Shown here in pieces: positions 1-64,000 of a stretch of 64,000 bases of DNA (position 1 is the first letter of the stretch; each line of letters begins with the position of its first letter). Both the position numbers and the translations under genes were made by a program. The DNA is from Longimicrobiales bacterium (GTDB lineage: Bacteria; Gemmatimonadota; Gemmatimonadetes; Longimicrobiales; Gaopeijiaceae): the NCBI GenBank assembly GCA_951813395.1, contig OX638356.1:1405340-1469339 (forward strand), given 5' to 3'. The notes beneath the pieces are model-generated. The model was not told the DNA's origin. It saw only the letters and a list, made by a program, of their open reading frames with translations, and ran no database searches.

Positions 1-1
1 C

Positions 2-88
2 TGGCTCGGGATGCAGATGGCGTACGACCTGCAGCGTGCCCTTGATCGCGCGGACGAAATTGAGGTTGAGAGATTCGAGGCTGCCTGA
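2..88 (+). CDS. HigA-like antitoxin, C-terminal fragment (cut by window edge)
   Basis: Only the last 28 residues are present, because the gene runs off the left edge. The reading frame begins WLGMQMAYDL and ends with TGA at 86-88. That pattern (WLxxQxxYDL near the C-terminus) is typical of HigA-family XRE antitoxins, which bind and neutralise HigB-type mRNA-cleaving toxins and repress their own operon. The helix-turn-helix region would lie outside the window, so the call rests on the tail alone. It sits at the edge of a cluster of toxin-antitoxin genes, which fits. If correct, the HigB toxin should lie just upstream, beyond base 1. Confidence 0.55.
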   Translation, partial: WLGMQMAYDLQRALDRADEIEVERFEAA

Positions 89-207
89 TGCCGGCAACGC
101 CGGCGGCTACCACCGCATCGGAGCGGGCGCCGCGGGTGCTATTGCCGGTGCGGCCGATCGGCTAAAGCCAGGGCTGGCTGTTAGTCGACCATAGCGGTCG
201 GCGACTG

Positions 208-525
208 CTATCCCGATCTCGACCGTGGCGGGATCGAGCGCGCTGCGTGCTCACCCATCCAGGCCATGAACTCATCGGCTGTGTCGCAGTCCATCGCAGC
301 GGCGTAGACTGCCTCGAAGTCCGGACGCGACGGCTGCGCCGAAACCTCCGCCAGTTTTCGAGCCGCCTCTACGCCGAACTTGAGCTCGACAAGCCTGCGC
401 AGCAGTTGCCGCCGCCGCTCGATGACCCGTACGATGCGCTGCTCGATCCCCTGGTCCCGACCCTCATCCACGCCGTCCCTGTACCGGCGCACCGCCCGTT
501 TGCTCTTCGGCTTGATCACTGCCAT
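208..525 (-). CDS. Small hypothetical protein resembling the C-terminal tail of Rpn/PD-(D/E)XK transposase-like nucleases
   Basis: A 105-residue frame starting at the ATG at 525 (an ATG at 555 is also possible). It is highly charged, with a DEGRDQGIEQR segment followed by an arginine-rich helix and a C-terminal DTADEFMAWM stretch. This resembles the charged helical tail after the nuclease domain in Rpn (YhgA-like) recombination-promoting nucleases; the nuclease core itself is absent. It may be a remnant of such a gene or an independent small protein. No ribosome binding site or partner decides this. It lies between a HigA fragment and a propeller gene in the accessory region. Confidence 0.35.
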   Translation of the reverse strand: MAVIKPKSKRAVRRYRDGVDEGRDQGIEQRIVRVIERRRQLLRRLVELKFGVEAARKLAEVSAQPSRPDFEAVYAAAMDCDTADEFMAWMGEHAARSIPPRSRSG

Positions 526-555
526 CACCTCCCTTGTCGTTCCCGCCGTCTCCAT

Positions 556-859
556 TTCGGCGCCAAGTCACGGATGCATGAACGTGGGTCCGAATCGGGG
601 GCGTTTCCATTGCTGGTTGGGACAGATTCCGTATTGGTGCTCCGGGCGTCCGGGTCACCGGCCGGAGTTTCAGCCGATCCCCCCTGAAATCGTTGCCGCG
701 CGGAGTCGATGCGACAGGGTTTGCCGCCCGCGCGGTGCCGTGATGGCTGCTCGCCGCCACGTTGCCCACATCCTCCACTTGTTGCCGACCTTGCAGGGGA
801 CCGGGGCGGAACCCACCCTTTGTGGGTGCCTCCCCAACATGATGGAGTCAGTGTCAGGA
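556..859. other. Gene-free stretch upstream of the propeller lipoprotein gene
   Basis: I see no convincing gene here. Open frames exist on both strands but have arginine- and proline-rich low-complexity translations typical of shadow frames in high-GC DNA. The stretch presumably holds the promoter of the lipoprotein gene that starts near 860. No clear -35/-10 pair, repeat or hairpin stood out. Confidence 0.4.
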
Positions 860-2083
860 ATGCCCACCCGCCCTCGTTCGCCTCGCGTCCCCCTCTCCCC
901 CCTCCCCGTCACCCTCGCGGCCACCATGGCTGTCGCCTGCGCCCAGGGAGACTCCGCTGCCGAGGCCGACGACCTCACCACCACCATCGACACCATCAAC
1001 GGCGTCCTCCACGTCACCACCGCCGGCACCCCTCCCGAGTGGCAACTCACCCAGGTCGTCTCCATCGGCCCCAGCTCCGTCACGGAACAGGAGACTCCCG
1101 ACGAATTCGGCCGTGTCAGTTCCGTCGCCCTCGGCCCCGACGGGACCGTCTTCGTCGCGGACGCCGCGAACCGCGAGATCCGCGTCTTCGGTCTGGACGG
1201 GGCGCACCTCCGCACCTTCGGGCGACAAGGCGAAGGGCCCGGCGAGTTCACAAGCATCTATTCGATCGCCTGGGCTGGGGACCGGCTTCTTGTCTTCGAC
1301 CCGCCGCTGGGCCGCATCGGCGAGTTCTCGGCCGAGGGCGAGTGGCTCGGCCAGAGGACAACCGCGGGAGGTCTGACCGGCAGCGGAATCCGGTTCTACA
1401 CGGTCGGGGCTGACGAGGTCTTTCGCTTTGCCCTCCGTTCGGATATGGAATCCCAGTGGGTAGGCCTCGACAGCCGCGGCGACACCGGCGACACCTTGCC
1501 CTACCTGCGGGCTCCTGAGGACCTGCCGGGCGCGACCCCTGCCCTTGTCTGCCGGTACGAGGGGGGAATCGGCTTCTACCCGCACACCGTCGGAGCGAAG
1601 TTGGTGCAGCAGCCGGCCTCCGGTGGAATCATGTACTCCGCGTGGGGGTACTTCTATCGGATCGCCGTAACAGCGGCCGGCGGCGACACCCTGCGCGTGA
1701 TTGAGCGTGACTTGCCGACCGAGCCGATCACGGCCGAGGAGTGGGCAGCCGGAAGCGCGGATTTCGAGGAGTTTCGGGAGCGGAGACCGGACGCCTCCTG
1801 CAACCCCCGAAGCTACAGCCGGCCGGATCGCAAACCATTCATCGAAGAGATCTTCGTGGCTCCCGACGGCAAGTTGTGGGTCGAAGTCATCCGCACCGTG
1901 GGCAACCGCTGGGAGTTCTTCGATTCAGAGGGGAGGCTGCTCGGCAGCGTGCCCGCCGTCCCGTACAAGGAGCGTACGGTTCCGGTATTCCGTGGCGATC
2001 ATCTCGCGACGGTCCGCCAGGACGATTTGGACCTGGACCACGTTGACGTGTGGCGGCTGGAACGGCGGCCCGCCGGACGATAA
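860..2083 (+). CDS. 6-bladed beta-propeller lipoprotein
   Basis: About 407 residues. The frame stays open upstream to 380, but the plausible starts are ATGs at 839, 842 and 860, since a lipoprotein-type signal follows directly (hydrophobic LPVTLAATMAVAC, with Cys near residue 24). The mature part has NHL-like repeats: VSSVALGPDGTVFVAD and REIRVFGLDG, then the GRQGEGPGEF signature shared with three other proteins in this window. Such proteins are exported and lipid-anchored; their ligand is usually unknown. No operon partner is evident: the left neighbour is convergent and 190 bp without a gene follow. Function beyond a propeller scaffold cannot be read from the sequence. Confidence 0.75.
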   Translation: MPTRPRSPRVPLSPLPVTLAATMAVACAQGDSAAEADDLTTTIDTINGVLHVTTAGTPPEWQLTQVVSIGPSSVTEQETPDEFGRVSSVALGPDGTVFVADAANREIRVFGLDGAHLRTFGRQGEGPGEFTSIYSIAWAGDRLLVFDPPLGRIGEFSAEGEWLGQRTTAGGLTGSGIRFYTVGADEVFRFALRSDMESQWVGLDSRGDTGDTLPYLRAPEDLPGATPALVCRYEGGIGFYPHTVGAKLVQQPASGGIMYSAWGYFYRIAVTAAGGDTLRVIERDLPTEPITAEEWAAGSADFEEFRERRPDASCNPRSYSRPDRKPFIEEIFVAPDGKLWVEVIRTVGNRWEFFDSEGRLLGSVPAVPYKERTVPVFRGDHLATVRQDDLDLDHVDVWRLERRPAGR

Positions 2084-2273
2084 CGCGCGCCAGACGCGCG
2101 GGGGCGAGGCACCTCTGCTCGTGGTTCCACTGAATCGGCGGTGGAGTTTGCGAGACCGTCTCCACGGGGTTCAAGGACCACCGATGGCGTCGATCGGATT
2201 CCCGTTCGGTAAGAGGGATGCAATGAGGTAATCGCTTGGTAGAAATTCGTGTACGTGATGTTATAGCAGTCAC

Positions 2274-2912
2274 TTATGGTTCTTCTGACACACTGTCGGT
2301 CTCTGCGGTCCGGCTCTCGCCAGGACGGACGGCGAACTGGTTGATCCAGCTGACGACGTTGCCCCGCCGGGTCCCGGTGATGTGGATGGCGCGCGCCACT
2401 TCGTAGAGCGAAACGCCGCCGCGGGGGATCAGGCGGTGGAGGTCGAAGCTCCGGATGCAGGCGAAGACGTGCCAGACGTGGGACCACGTTTGGGGGGAGA
2501 GTTCCGCCGATCGAAAATGGCGCCGCAGAAGAGGTCCGGAAGGACGATCGGGCATGCCTGCGAGATAGGCGCACGAGAGGCCGTGGAAGAACGCGTTTGC
2601 CTCCGGGATGCCGCCTGGAGGTACAATGGGCGCATGGGCTCGAGGATGGTCGAACCAGGAGAGGGGTAGAGGGTGGAGCCTGGTGCGGAGTTCGGGGAAG
2701 CCGTGGAACAGGGTGAGAGGCTTGGAGCGACCGCCGATTAGGGAACCGTGGGGGCCGAGGCCTTCGGCTTCGGGGTCTCCGCCGCGAAGGAGACAACGCT
2801 CGAAGCGGTCGCGCTCGTAGCGCGCGTAGAGCTCTTCGCGTGAGGGAATGCGCTCCGGATCGTGCGGTGGGGGATCGAAGTAGAGAGTGCGGACCATACC
2901 GAGGTCGAGCAT
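2274..2912 (-). CDS. Unrecognised protein encoded directly downstream of an AbiEii-type nucleotidyltransferase
   Basis: A 212-residue protein that I do not recognise. It starts 5 nt after the stop of the AbiEii-like gene (stop at 2918), so the two are almost certainly co-transcribed and translationally coupled. It has no signal peptide or membrane segment. Visible features are an acidic/basic N-terminal helix (EELYARYERDRFERCLLRG), aromatic-rich middle segments, and a C-terminal helix-turn-helix-like stretch (VSLYEVARAI, then RRGNVVSWINQFAV). The position suggests an antitoxin or functional partner of the nucleotidyltransferase, but it does not look like AbiEi, and it lies after the toxin rather than before it. 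That role is inference from gene order only. Confidence 0.6.
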   Translation of the reverse strand: MLDLGMVRTLYFDPPPHDPERIPSREELYARYERDRFERCLLRGGDPEAEGLGPHGSLIGGRSKPLTLFHGFPELRTRLHPLPLSWFDHPRAHAPIVPPGGIPEANAFFHGLSCAYLAGMPDRPSGPLLRRHFRSAELSPQTWSHVWHVFACIRSFDLHRLIPRGGVSLYEVARAIHITGTRRGNVVSWINQFAVRPGESRTAETDSVSEEP

Positions 2913-2917
2913 GGGAG

Positions 2918-3643
2918 TCAGCCGCTGTGAGAAGGCGAAGCGCTGTGGCGGGGCGCGGGTGGATCCCTGTCGTCGAGGTGGCGGCCGATCACGCGCTGGA
3001 CGATGGCAACGGAGTCGGCGGCCTCGTCAGCGTAGGCGGGCTGCAGGAGCGGTTGACGATGTCCGTCGGCCCAGCCGGGGGGCAGGAGGTCGAGCTCGTT
3101 GCGGATGTCGTCGAGGGACGGTGGGGGGATTGTGGCGAGGGCGTTGTCGAGGGCCTCGGGATCGAGGCGCTGGGCCACGGCGATGTCATAGAGGTCGCGA
3201 GGCACGAAGATGTGGTATTCAGCGAGGCGGTAGGTGAGTTTCTTGGCAAGGATTTCCGCATTGGTTTCGAGCGGCACGCATGTGCCTCGCACGATATCGG
3301 TGGAGACCGGCTGGTCGGTGAGCGAAGTAGTGGCGAGAATGGTGATCTCGCCGTCCCGAAGCGCGATGAGAGTATAGCGATGACCGACGCCGAGTTGCTC
3401 GACGGCTTGGGTGTGCAACTCTACATCGGCGGAGAATCGGTCAGAGTCGCGATACAGTTTGGCGTACGCCTCATGACCTGTGAAGAGGTCCACGTCGGTA
3501 CTGTGGCGGTGCGTCCAGCGGGCGGCAAGCGCCGTGCCGCCGCCAAGGCAGATGTGTTGTTCGCCGCCGAGGTGGTCGGCAAGAGGCTTGCGAACAGCTT
3601 CGAGGAGTTCGGCCGGCCCGCGCGGAAGGTCGAGTTCAGCCAT
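2918..3643 (-). CDS. AbiEii/DUF1814-type nucleotidyltransferase (putative type IV toxin) without a canonical AbiEi
   Basis: A 241-residue protein from the ATG at 3643 (an upstream ATG at 3727 would add a His/Arg-rich leader that looks untranslated). Residues 34-52 hold the polymerase-beta-fold signature: GGGTALAARW followed by HSTDVDLF, with Asp50 and Asp52 as likely metal ligands. A later KKLTYRLAEY/PRDLYDIAVAQ block matches the second conserved region of DUF1814. Family members such as AbiEii and mycobacterial MenT toxins transfer nucleotides, in MenT3 onto tRNA ends. The usual partner AbiEi is absent upstream, where a 133-bp gap separates it from vapC. Instead an unknown 212-residue gene follows 5 nt downstream. 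Confidence 0.82.
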   Translation of the reverse strand: MAELDLPRGPAELLEAVRKPLADHLGGEQHICLGGGTALAARWTHRHSTDVDLFTGHEAYAKLYRDSDRFSADVELHTQAVEQLGVGHRYTLIALRDGEITILATTSLTDQPVSTDIVRGTCVPLETNAEILAKKLTYRLAEYHIFVPRDLYDIAVAQRLDPEALDNALATIPPPSLDDIRNELDLLPPGWADGHRQPLLQPAYADEAADSVAIVQRVIGRHLDDRDPPAPRHSASPSHSG

Positions 3644-3776
3644 CAGTCGGCGACCTTCCCGACGGTGACGCCCGGTTTCGTTGTGCTGATCATGATGATC
3701 CTCCCTCGACTCGCACCGAAAATGCAACGAAGGCGGCGGGTATCGCCAGATGGGTGGCTGACCGGCTCATCGCACC

Positions 3777-4166
3777 TCAGCGCAGGGTCCCGGCGGCGGC
3801 CTTCAGCGCGCGGTCGAATGTCTTGATGCGGGTAACGCCGCGCCGCTGACAGCTGGCGAGGTGGCACAGGTCGCGGGCCCCGAGCGCAGGATGCCGGGCG
3901 GCGAGTTCGATACCGAGGATCACGTCGTCGCGTTCGAGGGGCCACACCTCCATCCGGGTCCGGTCGACGATCCGCAGCGCTACGGCGAGGGCCTGTGTTC
4001 GCTCCACGGGCAGATACGCGTGGGCAAGTTCCTGAAGGACTTCGGACGACGTTGCGAGCGGTTGCTGGTCCGTCGTCGCCTCGGCGAAGAAGCGACGGGC
4101 CGGTGGTTGGAGCGGGTGATCTCTTCCCACCGCATACATCAGGACACTGGTGTCTACGAAGATCAT
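3777..4166 (-). CDS. VapC-like PIN-domain toxin
   Basis: A 129-residue PIN-domain protein. The start at 4166 gives the typical N-terminus MIFVDTSVLMYAVG. Acidic residues expected in the PIN active site are visible: Asp5, Glu42 or Glu46, Asp99 (GARDLCHLA) and Asp118 (TFDRAL). PIN toxins are Mg-dependent RNases that cleave tRNA or rRNA when freed from their antitoxin. The ribbon-helix-helix antitoxin gene ends 11 nt upstream, giving the usual antitoxin-then-toxin order. All catalytic positions look intact, so it is probably active. The RNA target cannot be inferred. Confidence 0.85.
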   Translation of the reverse strand: MIFVDTSVLMYAVGRDHPLQPPARRFFAEATTDQQPLATSSEVLQELAHAYLPVERTQALAVALRIVDRTRMEVWPLERDDVILGIELAARHPALGARDLCHLASCQRRGVTRIKTFDRALKAAAGTLR

Positions 4167-4177
4167 TGTGCGGAACG

Positions 4178-4453
4178 TCAGGTCCTGGCTGCGCCACGGC
4201 CCCGGGAGGCGCGCATGACGTCGAGATGCTGCTCCCAGTCCGGCTCGGTGCCGCATCCCATCTCCGCATCGCGGTCCGCGAAGAACCGCCACACGTCATC
4301 TTCCGTGCGAAACGGTTCAGAGTCTGCATGATGGTCCAGCCGGTCGGCGGCAGCGGCGCGCAGCCAGGCGCTCAGGGTAAGGCCTTCGCGGCGGGCGGCG
4401 GCGGCGTATCGGGTGCGGTCGGGCTCCGAGACGACCAGGTGGATTCGTGGCAT
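4178..4453 (-). CDS. Ribbon-helix-helix antitoxin of the VapC-like toxin
   Basis: A 91-residue protein read from the ATG at 4453. The N-terminal part (MPRIHLVVSEPDR, then a GLTLSAWLRAAAADRL helix) has the strand-helix-helix layout of ribbon-helix-helix DNA-binding antitoxins. The acidic, tryptophan-rich C-terminal half (DDVWRFFADRDAEM, EPDWEQHLDVM) is the likely toxin-binding tail. It precedes the PIN toxin by 11 nt. Two direct ATACACA heptamers 19 bp apart lie upstream at 4484-4490 and 4503-4509 and could be its own operator. The exact antitoxin subfamily is not certain. Confidence 0.75.
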   Translation of the reverse strand: MPRIHLVVSEPDRTRYAAAARREGLTLSAWLRAAAADRLDHHADSEPFRTEDDVWRFFADRDAEMGCGTEPDWEQHLDVMRASRGRGAART

Positions 4454-4635
4454 CGGACTGCTTCCAGGGAATGGGCATACAACATACACACTCACATGGA
4501 TAATACACATATCGTGCTCGTCCTCCAATCCCGTCCGCGAAACGCGAAGGGGGGGCCAGACAACAGAGTACTGCCGGCTCCTACCCAGATCGCCAATCTA
4601 TTGTAGTTATTTGTAAATATTAGCATATTCTATGC
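4454..4635. promoter_or_regulatory. Divergent control region between the VapBC-like pair and the AbiE pair
   Basis: This region is much richer in A+T than its surroundings. On the left are two ATACACA direct repeats (4484-4490, 4503-4509) facing the antitoxin gene. On the right is an inverted repeat AATAT-tagc-ATATT (4616-4629) ending 6 nt before the AbiEi start codon. A TATTCT -10-like hexamer at 4626-4631 with TTGTAG at 4601-4606 would start transcription close to the ATG at 4636, which would make a leaderless mRNA. The elements are visible, but their roles are inferred. Confidence 0.45.
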
Positions 4636-5274
4636 ATGACATTCGCTGAACTGCTCGAAACCGTGGAGGACGAACCCGTCTTCGAGACCGGGTTGCTGCT
4701 GGCGGGCCGCGGCCATGAGCCGGGCCTTCCCGCGCAGTTGAGCCGATGGTCCGCGTCGAGGAGGCTGTTTCGGCTGCGTCGCGGTCTGTATGCGCTGGCG
4801 CCGCCGTACCGCAAGGTCATCCCTCATCCCTTCCTTGTCGCCAACCGGCTGGAGCCCGGATCCTACGTGAGCGGACTCTCGGCGCTGGCGTACGCCAATG
4901 CCATTCCGGAGTTCGTCGCCGAGGTAACCAGCTGCGGTCCGGGGCGTCCCCGGATTCGGGAGACGCCGCTCGGGCGGTTCTCCTTTCGGTACCTCAAACC
5001 GCAGCTGCGGAGCGGGTATAGGCTGGTTGATCTGGGTGGTCGCCAGTGGGCTTTTGTTGCGTCGCCGGAGAAGGCCCTGCTCGACCTGATCCATCTTCAG
5101 CCGGGCGGTGACAATCCTGCCTGGGTCGTCGGGCTGCGGCTGAACCTCGAGGCCCTGTCCGCCCGGCGTCTGTTGGAGATCGCGGAGGCTACGGGCAGCC
5201 CGAAGCTGAGGCGCGCGGCGGTTCATCTGGAGCGTCGGGCCTGCGATCCGGCCCTGGCCTACGAACCGCTGTGA
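4636..5274 (+). CDS. AbiEi-like antitoxin of a type IV toxin-antitoxin pair
   Basis: A 212-residue protein with the AbiEi layout. An N-terminal winged-helix region (FAELLETVED ... LRRGLYALAP) recognises DNA, then comes the conserved core with YVSGLSALAY, GRFSFRYLKP and VASPEKALLDLIHL. Members repress their own promoter and counter the AbiEii nucleotidyltransferase without forming a tight complex. The gene overlaps the toxin start by 4 nt (GTGA at 5271-5274), a sign of coupled translation. The AT-rich inverted repeat just upstream is a candidate operator. Length and motif order are normal for the family. Confidence 0.85.
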   Translation: MTFAELLETVEDEPVFETGLLLAGRGHEPGLPAQLSRWSASRRLFRLRRGLYALAPPYRKVIPHPFLVANRLEPGSYVSGLSALAYANAIPEFVAEVTSCGPGRPRIRETPLGRFSFRYLKPQLRSGYRLVDLGGRQWAFVASPEKALLDLIHLQPGGDNPAWVVGLRLNLEALSARRLLEIAEATGSPKLRRAAVHLERRACDPALAYEPL

Positions 5275-6074
5275 AGGACCATCTGCGTTCCCTCTTGCGC
5301 GGCCTGGATCCCCTGGTCGGCCGCAACGTCCTCCGGGAGTACCTGCAAGCCCGGATTCTCGGGGGTCTGCAGCGGGCCGGGGCGATGTCGCCGCTCGCGT
5401 TCCAGGGTGGCACGGCCCTGCGGTTCCTTTACGGTCTGCGCCGGTACTCCGAGGACCTCGATTTCGCACTGGAGGGGCCGCGCGAGCTCTACGACCTGCG
5501 TGGCTGGAGCGGGTCGATCGTGCGGCAGTTCCGGCGTGAGGGCTACGAGGCCGAAGCGTCGGTGCGCGACCGCGGGACCGTCCATACCGGCTGGATCCGC
5601 CTGCGGGGCGTGCTCTACGAAACCGGGCTATCGCCGCACCGGGATGAGACGCTGGGCGTCAAGGTCGACGTGGACACCAATCCGCCTGCGGGTGCCGTCA
5701 CCGCAACCCGCCTGATCCGAAGGCACGTGACGCTGAGGCTCCATCACCACGACCGCGCATCACTTCTGGCGCGCAAGCTGCACGCGGTCCTGTGCCGGCC
5801 GTGGGCCAAGGGCCGGGATATCTACGACCTTGCCTGGTACCTGAGCGATCCGACCTGGCCGTCTCCGAACCTCGAGTTGCTCAACGCGGCGATCAGGCAG
5901 ACCGGTGCGGAGACCCTGCCACTCGATGCGGCCACCTGGCCCAGGATTGTGGCGAAACGAGTGGCGGGATTGTCGTGGGAGGCGGTCGTCGCCGATGTGC
6001 GTCCGTTCCTGGAGGGCGAAGAGAGGATGGTCGGGAAGGCCGATGTGCTGGGGTTGCTGGACGCCGGTGGGTGA
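5271..6074 (+). CDS. AbiEii-type nucleotidyltransferase toxin
   Basis: A 267-residue DUF1814 protein starting with GTG at 5271, inside the stop of the AbiEi gene. The signature GGTALRFLYG with RRYSEDLDFAL places the two catalytic aspartates at residues 62 and 64. The second conserved block (SLLARKLHAV ... KGRDIYDLAWYL) is also present, so the enzyme looks intact. With its upstream AbiEi partner it forms a complete type IV toxin-antitoxin/abortive-infection pair. The substrate is probably tRNA or another RNA by analogy with MenT enzymes, but this cannot be read from the sequence. It is only distantly similar to the other AbiEii-like gene at 2918-3643. Confidence 0.88.
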   Translation: MKDHLRSLLRGLDPLVGRNVLREYLQARILGGLQRAGAMSPLAFQGGTALRFLYGLRRYSEDLDFALEGPRELYDLRGWSGSIVRQFRREGYEAEASVRDRGTVHTGWIRLRGVLYETGLSPHRDETLGVKVDVDTNPPAGAVTATRLIRRHVTLRLHHHDRASLLARKLHAVLCRPWAKGRDIYDLAWYLSDPTWPSPNLELLNAAIRQTGAETLPLDAATWPRIVAKRVAGLSWEAVVADVRPFLEGEERMVGKADVLGLLDAGG

Positions 6075-6137
6075 TTGTCGCCGGTCAATACGGCGCGCTA
6101 CGGTCCTCCTGTCAGGTGCCTGTGCGATCGTGGAACT

Positions 6138-9100
6138 TCACCCCACCACCTCCCCCGCTTCGGCCGTCAGCACTTCCAGCATCTCCATGTAGAAGTCCCG
6201 GCGTGAGCGCTGGTCCTGGGTGAGCGGCGCGACCACGCCCTCGACGTCGCCCGACAGGCGGCTGATGCGGCTCGTCAGTTCGCCGAACTCGCGGGCCAGG
6301 TCGCGCAGTTTGGTGGCGCGGGGGCCGGTGTCGTCGTCGGCGACGTCTTCGAGCGCGTCCTGGATGCGGGTGCGTTCGCCGGCGGCCCGCGTCAGGGCGT
6401 CCGCGAGGTCCAGCAGCGTGGCGGTCCAGGCGGCGCGCACGCCCGGTGACGCGTTGATGCGCGGGTCCTCGCGCACCGTGAACTGCTGCACGAGGTCGGC
6501 TGCCATGCCGTCCTGGCCCGCAACCTCCAGCCGCGCCGTGTACGTGCCGGGCACGACGAGCGGACCCCGGGCAGCGCGCTGGAACGGTCCCGGCGCGACG
6601 TCGTCGTCGCCGCCCACCTCGTGGCGCATGTCCCACACCACGCGGTTCATGCCCTGCCGGGTGGTGCCGGTCACCGTGGCCACGCGGCCACCGTCCGTGT
6701 CCTGGATTGCAACCTCGACCGTGCCGTCCCCGGCGGCCTCGCCGAGCCAGTAGTCGAGGATTGCGCCGAGCGGGGGGTTTTCGCCCCGATAGTGCACATC
6801 TCCCGTGTGGGCCGCGCGACCGGCGCGGCGGATCTGCACCGCGGGCTCGATGGTGAAGAGGTGGGCGCTCTTCTGAACCACCACCTCCGACAGCTCCTGC
6901 AGCGCGTTGATCTGATCGAGGATCCAGATGCCGCGGCCGTGCGTTCCGAGCACGAGATCATTCTCGCGCGGATGGATGACGAGGTCGTTGAAGGGCAGGG
7001 TGGGCATGCCGCCCCGGAGCTCGGTCCACTGCGCGCCGCCGTCCATGGTGTAGTAGAGGCCGATTTCGGCGCCGAGGAAGAGGACCGACGGGTTGCGCAG
7101 GTCCTCGCGCACGGTTCGCAGCACGCGGTCGGCGGGCAGGTTGCCGGTGATCGAGACCCAGGTCTGGCCGTAGTCGTCGGAGCGGTAGAGGTAGTTGGCG
7201 TAGTCGTCGTTGCGGTAGTTGTTCCAGACGGCGTAGACGCGGGCCTCGTCGTGGCGGGAGGGCTCGATGCCGCTGACCCAGGCCCCGTTGGGAAGGCCGG
7301 GGAAGTCGGCGCGGGCGGAGCCGGAGGGGGCGAAGGAGCCGGAGGGGGCGGGCGGCTCGTCGGAGTCTGAGATGTCGCGGGCGGAGAGGTCGGTCCAGCG
7401 CTCGCCGCTGTCGTGCGAGACGTGGAGGCGGCCGTCGTCGGTGCCGGCGTAGATGAGGCCCCGCCGGAGCGGGCTTTCGGAGACGGCCGAGATGGTGGGC
7501 CAGTAGGGGATGCCGTCGTCCAGCGAGGGGGTATTGTCGTCGGGCATCTGTCCCATGATCGGGACGGAGCGCCGGTCGGTTCCCGTGGTGAGGTCGCCCA
7601 GCGGCTGCCACGAGTCCCCGCGGTCCGTGGTCTTCCACATGATGTTGGTGCCGGCGTAGAGGGTCGACGCGTCGTGGGGCGAGATGATGAAGGGGCCGTC
7701 CCAGTTGGCGGGGGCCATGGCGTTGCCGAGGCGCTGCTCCTCGAAGGTGCCGACCTCGCGCCAGGTCTCCCAGTTGCGGCGTCCGGCGATGTGTCCGACG
7801 GGGTCGCCGGGACGGATGGCGGTGCGCTGGCCGGTGCGCGTGTCGAAGCGCGACAGGCCGAGGTACTGGGACTCGGTGTAGATGATCGTGTTGTTGGTCG
7901 TGTCGGCCAGGTTGATGAAGCCGTCGCCGCCGCCCAGACGGGTCCAGTCGCTGTTGACGATGCCGTTCTGGCGCCAGGTCTCGCTGGGACCCATCCACGA
8001 GCCGTTGTCCTGGAGCCCGCCGTAGACGTTGTAGGGGCGTGCCATGTCGACGCTGACCCGGTAGTACTGGCTGACCGGCAGGTCGGAGATGTAGAGCCAG
8101 TTGAGCCCGCGGTCGTAGGAGATTCCCAGGCCGCCGTCGTCGGCCTTCATGACGTGGCGGGAGTCGGAGGGGTTGACCCAGACCAGGCGATCGTCGCCGT
8201 GTAGGCTCTGGGGCGGGACGGTAAAGGTGCGGCCCCCGTCGTCCGAGAAGGAGTAGCTGTTGACCATGTAGATGCGCTGGTCGTCGCTCGGATCGACGGT
8301 GATCTGGCTGGCGTACATGGGCCGGGGATTCCAGTCGCTCATGAGCTCCCACGTGTCGCCGCGGTCCTCGGAGCGGTAGATGCCGGCGCGCCGCTCCGTG
8401 TAGGCGGTCGATGCGTTGTAGCGGTAGCCCTGCTCGACGGCCGCGTAGACGATGCGCGGGTCGCTGCGGTAGACGGACATGCCGATGCGCCCGATCACGT
8501 CCTCGGGGAGGCCGCGGGTGATGCCGGGGCCGGTTAGCCGCTCCCAGGTGTCGCCGCCGTCGGTGCTGCGGTGGAGCGCGCTGCTGGGGCCGCCTCCGTG
8601 GAAGCCCCAGGGGCGCCGCTGGCGCTGGTAGGTGGCGGCGTAGACGATGTTCGGCTGGTCGGGGTCGAGTGCGACATCCACGGCGCCGGTGTTCTCGTCG
8701 ACCTGCAGGATGGGTTCCCAGGTGTCGCCGCCATCGGCGCTTCGGTAGAGGCCGCGCTGCTCGTTCGGGCCCCAGAGGTGGCCCATGGCGGCGACGTAGA
8801 CGAGGTCCGCGTCGTCCGGGTGCAGCGCGATGCGCCCGATGTGCTTGCTGTCGCGCAGCCCCATGTTCGTCCAGGTCTCGCCCCCATCGGTGCTCTTGTA
8901 GACGCCGTCGCCCCACGACGAACTCTGCCGGTTGGCGCGCTCGCCCGTGCCGACCCAGACGATGGCCGTGTCACGCTGGTGGAGCGCGATCGCCCCGACC
9001 GAGTGGGTGCCCTCGTTCTCGAAGACGGGGTTGAGGGTGATCCCGTTGTCGCTTGTCTTGTAGACGCCCCCGGTGGCGGACCCGACGTAGAACTTGATCG

Positions 9101-9275
9101 GATCCGACTCGGCGACGGCCAGGTCGACGATGCGTCCGCTCATGACGGCCGGGCCGATGTTGCGCGGGCGGAGGCCGTCGAGCTGGGCGGTGGTGACCTG
9201 GGCGTGGAGGGGGAAGGCGCCGGTGGCGAGGAAGGCGGCGAGGAGCCAGACGGGGGAACGGTGGTGCTGGGTCAT
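6138..9275 (-). CDS. Secreted sortilin/VPS10-type Asp-box beta-propeller protein
   Basis: A 1045-residue exported protein. The ATG at 9275 gives a clean signal peptide (HHRSPVWLLAAFLATGAFPLHAQ), so the longer open frame to 9692 is not used. About eleven Asp-box (BNR) motifs of the form S-x-D-x-G-x-T-W run through the first two thirds, for example STDGGETW, SADGGDTW and SDDYGQTW, as in sialidase-like and VPS10 propellers. The last third (from about residue 760) looks like an immunoglobulin-fold/FlgD-like segment followed by a helical tail. Such proteins are common in Gemmatimonadota and Bacteroidota and are often annotated as glycosyl hydrolases without proven activity. Confidence 0.85.
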   Translation of the reverse strand: MTQHHRSPVWLLAAFLATGAFPLHAQVTTAQLDGLRPRNIGPAVMSGRIVDLAVAESDPIKFYVGSATGGVYKTSDNGITLNPVFENEGTHSVGAIALHQRDTAIVWVGTGERANRQSSSWGDGVYKSTDGGETWTNMGLRDSKHIGRIALHPDDADLVYVAAMGHLWGPNEQRGLYRSADGGDTWEPILQVDENTGAVDVALDPDQPNIVYAATYQRQRRPWGFHGGGPSSALHRSTDGGDTWERLTGPGITRGLPEDVIGRIGMSVYRSDPRIVYAAVEQGYRYNASTAYTERRAGIYRSEDRGDTWELMSDWNPRPMYASQITVDPSDDQRIYMVNSYSFSDDGGRTFTVPPQSLHGDDRLVWVNPSDSRHVMKADDGGLGISYDRGLNWLYISDLPVSQYYRVSVDMARPYNVYGGLQDNGSWMGPSETWRQNGIVNSDWTRLGGGDGFINLADTTNNTIIYTESQYLGLSRFDTRTGQRTAIRPGDPVGHIAGRRNWETWREVGTFEEQRLGNAMAPANWDGPFIISPHDASTLYAGTNIMWKTTDRGDSWQPLGDLTTGTDRRSVPIMGQMPDDNTPSLDDGIPYWPTISAVSESPLRRGLIYAGTDDGRLHVSHDSGERWTDLSARDISDSDEPPAPSGSFAPSGSARADFPGLPNGAWVSGIEPSRHDEARVYAVWNNYRNDDYANYLYRSDDYGQTWVSITGNLPADRVLRTVREDLRNPSVLFLGAEIGLYYTMDGGAQWTELRGGMPTLPFNDLVIHPRENDLVLGTHGRGIWILDQINALQELSEVVVQKSAHLFTIEPAVQIRRAGRAAHTGDVHYRGENPPLGAILDYWLGEAAGDGTVEVAIQDTDGGRVATVTGTTRQGMNRVVWDMRHEVGGDDDVAPGPFQRAARGPLVVPGTYTARLEVAGQDGMAADLVQQFTVREDPRINASPGVRAAWTATLLDLADALTRAAGERTRIQDALEDVADDDTGPRATKLRDLAREFGELTSRISRLSGDVEGVVAPLTQDQRSRRDFYMEMLEVLTAEAGEVVG

Positions 9276-9284
9276 GGGTATCTT

Positions 9285-10541
9285 GTGTGTGAGGAGGCGA
9301 GTGGGGACCTGGGCACCCTGAACATCGGCTGCGCGGAGGCTGGTATCAACCGACGGATCGCGCTGGCGTTCGGGATTGGTGCGCTGATCGCGGGGCACGG
9401 ATGCGGCGGTGACCCCGGGGAGCCTGGGCGCGCGGCCGCTCGCGCGGACCTGCCGGAGGCCTGGGTGCTGGACTCGGTGCCCCTGATGACGGTGGGCGAC
9501 GCAGAGCCGGACCTGCTGTACGAGGTGGCCGGGATCGTGATCACGGACCGGCACGTCGTGATCGCGCAGGAAAGCACGGGCACGCTGCGCTTCTACGACT
9601 ACGGCGGCTCCCTCGACAACGAGGTCGGAGGGAGAGGCGAGGGGCCCGGCGAGTATGGCGACCTCGACTGGATGAGGCGGGTCGGGGACCACCTTTTCGC
9701 GTATGACCGGTATGGGCGTGAGGTCTCCAGGTATGACCTTGATGGTCGTCTGCTGGGTGCGGTCGCGCTCCGGAACGAAGAGCCGGGAGTCTCGGCGCTC
9801 GGGGTCTTTTCTGATGGTTCGGTGCTGGTCGACGCCCTGGAACTTTATCGGCCAACGGAGCCCGTCGTCAGGCGCTCGCCTGTGACCCTTCTTCTATTCG
9901 ACGAGAGGGGCGGATTCGCGCACCACCTGCTGGAAATGGCAGGCACGGAGGTGTGGTATGAACCTGTCACCACCACGGGGTGGAGGCAGATGTTGAGGTT
10001 CTTCGGCCGGGTCACGCACGTGGCGGTCATCGACTCTCTGTTCGTGGTTGTCGAAAACGACTCGTACGACATCCCGGTGTACGGGAGTGACGGGGTCGCT
10101 CGCGATACGTTGCGGCCCGCGATCGTGCCGGATCCGACACCATTGCCGGCCGAGGAAGCGGGATTCGCCCGCAGGGCAGTGCTGGACTCGTACGACCTGG
10201 GCTCTACCCGAAGCGTAGTGGAGGGAATGCTGGATGCCATGGGGGTCCCCGAGCATCTGCCTCCCTACGGACGGCTGTCGCTGTCGGCTCCGGATCATCG
10301 GCCGGTGACGGTGGCGGATGGACTGGTGTGGGGGCTCCGATACGGAGGGATCCCCAGAGCGGGTGCCGAGCCAGATGGACCGGAGTGGTTCGTGTTCGAG
10401 GTCGGCGTGGGCCAGATTGCCACACTTTCTTCGCCGGACGACGTGGTGCTTGTGGACGTGGCGGGCGACCTGGCAGCGGTCCTGCGGCACACGGAACTCG
10501 ACGAGGAGATCGTGGAGTTGAGGAGAATTGTGGGGAGGTAG
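9285..10541 (+). CDS. 6-bladed beta-propeller lipoprotein (start uncertain)
   Basis: About 418 residues if the GTG at 9285 is used. A signal-like segment (INRRIALAFGIGALIAGHGC) leads to a cysteine, so the protein is probably exported and lipid-anchored, although GHGC is a weak lipobox. The GGRGEGPGEY motif and repeats such as RYDLDGRLLG place it with the other propellers in this window. The start is a puzzle: GTG 9285 lies only 9 bp from the divergent VPS10-type start at 9275, leaving no room for two promoters, and no ATG/GTG/TTG sits closer to the signal segment. A CTG near 9327 or an internal promoter is possible. Confidence 0.7.
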   Translation: MCEEASGDLGTLNIGCAEAGINRRIALAFGIGALIAGHGCGGDPGEPGRAAARADLPEAWVLDSVPLMTVGDAEPDLLYEVAGIVITDRHVVIAQESTGTLRFYDYGGSLDNEVGGRGEGPGEYGDLDWMRRVGDHLFAYDRYGREVSRYDLDGRLLGAVALRNEEPGVSALGVFSDGSVLVDALELYRPTEPVVRRSPVTLLLFDERGGFAHHLLEMAGTEVWYEPVTTTGWRQMLRFFGRVTHVAVIDSLFVVVENDSYDIPVYGSDGVARDTLRPAIVPDPTPLPAEEAGFARRAVLDSYDLGSTRSVVEGMLDAMGVPEHLPPYGRLSLSAPDHRPVTVADGLVWGLRYGGIPRAGAEPDGPEWFVFEVGVGQIATLSSPDDVVLVDVAGDLAAVLRHTELDEEIVELRRIVGR

Positions 10542-10661
10542 GGTTCGACCCGCTGGGCCGTCGCCTCGACACCCTGCTGTGACGTTGGGGGTCGACGTTG
10601 CTTCCAGCACCGATTCGCCGTAGGGTAGATACGGAGTTCTGCTTTCTACCCAGGGATGACC

Positions 10662-10919
10662 ATGGGCCTCAACATCAAGAACGACGAGACCTGTCTGCTC
10701 GCGCGAGACCTTGCCCGCCTGACCGGCGAGACCATGACAGGGGCCATCACGGTAGCCTTGCGCGAACGCCTCGCGCGCGAGAAACGCCGACGCGATCTGG
10801 ATACCCGTATCGCGGAGCTCCTTGCGATCGGCCGCCGCTGCGCAGAGTCGCTGGAACCCGGACCGTCAGCCGTCGATCATGGCGATTTGCTCTATGACGA
10901 TCTGGGCCTGCCCGGGTGA
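10662..10919 (+). CDS. VapB-type antitoxin
   Basis: An 85-residue protein (87 if the ATG at 10656 is used). The N-terminal sequence MGLNIKNDETCLLARDLARL with TGETMTGAITVALRERL is the hallmark of the Rv0623-like VapB antitoxin family, whose N-terminus forms the DNA-binding dimer and whose C-terminal tail wraps the PIN toxin. The stop overlaps the toxin's GTG start by 4 nt (10916-10919), so the pair is translationally coupled. It sits between a propeller gene and a small barrel-like gene, outside the main toxin cluster at 1-6100. Confidence 0.88.
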   Translation: MGLNIKNDETCLLARDLARLTGETMTGAITVALRERLAREKRRRDLDTRIAELLAIGRRCAESLEPGPSAVDHGDLLYDDLGLPG

Positions 10920-11302
10920 TCGTCGACAGTTCGGCGGTGCTCGCGATCCTGTTTGACGAGCCGGATGCCAAACGTCATGCTGCCGCGATCATGGCTGCCT
11001 ACCCGTGCCGCATGTCGGTCGCCAACGTACTTGAGGCCGCCATTGCGCTGGAGCGGCGAGGAGGCGAGTCCGCGGCCCAGGAACTCGACACGTTGCTGGA
11101 GCGTGCCGAGATCGAACTGGTGCCCGTGACGGTGGAACACCTGGAGGCCGCGCGCCGGGCGTGGCGCCGCTTCGGCAAGGGCAATCACCGGGCGGCACTG
11201 AACTTCGGCGACTGCTTCGCGTATGCGCTCGCCAGGACGACCGGCGAGCCGCTCCTGTTCAAGGGCCACGATTTCGCTCAGACCGATGTCGACGCGGCGT
11301 AA
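10916..11302 (+). CDS. VapC-type PIN-domain ribonuclease toxin
   Basis: A 128-residue PIN protein starting with GTG. Expected active-site acids are present: Asp4 (IVDSSAVLAIL), Glu40 (NVLEAAIAL), Asp99 (NFGDCFAYALA) and Asp119 (KGHDFAQTD). The NFGDCFAYALA block is typical of the VapC group paired with Rv0623-like VapB. The enzyme should cleave structured RNA, commonly tRNA, when not bound by its antitoxin. It is complete and of normal length. It differs clearly from the VapC-like gene at 3777-4166, so this is a separate module. Confidence 0.9.
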   Translation: MIVDSSAVLAILFDEPDAKRHAAAIMAAYPCRMSVANVLEAAIALERRGGESAAQELDTLLERAEIELVPVTVEHLEAARRAWRRFGKGNHRAALNFGDCFAYALARTTGEPLLFKGHDFAQTDVDAA

Positions 11303-11312
11303 CGGTTCATCG

Positions 11313-11621
11313 ATGGCGAGACCATCGGACGCGGCCGTCACCCTCGCCCTGTCGCTGGCCGCGTGGGGCCAACCCGCCCAGGCCATGCAGGGCAACATCG
11401 CGCTGGGTGTGCGCGCGGGCACGCTCGGCCTGGGCGTCGAAGTCGTCACGGCGCTGGACGAGCGCGTGGCCGTCCGGGCCGGCACCGGATTCCTCGGATT
11501 CGACGTCGATCTCACCGGGAGGTTCGGGCTCGCCGGCGACCGCACCGCGAAGCTGTCGCTGCCGACCGCGCTGCTGTCCCTGGGGGTGGAGTTCTCGTTC
11601 GCGTCCGGCCTGCTGCGCTAA
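11313..11621 (+). CDS. Short beta-barrel-like exported protein, truncated paralogue of the gene at 24476
   Basis: A 102-residue protein from the ATG at 11313 (11286 also possible). A signal peptide (AAVTLALSLAAWGQPAQA) is followed by NIALGVRAGTLGLGVEVV, nearly the same as AGRAGTLGLGAEVV in the 240-residue protein at 24476-25198. The similarity continues through RAGTGFLGFDVDLTG and stops at LGVEFSFASG, where the longer paralogue has the rest of its barrel. This one is therefore a minimal version or a 3'-truncated copy. Its TAA overlaps the stop of the convergent hydrolase gene (11618-11621), so truncation by rearrangement there is possible. Confidence 0.6.
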   Translation: MARPSDAAVTLALSLAAWGQPAQAMQGNIALGVRAGTLGLGVEVVTALDERVAVRAGTGFLGFDVDLTGRFGLAGDRTAKLSLPTALLSLGVEFSFASGLLR

Positions 11622-12736
11622 CGGGCGTGGAGCGCCATCGCCCCCCGAATCGCGCCCAGGAAGCGCCCCGCCTCCAGGATCCGCGTGGCACTCCGTCCCG
11701 CCTCCCCCGAATGCGCGAAGAGGTCGGTCACGGTCGCGGCCACATCGGCACGGCGCCGCAGGAACCGTTCCAGCGCGAGGGTCTCGGTGAACGGAATCAG
11801 GTGGTCCTGGCGGCCGTGGATGAGGCGGACAGGGGGCAGAGAGCGACCGTCCAGGGCGCCGGCGAGTTCCAGTTGCGGGTGCGTCGTGCGGGCGGCCTCG
11901 GTGAGGAGGAATGCCATCTCCCTGGCCCGGCCCGGCTCGGGATCCTGGGCCGCGTCCGGCGCGAACAGGCGGAACAGCTCCCTGTTCTCCACGGACACCG
12001 ACTCGATCAGCTCGGCCTTGTACGGATCGCTGCTCGGCTCCCATGACATGAAGCCGTGGTCCCCGGCCGCCGCCGCGAGCTGGCCGAGCGCACGGGAGAC
12101 GTCCTCCGCGCCCTCGTAGCCCGGAATGCGGTGGAGGTAGTTCGCCGCCACCACCCAGCGACCGTATGGATCGGGACGCAGGTACCCGGTGCGCCCCTTC
12201 CACCGGAACTGCCCCGTCAGCCCGAAGCGGACGGTGTCGAGCAGGTCGTGATAGCCGCCGTACCCGAGGACGCCCCGCACCAGCCCCCGCGCGGCCAGAT
12301 CCGCCCCCGCGATCAGTGCCTGCGGGCAGCCGAAGGACAGCCCCACGAGAACGACCCCCCCGGGTCGGACGCCCGGGTCGGAGCACATGTGCCCGGCCGC
12401 GATCTTGAGCGCGCGCAGGGCGGGTGCCGGGTCGAGCTCCAGCCTGCGCCAGGCCCGGATCTCGGGCACGATCACGTCGCCGCCCGCGCCGGCGAGCGCG
12501 GCCGCGAACCGCACGATCGCGGTGTGTTCGTGTCCCGGACGCGTGGCCCCGTGCAGCAGTACCCATCCGGGACGCGGGCCGCTCCCCGACACGGGGCGGT
12601 ACCGGCTCGCGCTCAAGGTCCCGGCATCGTCTCCGAGCGTCACGCCCTCGATGGCGATCCCCGCGCCGGGCACTCCCGAGGCGATCCGCATCCAACCCCT
12701 GGCGTAGCGCAGAGCATCCAAGGTGGGATTGGCCAC
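11618..12736 (-). CDS. Alpha/beta hydrolase of unknown substrate
   Basis: About 372 residues from the GTG at 12736, which has a GGAG sequence at good spacing; the frame stays open to 12841 but the extra residues look non-coding. The core VLLHGATRPGHEHT, the nucleophile elbow GLSFG, an acid in RLIHGRQDHLIP and a late DLFAHSGEAG histidine match the Ser-Asp-His order of alpha/beta hydrolases. No signal peptide is seen, so it probably acts in the cytoplasm on a small ester or amide. It is divergent from the DUF2723 gene and shares its 87-bp promoter region. The substrate cannot be inferred. Confidence 0.75.
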   Translation of the reverse strand: MANPTLDALRYARGWMRIASGVPGAGIAIEGVTLGDDAGTLSASRYRPVSGSGPRPGWVLLHGATRPGHEHTAIVRFAAALAGAGGDVIVPEIRAWRRLELDPAPALRALKIAAGHMCSDPGVRPGGVVLVGLSFGCPQALIAGADLAARGLVRGVLGYGGYHDLLDTVRFGLTGQFRWKGRTGYLRPDPYGRWVVAANYLHRIPGYEGAEDVSRALGQLAAAAGDHGFMSWEPSSDPYKAELIESVSVENRELFRLFAPDAAQDPEPGRAREMAFLLTEAARTTHPQLELAGALDGRSLPPVRLIHGRQDHLIPFTETLALERFLRRRADVAATVTDLFAHSGEAGRSATRILEAGRFLGAIRGAMALHAR

Positions 12737-12825
12737 GGCGGGGCTCCGGTGAAGGTGGGCGGCGGCCCGCGTGGACGCTTCGCAGCCGCCTTGCCAATCT
12801 AGCGAGCCGCGACGAGAGTGGAGCC

Positions 12826-15003
12826 ATGACCGACAACGCACCGACCCCTCCCTGGAAGGCCGCCGCGTGCGCTAGCGCAGGCGTGTTCTTGCTCTATGTC
12901 CTGACGCTCGCGCCGACAACGGCGTGGTGGGATACCTCCGAGTACATTGCCACCGGCTATACCCTGGGCATCCCGCATCCGCCAGGGAACCCGCTGTTCG
13001 TGGCGCTCGCCCGCGTGTGGACCCTTCTGCTGGCGCCGCTGGGACTGTCCCCGGCCGTGCGGATCAATTTGCTGGCGGCGGTGACCTCGGCGGGGGCGTT
13101 CCATTTCTTCTTCCTGATCGCGCACAGGACGCTGGCCCAGATGGGGGCCCGGGGCCGGGAGGCGCTGATCGGAGCGGGTGTTTCGGTTCTCGTCGGCGCG
13201 ACCGCGTTCACCGTGTGGAGCCAGAGCAACGCCAACGAGAAGGTGTACACGGTGTCGCTGTTGATCGTGGCGGCGGTGAGCTGGCTGGCCCTGCGTTGGC
13301 GGGACCTGCCTGCCGGCGATCCGCGGGGGCCGAGGCTGCTTGTCGCCGCGGTCTATCTGATGGCGCTCGGGTCGACCAACCACCTCATGTCGGTGCTTCC
13401 GGCGGGGGCGGTGTTGCTGTTCGTGGTCCTTGCGAGACCGGGCCTGCTGGTGAGCCCGCGCTTCGTTTCGCGGTGCCTGCTGGCCGTGGTGGTGGGCCTG
13501 TCGTTCAGCTTCTTCCTTCCGATTCGTGCCGCCCAGCGACCCGTCATCAACGAGGGGGATCCGCTGTGCGACGGGTTTGTCGAGACGGCTGCGGCGATCT
13601 ACACGAACGGCTACGCGGGATGCCCGGCGCTGGCGTCTTCGCTGCAGCGCGAGCAGTATCTCAAGCCGCCGGTGACCACCCGCATGTCGCCGATGGGTCA
13701 CCAGCTGCACAATTTCTACCAGTACTTCGACTGGCAGTGGGCGCGCGGAATGGACGCCGACGAGCCGGTGAGTCCGGGCCGGAGTCCGTTCACGCTCCTC
13801 TTCCTGGCGCTCGGACTGGCCGGGTTTCATGTCGTCTGGCGGGCGGACCGCGAAGCGGGCGTGTACATGGGCGTCCTCATGGCCACGCTCTCGTTCGGTC
13901 TCGTCTTCTACCTGAACTTCCGCTACGGGTTCTCGCTGGCGCCCGAAATCACCGATCCGGACCTGCACGAGGTCAGGGAGCGGGACTACTTCTTCCTGCT
14001 CGGATTCGCACTCTGGGGGGTGATGTCCGGCCTGGGCCTGTCGCGGTGCTGGCTGTGCCTGGCCGGCCGCGTGGGGAGCCCCGTCAAGGCTGCGCCCGTG
14101 CTTGCGGTGGCGGCCATTCCGTTCTTTCTGAACCTGGGCTGGGCCAGCCGGGCGGGCGACCACGCGTCACGCGACTGGGCGTACGACCTCCTGAACAGCG
14201 TCGAACCGTACGCGCTCCTGTTCACGAACGGCGACAACGACACCTTCCCGTTGTGGTACCTGCAGGAGGTGGAGGGCATACGCCAGGACGTGACCGTAAT
14301 CGTGGTGCAGTACCTCTTCACCGACTGGTACCCGAAGCAGATCCGCGAACTCACCTCGCCGGACCGGCAGCGGCCGTACGTCGCGGCGGATGGACTCCCG
14401 TACGCCAACCGCGAGCCGCCCGCCCGATCGGCGCTCGCCATGACCGACGATCAGCTCGCGCGGGTCGGCGACGGGAGGTTGCCGGATTCGCTCAACGTTC
14501 GGCTTGGCGACGTGGTGGTGCAGTATCCCGCCGGGATGACGCTGCGGCGCGGGCACCGGATCGCGCTGTCGATGATCCGGTCGGTGGCCGGCGACCGCCC
14601 GGTCTACTTCGCGGGCGCGACCGGCGAGATGGCCCGGATGGGACTGAGCGGGTGGGGCGTGCGCGAGGGTCTCGCCGTGCGGCTGCACGCCCGCGATCTG
14701 GAAGGGCCGCAGCCGCCTTCGTACCGTCAGGTGCGGGAGGAACTGGGAGGCGACTGGTTCGACTATCCGCGGACCGCCCGGCTCGTCGACGAGGTCTACA
14801 CGTACCGCGATATCCGCACCCGGCCGATCCTGCAGGACATGTCGACCCGCAACATCCCGCTGCAGTTCTACCTCATGACCGCCAAGCTCGCGGTGATCGC
14901 CACGGCGGAAGGCGACAGGGAGGCCGCCGACCGCTACGGTACGATGTCCGCCGACTTCCTGGCGGTGTATCAGGGGGGGACGGAGGCGCGGCGGACGAAC
15001 TGA
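12826..15003 (+). CDS. DUF2723 membrane protein, probable GT-C type glycosyltransferase
   Basis: A 725-residue integral membrane protein read from the ATG at 12826. The N-terminal FLLYVLTLAPTTAWWDTSEYIA with the following GIPHPPGNPLF is diagnostic of DUF2723, a family related to protein O-mannosyltransferases and other GT-C enzymes that use polyprenyl-linked sugars. The Asp in WWDTSEY is the likely catalytic acid in the first periplasmic loop. About ten hydrophobic helices fill residues 15-445; the rest is a soluble periplasmic part. It probably glycosylates exported proteins or lipids. A second GT-C-like gene lies at 43266-44966. Confidence 0.82.
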   Translation: MTDNAPTPPWKAAACASAGVFLLYVLTLAPTTAWWDTSEYIATGYTLGIPHPPGNPLFVALARVWTLLLAPLGLSPAVRINLLAAVTSAGAFHFFFLIAHRTLAQMGARGREALIGAGVSVLVGATAFTVWSQSNANEKVYTVSLLIVAAVSWLALRWRDLPAGDPRGPRLLVAAVYLMALGSTNHLMSVLPAGAVLLFVVLARPGLLVSPRFVSRCLLAVVVGLSFSFFLPIRAAQRPVINEGDPLCDGFVETAAAIYTNGYAGCPALASSLQREQYLKPPVTTRMSPMGHQLHNFYQYFDWQWARGMDADEPVSPGRSPFTLLFLALGLAGFHVVWRADREAGVYMGVLMATLSFGLVFYLNFRYGFSLAPEITDPDLHEVRERDYFFLLGFALWGVMSGLGLSRCWLCLAGRVGSPVKAAPVLAVAAIPFFLNLGWASRAGDHASRDWAYDLLNSVEPYALLFTNGDNDTFPLWYLQEVEGIRQDVTVIVVQYLFTDWYPKQIRELTSPDRQRPYVAADGLPYANREPPARSALAMTDDQLARVGDGRLPDSLNVRLGDVVVQYPAGMTLRRGHRIALSMIRSVAGDRPVYFAGATGEMARMGLSGWGVREGLAVRLHARDLEGPQPPSYRQVREELGGDWFDYPRTARLVDEVYTYRDIRTRPILQDMSTRNIPLQFYLMTAKLAVIATAEGDREAADRYGTMSADFLAVYQGGTEARRTN

Positions 15004-15027
15004 GGGGGGTTGGGGCGGCGGGGCGGG
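15004..15027 (+). other. G-quadruplex-type G-run cluster between convergent genes
   Basis: Four G-runs (15004-15009, 15012-15015, 15020-15023, 15025-15027) separated by 1-4 bases follow directly after the stop of the DUF2723 gene and fill the gap before the convergent M56 gene. This meets the usual G3+N1-7 quadruplex pattern. It may be chance in high-GC DNA or may slow transcription at the convergent ends. Confidence 0.4.
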
Positions 15028-15029
15028 CG

Positions 15030-16376
15030 TCAGTTCTTCGCTCTGGTGGGGATTGGGACCGCTTCCTTGACGGCGATTCCCGTCCACGGACTGTCACCCT
15101 TCACCCGGATCTCGATCGGTTTGTCCCTCGTGCCGGGAGCGCCCTTGGCGCCGTCCGCGCCGCCTTCCTTCAGGAAGATCTGAATCACGCCGTTGGCGGC
15201 TTCCTCGCCGTAGAGCTTCCTGGCGGCCGGGCCCTTGATCACCTCGACGCGGTCGATGGCGTCGGGGTCGAGGCTGGGTATGCGGACGCCGTCCAGATCA
15301 CTCAGCCTGTCCACCCGCACACCGTCGATGTAGATGAGGGGCGCGGGGTCCATGCCCGATGCCCGCGCGCGGAGGAGCTCCTCTGCCCGGCGCTCCGCCT
15401 CGGCCTCGGTTCTCGCGATTTGCTCCTCGTCCATCGCCTCGATGAGGGCGTCCTGGACCTGGGTCGGGACCGGGGTGTCGCACGCGACGGCGAGTGCCCC
15501 GACGGCCAATGCCGCCAGCAGCAGCGCCTGGGCCGTGTTCAGCTTCGTCTTCTTCTCGCTCATGGTCTTCAATCTCCGTTCGAGTAGACTTTTCGGTTGG
15601 GTCATTGCGGGCACCAGTGCCCAGCGGCTCCAGGATCTGGCGCCCGCGTCCAGCAGGACATCGCCGTAGTCGGCGGCCGCGACGCCCGACCTGAGGATCC
15701 GTTGGTCGCAGTCCATCTCCACCGCGCTGCGCAGTCGGCGGGCCATCCACCATGTCGCCGGACTCCAGGGCAGGGCCGCCACGACCAGGCCTCCGTAGAG
15801 GAGCGACAGGTGGTCGCGCGTGCGGGCGTGCTCGGTTTCATGTCGTATGATCACCGCCCTCGCCCGCTGTTTCAGTTGCAGGACCCAGGACGGGACAACG
15901 ACGCTGGGGCGCACGACCCCGACCAGCGCCGGCCCGAAGCCGCGGGAAACGTAGACGTCCGTATCGGCAATCGACTCGCGCGGCCAACGACGGCGGGCGC
16001 GGGCCACGAGGATCAGAAGTGTGCCGATGACGGCGAGCGACGCGAGCGATCCCGCGGCCCACAGCGCGAGCGCGGCACGCACCGCCTCCGGTCCGGTCGG
16101 GATCCGCATCGATGAAGTCAGATTCCATGCGTCCGCGGTCTGGGTGCCTGCCGTTGCGGCGGGCGGCGCCCCCGGGGACTCTGTGGCCGACGGGGATTCC
16201 GCTGACCTTGCCGCAGCGATGGTTCCGGCAACCGGAATCGCCACCGCCAGTGTCAGGGCCGCGAGCCAGACGAACCGCCGCGGCCATCCGGCTGCGACGG
16301 CCAGCCTCTCGGCGGCCCAGCCGGCCAGGGCCACGACGCCGCCGATCAGCGCCACGTACAGCATCCAGGCGATCAT
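15030..16376 (-). CDS. M56 (BlaR1/MecR1-type) membrane metallopeptidase fused to a TonB-plug-like C-terminal domain
   Basis: A 448-residue protein. Transmembrane segments lie near residues 5-22, 35-56 and 103-125, with others later. The zinc site HETEH is at 179-183, with Glu220/Asp222 (AVEMDCDQ) as candidate third ligand, as in M56 peptidases that cleave BlaI-type repressors. Instead of a penicillin-sensor domain, the C-terminus (about 343-405) reads like a TonB-dependent receptor plug: YIDGVRVDRL, then IDRVEVIKGPAARKLYGEEAANGVIQI. Its ATG overlaps the blaI stop by 4 nt. The pair is a sensor-protease/repressor switch; the signal sensed is unknown. Confidence 0.85.
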   Translation of the reverse strand: MIAWMLYVALIGGVVALAGWAAERLAVAAGWPRRFVWLAALTLAVAIPVAGTIAAARSAESPSATESPGAPPAATAGTQTADAWNLTSSMRIPTGPEAVRAALALWAAGSLASLAVIGTLLILVARARRRWPRESIADTDVYVSRGFGPALVGVVRPSVVVPSWVLQLKQRARAVIIRHETEHARTRDHLSLLYGGLVVAALPWSPATWWMARRLRSAVEMDCDQRILRSGVAAADYGDVLLDAGARSWSRWALVPAMTQPKSLLERRLKTMSEKKTKLNTAQALLLAALAVGALAVACDTPVPTQVQDALIEAMDEEQIARTEAEAERRAEELLRARASGMDPAPLIYIDGVRVDRLSDLDGVRIPSLDPDAIDRVEVIKGPAARKLYGEEAANGVIQIFLKEGGADGAKGAPGTRDKPIEIRVKGDSPWTGIAVKEAVPIPTRAKN

Positions 16377-16774
16377 TCCTCGTCCCTCCTGCGTTCCGCC
16401 CGGTCCAGCACCGAGCGCATCCGCTGAATCTCTTCGTCACTGAAATCCCGATCCTCCACCAGCGTCGCCAGCAACATCTCGGCGGACCCGTGGAAGATCT
16501 TGTTGACAATCCGTCGAAGTGCCCGCCCGCCCGCGTTCACCGACTCGACCAGCGGGATGTAGCGGTAGGCACGTCCCTCGCGCTCGTGACTCACCGCCTC
16601 CTTTTCCTCGAGGATCTGCAGCATCTTCAGGACCGTTGTGTAGCCAACGTCCCCACCCAGAGCGTCGCGCACCTCCGCGACCGTTCCGGATCCCTCGCGC
16701 CACAACACGCTCATGATGTCGAGTTCCCGGTCCGTGAACCCCTTGCGACCGCCGTCGCGCGGCTTGCCCGTCAT
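16373..16774 (-). CDS. blaI: BlaI/MecI-family transcriptional repressor
   Basis: A 133-residue protein from the ATG at 16774. It has the BlaI winged-helix pattern: FTDRELDIMSVLW, GSGTVAEVRDAL, VGYTTVLKMLQILEEKEAVSHEREGR, then a C-terminal dimerisation helix region. Family members repress their own operon until cut by the partner M56 peptidase, which is encoded next with a 4-nt overlap. It also overlaps the upstream amidohydrolase stop by 4 nt (16771-16774), so all three genes form one coupled operon. The nested palindromes upstream of that operon (18256-18327) are candidate binding sites. Confidence 0.9.
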   Translation of the reverse strand: MTGKPRDGGRKGFTDRELDIMSVLWREGSGTVAEVRDALGGDVGYTTVLKMLQILEEKEAVSHEREGRAYRYIPLVESVNAGGRALRRIVNKIFHGSAEMLLATLVEDRDFSDEEIQRMRSVLDRAERRRDEE

Positions 16775-18279
16775 CGGCCGTCGCTCCCCTCGTCCATGGC
16801 GCCGTCGGCTGTACCGGCGCGGGCGGCGCTCACCTCGGCCATCACCTCGCGCACCCGATCTCCGAAGCCCCGTGCCATTTCCATGACTTCCTCCTCCCTG
16901 ACGGTGAGAACCTGTCCGTCCCGCACCACGACCCGGCCGTTGACCAGCACCGTCGTCACGTCGCTCCCGCGCACCGCGTACACGAGGTGCGAATAGACCG
17001 CATACAGCGGCGTGAGTCCCGGGCGCCGCGTATCGACCAGTACGATGTCGGCGCGCTTGCCCGGCTCGAGCGACCCGATCTCGCCCTGCAGGTTGAGCAC
17101 CCGCGCACCACCCATCGTCGCCATCCTGAAGACCGTCTCCGCCGGAAGCGCCGCGGGGTTGCCCAGCATGAACTTCTGCAACTTGGCGGCAGCGTCCATC
17201 TCGTCGAACATGTCCAGATCGTTGTTGCTCGCGGGACCGTCCGTGCCCAGACCGACGGGAATCCCGGCGGCCAGCGCGGCCGCGACCGGCGCCGCCCTCG
17301 CCACCCCGAGCTTCATGTTGCTCTGCGGGTTGTGTGCGATCCCGGCTCCCGATGCCGCGATCCGGTCGATGTCCTGGTCCGACAGGTAGATCGAGTGGGC
17401 CAGCACCGTCCCGGGTCTCAGGGCCCCGATCGACTCGAGAGCTTCGATGACCCCCATCCCGGTCGCCTCCCGGGCGGCTGCGTCCTCGCTCGGGTCCTCG
17501 ACCGCGTGGATCTGGAAGGGCGCGTCGTACTCGTCGGCGAGGCGGAAAGCGGCTTCGACCGCGTCCAGCGGGGTCGTGTAGAGGGCGTGGGCGGCCACCG
17601 CCGGGACCACCGTGGGATGGCCCTGGTAGCGTGCCATGAACTCCGCGGCGTCCGCGAGCGAGGCCTCGGGCGAGGCGTGGTCGGGGGCGGGAAAGCCGAT
17701 CACGTGGGGCCCGGTGACCGCCCGGATGCCGGCGTCGATCGTCGCCCGCGCCATGTCGTCGCGGAAGTAGTACATGTCGGCGAAGGTCGTCGTCCCGCCC
17801 TTCAGCATTTCGACCGAGGACAACAGCGTTCCCCAGTAGACGAAATCGGGAGCCACGAGTGCGTCCTCGGCCGGGAAGATGTAGTCCTCGAGCCAGGTCA
17901 GGAGAGGCAGGTCGTCGGCGAGACCGCGCAGCAGCGACATCGCGGCGTGGCCATGCGTGTTGACCAGCCCCGGGATGACCAGCTGGCCGGTGGCATCGAT
18001 CACGTGGATGCCGGTGGGGCGGGGATCGTCCGGCGCGAGGAGCGCGGCGATGCGGTCGCCCTCGACGAGGATGGCGCCTCGTTCGAGGATCGTGCCGGGC
18101 TCGTCCATGACGACAACCGTGCCGCCGTCGATGAGCAGGCGGCCGTCCGGCTCCACGGGAGCAGGACCGCATGCCGCGAGCACGAGTGCCACGGCGGCGG
18201 CCGGGGTCCGGCCTCTCGGCCGCAACACTGCGGCGCCCGGATGACGCCACCAATCACGAAGATTTTCGTACATGCCCAT
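16771..18279 (-). CDS. Exported amidohydrolase of the MTA/SAH-deaminase (TrzN/AtzA-like) group
   Basis: Up to 502 residues from the ATG at 18279. The first ~20 residues overlap a palindrome, and a lipoprotein signal (RTPAAAVALVLAAC) begins near residue 25, so the true start may be a downstream GTG or TTG near residue 20. The enzyme core has VNTHGHAAMSLLRGLADDL, HAVEDPSEDAAA, LAHSIYLSDQDI, HNPQSNMKLGVA and GLGTDGPASNNDLDMFDEM, the metal and substrate motifs of methylthioadenosine/S-adenosylhomocysteine-type deaminases. A periplasmic lipoprotein form is unusual for that group. It is first in an operon with blaI and an M56 peptidase, so it may be the regulated output. Confidence 0.85.
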   Translation of the reverse strand: MGMYENLRDWWRHPGAAVLRPRGRTPAAAVALVLAACGPAPVEPDGRLLIDGGTVVVMDEPGTILERGAILVEGDRIAALLAPDDPRPTGIHVIDATGQLVIPGLVNTHGHAAMSLLRGLADDLPLLTWLEDYIFPAEDALVAPDFVYWGTLLSSVEMLKGGTTTFADMYYFRDDMARATIDAGIRAVTGPHVIGFPAPDHASPEASLADAAEFMARYQGHPTVVPAVAAHALYTTPLDAVEAAFRLADEYDAPFQIHAVEDPSEDAAAREATGMGVIEALESIGALRPGTVLAHSIYLSDQDIDRIAASGAGIAHNPQSNMKLGVARAAPVAAALAAGIPVGLGTDGPASNNDLDMFDEMDAAAKLQKFMLGNPAALPAETVFRMATMGGARVLNLQGEIGSLEPGKRADIVLVDTRRPGLTPLYAVYSHLVYAVRGSDVTTVLVNGRVVVRDGQVLTVREEEVMEMARGFGDRVREVMAEVSAARAGTADGAMDEGSDGR

Positions 18280-18327
18280 GAGACACCATAGGGACGAAGG
18301 AGTTCCGTTGTCAACGATGACCTTCGT
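18256..18327. promoter_or_regulatory. Nested palindromes, candidate operator of the amidohydrolase-blaI-M56 operon
   Basis: A 14-bp palindrome ACGAAGATTTTCGT lies at 18256-18269. A second dyad follows, ACGAAGG (18294-18300) against CCTTCGT (18321-18327), which encloses the 11-bp palindrome CGTTGTCAACG (18306-18316) on the same centre. All lie at or just upstream of the operon start. The half-sites ACGAA/TTCGT recur at 19486-19499 before the next minus-strand gene. Binding by the BlaI-type repressor is an inference. Confidence 0.5.
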
Positions 18328-18363
18328 AGCGATCGACTCGGGGACCCGACCGGTCGCTGTCGG

Positions 18364-19458
18364 CTACCTGACCAATCCTATCCAGTCGCAGTCGTCGGCT
18401 TCAACGGCAATGCGGCGGATTACGGTCACCGCATCGCCTCCGCCAAGCACCTGTTCCAGGACCAGCAGCCTGTCGCCATCGAATCCGACCACCGGATGGG
18501 ACTCCGGTCCCAGCGGCACGCGTGCGTCCGGACAGGCCCGCGCCCGGTCCGCGTGGATGACAGAGACCCACAACGTCTCCGTGTACAGCGGGGGATCCTC
18601 TCCTGCCAGGTCGGCGTGCACCAGCAGAAAGGAGCCATCCGGCCGGCGGTGGAGACCCGTGGCCAACGAGAACAGGCCGAAGATGCTGAAATAGGCACCG
18701 GTCTGCCGCTGGTCCGTGATCGTGGCCTCGGGGTCGGAGGGGGCCTCGCGACGGTGGACTGCCGGCACCTCGAAGCGGTCGAGCTCCCGGCCGGACTCGT
18801 CTGCCATTACGAGGTACGTGAGCGGCATGAACGCCACAAGCAACGTGTCGGCCCACTTTGTGAACGGCATGGAACTGAACATGCCGCCGACCGGCCCCCC
18901 TTCCCGGTACGGTTCCGGGAGGTCCACGACGGCCTCGGCCTCTTCCTCGCCCAGGGTCAACCGGCGGACCGCGCTGCGGGGCGTGTAGTGGGCACCGCTG
19001 ATCCACAGGTCGTCCGTTTCCACGGTTGCCGACTCCGCGTATCCCGGCAGAGGGAATCGCTCCACAAACCGACCACCGGGGCTTTCGAAGCGCTGAACGG
19101 CGAAGGGTTGCCACGAAAGGACCAATACGTGATCGGTACCCTGGGGCAGCGCGACCTGGGCCTCTTCCCATTCGCCCGGCCCCTGGCCGCCTGCCCCGTA
19201 GCGCATGATCAGGCGTCCCTCGGAAGAGTATTGAAACGCGTGCGGCTGCCGGTAGTCGGTGACCAGGTAGCCTCCGGCCCCGTCGGGGACGAGCGACCCC
19301 GGATAGACCAGGAAGTCGTCCGACGACTCCACCAGCACGATCGAGTCGCGAACTTCCACGACAGGTTGGGCAAACAGGCTGGACATCGGTGCCGCGGCGA
19401 GCAAGAGGCCGAGGCCTACCGCCGCCAATGGCGCGGCGCGCGTGTGGTGGAAGAGCAT
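18364..19458 (-). CDS. Exported 6-bladed beta-propeller protein
   Basis: A 364-residue protein with a Sec signal peptide (LAAVGLGLLLAAAPMSSLFAQ) from the ATG at 19458; there is no lipobox, so it is probably soluble in the periplasm or outside. Propeller-type strands are visible (LVPDGAGGYLVTD, QYSSEGRLIMRYG), along with the GAGGQGPGEW version of the motif shared by the other propellers here. It reads toward the amidohydrolase-blaI-M56 operon with an 84-bp gap. Its promoter region contains the same ACGAA-N4-TTCGT palindrome, suggesting shared control. The ligand or enzymatic role is unknown. Confidence 0.72.
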   Translation of the reverse strand: MLFHHTRAAPLAAVGLGLLLAAAPMSSLFAQPVVEVRDSIVLVESSDDFLVYPGSLVPDGAGGYLVTDYRQPHAFQYSSEGRLIMRYGAGGQGPGEWEEAQVALPQGTDHVLVLSWQPFAVQRFESPGGRFVERFPLPGYAESATVETDDLWISGAHYTPRSAVRRLTLGEEEAEAVVDLPEPYREGGPVGGMFSSMPFTKWADTLLVAFMPLTYLVMADESGRELDRFEVPAVHRREAPSDPEATITDQRQTGAYFSIFGLFSLATGLHRRPDGSFLLVHADLAGEDPPLYTETLWVSVIHADRARACPDARVPLGPESHPVVGFDGDRLLVLEQVLGGGDAVTVIRRIAVEADDCDWIGLVR

Positions 19459-19485
19459 CGATACCGGCTCCGGACAGAGGATGCG

Positions 19486-19499
19486 ACGAAAACGTTCGT
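19486..19499. promoter_or_regulatory. ACGAA-N4-TTCGT palindrome upstream of the propeller gene
   Basis: The sequence ACGAAAACGTTCGT lies 27 bp upstream of the propeller start at 19458. It matches the palindrome at 18256-18269 in both half-sites and spacing, and the following bases (AYATG) also agree. It is a candidate operator common to both transcription units. Confidence 0.5.
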
Positions 19500-19608
19500 A
19501 TATGGGTGTGATACATTGAAGCCGGTCCCGGGTTGCCGTGGTGCGTGTCGTGGGACGCGTCGTTGGCAGCGCCGGACAAAGTCGACGGAGCCATCAGGAA
19601 GCCGGTAC

Positions 19609-20223
19609 ATGACACGCCAGAACAAGGTCGGCGCCACCAACGCCGGCAAGGACGACCCGCGCAGCGCGCTACGCCGCCGCGACCGTGGCAAGGACGACGC
19701 GTGGGTAGCCTCCTTCATGAAGCGGGCGGCCTACGGCTTCCTCGCCACCGTGGGGCAGGGCGGCCAACCCTTTCTCAACTCGAATCTCTTCGTGTACGAC
19801 GACGGCGGCGGAGACCGGCGCATCTACCTCCACACGCACAGAACCGGCCGGACGCACGACAATCTGCAGGCGGCCGAGAAGGTTGCGTTCAGCACGGTGG
19901 CCATGGGCCGTCTTCTGCCGGCCCCGGAGGCACTGGAGTTTTCGGTGGAGTACGCGGGTGTCGTGGCCTTCGGCACGGGGCGGGTGGTGGAGGACCAGGA
20001 CGAGGCCCGCACGGCCCTGCAGATGCTCCTCGACAAGTACGCTCCGCACCTCCGGCCGGGCGTGGACTACCGGGCGACCACCGACGACGAACTCAAGCGG
20101 ACCGCCGTCTACCGCATCGATGTCGAAGCCTGGAGCGGCAAGCAGAAGGAGGTGCCCGAGGACTTCCCCGGCGCGTTCAGCCTGGACCTGCCGCCGGTGC
20201 CGTTCCCGGGGCGCGCGGTGTAG
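19609..20223 (+). CDS. Pyridoxamine 5'-phosphate oxidase-like flavin-binding protein (NimA/HugZ-type split barrel)
   Basis: A 204-residue protein from the ATG at 19609. After a charged leader, the split-barrel fold begins with FMKRAAYGFLATVGQGGQPFLNSNLFVYD and continues with IYLHTHRTGRTHDNLQAAEKVAFSTV, matching pyridoxamine-phosphate-oxidase-like proteins that bind FMN or a related cofactor. The C-terminal VYRIDVEAWSGKQKEVP is typical of the short NimA-like branch. It is probably a cytoplasmic flavin-dependent reductase or oxidase. It stands alone, divergent from the propeller gene and convergent with the next amidohydrolase. Confidence 0.8.
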   Translation: MTRQNKVGATNAGKDDPRSALRRRDRGKDDAWVASFMKRAAYGFLATVGQGGQPFLNSNLFVYDDGGGDRRIYLHTHRTGRTHDNLQAAEKVAFSTVAMGRLLPAPEALEFSVEYAGVVAFGTGRVVEDQDEARTALQMLLDKYAPHLRPGVDYRATTDDELKRTAVYRIDVEAWSGKQKEVPEDFPGAFSLDLPPVPFPGRAV

Positions 20224-20274
20224 CCTGGCGGGCGGCTTTGCCCCGCGTTCGCGATCGAGCCGCCTCGGACCAGG
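20224..20274. terminator. Long hairpin between convergent genes
   Basis: CCTGG (20224-20228) pairs with CCAGG (20270-20274), and GGCGGC (20231-20236) pairs with GCCGCC (20259-20264), just after the stop of the flavin-protein gene and just before that of the convergent amidohydrolase. No T-run follows, so it would be a structural, possibly bidirectional, stop signal. Confidence 0.35.
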
Positions 20275-20280
20275 CCCCCT

Positions 20281-21654
20281 TCAGCCCGCGTTCTTCGCGG
20301 CCAGCGCTTCCAGCCCGGCGTCGATCTCATCCCCGGACACCCACCGCCCGCGGACCATCACCCCGGCGCGGTCGAAAAGGTTGGCCAGGTCGTCAAGCGG
20401 GCTTGAGCCCAGCAGCACCAGATCCGCGCGCTGTCCCGGCGCGACGGTCCCGAAGTTGCCGTCGAGCTCCAGGTGCGAGGCCACGTATTCGCCGACAGTG
20501 ACGGTGCCGCTCTTCAGAATCTCGTAGTTTGACATCCCGGCCTCGGCCATCACCTGCAGCTCCCGGTGTAGCGCGAACCCGGGCACGTTGAACAGTTGCG
20601 GCGAGTCGGTTCCCATCAGGATTCCGGCTCCGGCGTCGGACAGCGCCTTCAGGACCCGGTCGCGGAGGTCGAGGTAGACCGCGACCTCATCCGGCGGTCC
20701 GCGGCCCGCGCCCGCCCGGCTCCGCCACCCTTCCCGGGTCGCGGGTGACACGTAGCGCATCTCCGGCTGCCGTAGTATTTCGTCGGCGTCGGTCGCCCCG
20801 TAGAGATTCCGCCACAGGTACTGGGTCGGGACCACGTAGACGTCGTGCTCGATCGTCATGCGGATGATGTCGTCGAGCTTGGCCTCGTCGAAGCCGCGCG
20901 CCAGGCCCCCGAGGCTGATCGGACCCGCGCTCACCTGCGCCTGCACGTCGTCCGAGGCGACAGCCTGGATGTAGCCGTCGAGGTGATCGACGGTCGACAT
21001 CCCGGTCTCGATCGCGTGCACCAGCCCCACGTCGGCCGGCACGTGGCCGCTGTAGGTGAGCCCCATCGGCTGCGCCACCGCGACCATGTGGTCCCAGGTC
21101 TCCCGCGAGACGCCCGGATGGATCTTCTGCAGGTCGTACCCGGCCTCCACGTGGGCGCGGACCAGGGCCTCCGCATCTGCGGGCGTGGGTGCGGAAGCGC
21201 CGTTGATCGACGGCGCACCGACGTAGAAATTCGGGCCCAGCACCTCGCCGCGTTCGATTTCGTCGGCGAGCGGTATCTGGTAGGCCGATCCGAGCATGCC
21301 CCGGATCGTCGTGATCCCGTTGGCGACGTACAGGAACAGGATGTCCTCGACCTCTTCGCGGGGAGGATCGTCGCCCGGCGGGACGTGCGCATGCATCTCG
21401 GCGAGACCCGGCATAAGGAAGCGCCCCGTGCCGTCGATCTCGGTGGCGCCACTGGGCACGTCGACGTCGCCGGCGGGCCCCACCGCCGTGATCACGCCGT
21501 CCTCGACGACCACGGTCTGACCCGGGACCACGGCGTCGGAAGTCATCGGGAGCACCGCCACGTTCGTGAACGCGGTGAGCCCCGGAACGGTCTGGGCCTC
21601 GCAGGCCGCCAGCGCACCCACCCCCGCCAGAGCCAACATCTGCAGCGTCTTCAT
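20281..21654 (-). CDS. Lipoprotein amidohydrolase (imidazolonepropionase-like family)
   Basis: A 457-residue protein from the ATG at 21654, giving a lipoprotein signal MKTLQMLALAGVGALAAC. The metal-binding set of the amidohydrolase barrel is visible: AEMHAHV near the N-terminal end, the bridging-lysine region DLQKIHPGVS, YSGHVPADVG, VDHLDGYI and LMGTDSPQLF. This branch of secreted amidohydrolases (prolidase or imidazolonepropionase-like) is abundant in Gemmatimonadota and likely processes peptides or cyclic amides outside the cytoplasm. It differs from the amidohydrolase at 16771. It is divergent from the DUF418 gene with 91 bp between the two starts. Confidence 0.82.
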   Translation of the reverse strand: MKTLQMLALAGVGALAACEAQTVPGLTAFTNVAVLPMTSDAVVPGQTVVVEDGVITAVGPAGDVDVPSGATEIDGTGRFLMPGLAEMHAHVPPGDDPPREEVEDILFLYVANGITTIRGMLGSAYQIPLADEIERGEVLGPNFYVGAPSINGASAPTPADAEALVRAHVEAGYDLQKIHPGVSRETWDHMVAVAQPMGLTYSGHVPADVGLVHAIETGMSTVDHLDGYIQAVASDDVQAQVSAGPISLGGLARGFDEAKLDDIIRMTIEHDVYVVPTQYLWRNLYGATDADEILRQPEMRYVSPATREGWRSRAGAGRGPPDEVAVYLDLRDRVLKALSDAGAGILMGTDSPQLFNVPGFALHRELQVMAEAGMSNYEILKSGTVTVGEYVASHLELDGNFGTVAPGQRADLVLLGSSPLDDLANLFDRAGVMVRGRWVSGDEIDAGLEALAAKNAG

Positions 21655-21745
21655 GCCATTCCCCCTGTTGCGGTTCCGCGGGCACTTGCAGGAACGCACA
21701 CGCACCCTGATCTCTCATGATAATACCCGACGAGACGGAGCCACG

Positions 21746-23017
21746 ATGAGTTCAACACGCAACGGCGGCCCAACCCCCACCACTGCGGGCTCCGCAACGG
21801 CCGGCCCCACCCCCGCCGGCCCCGTCACCGAGCGTATCCCGTCGATCGACGTGCTCCGCGGTTTCGCGATACTCGGCATTCTGATCGTGAACATGCAGGG
21901 GTTCGCGAGGATCTCCACAGCCTATGTGAACCCCGTCTCGGCCGGTGGATTCGATGGCGCCGAGGTGTGGCTGTGGTCCATCGTCTACCTCTTCGCCGAC
22001 ACCAAGTTCATATCGATCTTCTCGATGCTGTTCGGCGCGGGCATGGCGATGATGAGCGACCGCATGGCCGCACGGGGCGTCTCCGGGACCGGGCTGCACT
22101 ACCGCCGCCAGTTCTGGCTGCTGCTGATCGGACTGGTGCACGCCTACCTGATCTGGCACGGCGACATCCTCGTGGCCTACGCGCTCTGCGGCTTCCTCCT
22201 CTACCCGCTGCGGAACCTGGGACCGCGCCGGCTGCTGTGGATCGGGGGTTGCGCGGTTGCGTTCATCGTGCCGCTGTGGGGTCTGTTCGGCATGTCCATG
22301 CCGTACTGGTCGCCCGAGGACCTGGCCCTGGCCGCCGCGGAATGGAGCCCGTCGCAGGAGGCCATGGACGAGGAGATTGCCGCGTTCCGCGGTCCATGGG
22401 GCGGACAGGTGCGTGCTCGCGCGCCGATCGCGCTGACGCTTGAGACGACCGCTTTCCTGGGCTTCTTCCTGTGGCGGGCCGGGGGACTCATGCTGGTCGG
22501 GATGGCCCTGTACCGCCTCGGCGTTCTGGCCGCTTCGCGCCCGCCCGCCTTCTATCGCCGCATGGCGGTCGTCGGCCTGGCGACCGGACTGCCCCTAGCC
22601 GCCGGCGGAGTCGCGTACAAGCTGCACCACGGCTTCGCCTTCGAAAAGACGATGTTCCAGGGCACGCTGTTCAACTACGTGGGCTCGGCGGGCGTCTGCC
22701 TGGGGTATCTCGCGCTGGTCATGCTTGCCGTGCAGTCCGGGTGGCTCCCGGGCCTCCAGCGGCGGCTGGCCGCGACGGGGCGGATGGCGCTCACGAATTA
22801 CATGGCGCAAAGTGTGATCTGCACCCTGGTCTTCTATGGGCACGGCCTGGGCCTGTTCGAACGGGTTGGCGCGCCGGGGAGGCTCGGGATCGTGGTGGGC
22901 ATCTGGGCGCTGCAGCTTCTCTGGTCGCCGTGGTGGCTCGGGCGCTTCCGCTTCGGGCCGCTCGAATGGGCCTGGCGCTCGCTGTCCTACATGAAGCGGC
23001 AGCCGCTCCGGCTCTGA
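21746..23017 (+). CDS. DUF418 integral membrane protein
   Basis: A 423-residue multi-pass membrane protein. The ATG at 21746 has a GGAG sequence 6 nt upstream. After a low-complexity Pro/Thr/Gly leader, the DUF418 hallmarks appear: RIPSIDVLRGFAILGILIVNMQGF, LFADTKFISIFSMLFGAGMAMMSDR, and late in the protein AATGRMALTNYMAQSVICT. About ten hydrophobic segments are visible. DUF418 proteins are related to acyltransferase-like membrane proteins, and no activity is established. It has no obvious operon partner; the next gene is convergent. Confidence 0.85.
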   Translation: MSSTRNGGPTPTTAGSATAGPTPAGPVTERIPSIDVLRGFAILGILIVNMQGFARISTAYVNPVSAGGFDGAEVWLWSIVYLFADTKFISIFSMLFGAGMAMMSDRMAARGVSGTGLHYRRQFWLLLIGLVHAYLIWHGDILVAYALCGFLLYPLRNLGPRRLLWIGGCAVAFIVPLWGLFGMSMPYWSPEDLALAAAEWSPSQEAMDEEIAAFRGPWGGQVRARAPIALTLETTAFLGFFLWRAGGLMLVGMALYRLGVLAASRPPAFYRRMAVVGLATGLPLAAGGVAYKLHHGFAFEKTMFQGTLFNYVGSAGVCLGYLALVMLAVQSGWLPGLQRRLAATGRMALTNYMAQSVICTLVFYGHGLGLFERVGAPGRLGIVVGIWALQLLWSPWWLGRFRFGPLEWAWRSLSYMKRQPLRL

Positions 23018-23052
23018 GGGGACCTCCCCCCCGGCTGGCAGTCCACGGACTC

Positions 23053-24186
23053 CTAGCGCAACCGGTAAACCGTTACACGCGCCACATCCAGCTCATCGCG
23101 GGCGACGCCGACCATGCGTTCTCCGCGTATCGCATACAACTCAACATCGGTTGGGAGATCGACCGACACGCGGTGCGTTCCGTCCGCCTCGAATGCCGCC
23201 CATTCGGTTGTCGACGGATCAGTCGTGCGGATGCCCACCCAAATGCGGTTCCGGTCGTCCACGACCATCCCGGTGAGCGCGGGCCACACGTAGGGCGCGC
23301 CTTCCCGCAGCAACCCGCCGAAAGCGTCGCTGAGCCCGTCCGCCGCGGCCTCCAGCTCGCCCCGCGTGACCGGGATCGGGGTGACTTTATGGGAGAGCGC
23401 GGTCTCCACCTGCCCACCGAGGTCCACGATTCGCACTTCCAGGGCATCCGAAGACGCGTGGACGACGCGGCTTCCCCCAAGGATGCCGACAAACGATTCC
23501 CGTCCGAACGGGTGACCGGCCATGCTGACGAATCCCTCGCCCCGTTGCACCAGTGCTTCGCTCGCGGGGTATTCGTATACGACTTCATCTGCCACACGCC
23601 CGTCGGCTTCGTGAATGTGGCGCAGGACTGTCGTCCTCGTGGATCCTTCATCGGACCCGTCGGCCATGTAGGCAGTTGAAGAGCGGACGATGTGTCCAGC
23701 GGACCCGGCGAGCCTCCACACGCTGCCGCCCCTCTCCTGCGTGCCCAGGGGCTCGACGTATGCGGGTTCGCTGCTCCCGGGAGGGAACACCGTGACGCGC
23801 TGCAACTGCGAATCCCAAACCAGGATGCTGTCTTCGGGAAGGATCTGGACCTGGGCCGGCCTGCCGAACTCCCCGGGACCCTCGCCCTCCCTCCCGATCA
23901 GGCGACCGTGGCTCAGGTCCGGATTGAGCGCGATGATGGCGGCCTCGCCCCCGTCGACGACGTAGACGTTGCCCCGCGAGTCCGTGGCGGCGTGCCACAC
24001 GTAGGAGAGGAAGACGTCGTCACCGGACGTGGCCTCGAGGGTGGCGTTGCTCGCGGCGCCTGTTGTGGCCCAGGGGCGTGGCATCGCGGCGTCTGCCTCA
24101 CGGTCCGGTTGTCCGGCGTCTCCGGAACACGCGGCGGACAGGACGGCAGCGACGACGAAAGAGACGGTTCGAGGACCCTGAATCAC
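23053..24186 (-). CDS. 6-bladed beta-propeller lipoprotein
   Basis: A 377-residue protein. The GTG at 24186 is chosen because a strong AAGGAGG-type site sits just upstream (about 24194-24200) and a lipoprotein signal follows directly (VSFVVAAVLSAAC). An ATG-started longer frame up to 24804 is unlikely. The mature part has ATDSRGNVYVVDGGEAAII, GREGEGPGEFGRP (the motif shared by four propellers here), SILVWDSQLQRVTVF and a late DRNRIWVGIRTTD strand. It is an exported, lipid-anchored propeller of unknown ligand, divergent from a beta-barrel gene with a 289-bp gap in which I see no gene. Confidence 0.8.
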   Translation of the reverse strand: MIQGPRTVSFVVAAVLSAACSGDAGQPDREADAAMPRPWATTGAASNATLEATSGDDVFLSYVWHAATDSRGNVYVVDGGEAAIIALNPDLSHGRLIGREGEGPGEFGRPAQVQILPEDSILVWDSQLQRVTVFPPGSSEPAYVEPLGTQERGGSVWRLAGSAGHIVRSSTAYMADGSDEGSTRTTVLRHIHEADGRVADEVVYEYPASEALVQRGEGFVSMAGHPFGRESFVGILGGSRVVHASSDALEVRIVDLGGQVETALSHKVTPIPVTRGELEAAADGLSDAFGGLLREGAPYVWPALTGMVVDDRNRIWVGIRTTDPSTTEWAAFEADGTHRVSVDLPTDVELYAIRGERMVGVARDELDVARVTVYRLR

Positions 24187-24475
24187 CGTTGATTCCTCCT
24201 TATCGCCGAACCTGGTATCCCGGTTGTGGATGACCACTGGCCGGTGCTCGCGGTCGCATGTCCGGGCTGCCGAACGCAGGTGTGACATCAATGGGACGCA
24301 CGATCGCGGGATGCCGTTTACCGGGAATGCCTGCAAGGGGTGGCGGGGATCCGGTTTCCATTGCACTGTGTAGAAGAGATCACGAGAAACCAATGTGCGG
24401 TGACGCGGCACGCCGCATCGCGCCGATGCCCCGTGGCTCACGTTGGCGTGGCTGTTGACCGAGTGGAGGTTCCCG

Positions 24476-25198
24476 ATGAACGGACGCGCGATCCTTGTGG
24501 CTTCCCTGGGGGTCGTCACGGTGGCCGCCGGAATGTCCCCACGACCGCTGGGGGCCATGCAGGACATCGCAATCGCCGGACGTGCCGGCACCCTCGGGCT
24601 CGGCGCCGAGGTGGTCCTGATCGCCAACGACTGGATTTCGCTGCGGGGCGGAGCCGGCCTGGTCGGATTCGATGCGGACATCACGTCCGTGTCCGGGCTG
24701 GAGGACAACCGCACCGGCACGCTGGCGGTTCCGAAATCCGTGTATACCTTCGGGGCCGACATCGCGATGGGGAACTTCCGGATCGGCGGGGGGATGCTGT
24801 ACAAGGAGCACGACCCGACCTATGCGATCACGCTCGGGAGCGGGGCGGAGATCGACATTGGCGCCAACACCTACACGGAGCCCGAGGTCACCCAGTTGAC
24901 GACGACCCTGGTTTCCGAGCCGTGGGCCCCGTACCTCCTCCTTGGCTTCGGTCAGCACACGACGCGGGGCGTCGGGATCTTCCTGGACGTGGGCGTCGCG
25001 TTTCTCGACTCGTCGGATCTCCGGATGAGCGCCACGGGGGACCGCGCGGTGCTCGACTCCCGGAGGTTCCGCGAGGATCTGCGGGCCGAAGAGCGCAGCG
25101 CGCTGGAAGACGCAGGCGACCTGAAGAATTACTGGCCGATCCTGAACCTGGGGCTTCAGTTCGCGGTCGGCGGACGGGGGCGCCGTGGAGGGTGGTGA
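24476..25198 (+). CDS. Exported beta-barrel-like protein (paralogue of the short gene at 11313)
   Basis: A 240-residue protein from the ATG at 24476, with GGAGG spaced 6 nt upstream. A signal peptide (ILVASLGVVTVAAGMSPRPLGA) leads into AIAGRAGTLGLGAEVVL, then alternating strands (LRGGAGLVGFDADIT, YTFGADIAMGNFRIGGGMLY, PYLLLGFGQHTTRGVGIFLDVGVAF) and an ending LNLGLQFAVGG typical of small outer-membrane barrels. It overlaps the moeB-like start by 14 nt. The shared RAGTLGLG region with the gene at 11313-11621 shows common origin. It probably sits in the outer membrane; no transport role can be assigned. Confidence 0.7.
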   Translation: MNGRAILVASLGVVTVAAGMSPRPLGAMQDIAIAGRAGTLGLGAEVVLIANDWISLRGGAGLVGFDADITSVSGLEDNRTGTLAVPKSVYTFGADIAMGNFRIGGGMLYKEHDPTYAITLGSGAEIDIGANTYTEPEVTQLTTTLVSEPWAPYLLLGFGQHTTRGVGIFLDVGVAFLDSSDLRMSATGDRAVLDSRRFREDLRAEERSALEDAGDLKNYWPILNLGLQFAVGGRGRRGGW

Positions 25199-26327
25199 CA
25201 ACGGCCCTTCCCTGACCCGCGAGGAGCTGGCGCGCTACGCTCGCCATCTCGTCCTGCCCGAGGTCGGAAGAACCGGTCAGCAGCGTCTCAAACGAGCGCG
25301 CGTGCTCCTGGTCGGTGCCGGGGGACTGGGTTCGCCGGCGGCGCTGTACCTGGCTGCGGCGGGCGTCGGTACGCTGGGAATCGTGGACCCGGATGTGGTC
25401 GACGTCACCAACCTGCAGCGACAGATCCTCCACGGAACCGGCGGCCTGGGCACGCCCAAAGTGGACTCGGCGCGCGAGCGTCTGACGGACGTCAATCCGC
25501 ATGTACAACTGCGGATCGGGGCCGTGCGCCTTACCTCCGCGAACGCGCTCGATATCCTTGCGGACTTCGATGTCGTGGTCGACGGCAGCGACAACTTTCC
25601 CACCCGGTACCTGGTCAACGACGCGTGCGTGCTGGCGGGCAAGCCGAACGTCTACGGTTCGGTCTACCGCTGGGAAGGCCAGCTGTCGGTTTTCGCGGCC
25701 GACGGAGGCCCCTGCTACCGATGCCTCTTCCGCGAGCCGCCTCCACCCGGGCTGATCCCGAACTGTGCCGAGGCCGGGGTGTTCGGGGCGCTCCCGGGCG
25801 TGATCGGGGCGGCTCAGGCCATGGAGACCGTGAAGCTCCTCCTCGGAGTCGGTCAGCCGCTGGTGGGACGCCTGCAGATCTTCGACGCGCTGAGCTACAG
25901 TTGGCGGGAGCTGGAGATCCGCCGCGACCCGGACTGTCCCGTGTGCGGGGACCAGCCGACCCAGACCGAGCTGATCGACTACGAGGTCTTCTGTGGGATC
26001 GCGCCGGAGGTGGCCGCGGACGAATCCCCCGTGGGCAGCGTGGAGTCACACGAGCTGGGCGCGGTGATGGCGGGCGATCCGCGCCCGTTCCTCCTGGATG
26101 TCCGCGAGCCCATGGAGTGGCAGATGATGAACCTGGCGGAACTGGGGGCGGTGCTCGTGCCGATGGGCGAGGTCGGCGAACGCCTCGGGGAGGTTCCGCG
26201 GGACCGCCCGGTGGTCGTGTACTGCCACACCGGCGTGCGGAGCCGGAAGGTGGCCGAAGCGCTCATCGACGAAGGATACGAGGACGTGCGGAACCTGGAG
26301 GGGGGGATCGTGGGTGTATTGGGGTAG
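25185..26327 (+). CDS. moeB: MoeB/ThiF-type adenylyltransferase fused to a rhodanese domain
   Basis: A 380-residue protein from GTG at 25185. Residues ~10-250 form a MoeB/ThiF E1-like domain: the nucleotide loop GAGGLGSP (44-51), DPDVVDVTNLQRQILH, the DGSDNFPTRYLVNDAC segment, and zinc cysteines in CYRC and CPVC. Residues ~275-380 form a rhodanese domain with the catalytic Cys347 in YCHTGVRS. This MOCS3-like fusion activates the C-terminal glycine of small sulfur carriers (MoaD/ThiS) and can pass sulfur on, supporting molybdopterin, thiamine or tRNA thiolation. No carrier gene is nearby, so the pathway is not decided by context. Confidence 0.9.
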   Translation: MEGGDNGPSLTREELARYARHLVLPEVGRTGQQRLKRARVLLVGAGGLGSPAALYLAAAGVGTLGIVDPDVVDVTNLQRQILHGTGGLGTPKVDSARERLTDVNPHVQLRIGAVRLTSANALDILADFDVVVDGSDNFPTRYLVNDACVLAGKPNVYGSVYRWEGQLSVFAADGGPCYRCLFREPPPPGLIPNCAEAGVFGALPGVIGAAQAMETVKLLLGVGQPLVGRLQIFDALSYSWRELEIRRDPDCPVCGDQPTQTELIDYEVFCGIAPEVAADESPVGSVESHELGAVMAGDPRPFLLDVREPMEWQMMNLAELGAVLVPMGEVGERLGEVPRDRPVVVYCHTGVRSRKVAEALIDEGYEDVRNLEGGIVGVLG

Positions 26328-26361
26328 GGCAACTTCCGGCCGCTCGGGTGTATCTTCCGCA

Positions 26362-27489
26362 ATGCCAATACGCGCTCTTGTCCGGCCGCTCCTCTTCGCC
26401 GCGGTCCTCGCCGCCTTCGCCGCCGTCCCGTCGGCGCTCTCGGCGCAGGTCACCGCCGCGGACTCGGCCGCGGTGCTGCTCGCGACCGCAACGGCATTCG
26501 AAGCCGAGGGAGAACGGGACGTGGCTACGACCCTCTACCGTCACATCGTCCAGCGCTTCCCGGGGACGCCCGCTGCCGAGTCGGCCCTGGCGCGGCTGGA
26601 CGGGCGGGTGACCGGAGGCGGGGAGACCGAACTCAGGGTCTGGGCGACCACCTACGGCCTCTGGATGGGCGTGGCGATCCCGCTGGCGCTGGAATCCGAG
26701 GAACCCGAGGCGTACGGTGCCGGGTTGCTCCTTGGGGGACCGGTCGGGTACCTCGCCGCCCACCGATTCGCGCGTTCCCGCCCGGTCTCACCGGGGCAGG
26801 CCCGGGCCATCAGCTGGGGGGGCACCTGGGGCGCCATACAGGGAGCGGGCTGGGCCATCGCCCTGGACCTCGACGATGACAGAATCGAGGACAGGATCTG
26901 GTCGATGATCGCGGGAGGGGCGATCGGCACGGTCGGTGGGGTTCTGGCCTCGCGGAGCGAAATCACCCCCGGCACCGCAACCGCTGCGACCGCGGGCAGC
27001 GTTTGGGGCTTGTGGTTCGGAGTGGCGACCTCGGTCCTGGCGGACGCCGGCGAGGATCCGACTGTTGCGGCGGCCATGGTCACGGGGAATATCGGACTGG
27101 TGGCGGGAGCGCTGGCGGGACACCGCTTGCCCCTCAGCCGGGGCCGTACCCGCCTGATCAGTCTGGGCGGCGTGATCGGGGGATTCGCGGGACTGGGCTC
27201 GGCACTGATCGCGGAGGTCGACGACGACCAGAGCGCGATCGCATTCCCGCTCGTCGGCAGTATCGCGGGGCTGATCGCGGGCGCCGCGCTGACCCGTGGA
27301 GAGGACGTGGAGGACGACCCCTATGGGCCGGACGCCTCAAGCTTCGGCGCGGGCGCGCTCGTCAACTGGACCGAGGGTGCGCTGTCGCTGTCCACGCCAT
27401 TGCCGACGCCGACATGGGACCTCGCGGCAAGAGCGCATGGACAATCGGGCCTGGCCTGGAAGATCCCGCTGCTGAACGCGCGCTTCTAG
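26362..27489 (+). CDS. Exported glycine-rich membrane-type protein with a tetratricopeptide-like N-terminal repeat
   Basis: A 375-residue protein from the ATG at 26362, with a signal peptide ([24 protein letters not shown]). A short helical segment ([34 protein letters not shown]) looks like one tetratricopeptide repeat. The rest is a series of hydrophobic glycine/alanine-rich segments resembling glycine-zipper repeats ([63 protein letters not shown]). I do not recognise a named family. It may form membrane-embedded helices in the envelope. Its stop overlaps that of the convergent E1 gene (27486-27489). Confidence 0.6.
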
Positions 27490-29618
27490 TACCCCGCCAG
27501 CCCCAGAATCCCCTCCAGCACATCGTCCGCCTGGGGCAGGATCGCCTCTTCCAACCGGGGCGAAAAGGCCACCCAGGTGTCCAGTGCGGCGACGCGGCGC
27601 ACGGGCCCGTCCAGCCACGGGAACAGTTCGTCGGCGATGAGCGCGGCGATTTCCGATCCGATCCCCCAGGACAGGGCATCCTCGTAGGCGACCATCACCT
27701 TGTTGGTCCGGCGCACGCTGTCGCCGATGGTCTCCATGTCCAGTGGGGACAGGGACCGCAGGTCGATCACCTCCGTGCTCACGCCGTGCCGCTTCTCGGC
27801 CACGCGGGCCGCGTCCATGGTGCGCTTGACGAGCGCGCCGCAGGTGACGACGGTCAGGTCACGGCCGCCCCGGACCACCTTGGCCTTGCCGAACGGGATC
27901 ATGTAGTCCGGGCCGGGATCGGCGCCCTTGTTGTGGACCTGCCGGTACAGGTGCTTGTGTTCCAGGAACATGACCGGATCGTCGCAGCGGATCGCGGTGC
28001 GCAGCAGGCCGTTGGCGTCGAGCGCGTTCGAGGGGAGCACGACGCGGAGTCCGTGCGTGTGCGCAAACAGGGTCGGCGCTGTCTGGGAGTGGTATATTCC
28101 CCCCTTGATGTAGCCGCCATAGGTGGTCCGCACGACGACCGGCGCCGCCCACTTGCCGGCCGACCGGTAGCGCATGGTGGCCAGCTCGTTTCGTATCTGC
28201 ATGAACGCGGGCCAGATGTAGTCGACGAACTGGATCTCGGCCACGGGCTTGAGGCCGCGGGAGGCCATTCCGATCGCGCGGCCGATGATGTTCGCTTCGG
28301 CAAGCGGCGCATTGTACACGCGGTTGCTCCCGAAGTCGGCCTGCAGGCCGTGGGTGACCTTGAAGACGCCGCCCTTGCCCTTGACCTGGCCGAGCGCCTC
28401 CTCGCGTGAGGCGTCGGCGACGTCCTGGCCGAAAACGATAATTCTCGGGTCGCGCTCCATCTCGGAGCGGAGGCACCGGTTCAGGAGGTCGACCATGGTC
28501 AGCGGCCGGTCGTCGGCAAAGACCGGGCGGTCTTCGGTGTCGAAGTCGCGGCCGGTCGGATCGACCGTCTCGGAGTAGAGCCACTTCGTGGCCGTGTCCG
28601 CCGGTGGCTGCGGATGCTCCAGGGCCTGGTCGGCCGCCGCGGCCACGGCCGCCCCGACGTCGGCTTCCATGCGGTCGAGTTCCTCCGGGGTCGCCACGCC
28701 GATGTCGGTGAGCAGGCGGCGTGCCTTCCTCAGCGGATCGCGGCGGTCCTGCGCCTCGCGCTCGGCCGGAGACCGGTATGCGGTTTCGTCGTCCGATCCG
28801 GAATGGGAATACGGACGGGTCGTGTGGGCGTGCAGCACCGCCGGACCCCGGCGGTCCCGACACCACTCCACAGCTTTGCGGGCGGCCCGGTGGCTCTCAA
28901 GCAGGTCCGTCCCGTCACACTCGAGGATCTTCAGATCCGGGAAGCCGGTGAGCAGCCGCGACACGTTGCCGCCGGCGGTCTGAACCTCCACGGGGACGGA
29001 GATCGCATACTCGTTGTCCTCGATAAGGAACAGGATCGGCAACTTGAGATTGCAGGCCGTGTTGAGGGCCTCCCAGAACTCGCCCTGCGAGGTTGTGCCG
29101 TCGCCCGCGGTACAGAGCACGATCTCGTCGTCCGCGAAGGACCCGACATGGTTCCGCAACTCGGGGGAGCGGCTCGCCCGGAGCCCGGCCTCGGCGCACC
29201 CCACAGCGTGCAGGAACTGCGTCCCGGTGGGTGAAGACGCCGATACGATGTTCAGGCGCTCGTCGGAGAAATGGGCCGGCATCTGGCGGCCGCCGCTGGC
29301 CGGATCCGCCTCGGCCCCCATCCCCTGCAGCAGCTGTTCCATCGGAGGCACGCCGAGCGCGAGCGCCAGAGCCCGGTCCCGATAGTACAGACAGAACCAG
29401 TCGGACCCGGGACGCAGGAAATCGGCGAGGGCCACCTGAATCGCCTCGTGGCCTGCGCCCGCAATCAGGAAGAAGACCTTGCCCTGCTTGTAGAGCTTGG
29501 CCTCGCGGTCGTCGATGTTGCGCGCCGTGACCATTGTCCGGTACCAGCGCAACAGGGTATGCGGGCCGGGAAGGTCGGATTCGATGTCCGATCCGAGCTC
29601 GTGTTCCAGTGTGGCCAT
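27486..29618 (-). CDS. Fused alpha/beta E1 component of a 2-oxoacid dehydrogenase (branched-chain or pyruvate type)
   Basis: A 710-residue thiamine-diphosphate enzyme from the ATG at 29618 (GGAG just upstream). The N-terminal half is E1-alpha: [41 protein letters not shown] and the ThDP/Mg motif [10 protein letters not shown] ending in EDN. From about residue 375 it is E1-beta: [72 protein letters not shown]. The two subunits, separate in most bacteria, are joined in one chain. It decarboxylates 2-oxoacids and transfers acyl groups to E2; no E2 or E3 gene lies in the window. The substrate is probably branched-chain oxoacids by similarity. Confidence 0.88.
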
Positions 29619-29641
29619 GTACTCCCGTGGGTGGTTGGGAA

Positions 29642-31705
29642 TCAATCGCCTGCGCTGACAGACTGGGCCTGTTTCAGCGCGGTGTCCAGTGCCTCGGTGG
29701 AGGCCGCCGGTTCCTGGCAGGTGCTTCCCAGACAGACGAAGGCTTCGCCCACCCTGTCTGCGCGCCCCTCCAGGGCGGGCAGCCGGGCGACCGCCGGGTC
29801 CGCCGGGTCGCCGCCGACGATGATCCGGTTCGGATGGGGATCCCCGTGCGCCCGGCCATGCATACCGGCGACTCGCTCGAGAGGTCCCACAAGCGTGATT
29901 TCCAGCCGCGAAGTTTCGCACACGACAGCCGTTGAGAGAAGGCGTCCCGCCGCCTGGGGGTACCGCTCCATCGTCCCGCGCTCGCGAGCCAGGACCCTCT
30001 CGGCCAGTCCGGCGTGCTCGGCGTTGCCGGTGATCGCGGCGGAGCGGGCCAGCAACTCGGTCGCCAGCGAGTTGCCGGACGGGGTGGCGTTGTCCATGAT
30101 GTCGCGGGATCGCACCGGCAGCCCCTCTTCGTTCGTGGGCGCGTCGTAGAAGAGGCCTTGTTCGGCGTTGGACCAGAAGTGTGCGACCATCGTGCCCGCG
30201 ATCCAGTCCGCCTCGGCCAGCCAACGCGGATCGAGGGTTGCCTCATAAAGGGACAGGCAGGCGTTCCCAAGTGAGCCGTAGTCCTCCAGAAAGCCGTCGA
30301 TGTGGACCCGGCCCGCCGTGACGATGCGTTGCAGGCGATCGCCGCGGCGCACGGTCTCGAGCAGGAATCCGGCCGCCCGTTCCGCCGCGCGGGTGTAGTC
30401 GGCGCGCCCCAGCGCGGGTCCGGCCTCGGCCAGCGCGCGGATGGCGAAGCCGTTCCAGGATGTGATCACCTTCTCGTCGCGCAAGGGCTCGGGCCGCGTG
30501 CTCCGGCGTGCCTTGAGGACGTCGAGCGACTTCCGAAGCAGACGGTCCAGTTCGTCGCGCCGGATCCCCTCCTGGCGCGAGATCGCCTCGAGATCGTGGG
30601 GCAGGTGCAGGATGTTGCGTCCCTCGAAGTTCCCGGCGTCGCTGACATCGTAGACCCGCGACACGAGCCGGGCCGCGTCGGGCTCGAGCGCCTCGTGGAT
30701 CTGGGCCGGGGTCCACAGGTAGAAGGCGCCCTCCTCGCCCTCCGAATCCGCGTCGCGCGCGGAAAAGAAAGCGCCGTCGGGCGACGTGAGATCTTCGACC
30801 ACGTAGTCGAGCGTTTCCTCGGCGACCGGCCCCATCCCGTCGGCGCCCAGCAGATGGGCGCGCGTCAGCGCCCGGGCGATGAGCGCGTTGTCGTAGAGCA
30901 TTTTCTCGAAGTGGGGGACCAGCCAGCGCGCGTCGACCGAATATCGGTGGAAGCCCCCGCCGGCGTGGTCGCGGATGCCGCCGGCCGCCATGCGCGCCAG
31001 CGTGTGCAGGGCCATGGAGGCCCCGTGGGACCGCGGACCGCCCGTGCGCAGCAGAAAGTCGAGAAACACCGGCTGCGGGAACTTGGGCGCGGTCCCGAAG
31101 CCCCCGTTCGAGGGATCGAACGTCCTGCCGGCCGCGGAGACCGCATGCGCGAAGATCCTGCCGTCCGGGGCGTCGAAGTGGCCGGACGCCGGCTGCGCCT
31201 CGGTTGCGCTGCGGGCCAGCACCTCGGTCAGGTGGTCCCCGCGGCTCGCCACCTCGGCGCGACGCGACGTGTAGGCATCGGCGGCGGCGCGCAAGACCTG
31301 GCGGAAGGACGGCATGCCGTGCCGGGGGGTCGGAGGGAAGTAGGTGCCTCCATGGAAGGGAACGCCCTGCGGCGTGAGGAACGCGGTGAGCGGCCACCCG
31401 CCCTGACCCGTCATGGCCTGGACTGCGCGCATGTAGACCGAATCCACGTCCGGGCGCTCCTCGCGGTCCACCTTGATGTTGACGAAGTGCCGGTTCATGA
31501 GGCGCGCGGTCTCGGAATCCTCGAACGACTCACGCTCCATTACGTGACACCAATGGCACGCCGAATAACCGATCGACAGGAGGATCGGCCGGTCGTTCCC
31601 GCGGGCAAGCGCGAGCGCTTCTTCGCCCCATGGATACCAGTCAACGGGGTTGTGAGCGTGTTGGAGCAGGTACGGACTGGTCTCGCGGCCGAGGCGGTTG
31701 GTCAT
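29642..31705 (-). CDS. DUF255 thioredoxin-domain protein (YyaL/SSP411-like)
   Basis: A 687-residue protein starting at 31705. The N-terminal thioredoxin-like DUF255 domain carries the signatures [20 protein letters not shown] and [16 protein letters not shown], with the CxxC pair at residues 50 and 53, followed by [10 protein letters not shown] and [11 protein letters not shown]. The remaining ~500 residues form an (alpha/alpha)6-barrel-like region related to N-acylglucosamine epimerases ([21 protein letters not shown]). No enzymatic role is firmly established for the family. It ends 23 nt upstream of the E1 start on the same strand, so both probably share one transcript. Confidence 0.88.
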
Positions 31706-31809
31706 GAGGAAGGAAGTTACGGGGACTGCGGTGCGGGGGCGAGTGGCCGCCGGGCCCGGTCAGGACGTTGGTTGTGCCGTGGGGGCGTCGGTGAGAGCTT
31801 TTCACGCAA

Positions 31810-32616
31810 ATGATCCGCCCTTTCATTCTCATTGCGCTCAAGCGCCCACGGCTCTGGCCCGCGCTGATCTCGGCCGCGTGGGCGTTTCGCCCCAGGGGCT
31901 GGTATCGCAAGGCGCCCTTCCTGCCTCTTCCGTCGGAGCGGTACATGCGCTGGCGGCTGGAGACCGCGTACGGTGACCCGGATGCGGTGCCGCCGGCCGT
32001 CGAGATCGAACGCTTCGTCACCTGGTCCGCGGACATGCGCCGCCGCATGCGGCCGCGCGGGGTGGTCCCGGTCTGGGCCAGGATCCTCGCGGTTGCCGCG
32101 CTGGTGGCCGTTGTTGCGTGGGTCAACCTCCGCGTGGGTGAACTGACGGCGGTGCGCGAGGCCGTGGCCGCGGCAGGCTACTGGGGCCTGCTTGGCGCTT
32201 CCGTGGTGAGCGGCTTCAACCTGGTCGCGCCGGTGCCGGTCGTGGTCTTCTATCCGTTCCTGATGGAGTCCGGGTTCGCGCCCGTGCCCACGCTGGCGAC
32301 GATCGCCCTGGGCATGACCGTGGGTGACCTGCTGGGATACCTGATCGGCGACGCCACCCGTGAACTGGCCAACGATCGGTTGGCCGGCTTCCGGGCCCGC
32401 GCGGAGGCCTTGCACGCCCGCCATCGGTTTCTGCCGCTGGGCCTCATGTTCCTCTACGCGGCCTTCGCGCCGTTCCCGAACGAGCTCCTCGTGATCCCGA
32501 TGGCCTTCATGCGGTACTCCCTGACCGGAGTGATGACCGCGGTGCTGTGCGGCAATGTCGTTTTCAACACGATGGTCGCCTTGGGGGTATCCTGGATTTT
32601 CGGGCCAGGCGCGTGA
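31810..32616 (+). CDS. VTT-domain (DedA/SNARE-associated-like) membrane protein
   Basis: A 268-residue membrane protein. A ~65-residue basic N-terminal part (RPRLWPALISAAWAFRPRGWYR) is followed by hydrophobic helices at about residues 97-120, 125-165 and 205-265. The middle AGYWGLLGASVVSGFNLVAPVPVVVFYPFLMES and late PLGLMFLYAAFAPFPNELLVIPMAF resemble the re-entrant loops of VTT/DedA proteins, which are implicated in lipid scrambling or polyprenyl-phosphate transport. It heads an eight-gene plus-strand operon, with coaE starting 2 nt after its stop. The family call is tentative because the canonical motifs are loose. Confidence 0.6.
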   Translation: MIRPFILIALKRPRLWPALISAAWAFRPRGWYRKAPFLPLPSERYMRWRLETAYGDPDAVPPAVEIERFVTWSADMRRRMRPRGVVPVWARILAVAALVAVVAWVNLRVGELTAVREAVAAAGYWGLLGASVVSGFNLVAPVPVVVFYPFLMESGFAPVPTLATIALGMTVGDLLGYLIGDATRELANDRLAGFRARAEALHARHRFLPLGLMFLYAAFAPFPNELLVIPMAFMRYSLTGVMTAVLCGNVVFNTMVALGVSWIFGPGA

Positions 32617-32618
32617 CC

Positions 32619-33227
32619 ATGGTGGTCGTCGGCCTGACGGGGAATGTGGCGGCGGGCAAATCGGCCGTCGCGGAGCTGTGGCGCGAGGCCGGAGTGCCGG
32701 TAGCGTCGGCCGACCGGTTGGCGCGAACGGCGGTGGAGCCGGGGAGTGCGGCCCTTGCGGAGATCGTGGATCACTTCGGGATGGACGTGTTGAACGAGGA
32801 CGGCTCGCTGGACCGCGCGGCCATGCGCCGGCTCGTCTTTCGCGACGAAGCGGCGCTCCGGCGTCTGGAAGCGATTGTCCACCCGGAGGTCAGGCGCCTC
32901 AGGGACGAATGGACCGAGCGCCGGCGGACGGAGGGAGCACCCCTGGTGGTGTGGGAGATACCGCTGCTGTTCGAGACGGGGATGGAGGCCGAGGTGGACA
33001 TCGTCGTGGTTGTGGATGCGCCAGCGGACGTGCGGCGGCGGCGCATCGTGGAGACCAGGGGCATGACGCGCGAGGAGGCCGAGGCCGTGATGACCGCGCA
33101 GCAACCTGCGGGGGCGAAGCGGTCGAAGGCCGACATCGTACTGACCAACGGAGGAACCCGTGAGGAATTGGCCGCCCGGGCCGCCGAGACGCTTCAAGAG
33201 TTGCGGGAGCCGAGCGGGCGACAATGA
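32619..33227 (+). CDS. coaE: Dephospho-CoA kinase
   Basis: A 202-residue kinase from the ATG at 32619 (a GTG 6 nt earlier is possible). The P-loop LTGNVAAGKS lies at residues 6-15, followed by VASADRLARTAVEPGS, the RRLVFRDEAALRRLEAIVHPEV lid region and WEIPLLFETGMEAEVD, all characteristic of CoaE. It phosphorylates dephospho-CoA at the 3'-OH, the last step of coenzyme A synthesis, in the cytoplasm. The length is normal. It lies 2 nt after the VTT gene and overlaps the next gene by 4 nt. Confidence 0.93.
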   Translation: MVVVGLTGNVAAGKSAVAELWREAGVPVASADRLARTAVEPGSAALAEIVDHFGMDVLNEDGSLDRAAMRRLVFRDEAALRRLEAIVHPEVRRLRDEWTERRRTEGAPLVVWEIPLLFETGMEAEVDIVVVVDAPADVRRRRIVETRGMTREEAEAVMTAQQPAGAKRSKADIVLTNGGTREELAARAAETLQELREPSGRQ

Positions 33228-34282
33228 CCGGGCCACACGGAGACCGCGCGCGGAGCGAGCGCGACAGGCGGTTCGACCAGGTGCTCGAGCGTCTGGACCG
33301 GGCTTCGTCGGTCGTGATCACGACGCACGCGAACGCGGATGGCGACGGCGCCGGCTCCGAGGTGGCGCTCGCCGCGTTCCTGAGAGAGCGTGGCGCCGAT
33401 GCCTGGATCGTGAATCCAACGCCCTTTCCGGTTAGCTTCGACTTCCTGCTTCCGAACCGGGAGTGGGTTCTGCCGCCCAGGAGCGGTCTGGAAGCCCGGC
33501 GCTGCGGCGAGGCCGACCTGGCGGTGGTGCTCGACACGGCTCAGGTGCCGCGCATCGGCAGGGTCAAGTCGCTGATCCGGCACCTTCCCAAGGTCGTGAT
33601 CGACCACCATCCCCCTTCGGACCGGCCGATCGACGGCATCGTGGTCTGCGATACGTCGGCATGCGCCACCGGCTCCCTGGTCTTCGAGCTCATCGACCGT
33701 GCGGGCGGGCCCTGGCCGCCGCCGGTCGCGCACGCCCTGTACGTGGCCGTAATGACGGATACGGGGGGATTCCGCTTCTCGAACACGGATCGCGACTGCT
33801 TCCGCGTCGCGGCACGGCTGGTGGAACTCGGCGCCGTGCCGGAAGCCCTCTTCCGGACCGTCTACGGCCGCTTTCGCGTGCGCCACTTCGAATTGCTGCG
33901 GGAGGCCCTGGCCACCCTCACGGTGCACGCGGACGGCCGCATCGCCTGGATGACGGTTCCGAAGGACGTGTACGACCGCGTTGGCGCGACCGTCGACGAC
34001 CTCGAGGGCTTCGTGGACGTGCCGCGCGACATCGACGGGGTCCGGGTGGCGATGCTCTTTCGGACCACGGCCGACGGCAGGATCAAGGTCTCGCTGCGGT
34101 CGGTGCCGCCGATCGACGTGGGGGCGGTCGCGACCGGGTTCGGTGGCGGCGGCCACGCGCGGGCGGCGGCGGCCGTCGTGACGGGACCGTTGGGTGAGGT
34201 CATCGCGCGGGTGCTGCGCCGGGTGGAGCGAGTCGTGGACGAGCAGGGTGCGGGCATGGAGCGCGACAACCTTCTAGATTGA
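33224..34282 (+). CDS. DHH/DHHA1 phosphoesterase (NrnA-like oligoribonuclease/pAp phosphatase)
   Basis: A 352-residue protein. Motif I is THANADGDGAGS (34-45), motif II is VVLDTAQVPR, the DHH triad is at 127-129 (VIDHHPPSD), and motif IV is MTDTGGFRFSN. The C-terminal DHHA1 substrate-binding domain ends with the signature GFGGGGHARAAAA. NrnA-type enzymes degrade 2-5-nt RNA fragments and dephosphorylate pAp. Cyclic-di-AMP phosphodiesterases share the fold, so the exact substrate is not certain. The ATG overlaps the coaE stop by 4 nt. Confidence 0.88.
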   Translation: MTGPHGDRARSERDRRFDQVLERLDRASSVVITTHANADGDGAGSEVALAAFLRERGADAWIVNPTPFPVSFDFLLPNREWVLPPRSGLEARRCGEADLAVVLDTAQVPRIGRVKSLIRHLPKVVIDHHPPSDRPIDGIVVCDTSACATGSLVFELIDRAGGPWPPPVAHALYVAVMTDTGGFRFSNTDRDCFRVAARLVELGAVPEALFRTVYGRFRVRHFELLREALATLTVHADGRIAWMTVPKDVYDRVGATVDDLEGFVDVPRDIDGVRVAMLFRTTADGRIKVSLRSVPPIDVGAVATGFGGGGHARAAAAVVTGPLGEVIARVLRRVERVVDEQGAGMERDNLLD

Positions 34283-34288
34283 GGGACG

Positions 34289-34759
34289 ATGGCCAGAACA
34301 CCCTTCAGCAATGTCCGGGGCGAAACGGAGGACGACGGGCCCGGTGTCCCGGAAGCGCTTCCGCGAACCCTCCAGGAGGTGGGCCGTCGGCTGGGGCCCG
34401 CCGCGATCGACAGGCTGTGGATCTTCCCGCCCATGGTTCGGGGACGACGCGAATGGGGACTGGTGGCGGCCAGCTGTTTCGACGGCAGCCAGGCGCGACG
34501 GCTCATCACGGCGCGCTACTCGGCCCAGCGCACCGGCAGGGGACTGTACCTCGACTCGCGGCTGCTCGACGAGGGCGTGGCGCCGGCCGACCGCCTGCCC
34601 CGCGTCATGGAGGGCGTGGTCAAGCGTGGTCCCAGGCCGTTGGGCAATCCGCGCATGGTCGAGGTGGCCGGGGGGACGGAAGCGTTCGATGCGCTGATGG
34701 CCGGTTTCGACGGCGAACTGTTCGAGGAGGCCGTGGCCGGGCTGCGGGCGGCCGGATGA
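34289..34759 (+). CDS. Conserved-looking hypothetical protein in the coaE operon
   Basis: A 156-residue soluble protein that I do not assign to a named family. It starts 6 nt after the DHH gene and ends 4 nt before the fur-like gene, so it belongs to the same transcript. The middle part (RLWIFPPMVRGRREWGLVAASCFDG, ITARYSAQRTGRGLYLDS) suggests a small alpha+beta fold; no catalytic motif, signal peptide or membrane segment is seen. The tight packing between two recognised genes and a coding-like composition support it as real. Confidence 0.75.
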   Translation: MARTPFSNVRGETEDDGPGVPEALPRTLQEVGRRLGPAAIDRLWIFPPMVRGRREWGLVAASCFDGSQARRLITARYSAQRTGRGLYLDSRLLDEGVAPADRLPRVMEGVVKRGPRPLGNPRMVEVAGGTEAFDALMAGFDGELFEEAVAGLRAAG

Positions 34760-34763
34760 AACG

Positions 34764-35267
34764 ATGAAGGCGGGCCCCAGGAACATCGAGCCGTACCTGC
34801 GCATTTTCGCGCGCTATCTGCGGGAGCAGGGGCTGCCCGTGACCCAGCAGCGCCTGGCGATCGCCAGGGCCGTATTCGGCTCGTCGCGGCATCAGTCGGT
34901 GGACGATCTGGACGCCGTCCTCAGGTCGAACGATCTGCGCCTCGGCAAGGCGACGATCTACCGCACGCTCGACCTGCTGATCCGCAGCGAACTGGTGGAG
35001 GAGCACGACTTCGGAGAGGGCTTCAAACGCTACGAGCACCGGCTGTCGAGGGATCCCGTCCACCACCACCTGGTGTGCACGGAGAGCGGGGAGGTCATCG
35101 AGTTCCGCAGCGAGGAGATCAGACGGATTGTCGAAGAGACGGCGGCCCGCCACGGGTTTCGTCCGACGCACCACAAACTGGTGATCTTCGGACTGAGCCG
35201 GTCCAGCCAGGAATCGGGGGCCGACGTTCCGTACCGTGGCATCACCTGTCCCATCGAAACGACCTGA
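34764..35267 (+). CDS. Fur-family metalloregulator with an incomplete structural zinc site
   Basis: A 167-residue Fur/PerR/Zur-type repressor. The winged-helix part has GLPVTQQRLAIARAVFGS and LRLGKATIYRTLDLLIRSELV; the dimerisation part begins at HHHLVCTESGEVIEF (residues 100-113). The histidine cluster is present, but the second cysteine of the usual CxxC is Ser108, and the second C-terminal CxxC is missing too, so the structural zinc site of typical Fur proteins is lost. Some Fur relatives naturally lack it. It probably senses iron, manganese, zinc or peroxide; which one cannot be told. It lies within the coaE operon. Confidence 0.85.
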   Translation: MKAGPRNIEPYLRIFARYLREQGLPVTQQRLAIARAVFGSSRHQSVDDLDAVLRSNDLRLGKATIYRTLDLLIRSELVEEHDFGEGFKRYEHRLSRDPVHHHLVCTESGEVIEFRSEEIRRIVEETAARHGFRPTHHKLVIFGLSRSSQESGADVPYRGITCPIETT

Positions 35268-35280
35268 CCCCGAATCGGCC

Positions 35281-36264
35281 ATGCCCAACCGCAGGGACCC
35301 CGAGGCCCCCGCCCGCGCGGGCACGCAGACGATACACGCCCTGCCCGAGGGGCTCGACGCCCTGCCCTGGGAGCTGCCGCGTGTGTTCCTGGGGCTGGAC
35401 GGGGAGGCGGCCACGCCGGGGGGCGCGGGCACCTGGATCCTGCCGGTTCCCTACGAGGCCACCACCAGCTGGGCGTCCGGAACCCGGGAAGGCCCCCGCG
35501 CAATCATCGACGCCTCGCGCTACGTGGAACTCTTCGACCACGAGCTGGACCACGACCCCTCGCGCCAGGGCGTGTACACCTTTCCGGCGCTGGAGCTTGC
35601 GCGCGGCGACGCGGCCCGCGCGATGGCGGAACTCGAGGACGCGTGCGGCCGGGTGCTGGACGCGGCTGCCGGCCGCCGGGTGATCATGATCGGCGGCGAG
35701 CATTCCGTCTCCGCGCCCGCCATCCGCGCCCACGCCCGCCGGTCGCGGGAACGGCTTTGCGTGCTGCAGTTCGACGCGCACCTGGATCTGCGCGAGAGCC
35801 TCGACGGGAGCGCTCTCTCGCACGCCTGCGCCATGGCGAGGGTGATCGGCGAGGTGGATCTGGTCACCGTGGGGGCCCGCGGAATCAGCGCCGAGGAGTG
35901 GCGGGTGGCCGAGACCAGCGACAACGTCGCGGTCATTACCGGCGAGGAGATCGCGGCCACGGCCGACGAGCCTCACGACTGGATGGATCGCGCGCTGGAA
36001 TCGCTGCACGATCCCGTTTACATCACCTTCGATGTAGACTTCTTCGATCCGTCGCTCGTGCCCGCGACCGGCACACCCGAACCGGGGGGCGGACGCTGGC
36101 ACCCCACGACGGCGTTCCTCCGCCGTGTTTTCGGCGAACATCGCGTTGTCGGGGTCGACGTCGTCGAGCACGCGCCCATCCCGGGATTCACGGCCCCGGA
36201 CTTCCTCGTGGCCAAACTGATCTACAGGATGATCGGATACTGGAGCAAAGGTTCCTTTTCATGA
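35281..36264 (+). CDS. Arginase/agmatinase-family ureohydrolase
   Basis: A 327-residue enzyme from the ATG at 35281. The manganese ligands are all in place: His141 in IGGEHS, Asp165/His167/Asp169 in FDAHLDL, and Asp251/Asp253 in TFDVDFFDPSLVPATGTPEPGG. The GGEHS form and overall layout favour agmatinase or a related ureohydrolase over true arginase, but the substrate is not certain. Agmatinase gives putrescine plus urea; arginase would give ornithine, which the aminotransferase at 53545 could use. It lies 13 nt after the fur-like gene and overlaps ccdA by 4 nt. Confidence 0.85.
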   Translation: MPNRRDPEAPARAGTQTIHALPEGLDALPWELPRVFLGLDGEAATPGGAGTWILPVPYEATTSWASGTREGPRAIIDASRYVELFDHELDHDPSRQGVYTFPALELARGDAARAMAELEDACGRVLDAAAGRRVIMIGGEHSVSAPAIRAHARRSRERLCVLQFDAHLDLRESLDGSALSHACAMARVIGEVDLVTVGARGISAEEWRVAETSDNVAVITGEEIAATADEPHDWMDRALESLHDPVYITFDVDFFDPSLVPATGTPEPGGGRWHPTTAFLRRVFGEHRVVGVDVVEHAPIPGFTAPDFLVAKLIYRMIGYWSKGSFS

Positions 36265-36989
36265 ACGAATCGATCGGCATCGGCATCGTCTTCCTCGCGG
36301 GAGTGCTGTCCTTCCTGTCGCCCTGCGTGCTTCCCCTGGTGCCGAGCTACCTGTCGTTCGTGACGGGGATGTCGCTCGAGGACCTGCAGCAGGGCGTGGA
36401 CCGGCGCCGGGTCCTGTTGCACTCGGCTCTGTTCGTAACCGGCTTCACCCTGATCTTCGTGCTGCTGGGCGCCTCGGCGTCGTTCATGGGGCGTTTCCTG
36501 AACTACTACAGCGACTGGATCGCGCGAATCGGCGGGATCATCATCATCATCCTGGGACTGCACCTGATGGGCGTCCTCAGGTTGACGCCCCTCATGCGCG
36601 AGAAGCGCGTGCACGTCGCCGACAAGCCCACGGGGTATCTGGGGACGCTGGCGGTAGGCTTCGCATTCGGGGCCGGGTGGACCCCCTGCATCGGTCCCGT
36701 GCTTGGCGCTGTGCTGACGATGGCGGCATCCCAGGAGCAGCTGGGCCAGGGCACGATGCTCCTCTTCGTCTACTCGATGGGGCTGGCGATTCCCTTCATC
36801 CTCGCCGCGCTGGCGCTGGAGCGCTTCCTGTCCGCGTTCTCACGCTTCCGCCGCTTCCTGCCCGGCGTGCAAGTGGCTGCCGGAGCGCTCCTGGTGCTGC
36901 TCGGCATCCTGCTGGTGACGGGCTCGTTCACCGTGCTTGCGGCATGGCTGAACCGCTTCGCACCCGAGTTCCTGCTGGAGCGGCTGTAG
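36261..36989 (+). CDS. ccdA: Cytochrome c biogenesis protein CcdA (DsbD-type electron transporter)
   Basis: A 242-residue membrane protein of six helices from the ATG at 36261, which overlaps the ureohydrolase stop by 4 nt. The two redox cysteines are in the family-typical sites: Cys22 in LSPCVLPLVPSYLSF and Cys143 in WTPCIGPVLGAVL. CcdA carries electrons from cytoplasmic thioredoxin across the membrane to reduce periplasmic thiol proteins, including those for cytochrome c maturation. The next gene, 31 nt downstream, encodes a thioredoxin-fold protein. Confidence 0.93.
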   Translation: MNESIGIGIVFLAGVLSFLSPCVLPLVPSYLSFVTGMSLEDLQQGVDRRRVLLHSALFVTGFTLIFVLLGASASFMGRFLNYYSDWIARIGGIIIIILGLHLMGVLRLTPLMREKRVHVADKPTGYLGTLAVGFAFGAGWTPCIGPVLGAVLTMAASQEQLGQGTMLLFVYSMGLAIPFILAALALERFLSAFSRFRRFLPGVQVAAGALLVLLGILLVTGSFTVLAAWLNRFAPEFLLERL

Positions 36990-37020
36990 GCGCGCCGCCG
37001 ACTTGCAAGGAGATTCCTCA

Positions 37021-37593
37021 ATGGCGCTTGTTCCTTCCACCATGCTCGAGCTTGGTAGCCCGGCCGCCGACTTCTCCCTTCCCGAGCCGGCCACCGGCGG
37101 TTCGGTCGGACTTTCGGACTTCGAAGGCTCGCAGGCGCTGCTCGTCGCGTTTCTTTCGAACCACTGCCCCTTCGTCAAGCACATCGCGGATCGCTTCGCC
37201 GCCGTGGCCGCCGCATACCAGCCACGGGGCGTGGCCATCGCGGGAATCAACGCCAACGATGTCGCGAACTACCCGGACGACAGCCCGGAACGGATGAAGG
37301 ACGAGGTTCGGCGGCGGGGGTACACGTTCCCCTATCTCTTCGATGAATCGCAGGAGGTGGCGAAGGCCTACCGGGCCGCGTGCACGCCCGACTTCTTCCT
37401 CTTCGATGCGGACCGCCGCCTGGTGTACCGGGGACAGTTCGACTCGAGCCGGCCTTCGTCGGGGACTGCGTCCGGGGACGACCTGTGCGCCGCGATGGAC
37501 GCCGTCCTGGCGGGCCGCAAGCCTTCGGCGGACCAGATGCCGAGCATCGGGTGCAACATCAAGTGGAAGCGGGGGAACGAACCGGGCTGGTAG
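37021..37593 (+). CDS. Thioredoxin-like peroxiredoxin-type protein (single-Cys NHCPFVKH family)
   Basis: A 190-residue protein from the ATG at 37021, preceded by a clear AAGGAG. The N-terminal LGSPAADFSLPEPATGGSVGLSDF and FLSNHCPFVKH follow the AhpC/TSA-like fold. The active region has one cysteine (Cys49) and no resolving partner in the usual CxxC place. INANDVANYPDDSPERM and CTPDFFLFDADRRLVYRGQFD complete a pattern found in a widespread family of thioredoxin-like proteins of unknown substrate. There is no signal peptide, so it is cytoplasmic. It ends the eight-gene operon. Confidence 0.85.
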   Translation: MALVPSTMLELGSPAADFSLPEPATGGSVGLSDFEGSQALLVAFLSNHCPFVKHIADRFAAVAAAYQPRGVAIAGINANDVANYPDDSPERMKDEVRRRGYTFPYLFDESQEVAKAYRAACTPDFFLFDADRRLVYRGQFDSSRPSSGTASGDDLCAAMDAVLAGRKPSADQMPSIGCNIKWKRGNEPGW

Positions 37594-37614
37594 TGTCGCG
37601 CCCAGCGGTCCGGC

Positions 37615-37662
37615 CCGGATGCATCGCCGCTCGAGTGCCGGGGGGATTTTGTCCACGGGCTG
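37615..37662 (-). repeat. 48-bp interspersed element, copy 1
   Basis: It starts directly after the stop codon of the minus-strand ABC exporter gene (TAG at 37663-37665). Read in that gene's direction it begins CAGCCCGTGGACAAAATCCC and ends GGATGCATCCGG-like, ending at 37615. It matches copy 2 (48073-48120) at 47 of 48 positions; the only difference is C versus T in the middle. A CCCGG/CCGGG pair could form a hairpin over the second half. It may act as a 3'-end processing or termination element, or be a small mobile repeat. Confidence 0.85.
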
Positions 37663-39441
37663 CTACGCGGCGCCCGCCACCGCCTGTTCCAGCAACTGCC
37701 GCCTGAGCAGCGTGGCGTAGGTCCCCCGGGCCGCCAGCAGTTGCCGGTGCCGGCCGCGTTCCACGATGCGGCCGTCGTCCAGGACCAGGATCAGGTCGGC
37801 GTCCTTGACCGCGGTCACGCGGTGGGAGATGATGAAGGCGGTTCGGCCCTTGAGCTCCGTGCGCAGCCCGCGCAGGATGCGCGACTCGGTCCGCGTGTCC
37901 ACCGCGCTGAGCACATCGTCCAGCACGAGGACCGGCGGGTCGATGGCAAGCGCGCGGGCCAGCGTGGCGCGCTGCTTCTGGCCACCCGACAGGTTGATGC
38001 CGCGCTCTCCCAGCCGGGTCTGGTACCCGCTGGGGAATCCCGTCACGGTCTCGTGGAGGTGGGCCGCGATGGACGCGCTTCGGACGCGCCGCATGATCTC
38101 GTCGGTTTCCCCGGACGGAGGGATTCCCAGCGCGATGTTCCGCCCCAGGCGGGCCGAGAAGAGGAAGCTGTCCTGGGGAGCGAAGCCGACGCGTGCCCGG
38201 ATGTCGGCGGGGTCGTACTCCGGCAGCGGTGCGCCGTCCAGCAGGATCTCTCCCGAGGTGGGGTCGTAGATGCGCGCAATGAGCGAGACGAGGGTGCTCT
38301 TGCCGGACGCCGTCGGGCCGACGATCGCGATGGTCTGGCCGGACTCGGCCGTGAAGGTGATGTCCCGCAGGACGAGGCGTTCGGTACCGGGATAGCGAAA
38401 CGAGACGTCCCGGAAAGCGATCGGCGCCGGTCCGGTGGGCGGGGCAGCCGGGGTGGCGGGGGCCGAGATGGAAGGCCGGGTCGCCATGATGCGGTTGATC
38501 CGTCCCATTGACGCCGCGCCGCGCTGGTACAGGTTGACCACCCATCCCAGGGCGATCATCGGCCAGGAGAGCAGCACGAGGTAGAAGGAGAAAGCGACAA
38601 AGTCACCCGTGGTAATCACGCCGGCCATCACCTGGCGGCCCCCGTACCAGAGCACCACGACCATCGCCGCGCCGGTGAGCAGTCCCATGATGGGGTGGAA
38701 GGCGCCGGACACGTATGCCAGGTGCATGTTCCGGCGGAGATAGTCGCGATTGAACCCTTCGAACTCGCGCGCCTGCGCCTCCTCCTGCCCGTAGGCGCGG
38801 ACGATGCGCACACCGGACAGATTTTCCTGGACCATCGTGGACAGTGCCGCGAACTGCTCCTGGATCCGCTCGAAGCGGTTGTGGATGGTCTTCCCGAACC
38901 AGGCCACCACCGGCGGCAGGACCGCCATCGGCACCAGCGACACGAGGGTCAGCATGGGGCTGATCCAGATCATCAGGGCGAGCCCGAAGACGAAGCTGAC
39001 GACCGTATTCGCCGTGTACATGACCGCCGGCCCCACCGCCTGCCGTACGGCCAGGGTGTCGTTGGTGGCCAGGCTCATCAGCTCGCCGGTGCGCGTTCCC
39101 CCGTAGAAACCCGCGTCCAGGCGGAGGAGATGCCGCAGAAAGTCGTTTCGCAGATCGACCTCGACACGCCGGCTCAGCCCGTTGAGGATCTCCCGCATCC
39201 CGTACCTGGCCGCGTTGCCCACGAGCGCCACTCCCACGATCAGGAGCGCGTAGTGTACAATGGTTCGCCGGGTGGCTTCGGGGTCGGCGCCGGCATCCGC
39301 GGTCAGCGCGTCGATCGGCAGCTTGAGCAGGTAGGGGTTGGCCAGCGCGAAGCCGTTGGCGAGTATCACCAGGACCAGGCCCCAGAACATGGGCCAGCGA
39401 TAGGGCCGGAAGTACGGGAGGACGGTCTTGAGTTGATTCAT
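37663..39441 (-). CDS. ABC exporter, fused membrane and ATPase domains
   Basis: A 592-residue half-transporter. The N-terminal membrane domain has six helices (PMFWGLVLVILANGFALANPYLL, VVSFVFGLALMIWISPMLTL and others). The nucleotide-binding domain has Walker A GPTASGKST near residue 372, the Q-loop GFAPQDSFLF, signature LSGGQKQRATLARAL near 484, and Walker B VLVLDDVLSAVD. It works as a dimer, probably exporting lipids, drugs or peptides; MsbA/LmrA-like multidrug exporters are closest in layout. It is monocistronic and convergent with the thioredoxin-like gene. A 48-bp repeat directly follows its stop. Confidence 0.92.
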   Translation of the reverse strand: MNQLKTVLPYFRPYRWPMFWGLVLVILANGFALANPYLLKLPIDALTADAGADPEATRRTIVHYALLIVGVALVGNAARYGMREILNGLSRRVEVDLRNDFLRHLLRLDAGFYGGTRTGELMSLATNDTLAVRQAVGPAVMYTANTVVSFVFGLALMIWISPMLTLVSLVPMAVLPPVVAWFGKTIHNRFERIQEQFAALSTMVQENLSGVRIVRAYGQEEAQAREFEGFNRDYLRRNMHLAYVSGAFHPIMGLLTGAAMVVVLWYGGRQVMAGVITTGDFVAFSFYLVLLSWPMIALGWVVNLYQRGAASMGRINRIMATRPSISAPATPAAPPTGPAPIAFRDVSFRYPGTERLVLRDITFTAESGQTIAIVGPTASGKSTLVSLIARIYDPTSGEILLDGAPLPEYDPADIRARVGFAPQDSFLFSARLGRNIALGIPPSGETDEIMRRVRSASIAAHLHETVTGFPSGYQTRLGERGINLSGGQKQRATLARALAIDPPVLVLDDVLSAVDTRTESRILRGLRTELKGRTAFIISHRVTAVKDADLILVLDDGRIVERGRHRQLLAARGTYATLLRRQLLEQAVAGAA

Positions 39442-39555
39442 GTCGGGTCGGGGCGGTCCGCTTCGGGTTGGCCGGGGTTAATATTAGCGCAGGGGCAGGG
39501 CGCGGGAGTGAGTCGTGACAGAAGGGCTGGCGAGATCCTGGACAAGCAGACAGTG

Positions 39556-40479
39556 ATGAGGTTGGCGAGATTCGCGGGACCGTTGCTGACGGTGTGGCTG
39601 CCGCTGTGTATCGCGTGCGGGGGCGATGCGGACTCCGCGGCGGATGGCGGTGGGGGCGAGGAAGGGGCCTCCAGGGCGGGGCCGGCCGGGGAAGCAAACG
39701 AGTTGGACGTCGAGCTGCCTCCTGCCGACACGGTGGATGCCGCAGTCGAGGCGGCGCCGGAAGCGGCCCCCGGGCTGGTGGACGCCGACTCCCTGGCCGA
39801 GGACGCCCGGGAGACTGCGGACTCGGTGGCCATGCCGGTCCCCGACGTCCTCATACCTGCCGGGACCCGGATCAGCGTCATCAGTGACGAGGACATCTCG
39901 ACCGCCGACCATTCAGTGGACGATCCCGTTGTCGCGACGGTCTGGGAAGATGTCACGGACAGCGACGGGACGATCCTGATCCCGGCCGGGACAAAGGTGC
40001 TGGGGCGTGTCCTGGCATCGCTCGGATCGGGAGGGGCCGGAGAAGATCCGGTGCTGGAGATCGCGTTCGAGACCCTGTCGGCCTGGACCTGGGAAAGACC
40101 GGTGGAGGGCACCGTTGCGGAAGCGCTCGTGGTCCTGGATCCGGCGGGGGACTTCGAGCGCCGGCGGGCAGAGGGACGGCGGGCGGCCGTGACGATGGTG
40201 CCCGCGAAAATCATGGCCGGCAGCCTGATCGTCGTCGAATTGCGCGCGCCGGTCCTCGTGCCTCCGGCTTTCGTGCTGCCGGACTCGGTGATGCGGGGCG
40301 ACACCGTGCCGCAGCCTGTGGACACGGCCGTACCCCGGGACCCGGGGGGTTCCGGGGACCCGGCGGCCCTCTCGCGCTCCGGGTTCGCGATTTCGAAGAT
40401 TGCGACCGGGTCGTACGTATTCCTATTGAGGGTAGCCGACGGCGAAACCGCCCCGCCGGGGGTCCGACCAGCCCGATAG
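39556..40479 (+). CDS. Exported lipoprotein with a TrbI/VirB10-like 'IPAGT' domain
   Basis: A 307-residue lipoprotein from the ATG at 39556: signal FAGPLLTVWLPLCIAC, then a long acidic, Ala/Gly-rich linker (residues ~20-95) and a small beta domain. That domain contains VLIPAGTRISVISDEDI and GTILIPAGTKVLGRV, resembling the beta strands of the TrbI/VirB10 fold, but no secretion genes are near. Its last 57 nt overlap, tail to tail, the end of the gamma-glutamyltransferase gene, so both reading frames there must code. It is divergent from the ABC exporter. The function is unknown. Confidence 0.65.
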   Translation: MRLARFAGPLLTVWLPLCIACGGDADSAADGGGGEEGASRAGPAGEANELDVELPPADTVDAAVEAAPEAAPGLVDADSLAEDARETADSVAMPVPDVLIPAGTRISVISDEDISTADHSVDDPVVATVWEDVTDSDGTILIPAGTKVLGRVLASLGSGGAGEDPVLEIAFETLSAWTWERPVEGTVAEALVVLDPAGDFERRRAEGRRAAVTMVPAKIMAGSLIVVELRAPVLVPPAFVLPDSVMRGDTVPQPVDTAVPRDPGGSGDPAALSRSGFAISKIATGSYVFLLRVADGETAPPGVRPAR

Positions 40480-42306
40480 CGTGCCGTCGGGCATCACCAT
40501 GATCAACTGCACATCGCCGGACATGCCGCCTGTGAAGTAGGCATCGGGCGGCCCGCGTTCCCGTTCACGCACCGCGTGACCGCGGGCTTCGAGCGCGCGG
40601 ACCGTGGCTTCGGGCAGCCCGCCGTGTTCGAACACGATCGCGTCCGGCAGGTGCTGGTGGTGCACCCGCGGGGCGTGCACGGCCTGCACCACGTTCATGC
40701 CGTGATCGACGACGTTGAAGATGGTCTGCAGCACCGTCGTGATGATGGTGGCGCCGCCCGGAGTGCCGCTGACCAGAAAGAGCCCGCCCGCGGGGTCTTC
40801 CACGATGGTGGGGCTCATCGCCGAGAGCATGCGCTTTTCGGAGGCGACCGCGTTGCGCTCCCCCTGAACGAGGCCGAACTGATTGGGGGTGCCCGGCTTC
40901 GCGGAGAAGTCGTCCATGGTGTTGTTCAGGAAGAAGCCGGCGCCCTCGACCACCACCTTGCTGCCGTACCAGGAGTTGACGCTCGTCGTCACCGCGACTG
41001 CATTGCCGTCTCCGTCGACCACCGAGTAGTGCGTAGTGTGACTCTCGTCCAGGAACGCTTCCACGCCGGGACGGATCTGGTCGGACGGCGTGGCCCGCTC
41101 CATCGAAATCGTCGCGGCGCGAGCCTCGGCGTATTCCCGGGACGTGAGTTCGGCCAGGGGCATCTCCACGACGTCGGGATCGGCGAGGTATTCGTTGCGG
41201 TCGGCGTAGGCGCGCCTGAAGGCTTCGGCCATGACGTGGATGGCGTCGGGCCCGTTCCAACCCAGCGCGGCGAGATCCCAGTGCTCGACCTGGTTGGCGA
41301 TCGCGGCCATGGTCACCCCGCCGGACGAGGGGGGCGGCATCGAGTGGACCGTGTGGCCGCGGTACACGAATGCGACCGGATCGCGCCAGACCGCCTCGTA
41401 GCGGGCGAGGTCCTCCAGGGTGATGATGCCGCCGCCCCGCTCCATCTCGGCCGCGATCAGCGCCGCGGTCTCCCCGCGGTAGAAGTCGTCGGGACCCTGG
41501 TCGCGCAGCCGGGCGAGTACGGTGGCCAGATCGGGCTGGGAAAAGGTGTCGCCGATCTGCGGGACTTCGTTGCCGGGCAGGAAGATCCGGGCGCTCGCCG
41601 GAAAGGCCCTGATGCCCTGCTGGGCCGCTTCGAGGGTCGAAACGAGGCGGGTGGTGACTTCGAAGCCGTTGGCGAGACGGATGGAAGGCTCGACGAGATC
41701 GGCCCACTCCAGGGAGCCGAAGCGCTGGTGAGCCTCCCACAGTCCGGCGACCGTGCCGGGCACTCCGGCCGCCAGGTGGCCGACCACCGACCTGTCGGTG
41801 ACGTTGCCGTCTTCGTCCAGGTACATGTCCCGCGTGGCCGCGATCGGCGCCTTCTCGCGATGATCGAGCGCGTGGACGCTCCCATCCGCCAGGCGCACCA
41901 TCAGGAAACCGCCGCCGCCGAGGTTGCCCGCCTCGGGGTTGACGACCGCCAGCGCCAGCCCGGTGGCAACCGCCGCATCGACCGCATTGCCCCCCCTGGC
42001 CAGGATGTCGACCCCGACCCTCGACGCGTACTCGTCGGTCGTGGCGACCATTCCGCCGGCTGCCGTGACGGGACTGCCGTCGGCGCCGAACGGCCAGGCG
42101 TCGGGAAACGCGCCTCCAGCCTCGACGAACGCGCTTGAGGGGGCTGGCGAGGAGGCCGCCCGAGGTTCCGGCCGTTCACAACCGGCGACGATGGCAAGCA
42201 GGGTGGCCAGCGCCGCGAAGCGGGCGGGCGCACGGGGCGCACGGCGGGCCGTGGAAAAAAGGGCGGGGGAGGGGCTCGGTGCGGGAGGTCGGGAGTCGAT
42301 ACTCAT
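40423..42306 (-). CDS. ggt: Gamma-glutamyltransferase (lipoprotein form)
   Basis: A 627-residue precursor from the ATG at 42306, with a lipobox at IVAGC (Cys43). The large-subunit part has MVATTDEYASRVGVDILARGGNAVDAAVATGLAL and NLGGGGFLM. The autocleavage site precedes the catalytic threonine Thr424 in ESHTTHYSVVDGDGNAVAVT. The oxyanion and substrate motifs SGTPGGATIITTVLQ and the PPPSSGG stretch are present. It cleaves or transfers the gamma-glutamyl group of glutathione outside the cytoplasm. The lipid anchor is less usual than a plain signal peptide. It is divergent from murQ. Confidence 0.92.
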   Translation of the reverse strand: MSIDSRPPAPSPSPALFSTARRAPRAPARFAALATLLAIVAGCERPEPRAASSPAPSSAFVEAGGAFPDAWPFGADGSPVTAAGGMVATTDEYASRVGVDILARGGNAVDAAVATGLALAVVNPEAGNLGGGGFLMVRLADGSVHALDHREKAPIAATRDMYLDEDGNVTDRSVVGHLAAGVPGTVAGLWEAHQRFGSLEWADLVEPSIRLANGFEVTTRLVSTLEAAQQGIRAFPASARIFLPGNEVPQIGDTFSQPDLATVLARLRDQGPDDFYRGETAALIAAEMERGGGIITLEDLARYEAVWRDPVAFVYRGHTVHSMPPPSSGGVTMAAIANQVEHWDLAALGWNGPDAIHVMAEAFRRAYADRNEYLADPDVVEMPLAELTSREYAEARAATISMERATPSDQIRPGVEAFLDESHTTHYSVVDGDGNAVAVTTSVNSWYGSKVVVEGAGFFLNNTMDDFSAKPGTPNQFGLVQGERNAVASEKRMLSAMSPTIVEDPAGGLFLVSGTPGGATIITTVLQTIFNVVDHGMNVVQAVHAPRVHHQHLPDAIVFEHGGLPEATVRALEARGHAVRERERGPPDAYFTGGMSGDVQLIMVMPDGTLSGWSDPRRGGFAVGYPQ

Positions 42307-42364
42307 GGTGTCGGGTCGGCTTTCATTAAGTTGACAGGGCATTCACCCACGGGGGCGATGAAAG

Positions 42365-43273
42365 ATGCTGGACGACCGCCTGACTGAGCAACGGAACCCT
42401 CGCAGCGAGGCCATCGATCGCCGTTCGTCGCTCGAGATCGTCCGGATCATCAACGAAGAGGACCGTTCGGTTGCCGACGCGGTGCGCGCCGAGGCCGCCG
42501 CCATTGCCAGGGCCGTGGACCTGGCAGTCGCCTCGTTTCGGAGCGGCGGGCGTCTCGTCTATGTGGGTGCGGGAACATCGGGTCGACTCGGTGTCCTGGA
42601 TGCGACGGAGATGCCACCCACATACGGCACCGACCCCGAGATGGTACAGGGGGTGATCGCGGGCGGCCTCGAGGCGCTGGTGCGGTCGCAGGAGGGCGCC
42701 GAAGACCATCCCGGACCCGGTGCGGCTGCCATGGACGAAAGGGAGGTCGGTCCTCGCGACTTCGTGATGGGCATCGCGACCTCCGGAACGACGCCGTACG
42801 TGCACGGCGCGCTGGCACGCGCCCGGGAGCTGGGAGCGCGTACCGGTTTCCTCCTGTGCACGCCCCCGGGCCACGCGCTGCGGGCGGCGCACGATGTCGT
42901 GATCGCCCCCCTCACGGGCCCCGAGGTCGTTACCGGGTCGACCCGCATGAAGGCCGGCACCGCCACCAAGATGGTGCTCAACACGCTCACCACGGCAGCG
43001 ATGATCCGCCTGGGCAAGGTGGACGGCAACCTGATGGTGGATCTTCAGGTGACCTGTGAAAAGCTCCAGGACCGTGGCGAGCGGATCCTGATGGCGACGC
43101 TCGGTCTCGGGCGCGAGTGCGCGGCCGGACTGCTGGCCAGAGCGGGCGGCCACGTCAAGACGGCGCTGGTCATGCACCGGCTGGGCCTGGAGCGCGACGA
43201 GGCGAGGCAAGCGCTCGACGAGGTCCACGGTGTGGTCGGCGCGCTGGCTCCGGGGAAAGACCGACATGACTGA
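42365..43273 (+). CDS. murQ: N-acetylmuramic acid 6-phosphate etherase
   Basis: A 302-residue enzyme with the full MurQ pattern: LTEQRNPRSEAIDRRSSLEIV, the sugar-phosphate-binding GAGTSGRLGVLDATEMPPTYG, EGAEDHPGPGA with the catalytic glutamate, ATSGTTPYVHGAL, and EVVTGSTRMKAGTATKMVLNTLTT. It splits MurNAc-6-phosphate into GlcNAc-6-phosphate and lactate during peptidoglycan recycling in the cytoplasm. Residue 1 is the ATG at 42365. It overlaps the next gene by 8 nt. No MurNAc kinase or transporter gene lies next to it. Confidence 0.95.
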   Translation: MLDDRLTEQRNPRSEAIDRRSSLEIVRIINEEDRSVADAVRAEAAAIARAVDLAVASFRSGGRLVYVGAGTSGRLGVLDATEMPPTYGTDPEMVQGVIAGGLEALVRSQEGAEDHPGPGAAAMDEREVGPRDFVMGIATSGTTPYVHGALARARELGARTGFLLCTPPGHALRAAHDVVIAPLTGPEVVTGSTRMKAGTATKMVLNTLTTAAMIRLGKVDGNLMVDLQVTCEKLQDRGERILMATLGLGRECAAGLLARAGGHVKTALVMHRLGLERDEARQALDEVHGVVGALAPGKDRHD

Positions 43274-44966
43274 GCAGCGCTTCTCGCGGGCGGGTCAGTG
43301 GCTCGTGCCCGTGACGCTGGTCCTGGTCCACGTCGTGCTGGCGTTTCTGTCGGCGTCGCCCGCGATTCACACGGGCGGAGACAATGCGGCCTACGTCTCC
43401 CTGGCCAACTCGCTCGCGTCGGACGGAAGCTATGTGGAGTCATGGCACCCCGGGGCTCCACCGCATACCAAGTACCCGCCGCTGTATCCGGCGGTGCTTG
43501 CGCTGATGATGCTGCTGGGCGCCAAGACCTGGGGAGCCTTCAAGGCGGTGTCGGTATTGTCGACGGGACTTGCGGTCGCCGCCTGTTTCCTGATGGTGCG
43601 GAGAGCCAGGGGTCCCCGGGCCGCGGTTGCCGTATCCGCCCTCTTTGCGGTGGCCCCCGCCGTCCTTTTCTCCGCCCAGTGGATTCTGGCGGACCCGCTC
43701 TTCATGGTCCTCACGCTGACGTGCCTGTGGTTGCTGACGCCGGGCCCGGACGTGTCACGGTCCTCGCTGCTGATCGGCCTGGCCGCCGCGTTGGCAGCGT
43801 ACTTTACCCGGTCCGCGGGACTGCCGCTGCTGGTCGCCGTCGTCGTCTGGCTGGCTCTGCAAAAGCGCTGGAAGCCCATGGCGGCGTTTGCCGGCGTGTT
43901 CGCGGTTCCGGGTCTCCTTTGGCAGTTGCGCGCCAGCGCGGATTACGTGTCCGAGTTCTGGCTCGTCAATCCCTACGTCCCCGATTTGGGCCGGGCAGGT
44001 CCGGTGGAGCTTGTGGCAAGGGTCGCGGAGAACCTGTGGACCTACACGACGGACCATGTTCCGGCCGGTCTGACCGGTCTGGATGGCATTCCGGCCGCGG
44101 TCGTCGGTTTGCTCGTCGCGGCCCTTGCGCTCCGGGGGTGGATGCGGCGCGTGCGCGCGGGCCCGGGGGTCATGGAGATCTTCCTTCTTCTCTACGTCGG
44201 GCTTGTTCTGGCCTGGCCGGCCGCATGGTCGGGGGACCGCTTCGCCCTGCCAGTGTTCCCGCTGCTGCTGCTCTATGCCGGCGAGTCGGCCGCGCTGATG
44301 CTTCGGAGGTGGCCGGCGCGCGATCCCGATGCCGCGCGGTCGCCGTGGCCTGCCCGCGCCGTGGTGGTTGCGGCGGCCGCGGTCTTCCTGATCCCGGCGG
44401 GCAGGGTGTGGTATCAGCGGGCCGAGCGGGCCGGGCAGTGCCGGGCCTTACTGGGGTCCGTGGGCCCAATGGGGTGCACCCTGCGTACCGTCAGCGAGTT
44501 TCACATGATGGCGCTGTGGGCGGGCGGAAACCTGCCCGAGGGTTCGGTCGTCTTCAGCCGCAAGCCCCGGCTCTTCCACGTTTTCAGCGGGCTCCCCTCG
44601 GTCACGTTCCCGTTCACCACCGACGGCCGAAGCCTGCTCGTGCAGGCCGACTCCATGAGGGTCGGATACCTCGTGCGCGGCAACTGGGACACCACGGGCC
44701 CCATCTATGTCGATCCGGTGCTGAACGCCAGCCCGCACCGATTCTGCGTCGTTGCCCAGCTGGGCTACTCCCGCGAGTCTCCGGTCTCCATGCTGGCGAT
44801 CGTGCCGGCCCTATCCGATGATGTCATGGTCCCCGACGAAACGGCGATCGCCGTGTTGGCGTGCCCGGACGCTGTGGACCACGTGCTGCCGTCCGCCGCG
44901 GATATCGCGTCAATGACGGTGCCGATCCTCGACCGAAGAACCCGCGACACCGAAACGTCAAGATGA
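43266..44966 (+). CDS. ArnT/PMT-like GT-C glycosyltransferase, integral membrane
   Basis: A 566-residue multi-pass protein from the ATG at 43266. The first periplasmic loop holds AIHTGGDNAAYVSLANSLASDGSYVESWHPGAPPHTKYPPLYPAVLA; the acidic residue in GGDNAAY and the KYPPLYP motif are as in dolichyl/undecaprenyl-phosphate-sugar transferases. About ten further helices follow, and a ~150-residue soluble tail. It likely transfers a sugar from a polyprenyl carrier to an envelope acceptor. It sits between murQ and the large surface protein gene (4-nt overlap at the end), so the latter may be its target; that is only positional inference. Confidence 0.8.
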   Translation: MTEQRFSRAGQWLVPVTLVLVHVVLAFLSASPAIHTGGDNAAYVSLANSLASDGSYVESWHPGAPPHTKYPPLYPAVLALMMLLGAKTWGAFKAVSVLSTGLAVAACFLMVRRARGPRAAVAVSALFAVAPAVLFSAQWILADPLFMVLTLTCLWLLTPGPDVSRSSLLIGLAAALAAYFTRSAGLPLLVAVVVWLALQKRWKPMAAFAGVFAVPGLLWQLRASADYVSEFWLVNPYVPDLGRAGPVELVARVAENLWTYTTDHVPAGLTGLDGIPAAVVGLLVAALALRGWMRRVRAGPGVMEIFLLLYVGLVLAWPAAWSGDRFALPVFPLLLLYAGESAALMLRRWPARDPDAARSPWPARAVVVAAAAVFLIPAGRVWYQRAERAGQCRALLGSVGPMGCTLRTVSEFHMMALWAGGNLPEGSVVFSRKPRLFHVFSGLPSVTFPFTTDGRSLLVQADSMRVGYLVRGNWDTTGPIYVDPVLNASPHRFCVVAQLGYSRESPVSMLAIVPALSDDVMVPDETAIAVLACPDAVDHVLPSAADIASMTVPILDRRTRDTETSR

Positions 44967-47900
44967 CAAGACAAACCGGCTGCCGGAGGCGTCTCCCGCC
45001 GACCGTTGCGGCGCTCGCCGTTCTCTGTTTCGTCCCCGTGCGATCTCTCCAGGCCCAGCCCACGCCGCCCAACGAGGAGTGGCGGCAGCTCCCGACGGAG
45101 CATTTCGTGGTCACGTACCCGGCCCGGCTGGGCGACCTGGCGGTGCGGGCGGCAACCGTGGCCGAGCGGGCGTATACCCTGCTGGCGGATCGATTCGTCG
45201 ACACGCCATCGGTCCCGATCCAGCTGCTCCTGACCGATCACGCGGACATCGCCAACGGCTTCGCGTCCCCCAACCCGTACAACCGGGTTACCATCTTTGC
45301 CCGTCCGCCGACGGGAGGCGGCAGCATCTCGTACTTCGACGACTGGCTCGAACTGGTCGTCACCCACGAGCTCGTGCACACCTTCCACCTCGACATGACG
45401 GGTGCCGTCGGCCGCGTCGTCCGCAAGGTGTTCGGGCGGATGCCCGCCGTCTGGCCGGTCTTTCCGTCGGGTGCGACGCCCACCTGGATGACAGAGGGGC
45501 TCGCGACCTACTTCGAGTCGCAGCTCACCGGGGCGGGACGGGTCAAGGGCACCTGGCAGGAGATGGTGATGAGGGCGGCTGCCCTCGAAGGGTCGCTGGG
45601 GAGGCTGGACCAGGTGTCCGGGGATTCGCCGATCTGGCCCGCGGGTCATCGTCCCTACGTGTACGGATCACGCTACCTGGCGCACATGGCCGAGGCCTAC
45701 GGCGAGCGGTCCATGGGTGACTTCGCGCGCGCCGTCGCGGGGCTGTGGGTCCCGTTCCGGCTCAACTCGGCCGCGCGTGACGCCTTCGGTACGACAATCT
45801 CCGACAGCTGGGAGGCGTGGAAGAACTACACGACCGAAACGTACCGGGCGGAGGCGGAGGCCCTTGCCGAATCGGCGCCGATCACGGCGGGGGAAACGGT
45901 GGCCGGCGGGGGACGGGTGGCCGAGCAGGCCATGGTCGCGCCCGACGGGGAACGGCTGGCCTTCGTCCGCTCGGACGGCGTGGACGCCGCCCAGATCCGC
46001 GTATCTTCGCCCGACGGATCGAATACCCGCCGTCTGACGCGCGTCAACGGCGTGGGGGGCACCCTTTCGTGGATGCCGGACGGTGGCCTGCTGTTCAGCC
46101 AGCTGGATTTCAACGACCCCTACCGCCTGACCAGCGATCTCTATCGCGCGGCGCCGGACGGCACCGTGCAGCGGCTCACGCGGCGCCAGCGCGTGACCTA
46201 TGCGGACGTGTCGCCCGACGGAGCGCGGGCCGTGGCGGTGCAGGAGGGCGGAGGTACCAACAACCTGGTGATCGTGGATCTGGCGACCGGGGAAGTCACA
46301 CCCCTCACGGACCCGCACGCCGCCCGCCACTGGGCCTTTCCGCGCTGGTCGCCGGCAGGCGACCGGATCGCAGCGGTGCGCTGGGTCGCGCCGGCGTTCA
46401 TGGACATCGTCGTCCTGGACGAGAGCGGTACGGTGACTGTCGAAGTGACCCATGACCGCGCCATCGACACGACTCCGTTCTGGACCTCGGACGGCTCCAC
46501 CATCATCTGGTCCTCCGACCGCACGGGAGTTCCCAATCTCTTCGCCGCCACGCTGGAGGGTGACTCGCCCGCGAGCATCCGCCAGGTCACGAATGTCCTC
46601 GGCGGCGCGTCGCAACCGTCGGTCGACCCGGCGGCCCGGTGGATTCACTTCTCCTCCTACCACGCCGACGGCTGGCACATCGAGCGGATCCCCTACGCAC
46701 CCGAGGACTGGTTCGAGCCTCAGCCGACCAGCCCGCGCTTCGCCGGGGAGCCGACGCCTGTCGAGGCCGGAGCACCCGGGCCCGCCGCAGCCGCGGCATC
46801 GACAGCGGCCCATGCGCTCGACGAGAGCACCGGCCGCCCCGCCGGGGAGCGGAACTATCGGGCCGGGCCCACGTTGTTGCCGCGCTACTGGCTTCCGCTT
46901 TACACCCCCTCCGAGGAGGGGACCGACCAGAGCGACACGCGGCGTGAGGTGTTCGACCGGTCGATCGGCATGCGGCTGGTGGGCAGGGACCTCGTCGGGA
47001 GGCACGGCTACTCGATTGCCGGTCGTGTCGGTCTGAACGACAGGCGGTTCGGCGGCGCGTTCTCGTACAACTACAACGGCCTCGGAAACCCCACGTTCGG
47101 CCTGTCCCTGTCGCAGAGCCACGACGCCTCCTCGAGAACGCTTTCCGTGCGGTTCCCGGACGACTCCACGCGCGAGTTCTTCCTGCTCGAAAAGGAACGC
47201 CGGGCCTTCCTTTCCACCTCGCTTCTGCGACGGCGCTACCGCACGTCGACCGCCCTTTACGCAAGGGGTGGATTCGTGCGCGAAGAGCTGTCGCTGCAGG
47301 ATCCCGAGGGCAACGCGGGACCGACCCTGACCAGCCCGGCGCCGCGCACGAGCTACACGGAACTGAGCGCCACGCTATCGGCGGCGAACACGCAGCGCCG
47401 CGCGATGTCCTTCTCGCGCGAAGACGGGCTGCGCGGCTTCGTCACCGCCAGGATCCGCCGCCAGCGCGGTGTGGATCCGGGAGATCGCGGCGTCATCGGT
47501 GCGGACCGCAGTTACGGAGAGGTCAGCGGCGAGTTGTCCGCCTACAAGGCGCTGGGGCGTCTCGGATTCGCCAATCACGTCCTCGGGCTGCGCTTCTCCG
47601 CGGGCGCGGCCGCCGGATCCGGGGCCGACCAGTTCCATTTCGACGCGGGCGGGGCGGAGGGCACGGTGGAATCCGTGACCGGCCTGGGGCTCTTCGGCGG
47701 ATCCCCGCGGCTCTTCCCCGTGCGGGGCTACCGCAGCAACTACCGGTCGGGGCGGATCGCCTGGACGGGAAGCGTGGAATACCGCTTTCCACTTGCCGTG
47801 GTCGACCGGGGACTCGGCGCGTTTCCGCTCTTTTTCGACCGGATTCACGGTTCGGTCTTCGCCGACGCGGGCAACGCCTGGGGACCCACGCTTGGGCGGA

Positions 47901-48070
47901 CGGGTTACGACAATCCCCGTCAGGCGATGCTGGCGAGCGTGGGTGCGGAATTGTCCGTGATCGTGGGGGCGCTGTATCTGCCGGGAACCACGATACGTGC
48001 GGGCGTCGGTCTGCCGCTGAGATTCGAGAACGATCCCGTGTTCTATCTGCGCGTGGGGAATCCGTTCTAG
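44963..48070 (+). CDS. Three-part surface protein: gluzincin peptidase, TolB-like propeller, and C-terminal outer-membrane barrel
   Basis: A 1035-residue protein from the ATG at 44963, with a signal peptide (PPTVAALAVLCFVPVRSLQAQ). Residues ~35-300 resemble peptidase-MA-like zinc proteases: zinc site HELVH at 135-139 and a downstream Glu178 in TWMTEGLATYFES. Residues ~310-640 are TolB/WD40-like repeats (MVAPDGERLAFVRSDG, DVSPDGARAVAVQEGG, WTSDGSTIIWSSDRTG). Residues ~690-1035 look like a surface-antigen/Omp85-type barrel that ends in the aromatic residue Phe, as outer-membrane proteins do. Peptidase plus propeller is known; the added barrel would anchor the protease in the outer membrane. Confidence 0.82.
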   Translation: MTRQTGCRRRLPPTVAALAVLCFVPVRSLQAQPTPPNEEWRQLPTEHFVVTYPARLGDLAVRAATVAERAYTLLADRFVDTPSVPIQLLLTDHADIANGFASPNPYNRVTIFARPPTGGGSISYFDDWLELVVTHELVHTFHLDMTGAVGRVVRKVFGRMPAVWPVFPSGATPTWMTEGLATYFESQLTGAGRVKGTWQEMVMRAAALEGSLGRLDQVSGDSPIWPAGHRPYVYGSRYLAHMAEAYGERSMGDFARAVAGLWVPFRLNSAARDAFGTTISDSWEAWKNYTTETYRAEAEALAESAPITAGETVAGGGRVAEQAMVAPDGERLAFVRSDGVDAAQIRVSSPDGSNTRRLTRVNGVGGTLSWMPDGGLLFSQLDFNDPYRLTSDLYRAAPDGTVQRLTRRQRVTYADVSPDGARAVAVQEGGGTNNLVIVDLATGEVTPLTDPHAARHWAFPRWSPAGDRIAAVRWVAPAFMDIVVLDESGTVTVEVTHDRAIDTTPFWTSDGSTIIWSSDRTGVPNLFAATLEGDSPASIRQVTNVLGGASQPSVDPAARWIHFSSYHADGWHIERIPYAPEDWFEPQPTSPRFAGEPTPVEAGAPGPAAAAASTAAHALDESTGRPAGERNYRAGPTLLPRYWLPLYTPSEEGTDQSDTRREVFDRSIGMRLVGRDLVGRHGYSIAGRVGLNDRRFGGAFSYNYNGLGNPTFGLSLSQSHDASSRTLSVRFPDDSTREFFLLEKERRAFLSTSLLRRRYRTSTALYARGGFVREELSLQDPEGNAGPTLTSPAPRTSYTELSATLSAANTQRRAMSFSREDGLRGFVTARIRRQRGVDPGDRGVIGADRSYGEVSGELSAYKALGRLGFANHVLGLRFSAGAAAGSGADQFHFDAGGAEGTVESVTGLGLFGGSPRLFPVRGYRSNYRSGRIAWTGSVEYRFPLAVVDRGLGAFPLFFDRIHGSVFADAGNAWGPTLGRTGYDNPRQAMLASVGAELSVIVGALYLPGTTIRAGVGLPLRFENDPVFYLRVGNPF

Positions 48071-48072
48071 AA

Positions 48073-48120
48073 CAGCCCGTGGACAAAATCCCCCCGGCAT
48101 TCGAGCGGCGATGCATCCGG
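48073..48120 (+). repeat. 48-bp interspersed element, copy 2
   Basis: It begins 2 nt after the TAG stop of the peptidase/barrel gene and reads in the same direction as that gene, as copy 1 does relative to its own upstream gene. It starts CAGCCCGTGGACAAAATCCC and differs from copy 1 (37615-37662, opposite strand of the window) at one position. The matching stops sharply at both ends, so this is a defined element and not a long duplication. Confidence 0.85.
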
Positions 48121-48191
48121 CCCGGGCGCTCTCAAGTCCGGTGGGCATTCCGCGCTTGACCACAAGGGGTTGGGGTATTACGTTACAGGCC

Positions 48192-48303
48192 CCACAACAT
48201 CTGGTGCCTCCTGGTTGTTTTCCACATATGCAAATCATTGCCGGACATGACGTTCCAGCACCTTTCGACAGGGTCGGAACACTTTCGGATCCGGTTTTCC
48301 ACA
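48192..48303 (+). promoter_or_regulatory. Control region of nrdJ with two DnaA-box-like sites and a possible NrdR box
   Basis: Two identical TTTTCCACA nonamers (48218-48226 and 48295-48303) fit the relaxed DnaA-box consensus TTWTNCACA, in the same orientation and 77 bp apart. At 48192-48207, CCACAACATCTGGTGC agrees with the strongly conserved positions of the NrdR box; a second, weaker half-match at 48219-48234 overlaps the first DnaA site, but the 27-bp spacing is shorter than usual. No B12-box was found. Control of nrdJ by DnaA or NrdR is inferred. Confidence 0.45.
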
Positions 48304-48344
48304 CGCTGTCCGTCTGACACCCCAAGAAAAGGATTGGCGCCCCG

Positions 48345-50873
48345 ATGACTCCGCCATCTCCGGCCCCGCGTCTGTTCGACGATCAGGTTCCGCATGACCT
48401 GGCCGCCGCCGGTCTTTCAGAGAATGCCCGCATCGTTCTTGCGCGCCGGTATCTCAAGAAGGACGAGGCCGGTCATCCCACCGAGGAGCCGGAGACGATG
48501 TTCTGGCGCATCGCCCGGGTCATTGCCGAAGAGGACAGGAAGCACGGGGTCTCGGAAGCCGCCGTGGAGGAGGTCGCGCGCAGCTTCTACGACTTGATGA
48601 CGAGCGGCAAGTTCGAGCCGAATTCGCCGACGCTCATGAACGCGGGACGTCCGCTGGGCCAGCTCTCCGCGTGCTTTGTGCTGCCGGTCGAGGACGCCCT
48701 GTCGAACGATCGCAGCGGGATCTACGACACGCTGCGCGCGATGGCGCTGGTGCACCAGTCCGGTGGCGGCACGGGCTTTTCGTTCTCGCGGCTGCGTCCC
48801 GAGGGCGACACGGTGCGCTCCACGATGGGGGTGGCGTCGGGTCCCGTGTCGTTCATGCGCCTGTACGACGCCTCGACCGAGGTCGTGAAGCAGGGCGGCA
48901 CCCGCCGCGGCGCGAACATGGGGATCCTCCGCGTGGATCATCCCGATATCCGCGAATTCATCCGTTGCAAGAACGACACGTCGCAGATCACCAACTTCAA
49001 CATCTCGGTCGCGATCACCGATGCGTTCATGAGTGCGGTCGCGAACGACGAGGAATACGACCTCCTGAGCCCCCGGTCCGGCGAGGTCGTCGGGCGCGAA
49101 AAGGCCCGCGGCATCTTCGACATGATCGTCGAGGGCGCGTGGAAGACCGGCGAGCCGGGCGTCTTCTTCATCGACCGCGCCAACGAGCACAACCCGGTGC
49201 CGAGGCTGGGCTCCTACGAGGCCACCAACCCCTGTGGCGAGCAGCCGCTTCTACCGTACGACGTCTGCAATCTGGGCAGCATCAACGTCGGCTGCTTTGT
49301 CCGCGACGGGGACTTCGAAGGCCCGGAGGACGGCATCGACTGGGACGCGTTCCGCCGCGTAGTACACCTGTCCGTCCATTTCCTCGACAACGTGATCGAC
49401 GCGAATCGCTATCCGCTGAAGGACATTACGGATCTCGCACAACAGATCCGACGCGTCGGCCTGGGGATCATGGGTTGGGCCGACCTGCTCGTTCGTCTGG
49501 GCGTCAGGTACGACTCGGACGAGGGCGTCGCCCTGGCGCGCACCGTCATGGCCTTCATCGAGGAGGAAACGAGGGTCGCGTCGGAGCGCCTCGCCGAGGT
49601 TCGGGGCGCTTTCCCGGCGTGGGAGGATTCGATCTGGGGTCCGGACAAGACGTGCGCGCGCGACGCTGCCGGCAAGCGCATTCGCGAGCACCGAAGGCTG
49701 CGGAACTGCAACCTGACGACGGTGGCCCCCACGGGGACCATATCGATCATCGCGGGGTGCAGCGGCGGCATCGAGCCCCTGTTCGCGGTGGCCTTCATGC
49801 GCAACCAGGCGGGGGTGATGATGCCCGACGTCAACGAGGACTTCGTCGCACGCGCCAGGGCGGAGGGTTGGTACACCCCCGAACTCATGGAGAAAATCGC
49901 CGAGCACGGGCACATCCACTTTGACGAAGTGCCCGAGGAGGTCCAGCAGGTCTTCCGTACCGCCCACGACATCACCCCCGAGTGGCATGTGCGCATGCAG
50001 GCGGCCTTCCAGGCCCATGTGGATTCGGCCATCTCCAAGACGACGAACTTCGCCTTCGAGGCTACCCGGGAGGACGTTCGCAAGATCTACGAGATGGCCT
50101 TCGAGATGGGGTGCAAGGGCGTGACCGTGTACCGTGACGGGTCCCGGCCGATGCAGGTGCTGTCCACCGGCAAGACCGGCCAGGAAGAGGGTGTCGAAGC
50201 TTCGGGCGAAATGGAGGACCTGCGGGGACAGCTTGCGGACTCGAGGGCGAAGACGCACGAACTCGAGGGCGAGATGGACAGGCTCCGCCAGGAGCTGGAT
50301 GAGCACGACCGGAATGCCGCGGCGTCGCGCCACAAGCGGAAGCGGCCGTCGATGCTGAGCGGACGCACGATGAAGATGGATTCTCCCCTGGGCGACCTCT
50401 ACGTCACCATAAACGAGGACGACCAGGGCAAGCCATTCGAGGTCTTCTGCACCCTGGGCAAGGCGGGCGGGGCGGCGATGGCCGACTCGGAGGCCATCGG
50501 GCGACTGATTTCGCTTTCGCTACGGTCCGGCATACCGATCACGGCCGTGCGTGACCAGCTGCGGGGGATCTCCTGCGATCGCGCCGTGGGCGTGGGTCCC
50601 CAGAAGGTCCTGTCGGCTCCCGATGCGATTGCCCAGGCTCTGGAGCGGTACATGTCCGAGAAGCAGGGCGTCCAGGCGGAGTTGCCCATAAACGTGCCGG
50701 TGGCGGCGGCCCCGGGAGGGGGGGGCGGTGCGGCTGTGCAGCCGGACCATAGCCCGTTCGTGGACCACACCGCGACCACGCTGGGGGCGTGTCCGGAGTG
50801 CGGAGCGGGACAGCTTGCGTTCGAAGAGGGGTGCAAGCGGTGCTACGTCTGCGCCTTCTCGGAGTGCGGGTAG
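48345..50873 (+). CDS. nrdJ: Adenosylcobalamin-dependent (class II) ribonucleotide reductase
   Basis: An 842-residue enzyme that reduces ribonucleotides to deoxyribonucleotides for DNA synthesis. Class II motifs are visible: EPNSPTLMNAGRPLGQLSACFVLP (redox Cys110), GGTGFSFSRLRPEGD, VKQGGTRRGANMGIL, NPCGEQPLLPYDVCNLGSINV (near 295) and TVAPTGTISIIAGCSGGIEP. The C-terminal CPECG ... CKRCYVCAFSECG is the cysteine-rich tail that re-reduces the active site. Between the catalytic core and the tail domain, residues ~620-660 form a charged coiled-coil-like stretch (LRGQLADSRAKTHELEGEMD), which is an unusual insertion. It stands alone after a 274-bp upstream gap with its own control sites. Confidence 0.93.
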   Translation: MTPPSPAPRLFDDQVPHDLAAAGLSENARIVLARRYLKKDEAGHPTEEPETMFWRIARVIAEEDRKHGVSEAAVEEVARSFYDLMTSGKFEPNSPTLMNAGRPLGQLSACFVLPVEDALSNDRSGIYDTLRAMALVHQSGGGTGFSFSRLRPEGDTVRSTMGVASGPVSFMRLYDASTEVVKQGGTRRGANMGILRVDHPDIREFIRCKNDTSQITNFNISVAITDAFMSAVANDEEYDLLSPRSGEVVGREKARGIFDMIVEGAWKTGEPGVFFIDRANEHNPVPRLGSYEATNPCGEQPLLPYDVCNLGSINVGCFVRDGDFEGPEDGIDWDAFRRVVHLSVHFLDNVIDANRYPLKDITDLAQQIRRVGLGIMGWADLLVRLGVRYDSDEGVALARTVMAFIEEETRVASERLAEVRGAFPAWEDSIWGPDKTCARDAAGKRIREHRRLRNCNLTTVAPTGTISIIAGCSGGIEPLFAVAFMRNQAGVMMPDVNEDFVARARAEGWYTPELMEKIAEHGHIHFDEVPEEVQQVFRTAHDITPEWHVRMQAAFQAHVDSAISKTTNFAFEATREDVRKIYEMAFEMGCKGVTVYRDGSRPMQVLSTGKTGQEEGVEASGEMEDLRGQLADSRAKTHELEGEMDRLRQELDEHDRNAAASRHKRKRPSMLSGRTMKMDSPLGDLYVTINEDDQGKPFEVFCTLGKAGGAAMADSEAIGRLISLSLRSGIPITAVRDQLRGISCDRAVGVGPQKVLSAPDAIAQALERYMSEKQGVQAELPINVPVAAAPGGGGGAAVQPDHSPFVDHTATTLGACPECGAGQLAFEEGCKRCYVCAFSECG

Positions 50874-50881
50874 GGGGTCCC

Positions 50882-52330
50882 TCAGGACCCTCCCGCCGGC
50901 TTCCGGTAGTCCAGCGGCGGATCCCGGTCGCCGACCAGCGACACGTACTCGAAGTCGGGTCCGACCCGCTCCCGGTACTCCGCCTTCGCCGCCTCCAGCA
51001 GTTCCGCGTCCGTGAAAAGGTCGACGGCGGTCATTGCCAGCGTCTTGGCGGCCACCACCATCCCCTTCTCACCGATCGACATCCCGCCGGCCGCGATGGC
51101 CTGCCATGAATGGGCCGGCGTTCCCGGGACCCACGTCGCGGTCCCGATTCCCACGGTCGGAACCACCCAGCTGACGTCGGCGACATCGGTCGAGCCTCCG
51201 CCCCGGCGGGGCATGTAGGGCTGAATCTCGGCCGCGCTCTCGAGCGGCGGCGTGTTGGCAAGCGTTTCCTGGATCATCGCCGCGAACTCCTTCTCTGCCT
51301 CGTCGTAGACCACTCCGCCCACCCGCTCAAGGTTCGCCTGAGCCCGGCGCTGCAGAACGTTGTTGCTGAGCATGGCGTAGATCCCGTGGATGACCTCGAA
51401 CTCCATGGTCGTCCCCGTTCCAAGGGCCGCGCCCTCGGCCGCGAGCACCACCCGGTCGAAGATCGCCCTGGCCCTCTCGGAGTCCGGATTGCGCACGTAG
51501 TAGTAGACTTCCGCGAAGTCGGGAACCACGTTCGGCGCTGCCCCCCCGGAGGTGATCACGTAGTGAATCCGCGTCTCCTGCGGAACGTGTTCCCGCAGCA
51601 TGTTGACCATGCTGTTCATCGCCTCTACCCCGTCGAGCGCCGAGCGGCCCTGGTCCGGCGCGCCCGCGGCGTGGGCCGAGGTCCCGTGAAAGCGGAACTT
51701 GGCCGACTTGTTGGCCAGCGACGAGGACGGGCTGGCGCTGTTGGCGCTGCTCGGATGCCAGTGGAGAACCGCGTCGACATCGGCGAAAAGCCCTCCGCGC
51801 ACCATGTACACCTTGCCGGCGCCGCCCTCCTCGGCGGGCGTGCCGTAGACCCGCACCGTGCCGGACGTTCCGGACGACGCCAGCCAGTCCGCGACCGCCA
51901 ATGCCGCCGCCACGGAGCCGGTCCCGAACAGGTGGTGTCCGCACGCATGACCGGCACCCATCTCCGGACGTGGCGCGCGCATCGGGCTGCGGTCCTGGGT
52001 GATTCCGGGCAGCGCGTCGAACTCGGCCAGGATCCCGATCACCGGAGAACCTTCCCCCCAGCTGGCGACGAAGGCGGTGGGCATGCCCGCCACACCGCGC
52101 TCGACCTCGAAGCCGGCCTCGCTCAACCGGGCCTGGAGCAATCCCGAACTCTCCACTTCCTGGTAGCCGACCTCGGCAAGGTCCCAGATCTGCTGGGCCG
52201 TGGAGCCGTACGCGTCCGCGCGGGCCTCCACATGCGCCATCACGGATTCGTAGCCGGTCTGGGCGGCCGCATGACCCGGCGGGGCCAGAAGGGTGGTCGC
52301 AATCAGAATGGTCGTGAAACGTGTGCCCAT
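50882..52330 (-). CDS. Exported M20-family amidohydrolase (AbgB-like)
   Basis: A 482-residue protein with a signal peptide (TTILIATTLLAPPGHAAAQ) from the ATG at 52330. The M20 metal site appears in GAGHACGHHLFGTGSVAAALA and PAEEGGAGKVYM, with the later HWHP and PTVGIGTATWVPGTPAHSWQ segments; the lid domain has FRFHGTSAHAAGAPDQGRSALDGVEAMN. This layout matches p-aminobenzoyl-glutamate hydrolase subunit B and related aminoacylases. Secretion suggests it trims peptides or N-acyl amino acids outside the cytoplasm. It ends 8 nt from the convergent nrdJ stop. Confidence 0.88.
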   Translation of the reverse strand: MGTRFTTILIATTLLAPPGHAAAQTGYESVMAHVEARADAYGSTAQQIWDLAEVGYQEVESSGLLQARLSEAGFEVERGVAGMPTAFVASWGEGSPVIGILAEFDALPGITQDRSPMRAPRPEMGAGHACGHHLFGTGSVAAALAVADWLASSGTSGTVRVYGTPAEEGGAGKVYMVRGGLFADVDAVLHWHPSSANSASPSSSLANKSAKFRFHGTSAHAAGAPDQGRSALDGVEAMNSMVNMLREHVPQETRIHYVITSGGAAPNVVPDFAEVYYYVRNPDSERARAIFDRVVLAAEGAALGTGTTMEFEVIHGIYAMLSNNVLQRRAQANLERVGGVVYDEAEKEFAAMIQETLANTPPLESAAEIQPYMPRRGGGSTDVADVSWVVPTVGIGTATWVPGTPAHSWQAIAAGGMSIGEKGMVVAAKTLAMTAVDLFTDAELLEAAKAEYRERVGPDFEYVSLVGDRDPPLDYRKPAGGS

Positions 52331-52528
52331 TGGTTGCCTCGGTCCGATGTTGGAGGTGTGGGGGTGAGACCGGCGTTCGCGACGATACGCCGATCATCAA
52401 ACATATACGGCCCGCGGCCTGTGCGCCCGCCAGCAGTGTCTGCCGGGCCGCGAGGGTGTACACAGCGTCCGGAAGTCACGATTTTCCTTCCTTCGTCGAG
52501 ACCAACCGTTTTCCCGCGGGAGTAGCGA

Positions 52529-53491
52529 ATGCCGCGCAGAGATCACGTCCGCGTCGCCGCCGTGCAGCCACGCGGCTATCCGTTCGACACGGCGGGCGCA
52601 GTGGAGCACCTGTGCGCGGCCACCGCCGAGGCGGGGGCGCAGGGGGCCGAACTCGTACTCTTCCCCGAGGCTTTCGTCGGCGGCTACCCCTGGGGCCTCG
52701 CGTTCGGCACCTCGGTCGGAGGCCGCAAACCGGCCGGCCGGCGCACGTTCGGGCGCTATCACGACGCCGCGATCACGGTCCCCGGCCCCGAGACGGACGC
52801 AATGGGCCGCGCCGCCAGCGAGGCGGGCGTCTACCTGGCCGCCGGCGTGATCGAGAAGGGCGCCGGCCACTCTCCGGGAACGCTCTTCTGCACGCTCCTC
52901 TACTTTGCACCCGATGGCACCATCGCCGGGCTGCACCGCAAGCTCAAGCCCACCGCGGCGGAGCGACTGATCTGGGGAGAGGGCGACGGGAGCACCCTGC
53001 CCGTCCTCGATACCCCCTTCGCGCGCGTCGGGGGACTGATCTGCTGGGAGAACTACATGCCGCTGGCGCGCATGGCCATGTACGGCAAGGGCGTGGAGAT
53101 CTACCTGGCGCCCACTGCGGACTCACGCGACCGCTGGCAGGCCACCCTGCGCCATATCGCGCTGGAGGGCCGCTGCTTCGTGATCGGCTGCAACCAGTTC
53201 GTCACCAAGGAGCACTACCCGCACGATATCGAGATCCTCGCCGAGTACGACGACTGGCCGGACACGCTGTCCCGGGGAGGGACCGCCATCTACGGCCCGC
53301 TGGGCGAACGCATCGCCGGTCCCCTGCACGGGGAAGCGGGCGTGATCCACGCCGACCTCGATCTTGGCGACATCCCGCGCGCCAAGTTCGACTTCGACGT
53401 CGTGGGCCACTACGCGCGACCGGACGTCTTCGATTTCCGCATCCGCGAGGAACCGTTGACGGCGGTAGGGATTTCGCCGCCGAATCGTTAG
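52529..53491 (+). CDS. Nitrilase-family carbon-nitrogen hydrolase
   Basis: A 320-residue enzyme; the ATG at 52529 has GGGAG upstream. The Glu-Lys-Cys triad of the family is visible: Glu47 in VLFPEAFVGGYPWG, Lys138 in LHRKLKPTAAERLIWGEGDGS, and Cys172 in GGLICWENYMPLAR. The WGEGDGS and CWENYMPL forms match true nitrilases and cyanide hydratases better than amidases, so it probably turns nitriles to acids plus ammonia. It is followed, 53 nt downstream, by ornithine aminotransferase on the same strand. The physiological substrate is unknown. Confidence 0.9.
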   Translation: MPRRDHVRVAAVQPRGYPFDTAGAVEHLCAATAEAGAQGAELVLFPEAFVGGYPWGLAFGTSVGGRKPAGRRTFGRYHDAAITVPGPETDAMGRAASEAGVYLAAGVIEKGAGHSPGTLFCTLLYFAPDGTIAGLHRKLKPTAAERLIWGEGDGSTLPVLDTPFARVGGLICWENYMPLARMAMYGKGVEIYLAPTADSRDRWQATLRHIALEGRCFVIGCNQFVTKEHYPHDIEILAEYDDWPDTLSRGGTAIYGPLGERIAGPLHGEAGVIHADLDLGDIPRAKFDFDVVGHYARPDVFDFRIREEPLTAVGISPPNR

Positions 53492-53544
53492 AATAAATAT
53501 CCCGCAAAACCGGAATATCTTTCATACCCAAGGATTAATCGGAA

Positions 53545-54771
53545 ATGACTACAGCCACCGCCAGCCCCAAATCCTCCCTTACCGACCGGTACCTGGACGA
53601 GGCAGAGCGCTTCTCCGCGCACAACTATCACCCCCTTCCGGTGGTGCTGGACCGCGGCGAGGGGTCGTGGGTATGGGACGTCGACGGGAACCGCTACCTG
53701 GACATGCTCAGCTCGTACTCCGCACTGAACCAGGGACACCGGCACCCCGTCGTCCTGAAGGCCGCGCGCGACCAGCTGGATCGCCTCACGCTAACGTCGC
53801 GCGCCTTCCACAACGACCAGATGGGCCCCTTCCTGCGGGAACTCTGCGAGGCGTCGGGGTTTGACGCGGCGCTGCCGATGAACACGGGGGCCGAAGCGGT
53901 GGAGACCGCGATCAAGATGGTGCGCAAGTGGGGATACCAGGTTCGCGGGGTCCTGGACGGCCAGGCCGAGATCATCGTGTGCGAGGACAACTTTCACGGA
54001 CGCACGACCACGATCGTCGGCTTCTCGTCCGAAGAGCAGTACCGGGAGGGCTTCGGTCCGTTCACCCCGGGATTCAAGCTGGTGCCGTACGGAGATGTCG
54101 ACGCGCTCAGGCGGGCCATCGGGCCCAACACCGTCGGCTTCATGGTCGAGCCCATACAGGGCGAGGCGGGGGTGGTCGTCCCGCCCGACGGCTACCTGCG
54201 GGAGACCGCGGCGATCTGCCGGGACAGCGGCGTGGCCTTCGTCGCCGACGAGATCCAGACGGGGCTCGGCCGTACGGGCCGGCTCTTCTGCTGTGACTGG
54301 GAGGGCGTGCGCCCGGACGTGCTCGTCGTGGGCAAGGCGCTGGGCGGCGGGGTATACCCGGTGTCGGCGGTGATCGCGGACGCCGAGTTCATGGACGTCT
54401 TCCGGCCGGGCGACCACGGATCCACCTTCGGCGGCAACCCGCTGGGCGCGGCCGTGGGCCGGGCGTCGCTGCGCGTCATCCTCGACGACGACCTGTCACG
54501 GCGCTCCGACGAGCTCGGATCGTGGTTCATGGACCGTTTGCGCGCGATCGCCTCGCCGCACGTCGAGGAGGTGCGCGGCAAGGGTTTGCTCATCGGCGTG
54601 GTGATCAGGGAGTCGTCCGGGACCGCGAGGCCGTTCTGCGAGGCGCTGCAGGAGCGCGGCATCCTCGCGAAGGAGACGCACCAGCAGATCGTCAGGTTCG
54701 CGCCGCCCCTGACGGTGGAGCGGGACGACCTCGACGCCGCGCTGGTGGAGATCGAGGCTGTTCTGAGGTAG
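53545..54771 (+). CDS. rocD: Ornithine--oxo-acid aminotransferase
   Basis: A 408-residue PLP enzyme of aminotransferase class III. Motifs include SAHNYHPLPVVLDRGEGSWVWDVDG, NTGAEAVETAIKMVRKWGY, CEDNFHGRTTTIVGFS, EPIQGEAGVVVPPDGYL, ADEIQTGLGRTGRLF and the PLP-lysine Lys264 in VVGKALGGGVYPVSAV. These are closest to RocD, which converts ornithine and 2-oxoglutarate to glutamate semialdehyde and glutamate. The AT-rich 53-bp gap upstream (53492-53544) may carry its own promoter. It is complete, with standard length. Confidence 0.93.
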   Translation: MTTATASPKSSLTDRYLDEAERFSAHNYHPLPVVLDRGEGSWVWDVDGNRYLDMLSSYSALNQGHRHPVVLKAARDQLDRLTLTSRAFHNDQMGPFLRELCEASGFDAALPMNTGAEAVETAIKMVRKWGYQVRGVLDGQAEIIVCEDNFHGRTTTIVGFSSEEQYREGFGPFTPGFKLVPYGDVDALRRAIGPNTVGFMVEPIQGEAGVVVPPDGYLRETAAICRDSGVAFVADEIQTGLGRTGRLFCCDWEGVRPDVLVVGKALGGGVYPVSAVIADAEFMDVFRPGDHGSTFGGNPLGAAVGRASLRVILDDDLSRRSDELGSWFMDRLRAIASPHVEEVRGKGLLIGVVIRESSGTARPFCEALQERGILAKETHQQIVRFAPPLTVERDDLDAALVEIEAVLR

Positions 54772-54859
54772 AAGACCGGCCGGGCTGCGGGCCGGGCCGC
54801 GAACCCGGTCGGCCGCAGATTGGTCCCGGTCTACTCGCGGCCGCCGCCACCGGACGGGG

Positions 54860-55150
54860 TCAGCCGCCCGGTGCGGCGATCGTGCCCCGCCTGGAGGTGT
54901 CGATTTCGGCCGCTTCGCCCTCGTCGAACAGAACCGCGCCGATCTGCCCGTAGAGGAAGTCGCGCGACTCCGCCTTGCGGGGGTCGAGCCCGTAGTGGTT
55001 GATCAGCAGGGTCTGGTGCTGAAGCCAGTCCCGCCAGCAACCTGCGCAGATCTCCCGCTGAATCCGCTCCCCGAGCTCCGATCGAAACGGCGGACGGGGC
55101 AACGCGGGTACCGGATCTCCCGGGTGGCGGCGGCAATCGATGGTGTTCAC
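54860..55150 (-). CDS. Fe(II)-trafficking/oxidative damage protection protein, YggX-like
   Basis: A 96-residue protein from the GTG at 55150 (an ATG at 55165 is equally possible; neither has a clear ribosome site). The YggX pattern is visible: VNTIDCRRHPGD with the conserved early Cys, LPRPPFRSELGERIQREIC, CWRDWLQHQTLLINHYGLDP, and SRDFLYGQIGAVLFDEG. YggX-type proteins protect iron-sulfur proteins from oxidative damage in the cytoplasm. The C-terminal tail is longer than usual. It is divergent from the DksA/TraR-like gene, with 144 bp between the starts. Confidence 0.85.
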   Translation of the reverse strand: MNTIDCRRHPGDPVPALPRPPFRSELGERIQREICAGCWRDWLQHQTLLINHYGLDPRKAESRDFLYGQIGAVLFDEGEAAEIDTSRRGTIAAPGG

Positions 55151-55294
55151 GCGACAAGATAACATCGCCGGAACGGTTCCGGAGCACGGCAGCGCGCCCC
55201 CCGGACGAGGCGCCGTCCGCGCGGCCGCATCTGGACGCTGGTTCGCCGAGGCTTAGATTTGCTCTCATGCATCGAATGCAGGCAACGGAGGTAC

Positions 55295-55735
55295 ATGATG
55301 TCTTCAGCGAGAACGCCCGAGACCAATTCCGCGGCAAACGGCGAGGGCCCCCTGTTCAGCAAGGAACAGCTGGCGCACCTGGAAAACAGGCTGCTGGAGG
55401 AGCGGAGCAGGGCGCTCCGCGGCCTGGGCGTTTTCAACCAGGCGGCCCAGGAAGACCGGGGGGCCGTCGATTCGGACCTGGCGGCCTACACCGATCACAT
55501 GGCGGATCAGGGGACCGAGGCGATGGAGCGGGAGAAGGCAGCCCTCTTCGCGACCAAGGAGGGGCGCTACCTCTACAGGCTTCAGGAGGCGCTTCGCCGC
55601 CTGTACCGCGACCCGGACAACTTCGGCCGCTGCCACGGCACCGGGAAGCCCATCACCTTCCAGCGCCTTGACGCGCTACCTCACGCCCGTTACTGCATCG
55701 AGTACAAGCTGGAATTGGAGGAGCGGGAGGGCTGA
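55295..55735 (+). CDS. DksA/TraR-family RNA polymerase-binding protein with a two-cysteine zinc-finger remnant
   Basis: A 146-residue protein; ATGs at 55295 and 55298 both follow a GGAGG. The coiled-coil part runs to about residue 100 and includes an acidic tip-like DHMADQGTEAMERE. The C-terminal finger motif reads GRCHGTGKPITFQRLDALPHARYCIEY: Cys113 and Cys134 are kept, but the other two zinc cysteines are Thr116 and Tyr137. Loss of two cysteines is known in Pseudomonas DksA2, which works without zinc. It probably binds the polymerase secondary channel and modulates stringent-response promoters. Confidence 0.85.
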   Translation: MMSSARTPETNSAANGEGPLFSKEQLAHLENRLLEERSRALRGLGVFNQAAQEDRGAVDSDLAAYTDHMADQGTEAMEREKAALFATKEGRYLYRLQEALRRLYRDPDNFGRCHGTGKPITFQRLDALPHARYCIEYKLELEEREG

Positions 55736-55746
55736 CCCGGGCGGGT

Positions 55747-56886
55747 TCACCTCATCGCTGCCAGGAGCTTCTGGCCCAGGACCTTCGCCTGCCAATCCCG
55801 CACGCCGTCGACAGCGGCGAGTTCCTGAAGACTCTGCGGATTTGCGGCCGCTACAGCGCGCAGCACGTTGTTCGCCATGACGCGGCCGCGGTCCAGCGTC
55901 AATTCGCCGGCCACCCGGTTGCGTGCGGCCTTCAGGCGCTCGAAGGTGGCCTCTTCTTCCGGGGTCGGGCGCGTTCGCGTCCTTGCCGGAAACGGGTAGG
56001 GCGACAGCTCGGCGGCGCGGAGGCGGTCAACCTCCTCCAACGCGCGCAGGAGCGATTCGCCCCTGCTGTGGGCGAGCCGGGCCGGGAATCCCCTCACCCC
56101 CGCAAGCCGATGAAGGGAGTTGGGAGACCTGAGGACAACCTCCAGCAGCGCGGCGTCGGAAGCCACTCTGAACGGAGCACGGTCCAGGTCGCGCGCGACG
56201 GTGTCCCGCCAGCCGATGACGGCGCGGAGCGCGGTGACGGCCCGCGGGTGCAGACGGCGTGCCTCCCTGAAGCGAGTCACAGGATCGACCGGCGGCGCCG
56301 GTGTGTCGGGGGATGTCGCATTTCGGACGAGCCACGCGCACTCCTCCTCCGCCCAGGATGTGCGGCTCACCTCTCGCAGCCGCTCGCCGAGAACGTCGGC
56401 CAGGCGATGGAGGTAGCGCGTGTCCCCTGCGGCGTACTCGACCATCTCCGCCGACAGCGGCCGTCGAGCCCAGTCCGCCTTCTGAAACTTCTTGGAGACC
56501 CGAATGCCGAGGTGTCGTTCGAGCAGCGCCTGCAGGCCCACCGCGGGCTCTCCGAGAAGACCGGCCGCCACCTGGGTGTCGACCAGGTTGGCCACCCCGA
56601 TGTCGAGATCGCGGCGCAGGAGACGGAGATCGTAGGCCGCGCCGTGCATCAGCACCCGGCGTTGCGGGCTCTCCAGTGCCTTCAGTGTGGGGGTGAGGTC
56701 AACCGCGAGAGGGTCCAGCACGAACGTCTGCTGCGGTGTTGAGAGCTGTACCAGGCAGAGCCGGTCCGAGTAGCGGTGGTAGCCCGCGGCTTCGCAGTCG
56801 ACGGCGATGGCGTCGGCCACGGCGATGGCACGCCCCGCTTTCCGTGCAAGCTCGGGTGTGTCCACGTAAGACGTGACTCTCGGCAA
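55747..56886 (-). CDS. rnd: Ribonuclease D
   Basis: About 379 residues from a TTG at 56886 (a GTG at 56865 is the alternative; no ATG is available). The DEDD exonuclease motifs are present: Exo I AIAVDCEAAGYHRYSDRLCLVQLST, Exo II MHGAAYDLRLLRRDL, and Exo III SAEMVEYAAGDTRYLHRLADVL. Two HRDC-like regions follow (RLHPRAVTALRAVIGWRDTVARDLDRAPFRV and a final one). It trims RNA 3' ends, such as tRNA precursors. It is convergent with the DksA-like gene (11-nt gap) and divergent from pyk. Confidence 0.9.
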   Translation of the reverse strand: MPRVTSYVDTPELARKAGRAIAVADAIAVDCEAAGYHRYSDRLCLVQLSTPQQTFVLDPLAVDLTPTLKALESPQRRVLMHGAAYDLRLLRRDLDIGVANLVDTQVAAGLLGEPAVGLQALLERHLGIRVSKKFQKADWARRPLSAEMVEYAAGDTRYLHRLADVLGERLREVSRTSWAEEECAWLVRNATSPDTPAPPVDPVTRFREARRLHPRAVTALRAVIGWRDTVARDLDRAPFRVASDAALLEVVLRSPNSLHRLAGVRGFPARLAHSRGESLLRALEEVDRLRAAELSPYPFPARTRTRPTPEEEATFERLKAARNRVAGELTLDRGRVMANNVLRAVAAANPQSLQELAAVDGVRDWQAKVLGQKLLAAMR

Positions 56887-57042
56887 GTTGTCGCGCGTCC
56901 GTTCGGGTGAAGCCGTCGCAAGTGGTCGGCCGCAACAAACTAACCTAGCTTCACTCCCAGCGTTCCACGATGCGCGCGGATGGCACTCACGGCTGCGGTC
57001 CTGGAGGCCACGCGTCCTACCGGAAGGAGTGTGTTGCAGCGG

Positions 57043-58461
57043 ATGCTGAGAACGAAAGTGGTCGCGACGATGGGGCCGGCCAGCTCCACGCCGGAGGTCG
57101 TCACCGATCTTGCACGTGCCGGGATGGACATCGCACGGATCAACATGTCCCACGGCAACCATGAGCACCATCGGCACGGCGTGCGGCTGGTGCGGGAAGC
57201 CGCACGAAAGGTCGGCCGCCCCGTCGCCATCCTGGCCGACCTTCAGGGACCCAAGCTCCGCGTTGGAAGCCTCGAGAAGCCCATGACCCTGAACGACGGC
57301 GACGTGGTCACGATCGCGCCCGACGGCGAGCAGTCGCCGGGCGAGATTCCGACCGGCTACACCCAGCTCGCCGACGAGGTCACGCGTGGCACGCAGGTGC
57401 TCCTCGACGATGGGCAGCTGGAGCTGGAGTGCATCAGGACCGATGGGCGGCGCGCGGTCTTCAAGGTGGTTCGTGGCGGGCTCCTCCGTTCGCGCAAGGG
57501 CATCAATCTGCCGGGCATCGCCGTGAAGACGCCGGCGGTGACCGAAAAGGACAGCGAGGATCTGGACTTCGCCCTCGAAATGGATGTCGAGTTCATCGGA
57601 CTTTCGTTTGTTCGCAACGTCAACGATGTGCTTGGACTGAAGGACCGGATCAAGGGCCGGGCATGGCTCGTCAGCAAGATCGAGAAGGCTCAGGCGCTCG
57701 AAGAGCTCGACGGAATCATGTCGTTCAGCGACGCCGTCATGGTGGCCCGGGGCGACCTCGGGGTGGAGTTGCCCTTCGCATCCGTGCCGCTTGCCCAAAA
57801 GCGGATCATACAAGCGGCGAACGGACACGGCTGCCCGGTCATCACGGCGACGCAAATGCTCGAGTCGATGACCATGTACCCGCGCCCGACCCGGGCGGAA
57901 ACGTCGGATGTGGCGAACGCGATCATCGACGGAACCGACGCGGTGATGCTTTCGGGAGAGACGGCGGTGGGCAAGTTCCCCGTGAGGACGGTGGAGGTCA
58001 TGGTCGGCATTGCGCGCGAAATTGAACGGAGCGGCGTGCTCGAGAAAGGGCCCCACTATCTGGACCAGATGGGACCCATCCGCCGTCGCGGAGCCTCTCC
58101 CCGTGAGCACGCGGTCGCCGCTTCGTCGGTGCGCGCGGCGCGGGATCTGAACGCACCGGCGATCATCGTGATCACCCGCAGCGGTTTCTCGGCCCGGCTG
58201 GTCGCATCCTACCGTCCTCCCATCCCGGTCTTCTCCGTCTGCACCGACCGCAAGGTCCAGCGCCAGCTCTCCGGGGTGTGGGGCGTGCAACCGGTATTGG
58301 CGGAGCGCGGGGAGATCACCTACCAGAACCTGACCGACTTCGGCAAGCGCGTCGTGCTCGGCTCCGGCATCGGCCAAACCGGCGATCCGGTGATCGTGAC
58401 GTCGGGCCTGCCGTTTCACTCACCCGGCTCGACCAATACCATGCGTATCGAGCAGCTGTAG
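57043..58461 (+). CDS. pyk: Pyruvate kinase
   Basis: About 472 residues from the ATG at 57043. Upstream TTG (57034) and GTG (57031) lie closer to the AAGGAG at 57024-57029, so translation may begin a few codons earlier. Family motifs include RTKVVATMGPASSTPEVV, ARINMSHGNHEHH, ADLQGPKLRVG, LFFALEMDVEFIGLSFVRN-like core, SKIEKAQALEEL (catalytic Lys), VMVARGDLGVELP and ATQMLESMTMYPRPTRAE. The C-terminal regulatory domain is present. It makes pyruvate and ATP from phosphoenolpyruvate, the last step of glycolysis. It heads a run of carbon-metabolism genes including pgi and a transaldolase. Confidence 0.95.
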   Translation: MLRTKVVATMGPASSTPEVVTDLARAGMDIARINMSHGNHEHHRHGVRLVREAARKVGRPVAILADLQGPKLRVGSLEKPMTLNDGDVVTIAPDGEQSPGEIPTGYTQLADEVTRGTQVLLDDGQLELECIRTDGRRAVFKVVRGGLLRSRKGINLPGIAVKTPAVTEKDSEDLDFALEMDVEFIGLSFVRNVNDVLGLKDRIKGRAWLVSKIEKAQALEELDGIMSFSDAVMVARGDLGVELPFASVPLAQKRIIQAANGHGCPVITATQMLESMTMYPRPTRAETSDVANAIIDGTDAVMLSGETAVGKFPVRTVEVMVGIAREIERSGVLEKGPHYLDQMGPIRRRGASPREHAVAASSVRAARDLNAPAIIVITRSGFSARLVASYRPPIPVFSVCTDRKVQRQLSGVWGVQPVLAERGEITYQNLTDFGKRVVLGSGIGQTGDPVIVTSGLPFHSPGSTNTMRIEQL

Positions 58462-58497
58462 CACGCGTCCATCCAGCGGCGGCGAGAGACCATCGAA

Positions 58498-59277
58498 TTG
58501 CGCTTGACCTTTCTTGGGACCGGCACCTCCTTCGGCGTTCCCGTGATCGGGTGCACATGCGCCAACTGCACGTCGTCGGACCCGCGCGACAGAAGAACGC
58601 GTCACGGAGCGCTGCTGACGCTGGAGAGCGGGAACCTCCTTGTCGACACCCCGCCCGAACTGCGGCTCCAACTGCTCGCCGCAGGCGTCGACCGCGTCCA
58701 TGCGGTCTGGTACACGCACCTTCACGCCGACCACGTTCACGGGATCGACGACGTGCGCATCTTCTCCTCTCGGGGGCGTGGCCCGGTCCCGACCTATCTG
58801 CCCGAGGAATCGCGGCCGGAAATGGAGTCGCGATTCTCCTACATCTTCGATGACAGCGTCGCGGTGGCCAGGGGGACCAGCAAGCCGAAGCTGGAACTGA
58901 GTACGTACGTGGAAAACGTGGCGGTGGCCGTGCTCGGCGCCGACATCACGCCGTTCAGGGTTCCCCACGGCCCTGCTGACGCGTTCGGCTTCCGTGTGGG
59001 TTCGCTCGGATACGTAACCGACGCAAAGCGCCTCCCCGCGGCGGCCCGGGGCATCCTGGACGGAGTCGAGACTCTCGTGCTGAACGCGCTCTGGTGGGGC
59101 CGGCCGCACCCCACGCACTTCAACATCGAGGAAGCCGTGGAGGCCGCGCGCGACATCGGGGCCCGCCGGACGTTCCTGACTCACCTCACCCATTTCGTCG
59201 GGTACCGCGACCTGGCGGCGGCCCTTCCACCGGGGATCGAGCCCGCGTACGACGGCCTCGTCGTGGATCTGGGCTAG
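58498..59277 (+). CDS. MBL-fold metallohydrolase, PhnP-like
   Basis: A 259-residue protein from a TTG at 58498; the sequence LRLTFLGTGTSFGVPVIGCTCANC then follows as expected for the family. The metal-binding motif THLHADHVHGIDD gives His74, His76, Asp78 and His79, and THLTHFVGY supplies a later histidine. The GC-x-C-x-x-C cluster near residues 19-24 is the structural zinc site of PhnP-type phosphodiesterases. The substrate is probably a cyclic phosphodiester, though many genome members act on unknown compounds. It lies 36 nt after pyk and 6 nt before pgi. Confidence 0.87.
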   Translation: MRLTFLGTGTSFGVPVIGCTCANCTSSDPRDRRTRHGALLTLESGNLLVDTPPELRLQLLAAGVDRVHAVWYTHLHADHVHGIDDVRIFSSRGRGPVPTYLPEESRPEMESRFSYIFDDSVAVARGTSKPKLELSTYVENVAVAVLGADITPFRVPHGPADAFGFRVGSLGYVTDAKRLPAAARGILDGVETLVLNALWWGRPHPTHFNIEEAVEAARDIGARRTFLTHLTHFVGYRDLAAALPPGIEPAYDGLVVDLG

Positions 59278-59283
59278 CCGCCC

Positions 59284-60687
59284 GTGGACAAGAGCGTGAC
59301 CTCCCCGACGATCGACTTTGCCAACGCGTTGGCGGGCGTGGTCCCGGGGACCGGAATCGACCCGGGCCGGCTTCGCGGCGACCTGGCCGCGCGCTTCCGG
59401 GACGCCCACGCGGCGGTGGCGGCGCGCAGGCGCTCCGGCGAGATGGGGTTCTTCGAGCTGCCCGCCGATCACCATCTCGCCGAGCGCACCGCGGCTGCCG
59501 CCGCGACGGTGGCCCGGCGCTGCGAGTCCCTGGTCGTCATCGGGATCGGCGGGTCCGCGCTCGGCACCGCCGCGCTGAGGGACGCCCTGCTGCCACCCTC
59601 GTGGAACGAGCTGGACGCGGCCTCGCGCGGCGACCGTCCGCGGCTCCACCTCATGGACAACCCGGATCCGGATTCCGTCGCTGCGCTGCTCGGCCGCCTG
59701 GATCCGGCGGGCACCTGCTTCAACGTGGTCAGCAAGTCGGGATCGACCGCTGAGACCATGGCCCATTTCCTGATCGCCTGGGAGTGGGTGGAGTCCGCGT
59801 TGGGTCCAGGCGGGTTGCGGGACCGTTTCGTCGTGACGACATCGCCTGGGCGCGGTGGCCTGCGCGGGCTCGCCAGGGACCATGGTCTCTGCACACTCGA
59901 CGTGCCCCACGCCGTGGGCGGGCGGTTCTCGGTGCTGTCGCCCGCCGGACTGTTCCCGGCGGCTGCGACGGGCATCGATATCGACTCGGTGCTGGCAGGC
60001 GCCGCGGAGATGGCCACACGCTGCTCCACCCCGGAGCTGCCGGGGAATCCCGCGGGAATCCTCGCGACGCTGTTGCACGTCGCCGACACCGAAATGGATT
60101 GCCATGTGCAGGTCTTCATGCCGTACGCCGACCGTTTGCGGGGACTGGCATACTGGATACAGCAGCTCTGGGCCGAATCGCTCGGCAAGTCGGTCGACCG
60201 CGCTGGCCGGCTCGTCGAGAGCGGGCCCACCCCTCTGCCGTCCTTCGGCGCCAGCGACCAGCATTCGCTTCTGCAGCTGCTCATGGAGGGGCCTCGAGAC
60301 AAGATCGTCGTCTTTCTGGGCAGGGACGCGCCGGAGCGGGACGTGGATATCCCGGCGCGTTTCGCGGAAGAGCCGGCGCTGGCCTATCTCGGTGGTCACA
60401 CGCTGTTCGACCTCCTGGACGCCGAACGCCGCGCAACCTCCGAGGCGTTGAGGAGGGAGGGACGCCCGAGCCTCGCCGTGATGACGGAGCGACTGGACGC
60501 GCATGCCGTTGGGAGCCTGTTGATGCTCTTCCAGATCGCGGCCGTATACTCGGGTGAGCTCTACGATGTGAATCCCATGGATCAGCCGGGGGTCGAACTG
60601 GGGAAGAAGTTGACCTTCGGTTTGATGGGACGTGACGGATACGCCCGACCCGAGGTGCCCCCGTCCGATTCACGTTGGCGTGTCTGA
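59284..60687 (+). CDS. pgi: Glucose-6-phosphate isomerase
   Basis: A 467-residue enzyme from the GTG at 59284. Sugar-isomerase motifs are visible: VVIGIGGSALGTAALRDALL, FNVVSKSGSTAETMAHFLIAWEW, HAVGGRFSVLSPAGLFPAAA, WAESLGKSVDR and GASDQHSLLQLLMEGP, with NPMDQPGVELGKKLT near the end (catalytic Lys). It interconverts glucose-6-phosphate and fructose-6-phosphate. It starts 6 nt after the MBL gene, so both share a transcript with pyk. The chain is shorter than E. coli Pgi and matches the compact bacterial/archaeal form. Confidence 0.93.
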   Translation: MDKSVTSPTIDFANALAGVVPGTGIDPGRLRGDLAARFRDAHAAVAARRRSGEMGFFELPADHHLAERTAAAAATVARRCESLVVIGIGGSALGTAALRDALLPPSWNELDAASRGDRPRLHLMDNPDPDSVAALLGRLDPAGTCFNVVSKSGSTAETMAHFLIAWEWVESALGPGGLRDRFVVTTSPGRGGLRGLARDHGLCTLDVPHAVGGRFSVLSPAGLFPAAATGIDIDSVLAGAAEMATRCSTPELPGNPAGILATLLHVADTEMDCHVQVFMPYADRLRGLAYWIQQLWAESLGKSVDRAGRLVESGPTPLPSFGASDQHSLLQLLMEGPRDKIVVFLGRDAPERDVDIPARFAEEPALAYLGGHTLFDLLDAERRATSEALRREGRPSLAVMTERLDAHAVGSLLMLFQIAAVYSGELYDVNPMDQPGVELGKKLTFGLMGRDGYARPEVPPSDSRWRV

Positions 60688-60766
60688 TCCGGCGCGTGTA
60701 GCTTAATCGGCGCCGGGTGATTCGGTCTCCGAAATGGAGTCAACGGCAACCATCCAGGAGGAGAGG

Positions 60767-61174
60767 ATGAGTTCTGGAGAAGATCAACACACTGTAATAA
60801 TCGAGAAGGACCGCGGTCCCGAAATCGGAGCGTTTCTTGTCGGGGCGCTCGTCGGAGCGGGTCTCGCGCTACTCTTCGCGCCGGGATCGGGCACCGAAAC
60901 GCAGCGGCGGATCCGTAAACAGGCGAAGAAGCTGAGGGAGCTCACCGAGGAACGGGTCCGGGGGCTGCGCGAGGACCTCGGAACGCGGATGGACTCGGCG
61001 AAGGGCGTGGTGGCGCAGGGACGGCAGATGGCGACGGAAGCCCGCGGCGAACTGGAAGAGAAGCTGGAGCGGTCGAAGGCGGCCTACCGCGCGGGCATCG
61101 AGGCGGCTCGCACGGAGTCGCAACGGCAGCTTGCAGACGGCGAGAGCCCGCAAGCGTCAGAAGGGGACGCCTGA
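60767..61174 (+). CDS. YtxH-domain membrane-anchored protein
   Basis: A 135-residue protein from the ATG at 60767, which has a strong AGGAGGAG upstream. After a short polar start it has one membrane segment ([23 protein letters not shown]), the YtxH hallmark including the [11 protein letters not shown] turn. A long charged helical tail follows ([41 protein letters not shown]) that should form a coiled coil in the cytoplasm. YtxH proteins are stress-associated in several bacteria, with no known mechanism. It sits between pgi and the transaldolase gene. Confidence 0.85.
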
Positions 61175-61211
61175 CAGCAACGCGATACTGTATCCGGAGG
61201 AGCCCAACCAC

Positions 61212-61892
61212 GTGAAGATCTACCTGGACACCGCCAACCTGGACGAAATCCGCGAAGCCGCCAGTTGGGGAATCCTGAGCGGCGTAACGACGAATCCCAG
61301 CCTGATGGCGAAGGAGACCGGAGCCGATTTCGAGGACACGATCCGGACCATCGCCGGCCTCGTCGACGGCCCCATCAGCGCCGAGACCGTCTCGGAGGAC
61401 GCCGACGGCATGGTCGCCGAGGGAAGAGAGTACGCGAACTGGCACCCCAACGTGATCATCAAGGTGCCGAGCACCCCGGCGGGGCTGCAGGCCGTACACC
61501 GGCTCGGGCAGGAAGGCATCCGCTGCAACGTGACGCTGGTCTTCAATGCGAACCAGGCGCTGATGGCCGCTTTGGCGGGCGCGTTCGTGGTGTCGCCGTT
61601 CGTCGGGCGGGTCGACGACATGTCCCACGACGGGATGGAGCTGATCCGGGAGATTGCCGCCATCTTCGAGCAGAATCCGGACATCCACACCCGGATCCTC
61701 GCCGCTTCGATCCGTCATCCCCGCCACGTGATCGAGTCCGCCCTGGCCGGGGCCCACATTGCCACCTGCCCCTTCAAGGTCCTCCGGCAGAGCATGAAAC
61801 ACCCCCTTACCGACCGCGGGATGGCCAGCTTCCTCGCCGACTGGAAGGCGCGAGAGGCGACCATGGCGGTGACGGCGGGGGCAGGGGTCTGA
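61212..61892 (+). CDS. Small transaldolase / fructose-6-phosphate aldolase (TalC-type)
   Basis: A 226-residue enzyme from the GTG at 61212, with GGAGGAG centred about 12 nt upstream. The family pattern is clear: [48 protein letters not shown], the Schiff-base lysine in [16 protein letters not shown], and [31 protein letters not shown]. The short length distinguishes it from full-size transaldolase. TalC members act either as transaldolases in the pentose-phosphate pathway or as fructose-6-phosphate aldolases; the sequence alone does not settle which. It lies 4 nt before smpB. Confidence 0.92.
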
Positions 61893-61896
61893 TCTC

Positions 61897-62373
61897 TTGG
61901 GCGCGCCACCGCCCGGTGGCTCGCGGCGCGTCGTTGCCCGCAACAGGAAAGCCCGGCACCAGTACGAGGTCATGGACACCTGGGAAGCCGGGTTGGTGCT
62001 GCTGGGAACCGAGGTGAAGTCAATCCGCGCGGGCAAGCTGGCGTTTCAGGACGCGCACGCGCGGACCCAGGCGGGCGAAATGTGGCTGCACAACCTCCAC
62101 GTGGCGCCCTACGAGGCCGGGAATCGCTGGAATCACGACGAGACCCGTCCGCGCAAGCTGCTGCTGAATCGCAACGAGATCCGGCGAATCACCGCGCGAG
62201 CCGAGGAAAAGGGGCTCTCGATCATCCCCCTGGACGTCTATTTTCGCGGGGGCAGGGTCAAGGTCACGCTGGCGCTGTGCCGCGGCAGGAAGCACCGGGA
62301 CCGGCGGGAGGCGTTGCGCCGCAGGACCATGGAGCGCGAGGCGGAGAGAGCGATGAAGGACCGAGGCCGGTGA
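61897..62373 (+). CDS. smpB: SsrA-binding protein SmpB (tmRNA partner)
   Basis: A 158-residue protein from a TTG at 61897, 4 nt after the transaldolase stop. The SmpB pattern is complete: VVARNRKARHQYEVMDTWEAGLVLLGTEVKSIRAGK, FQDAHARTQAGEMWLHNLHVAPYEAGN, NHDETRPRKLLLNRNEIRRI and the basic tail HRDRREALRRRTMEREAERAMK that folds along the mRNA channel. It brings tmRNA to stalled ribosomes for trans-translation. Its stop overlaps the pyrD GTG by 3 nt. The tmRNA gene itself was not seen here. Confidence 0.95.
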   Translation: MGAPPPGGSRRVVARNRKARHQYEVMDTWEAGLVLLGTEVKSIRAGKLAFQDAHARTQAGEMWLHNLHVAPYEAGNRWNHDETRPRKLLLNRNEIRRITARAEEKGLSIIPLDVYFRGGRVKVTLALCRGRKHRDRREALRRRTMEREAERAMKDRGR

Positions 62374-63242
62374 GCACGGCGCGCGAGGTGTTCGGCACCC
62401 GCTTCGCCAACCCGGTGCTCATGGCCGCCGGCACCTGCGGCTTCGGCGAGCCGCTCATCGACGTCATGACCCCCGACGAGGTGGGAGGACTCGTGACCAA
62501 GTCGGTCACGCTCGCGCCCCGGTGGGGAAACGCCCCGCCTCGCGTGGCCGAGTACCGGGGTGGAATGCTCAACTCCGTCGGTCTCGCGAATCCCGGATTG
62601 AAGGGAGTCCGCGACCGGAAACTGCCCTGGATGCGGCGCCATCTCGGAGGTCTTCCCGTCCTGGTTTCGGTTGCGGGGGCCACGGTGGACGAGTACGACG
62701 CGGTTGTCACGGGACTGGAGGAGGAGGACGGACTTGTCGGGTTTGAACTGAACCTCTCCTGCCCGAACGACGCCAATCTGCACGGGACGCCGTTCTGTCT
62801 CGACGGCGATGCGATGCGCGAGGTGCTGGATCGCGTGCGGCGGCGGACCTCGCGCCCGCTGCTGGTCAAGCTGGCGCCGAACGATCCCGACATCGGCGCG
62901 ACCGCGGCCCTGGCCGTGCGGCACGGCGCCGACGGCATCACGGCCATCAATACGCTCCCGGGACTGCTCAGCGACGCTGCCGGGAAGCCTCGGCTCGGGG
63001 CCGGCCAGGGCGGCGTGAGCGGCCCCGCGCTGCTGCCGGCCGGCCTGGCTGCGGTGCGGAAGGTCGTCGAGGCGGTGGACGTGCCGGTGGTGGGCGTGGG
63101 CGGGATTCTCACGGGCACGGACGCGGAAACCTATCTTGCCGCGGGCGCGTCGCTCGTACAGGTCGGGACCGGATCATTCGCGGATCCGCGTTGCGCCGGC
63201 AGGGTCGCGCGCCAACTCGCCATAAGGAGCTGGAGCTCGTGA
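62370..63242 (+). CDS. pyrD: Dihydroorotate dehydrogenase, class 1B type
   Basis: A 290-residue flavoprotein from the GTG at 62370. Motifs ANPVLMAAGTCGFGEP, TLAPRWGNAPPRVAEYRGGMLNSVGLANPG, FELNLSCPND (catalytic Cys131) and VPVVGVGGILTGTDAETYLAAGASLVQVG match PyrDB-like class 1B enzymes, which oxidise dihydroorotate to orotate and pass electrons to NAD+ through PyrK. No pyrK is adjacent, so its partner must be elsewhere. It overlaps smpB at its start and pyrF at its stop, placing two pyrimidine genes together. Confidence 0.93.
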   Translation: MSTAREVFGTRFANPVLMAAGTCGFGEPLIDVMTPDEVGGLVTKSVTLAPRWGNAPPRVAEYRGGMLNSVGLANPGLKGVRDRKLPWMRRHLGGLPVLVSVAGATVDEYDAVVTGLEEEDGLVGFELNLSCPNDANLHGTPFCLDGDAMREVLDRVRRRTSRPLLVKLAPNDPDIGATAALAVRHGADGITAINTLPGLLSDAAGKPRLGAGQGGVSGPALLPAGLAAVRKVVEAVDVPVVGVGGILTGTDAETYLAAGASLVQVGTGSFADPRCAGRVARQLAIRSWSS

Positions 63243-63934
63243 ACGACCGGGTGATCGTCGCACTGGACGCCTCGAGCGCCCAGCGTGCGCTGCAGCTGGT
63301 CGACCGCATCGGGCCGCGGTGCCGTTTCTACAAGGTGGGGCTCGAGCTCTACACGGCAGCCGGACCTGGGGTGGTGCGTGAACTGCGCGAACGGGGACAC
63401 GAGGTCTTTCTCGACCTCAAGCTGCACGACATCCCGAACCAGGTGGCGGGCGCGACCGCCAGGGCGGCCGAACTCGGGGTGACGTTCCTCACCGTGCATG
63501 CGATGGGGGGACGGGACATGCTGGCGGCCGCGGCCGCGGCGGCGAGGGGGTCGGTCGGGCTCCTGGGGGTGACCGTGCTGACGTCGCTCGAGGAGGAAGG
63601 GCTGGGCGCGGTGTTCGGGCGCAGCGTGCCGGACGTGGGCCGGGAGGCCGATCGCCTGGCGGCCATGGTGGGAGAGGCGGGGTTGGCCGGGGTCGTGTGT
63701 TCGGCGGCCGAGGCGGCGCGGCTGAGAGCCGGGATGGGTCCAGGCGGCGCCATCGTCACTCCGGGGATCCGGCTTGCCGGCGACGCGGTCCACGACCAGC
63801 GGCGCGTGCGGACGGCCGGCCAGGCATTCCAGGGCGGTGCCACCCACATCGTGGTGGGCCGCCCGGTGACCGGTGCTTCCGACCCGGCGGCGGCCTTCGC
63901 GCGCATCGTCGCGGACGCCCGCGACGGACGCTGA
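63239..63934 (+). CDS. pyrF: Orotidine-5'-phosphate decarboxylase
   Basis: A 231-residue enzyme from the GTG at 63239, overlapping the pyrD stop by 4 nt. The catalytic signature FLDLKLHDIPNQVA gives Asp59, Lys61 and Asp64. VIVALDASSAQRAL at the start, FYKVGLELYTAAGP, TVHAMGGRDML, LLGVTVLTSLEEEGL and THIVVGRPVTGASDPAAAF complete the barrel. It decarboxylates OMP to UMP, the last step of de novo UMP synthesis, directly after the pyrD product step plus phosphoribosylation. The pyrE gene is not in the window. Confidence 0.95.
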   Translation: MNDRVIVALDASSAQRALQLVDRIGPRCRFYKVGLELYTAAGPGVVRELRERGHEVFLDLKLHDIPNQVAGATARAAELGVTFLTVHAMGGRDMLAAAAAAARGSVGLLGVTVLTSLEEEGLGAVFGRSVPDVGREADRLAAMVGEAGLAGVVCSAAEAARLRAGMGPGGAIVTPGIRLAGDAVHDQRRVRTAGQAFQGGATHIVVGRPVTGASDPAAAFARIVADARDGR

Positions 63935-63991
63935 CACGCGACACGACGCGTGCGCCTATATTTCACCACCCATAGCCCGCTGGACGCCGGA

Positions 63992-64000
63992 ATGAACCCG
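63992..64000 (+). CDS. Possible start of the next gene, cut by the window edge
   Basis: An ATG at 63992 begins a frame (Met-Asn-Pro) that runs off the window. The upstream bases contain only a weak purine stretch, and three codons cannot identify a gene. It is listed only to mark a possible start following pyrF. Confidence 0.15.

Follow-up and report, generated by a model that had tools for sequence, protein, structure and literature searches.

Two palindromes next to a blaI operon

Two neighbouring minus-strand genes of a Longimicrobiales bacterium, one coding for a propeller-like protein and the other heading an operon with a blaI gene, carry palindromes with identical half-sites at their 5' ends. 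The locus raises the question of whether these palindromes are binding sites of the BlaI-type repressor encoded beside them, as an earlier note on this DNA had proposed, and whether both genes would then answer to one switch. The window analysed here is a stretch of 64,000 nucleotides, and the genes and sites concerned are the following (all on the minus strand).

15030..16376, minus strand: M56 (BlaR1-like) membrane metallopeptidase with HETEH motif and C-terminal TonB plug domain (PF05569, PF07715)
16373..16774, minus strand: blaI, Penicillinase_R repressor, overlapping the amidohydrolase stop (PF03965)
16771..18273, minus strand: amidohydrolase, first gene of the operon, with lipoprotein-like N-terminus (PF01979)
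18256..18269, minus strand: O2, downstream putative BlaI operator, identical with palindrome 1; amidohydrolase codons 2-6 (Y-E-N-L-R)
18271..18273, minus strand: conserved ATG directly before O2, likely amidohydrolase start (ATG-TAC-GAA in frame in 13/13 palindrome-bearing orthologues)
18277-18279, minus strand: second in-frame ATG of the amidohydrolase
18285..18290, minus strand: -10 element TATGGT of the amidohydrolase promoter, 18-nt spacer
18309..18314, minus strand: -35 element TTGACA (perfect) of the amidohydrolase promoter
18314..18327, minus strand: O1, upstream putative BlaI operator, ACGAAGGTCATCGT on the minus strand, overlapping the -35 element
18364..19458, minus strand: secreted beta-propeller-like protein (weak PF17170 match)
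19486..19499, minus strand: palindrome 2, O2-type putative BlaI operator in the leader of the propeller gene

Both palindromes, ACGAAGATTTTCGT at 18256-18269 and ACGAAAACGTTCGT at 19486-19499, match ACGAA-N4-TTCGT exactly, and an exact search of the window finds these two alone, just as the earlier note had it. Their presence is beyond chance: 0.07 matches are expected and none of 100 dinucleotide shuffles reached two. The whole genome, a single contig of 4,091,820 bp, contains eight matches (reversed control, none), compared with about 4-5 that the window shuffles, scaled arithmetically to genome size, would give by chance. The other six all lie within long open frames. The pair in the window thus stands out, and the motif does not recur as a repeat across the genome. 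Of the nested dyad formerly described at 18294-18327, the part ACGATGACCTTCGT at 18314-18327 (one mismatch) has proved to be O1; conservation does not extend to the left arm at 18294.

The blaI gene directly follows the amidohydrolase as second gene of the operon. Its product matches the PF03965 profile over the cut-off (E 1.4e-27) and has MecI as its best PDB match (1okr, E 1.1e-8). The adjoining M56 protein matches PF05569 (E 1e-16), its translation displays HETEH, an instance of the zinc-protease motif HExxH, and its C-terminus matches the TonB plug (PF07715, E 1.9e-9). A penicillin-binding sensor domain was not found on it with Pfam or NCBIfam (blaR1_generic reached 36 bits, cut-off 400), and scans of six window proteins against Pfam and of five against NCBIfam turned up no beta-lactamase.

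Those amidohydrolase relatives that bear names come from Gemmatimonadota MAGs, presumably of marine sponge origin judging from the bin names. Amidohydrolases of 75-80% identity also occur in MAGs labelled Rhodothermales, Cyanobacteria and Candidatus Synechococcus spongiarum (L117-L119, L121, L122, L124, L126). Such identity is far above what the distance between phyla would lead one to expect and points to possible gene exchange among sponge symbionts.

Paired dyads at the promoter

Both kinds of site are of the form TACGA-N6-TCGT, with the core ACGA-N6-TCGT. The O1 pattern, ACGAAN5TCGTTGACA, has 26 matches in 16 of 23 genomes of the genus (reversed control, none), and 25 of them are accompanied by O2 44-59 nt downstream. 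The O2 pattern, TACGARNNNNYTCGTGA, likewise has 26 matches, in 18 of the 23 genomes (control, one); three genomes (G002, G004, G009) possess O2 and lack the O1 pattern. When the O1 set is extended to 33 sites, seven of them located via their O2, 32 are paired with O2, 14 at 44-49 nt and 18 at 57-59 nt, with none between; the window's pair, at 58 nt, belongs to the latter class. Spacing in other genera is 44-50 nt, and G124, which has three dyads, adds 23 and 45. The two classes are about one helical turn apart, which would fit two dimers held in fixed rotation.

Conservation of the dyads together with blaI

We collected 24 close amidohydrolase orthologues, 22 from the genus of the window and two from other genera of the family; upstream DNA is available for 23. 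The exact palindrome is found at the gene start in 13 of the 23, with varied spacers, and blaI directly follows the amidohydrolase in all 13. In three genomes (G017, G018, G020) blaI lies 330-400 nt further on behind its own promoter; there both dyads precede blaI and the amidohydrolase has none. In two others (G021, G022) the dyad pair precedes the M56 gene, and in G007, G014, G033 and G044 neither the palindrome nor blaI/M56 adjoins the amidohydrolase. The contig of G003 ends at the amidohydrolase locus. Altogether, dyads stand ahead of the blaI transcription unit in 20/20 resolvable genomes among the 21 of the genus with a BlaI orthologue; of these 21, G014 has O1 only and G006 is cut by a contig end and is thus not resolvable. 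Because the promoter-position switch may have happened once, this co-occurrence does not represent many independent events. Many independent gains were considered and are not supported, one change being all that the tree requires.

Two further observations concern these promoter regions. G022 retains its first blaI only as a truncated remnant, situated between intact O1/O2 and M56 (L045, oriented 3200-3330), and the second, complete copy 2.4 kb on has a dyad pair of its own. Further, five genomes each have a single copy of an AT-rich element with TGTMAA/TTKACA-like half-sites between the amidohydrolase and the blaI promoter (G017:C27:7061-7098, G018:C130:56249-56286, G020:C202:24307-24344, G021:C83:26778-26815, G022:C1:2928676-2928713). 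Similar strings occur in the amidohydrolase signal region of G016/G019 and before propeller genes in G005/G011, and the element is possibly a site of another regulator.

The survey was extended to 116 genomes of the family from 40 genera, and this BlaI is present, at E<=1e-40, in 47. The O1 pattern is present in 29 of the 116; all 29 encode this BlaI at that threshold, and none of the 69 genomes without it has the pattern. In genus g12 both dyads lie upstream of blaI in 10/10 genomes with 76-79% identical BlaI. Among 18 blaI genes at 60-67% identity, the 700-nt upstream regions contain ACGA-N6-TCGT in 16 (shuffles, 0.8% per upstream) and the exact palindrome in 12 (0.03% per upstream); of the remaining two, one differs by a single mismatch and the other runs into the end of its contig. 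Three further blaI genes (63-66%) have ACGA-N6-TCGT in 3/3. From this pattern we suggest that BlaI would regulate itself via dyads in its own promoter.

The earlier note had called for a look at conservation upstream of orthologous genes and for a motif search near blaI/M56 operons. Both were carried out and leave its proposal standing: the 4-base spacer and the flanks vary around half-sites that stay the same, and the dyads track blaI across the family and also precede M56 genes.

A probable operator within a reading frame

Palindrome 2 does lie before its gene, as had been thought, but palindrome 1 is located within the amidohydrolase frame in all 13 orthologues that carry it. They read ATG TAC GAA nnn nTT CGT in frame (M-Y-E-x-[F/L]-R), and a lipoprotein-like signal comes next, one example being MYERFRDKFVLAALALTGC in G002. 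A symmetric arrangement, with both palindromes 27 nt from start codons (GTG 18228, ATG 19458), was considered and dropped, as the orthologues place the amidohydrolase start at the ATG adjoining the palindrome. At the palindrome GAA and CGT are each used 13/13 times, whereas in the gene bodies GAA accounts for 71 of 333 Glu codons and CGT for 16 of 341 Arg codons; the 13 sequences are related, though, and do not amount to 13 independent trials. Because the same dyads occur in non-coding leaders, it is the DNA and not the peptide that is under constraint, and in the amidohydrolase gene operator DNA has probably come to serve as signal-peptide codons 2-6.

The propeller gene and other candidate targets

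Palindrome 2 resides in the 5' leader of the propeller gene, 27 nt before ATG 19458 and ahead of a GGAG-like ribosome site. Its half-sites are identical in G000 (the genome of the window), G016 and G006, and the spacer and flanks differ. In the window this gene has one dyad only, with no O1 and no clear -35 element. The palindrome is absent in four propeller orthologues at 54-58% identity, and a site of this kind is likewise missing from four propeller paralogues of G000.

Elsewhere in the genus, dyads precede M56 paralogues. O2 sites are found before propeller genes in G008, G011, G015 and G022, the first three also having O1, and G018 has one O1 without O2 before a propeller gene. Ten new O2 matches were inspected: four stand before M56 genes and four before propeller genes, and the other two appear to be chance matches. 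In G015 an O1/O2 pair precedes the propeller gene, yet a BlaI with 75% identity or more was not found in that genome. The link between the propeller gene and the amidohydrolase operon through BlaI, as first proposed, is therefore supported by sequence comparison; control of the propeller gene by the same BlaI is likely, though weaker than for the operon, since four orthologues lack the palindrome and the window has a single dyad.

Paralogous repressors

A general BlaI site of this genome was considered and rejected, as the three other blaI loci of G000 do not have the motif. Within about 350 nt of 28 paralogous blaI genes (43-53% identity) ACGA-N6-TCGT was not found once. Instead, ACTA-N6-TAG(G/T) is present upstream of 14 of the 28 (shuffles, 0.5%), in some cases likewise fused to TTGACA, and the paralogues seem to use this sequence. 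The residues in question, named by alignment, belong to a helix whose role as recognition helix we assume from MecI. In the orthologues it reads GYTTVLKMLQ, with G44, T46, K50 and Q53 in 33/33; the paralogues have A44 (28/28), N46 (26/28), T or S50 (28/28) and R53 (28/28). Further positions of the domain also differ between the two groups. This pairing of a different operator with a different recognition helix suggests that orthologues and paralogues are separated by a candidate specificity switch.

Five of the 33 O1 sites (L229, L231, L232, L236, L250) are hybrids, ACGA-N6-TAGT, in which half-sites of both BlaI groups are joined. Downstream of a further blaI paralogue in this genome come an M56 gene and, next, a propeller gene (L072:4983-8598), so that blaI-M56-propeller clusters recur. 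The fourth blaI-like gene of the genome (L004 / G000:C1:3406473-3406760) has an in-frame TGA within the family match.

Alternative explanations

Could the amidohydrolase palindrome be merely coding, a conserved signal-peptide start MYExFR that is palindromic by accident? Its in-frame position in all 13 palindrome-bearing orthologues, encoding M-Y-E-x-[F/L]-R, is what such a reading would predict, but the same dyad recurs in leaders that code for nothing, those of blaI, M56 and propeller genes, and its O1 form lies upstream of -35. Rare synonymous codons are moreover invariant at the palindrome, and orthologues without the BlaI-type promoter do not begin with MYExFR. We regard this reading as very improbable and as largely refuted by the non-coding copies. 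Even less credible to us is that the palindromes act as RNA hairpins in short leaders (attenuator or translation control). O2, being part of the transcript, can pair into a stem of 5 bp. Yet O1 shares the core, although its position at the -35 box or above it keeps it out of the transcript; the folding energies do not stand out (z -1.17 and 0.08), and the innermost pair is often broken in O1.

Some other regulator might bind the dyads, the link with blaI being due to gene neighbourhood alone. G015, with sites and no close BlaI orthologue, speaks for it, but sites shift together with blaI between promoters, across seven genera they occur in BlaI-positive genomes only, and they are missing at paralogous blaI genes, whose recognition helix differs; we think this quite improbable. 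A more serious candidate, still unlikely in our opinion, is that BlaI controls just the amidohydrolase-blaI operon, palindrome 2 being a non-functional or differently used copy. The single dyad of the propeller gene, its lack of O1 and of a clear -35, and the loss of the palindrome in the 54-58% orthologues agree with this, and the three close relatives sharing the site are alike across the whole region (84% mean column identity). Nevertheless, their half-sites have stayed identical despite changes in spacer and flanks, and propellers recur behind O2 in four further genomes (O1 in three of them) and behind O1 alone in G018.

A model of regulation

Both palindromes very probably serve as binding sites for the BlaI-type repressor encoded alongside, and for this reason the genes around them look as though they are switched as one group. 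The core ACGA-N6-TCGT would be recognised by a dimer of BlaI. In the promoter of the amidohydrolase-blaI-M56 operon, O1 overlaps the -35 element and O2 would lie just behind the transcription start, so that two dimers occupying both sites would block RNA polymerase and the operon would be autoregulated. The single O2 in its leader would place the propeller gene under the same repressor. By analogy with BlaR1, the M56 protease would inactivate BlaI upon an envelope signal. Because the outer domain of M56 is plug-like, we suggest an envelope or nutrient cue as the trigger and not a beta-lactam. We give about 90% to this explanation as a whole, in which the sites, conservation, pairing, spacing and tracking of this BlaI that the genomes directly display would be accounted for by binding, repression and release. 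The switch itself would be of an ordinary kind; unusual are its DNA address and the operator doubling as the start of a protein.

A wider reading, which we hold tentatively and at slightly below even odds, joins all of this into a network of many sensors reporting to one repressor. One BlaI with a new operator (TACGAA-N4-TTCGTA) would hold several M56 sensors (some with plug domains), propeller lipoproteins and the amidohydrolase under paired dyads in two spacing classes one helical turn apart, and one of its operators would have turned into the start-codon region of a protein. Paralogous BlaI would have split off via G44/T46/K50/Q53 to A/N/T/R together with one base per half-site (ACTA-N6-TAG(G/T)), and the hybrid O1 sites may mark cross-talk.

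Relation to known systems

The locus encodes a Penicillinase_R winged-helix protein and a neighbouring M56 (BlaR1-like) protease, two features of the BlaI/MecI/CopY family. As in BlaR1-BlaI and MecR1-MecI, the gene after blaI encodes an M56 membrane metallopeptidase with HExxH; unlike in those systems, its outer domain matches the TonB plug and a penicillin-binding sensor was not found with Pfam or NCBIfam. The closest precedent is the BlaI_0696 regulon of Clostridium thermocellum. It is described as small and autoregulated, with BlaR1-like genes among the targets and two dyads (four protomers) at each target, the half-site GTCTAT being repeated five nt apart (PMC8457756). Paired dyads, an autoregulated (here predicted) regulon and BlaR1-like targets are common to both, whereas ACGA-N6-TCGT in place of GTCTAT, an amidohydrolase in the operon and M56-plug sensors distinguish our case.

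Operators of the BlaI/MecI/CopY family are TACA/TGTA dyads at promoters according to a second report (PMC7253601). In comparison with these, repressor family, dyads at promoters and MecI as best PDB match are alike, but the half-site here is TACGA, the dyad is wider (14-16 bp core) and TACA-N2-TGTA is found neither at these sites nor upstream of the three other G000 blaI genes. Since other published BlaI proteins also use other sequences (PMC8457756), its absence limits the assignment to a sub-group and not to the family. We would class the operator set as a BlaI-family switch with a differing operator, the sequence of which would itself be new in the wider reading. Literature searches on BlaI in Gemmatimonadota, M56/TonB or operators gave nothing on this operator among the matches listed, and a text search for the operator string returned, among the matches listed, only a 10-letter string in papers on unrelated subjects. 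To judge from these searches, regulation at the level of binding sites seems almost unexplored in Gemmatimonadota.

Taken together, the analysis provides a precise predicted operator for one BlaI group with a list of likely target genes, and a directly testable pair of paralogous repressors whose recognition helices and operators differ in a matched way. It also brings forward BlaI-M56 systems that are apparently unrelated to beta-lactam resistance and would be wired to secreted propellers and plug-domain sensors.
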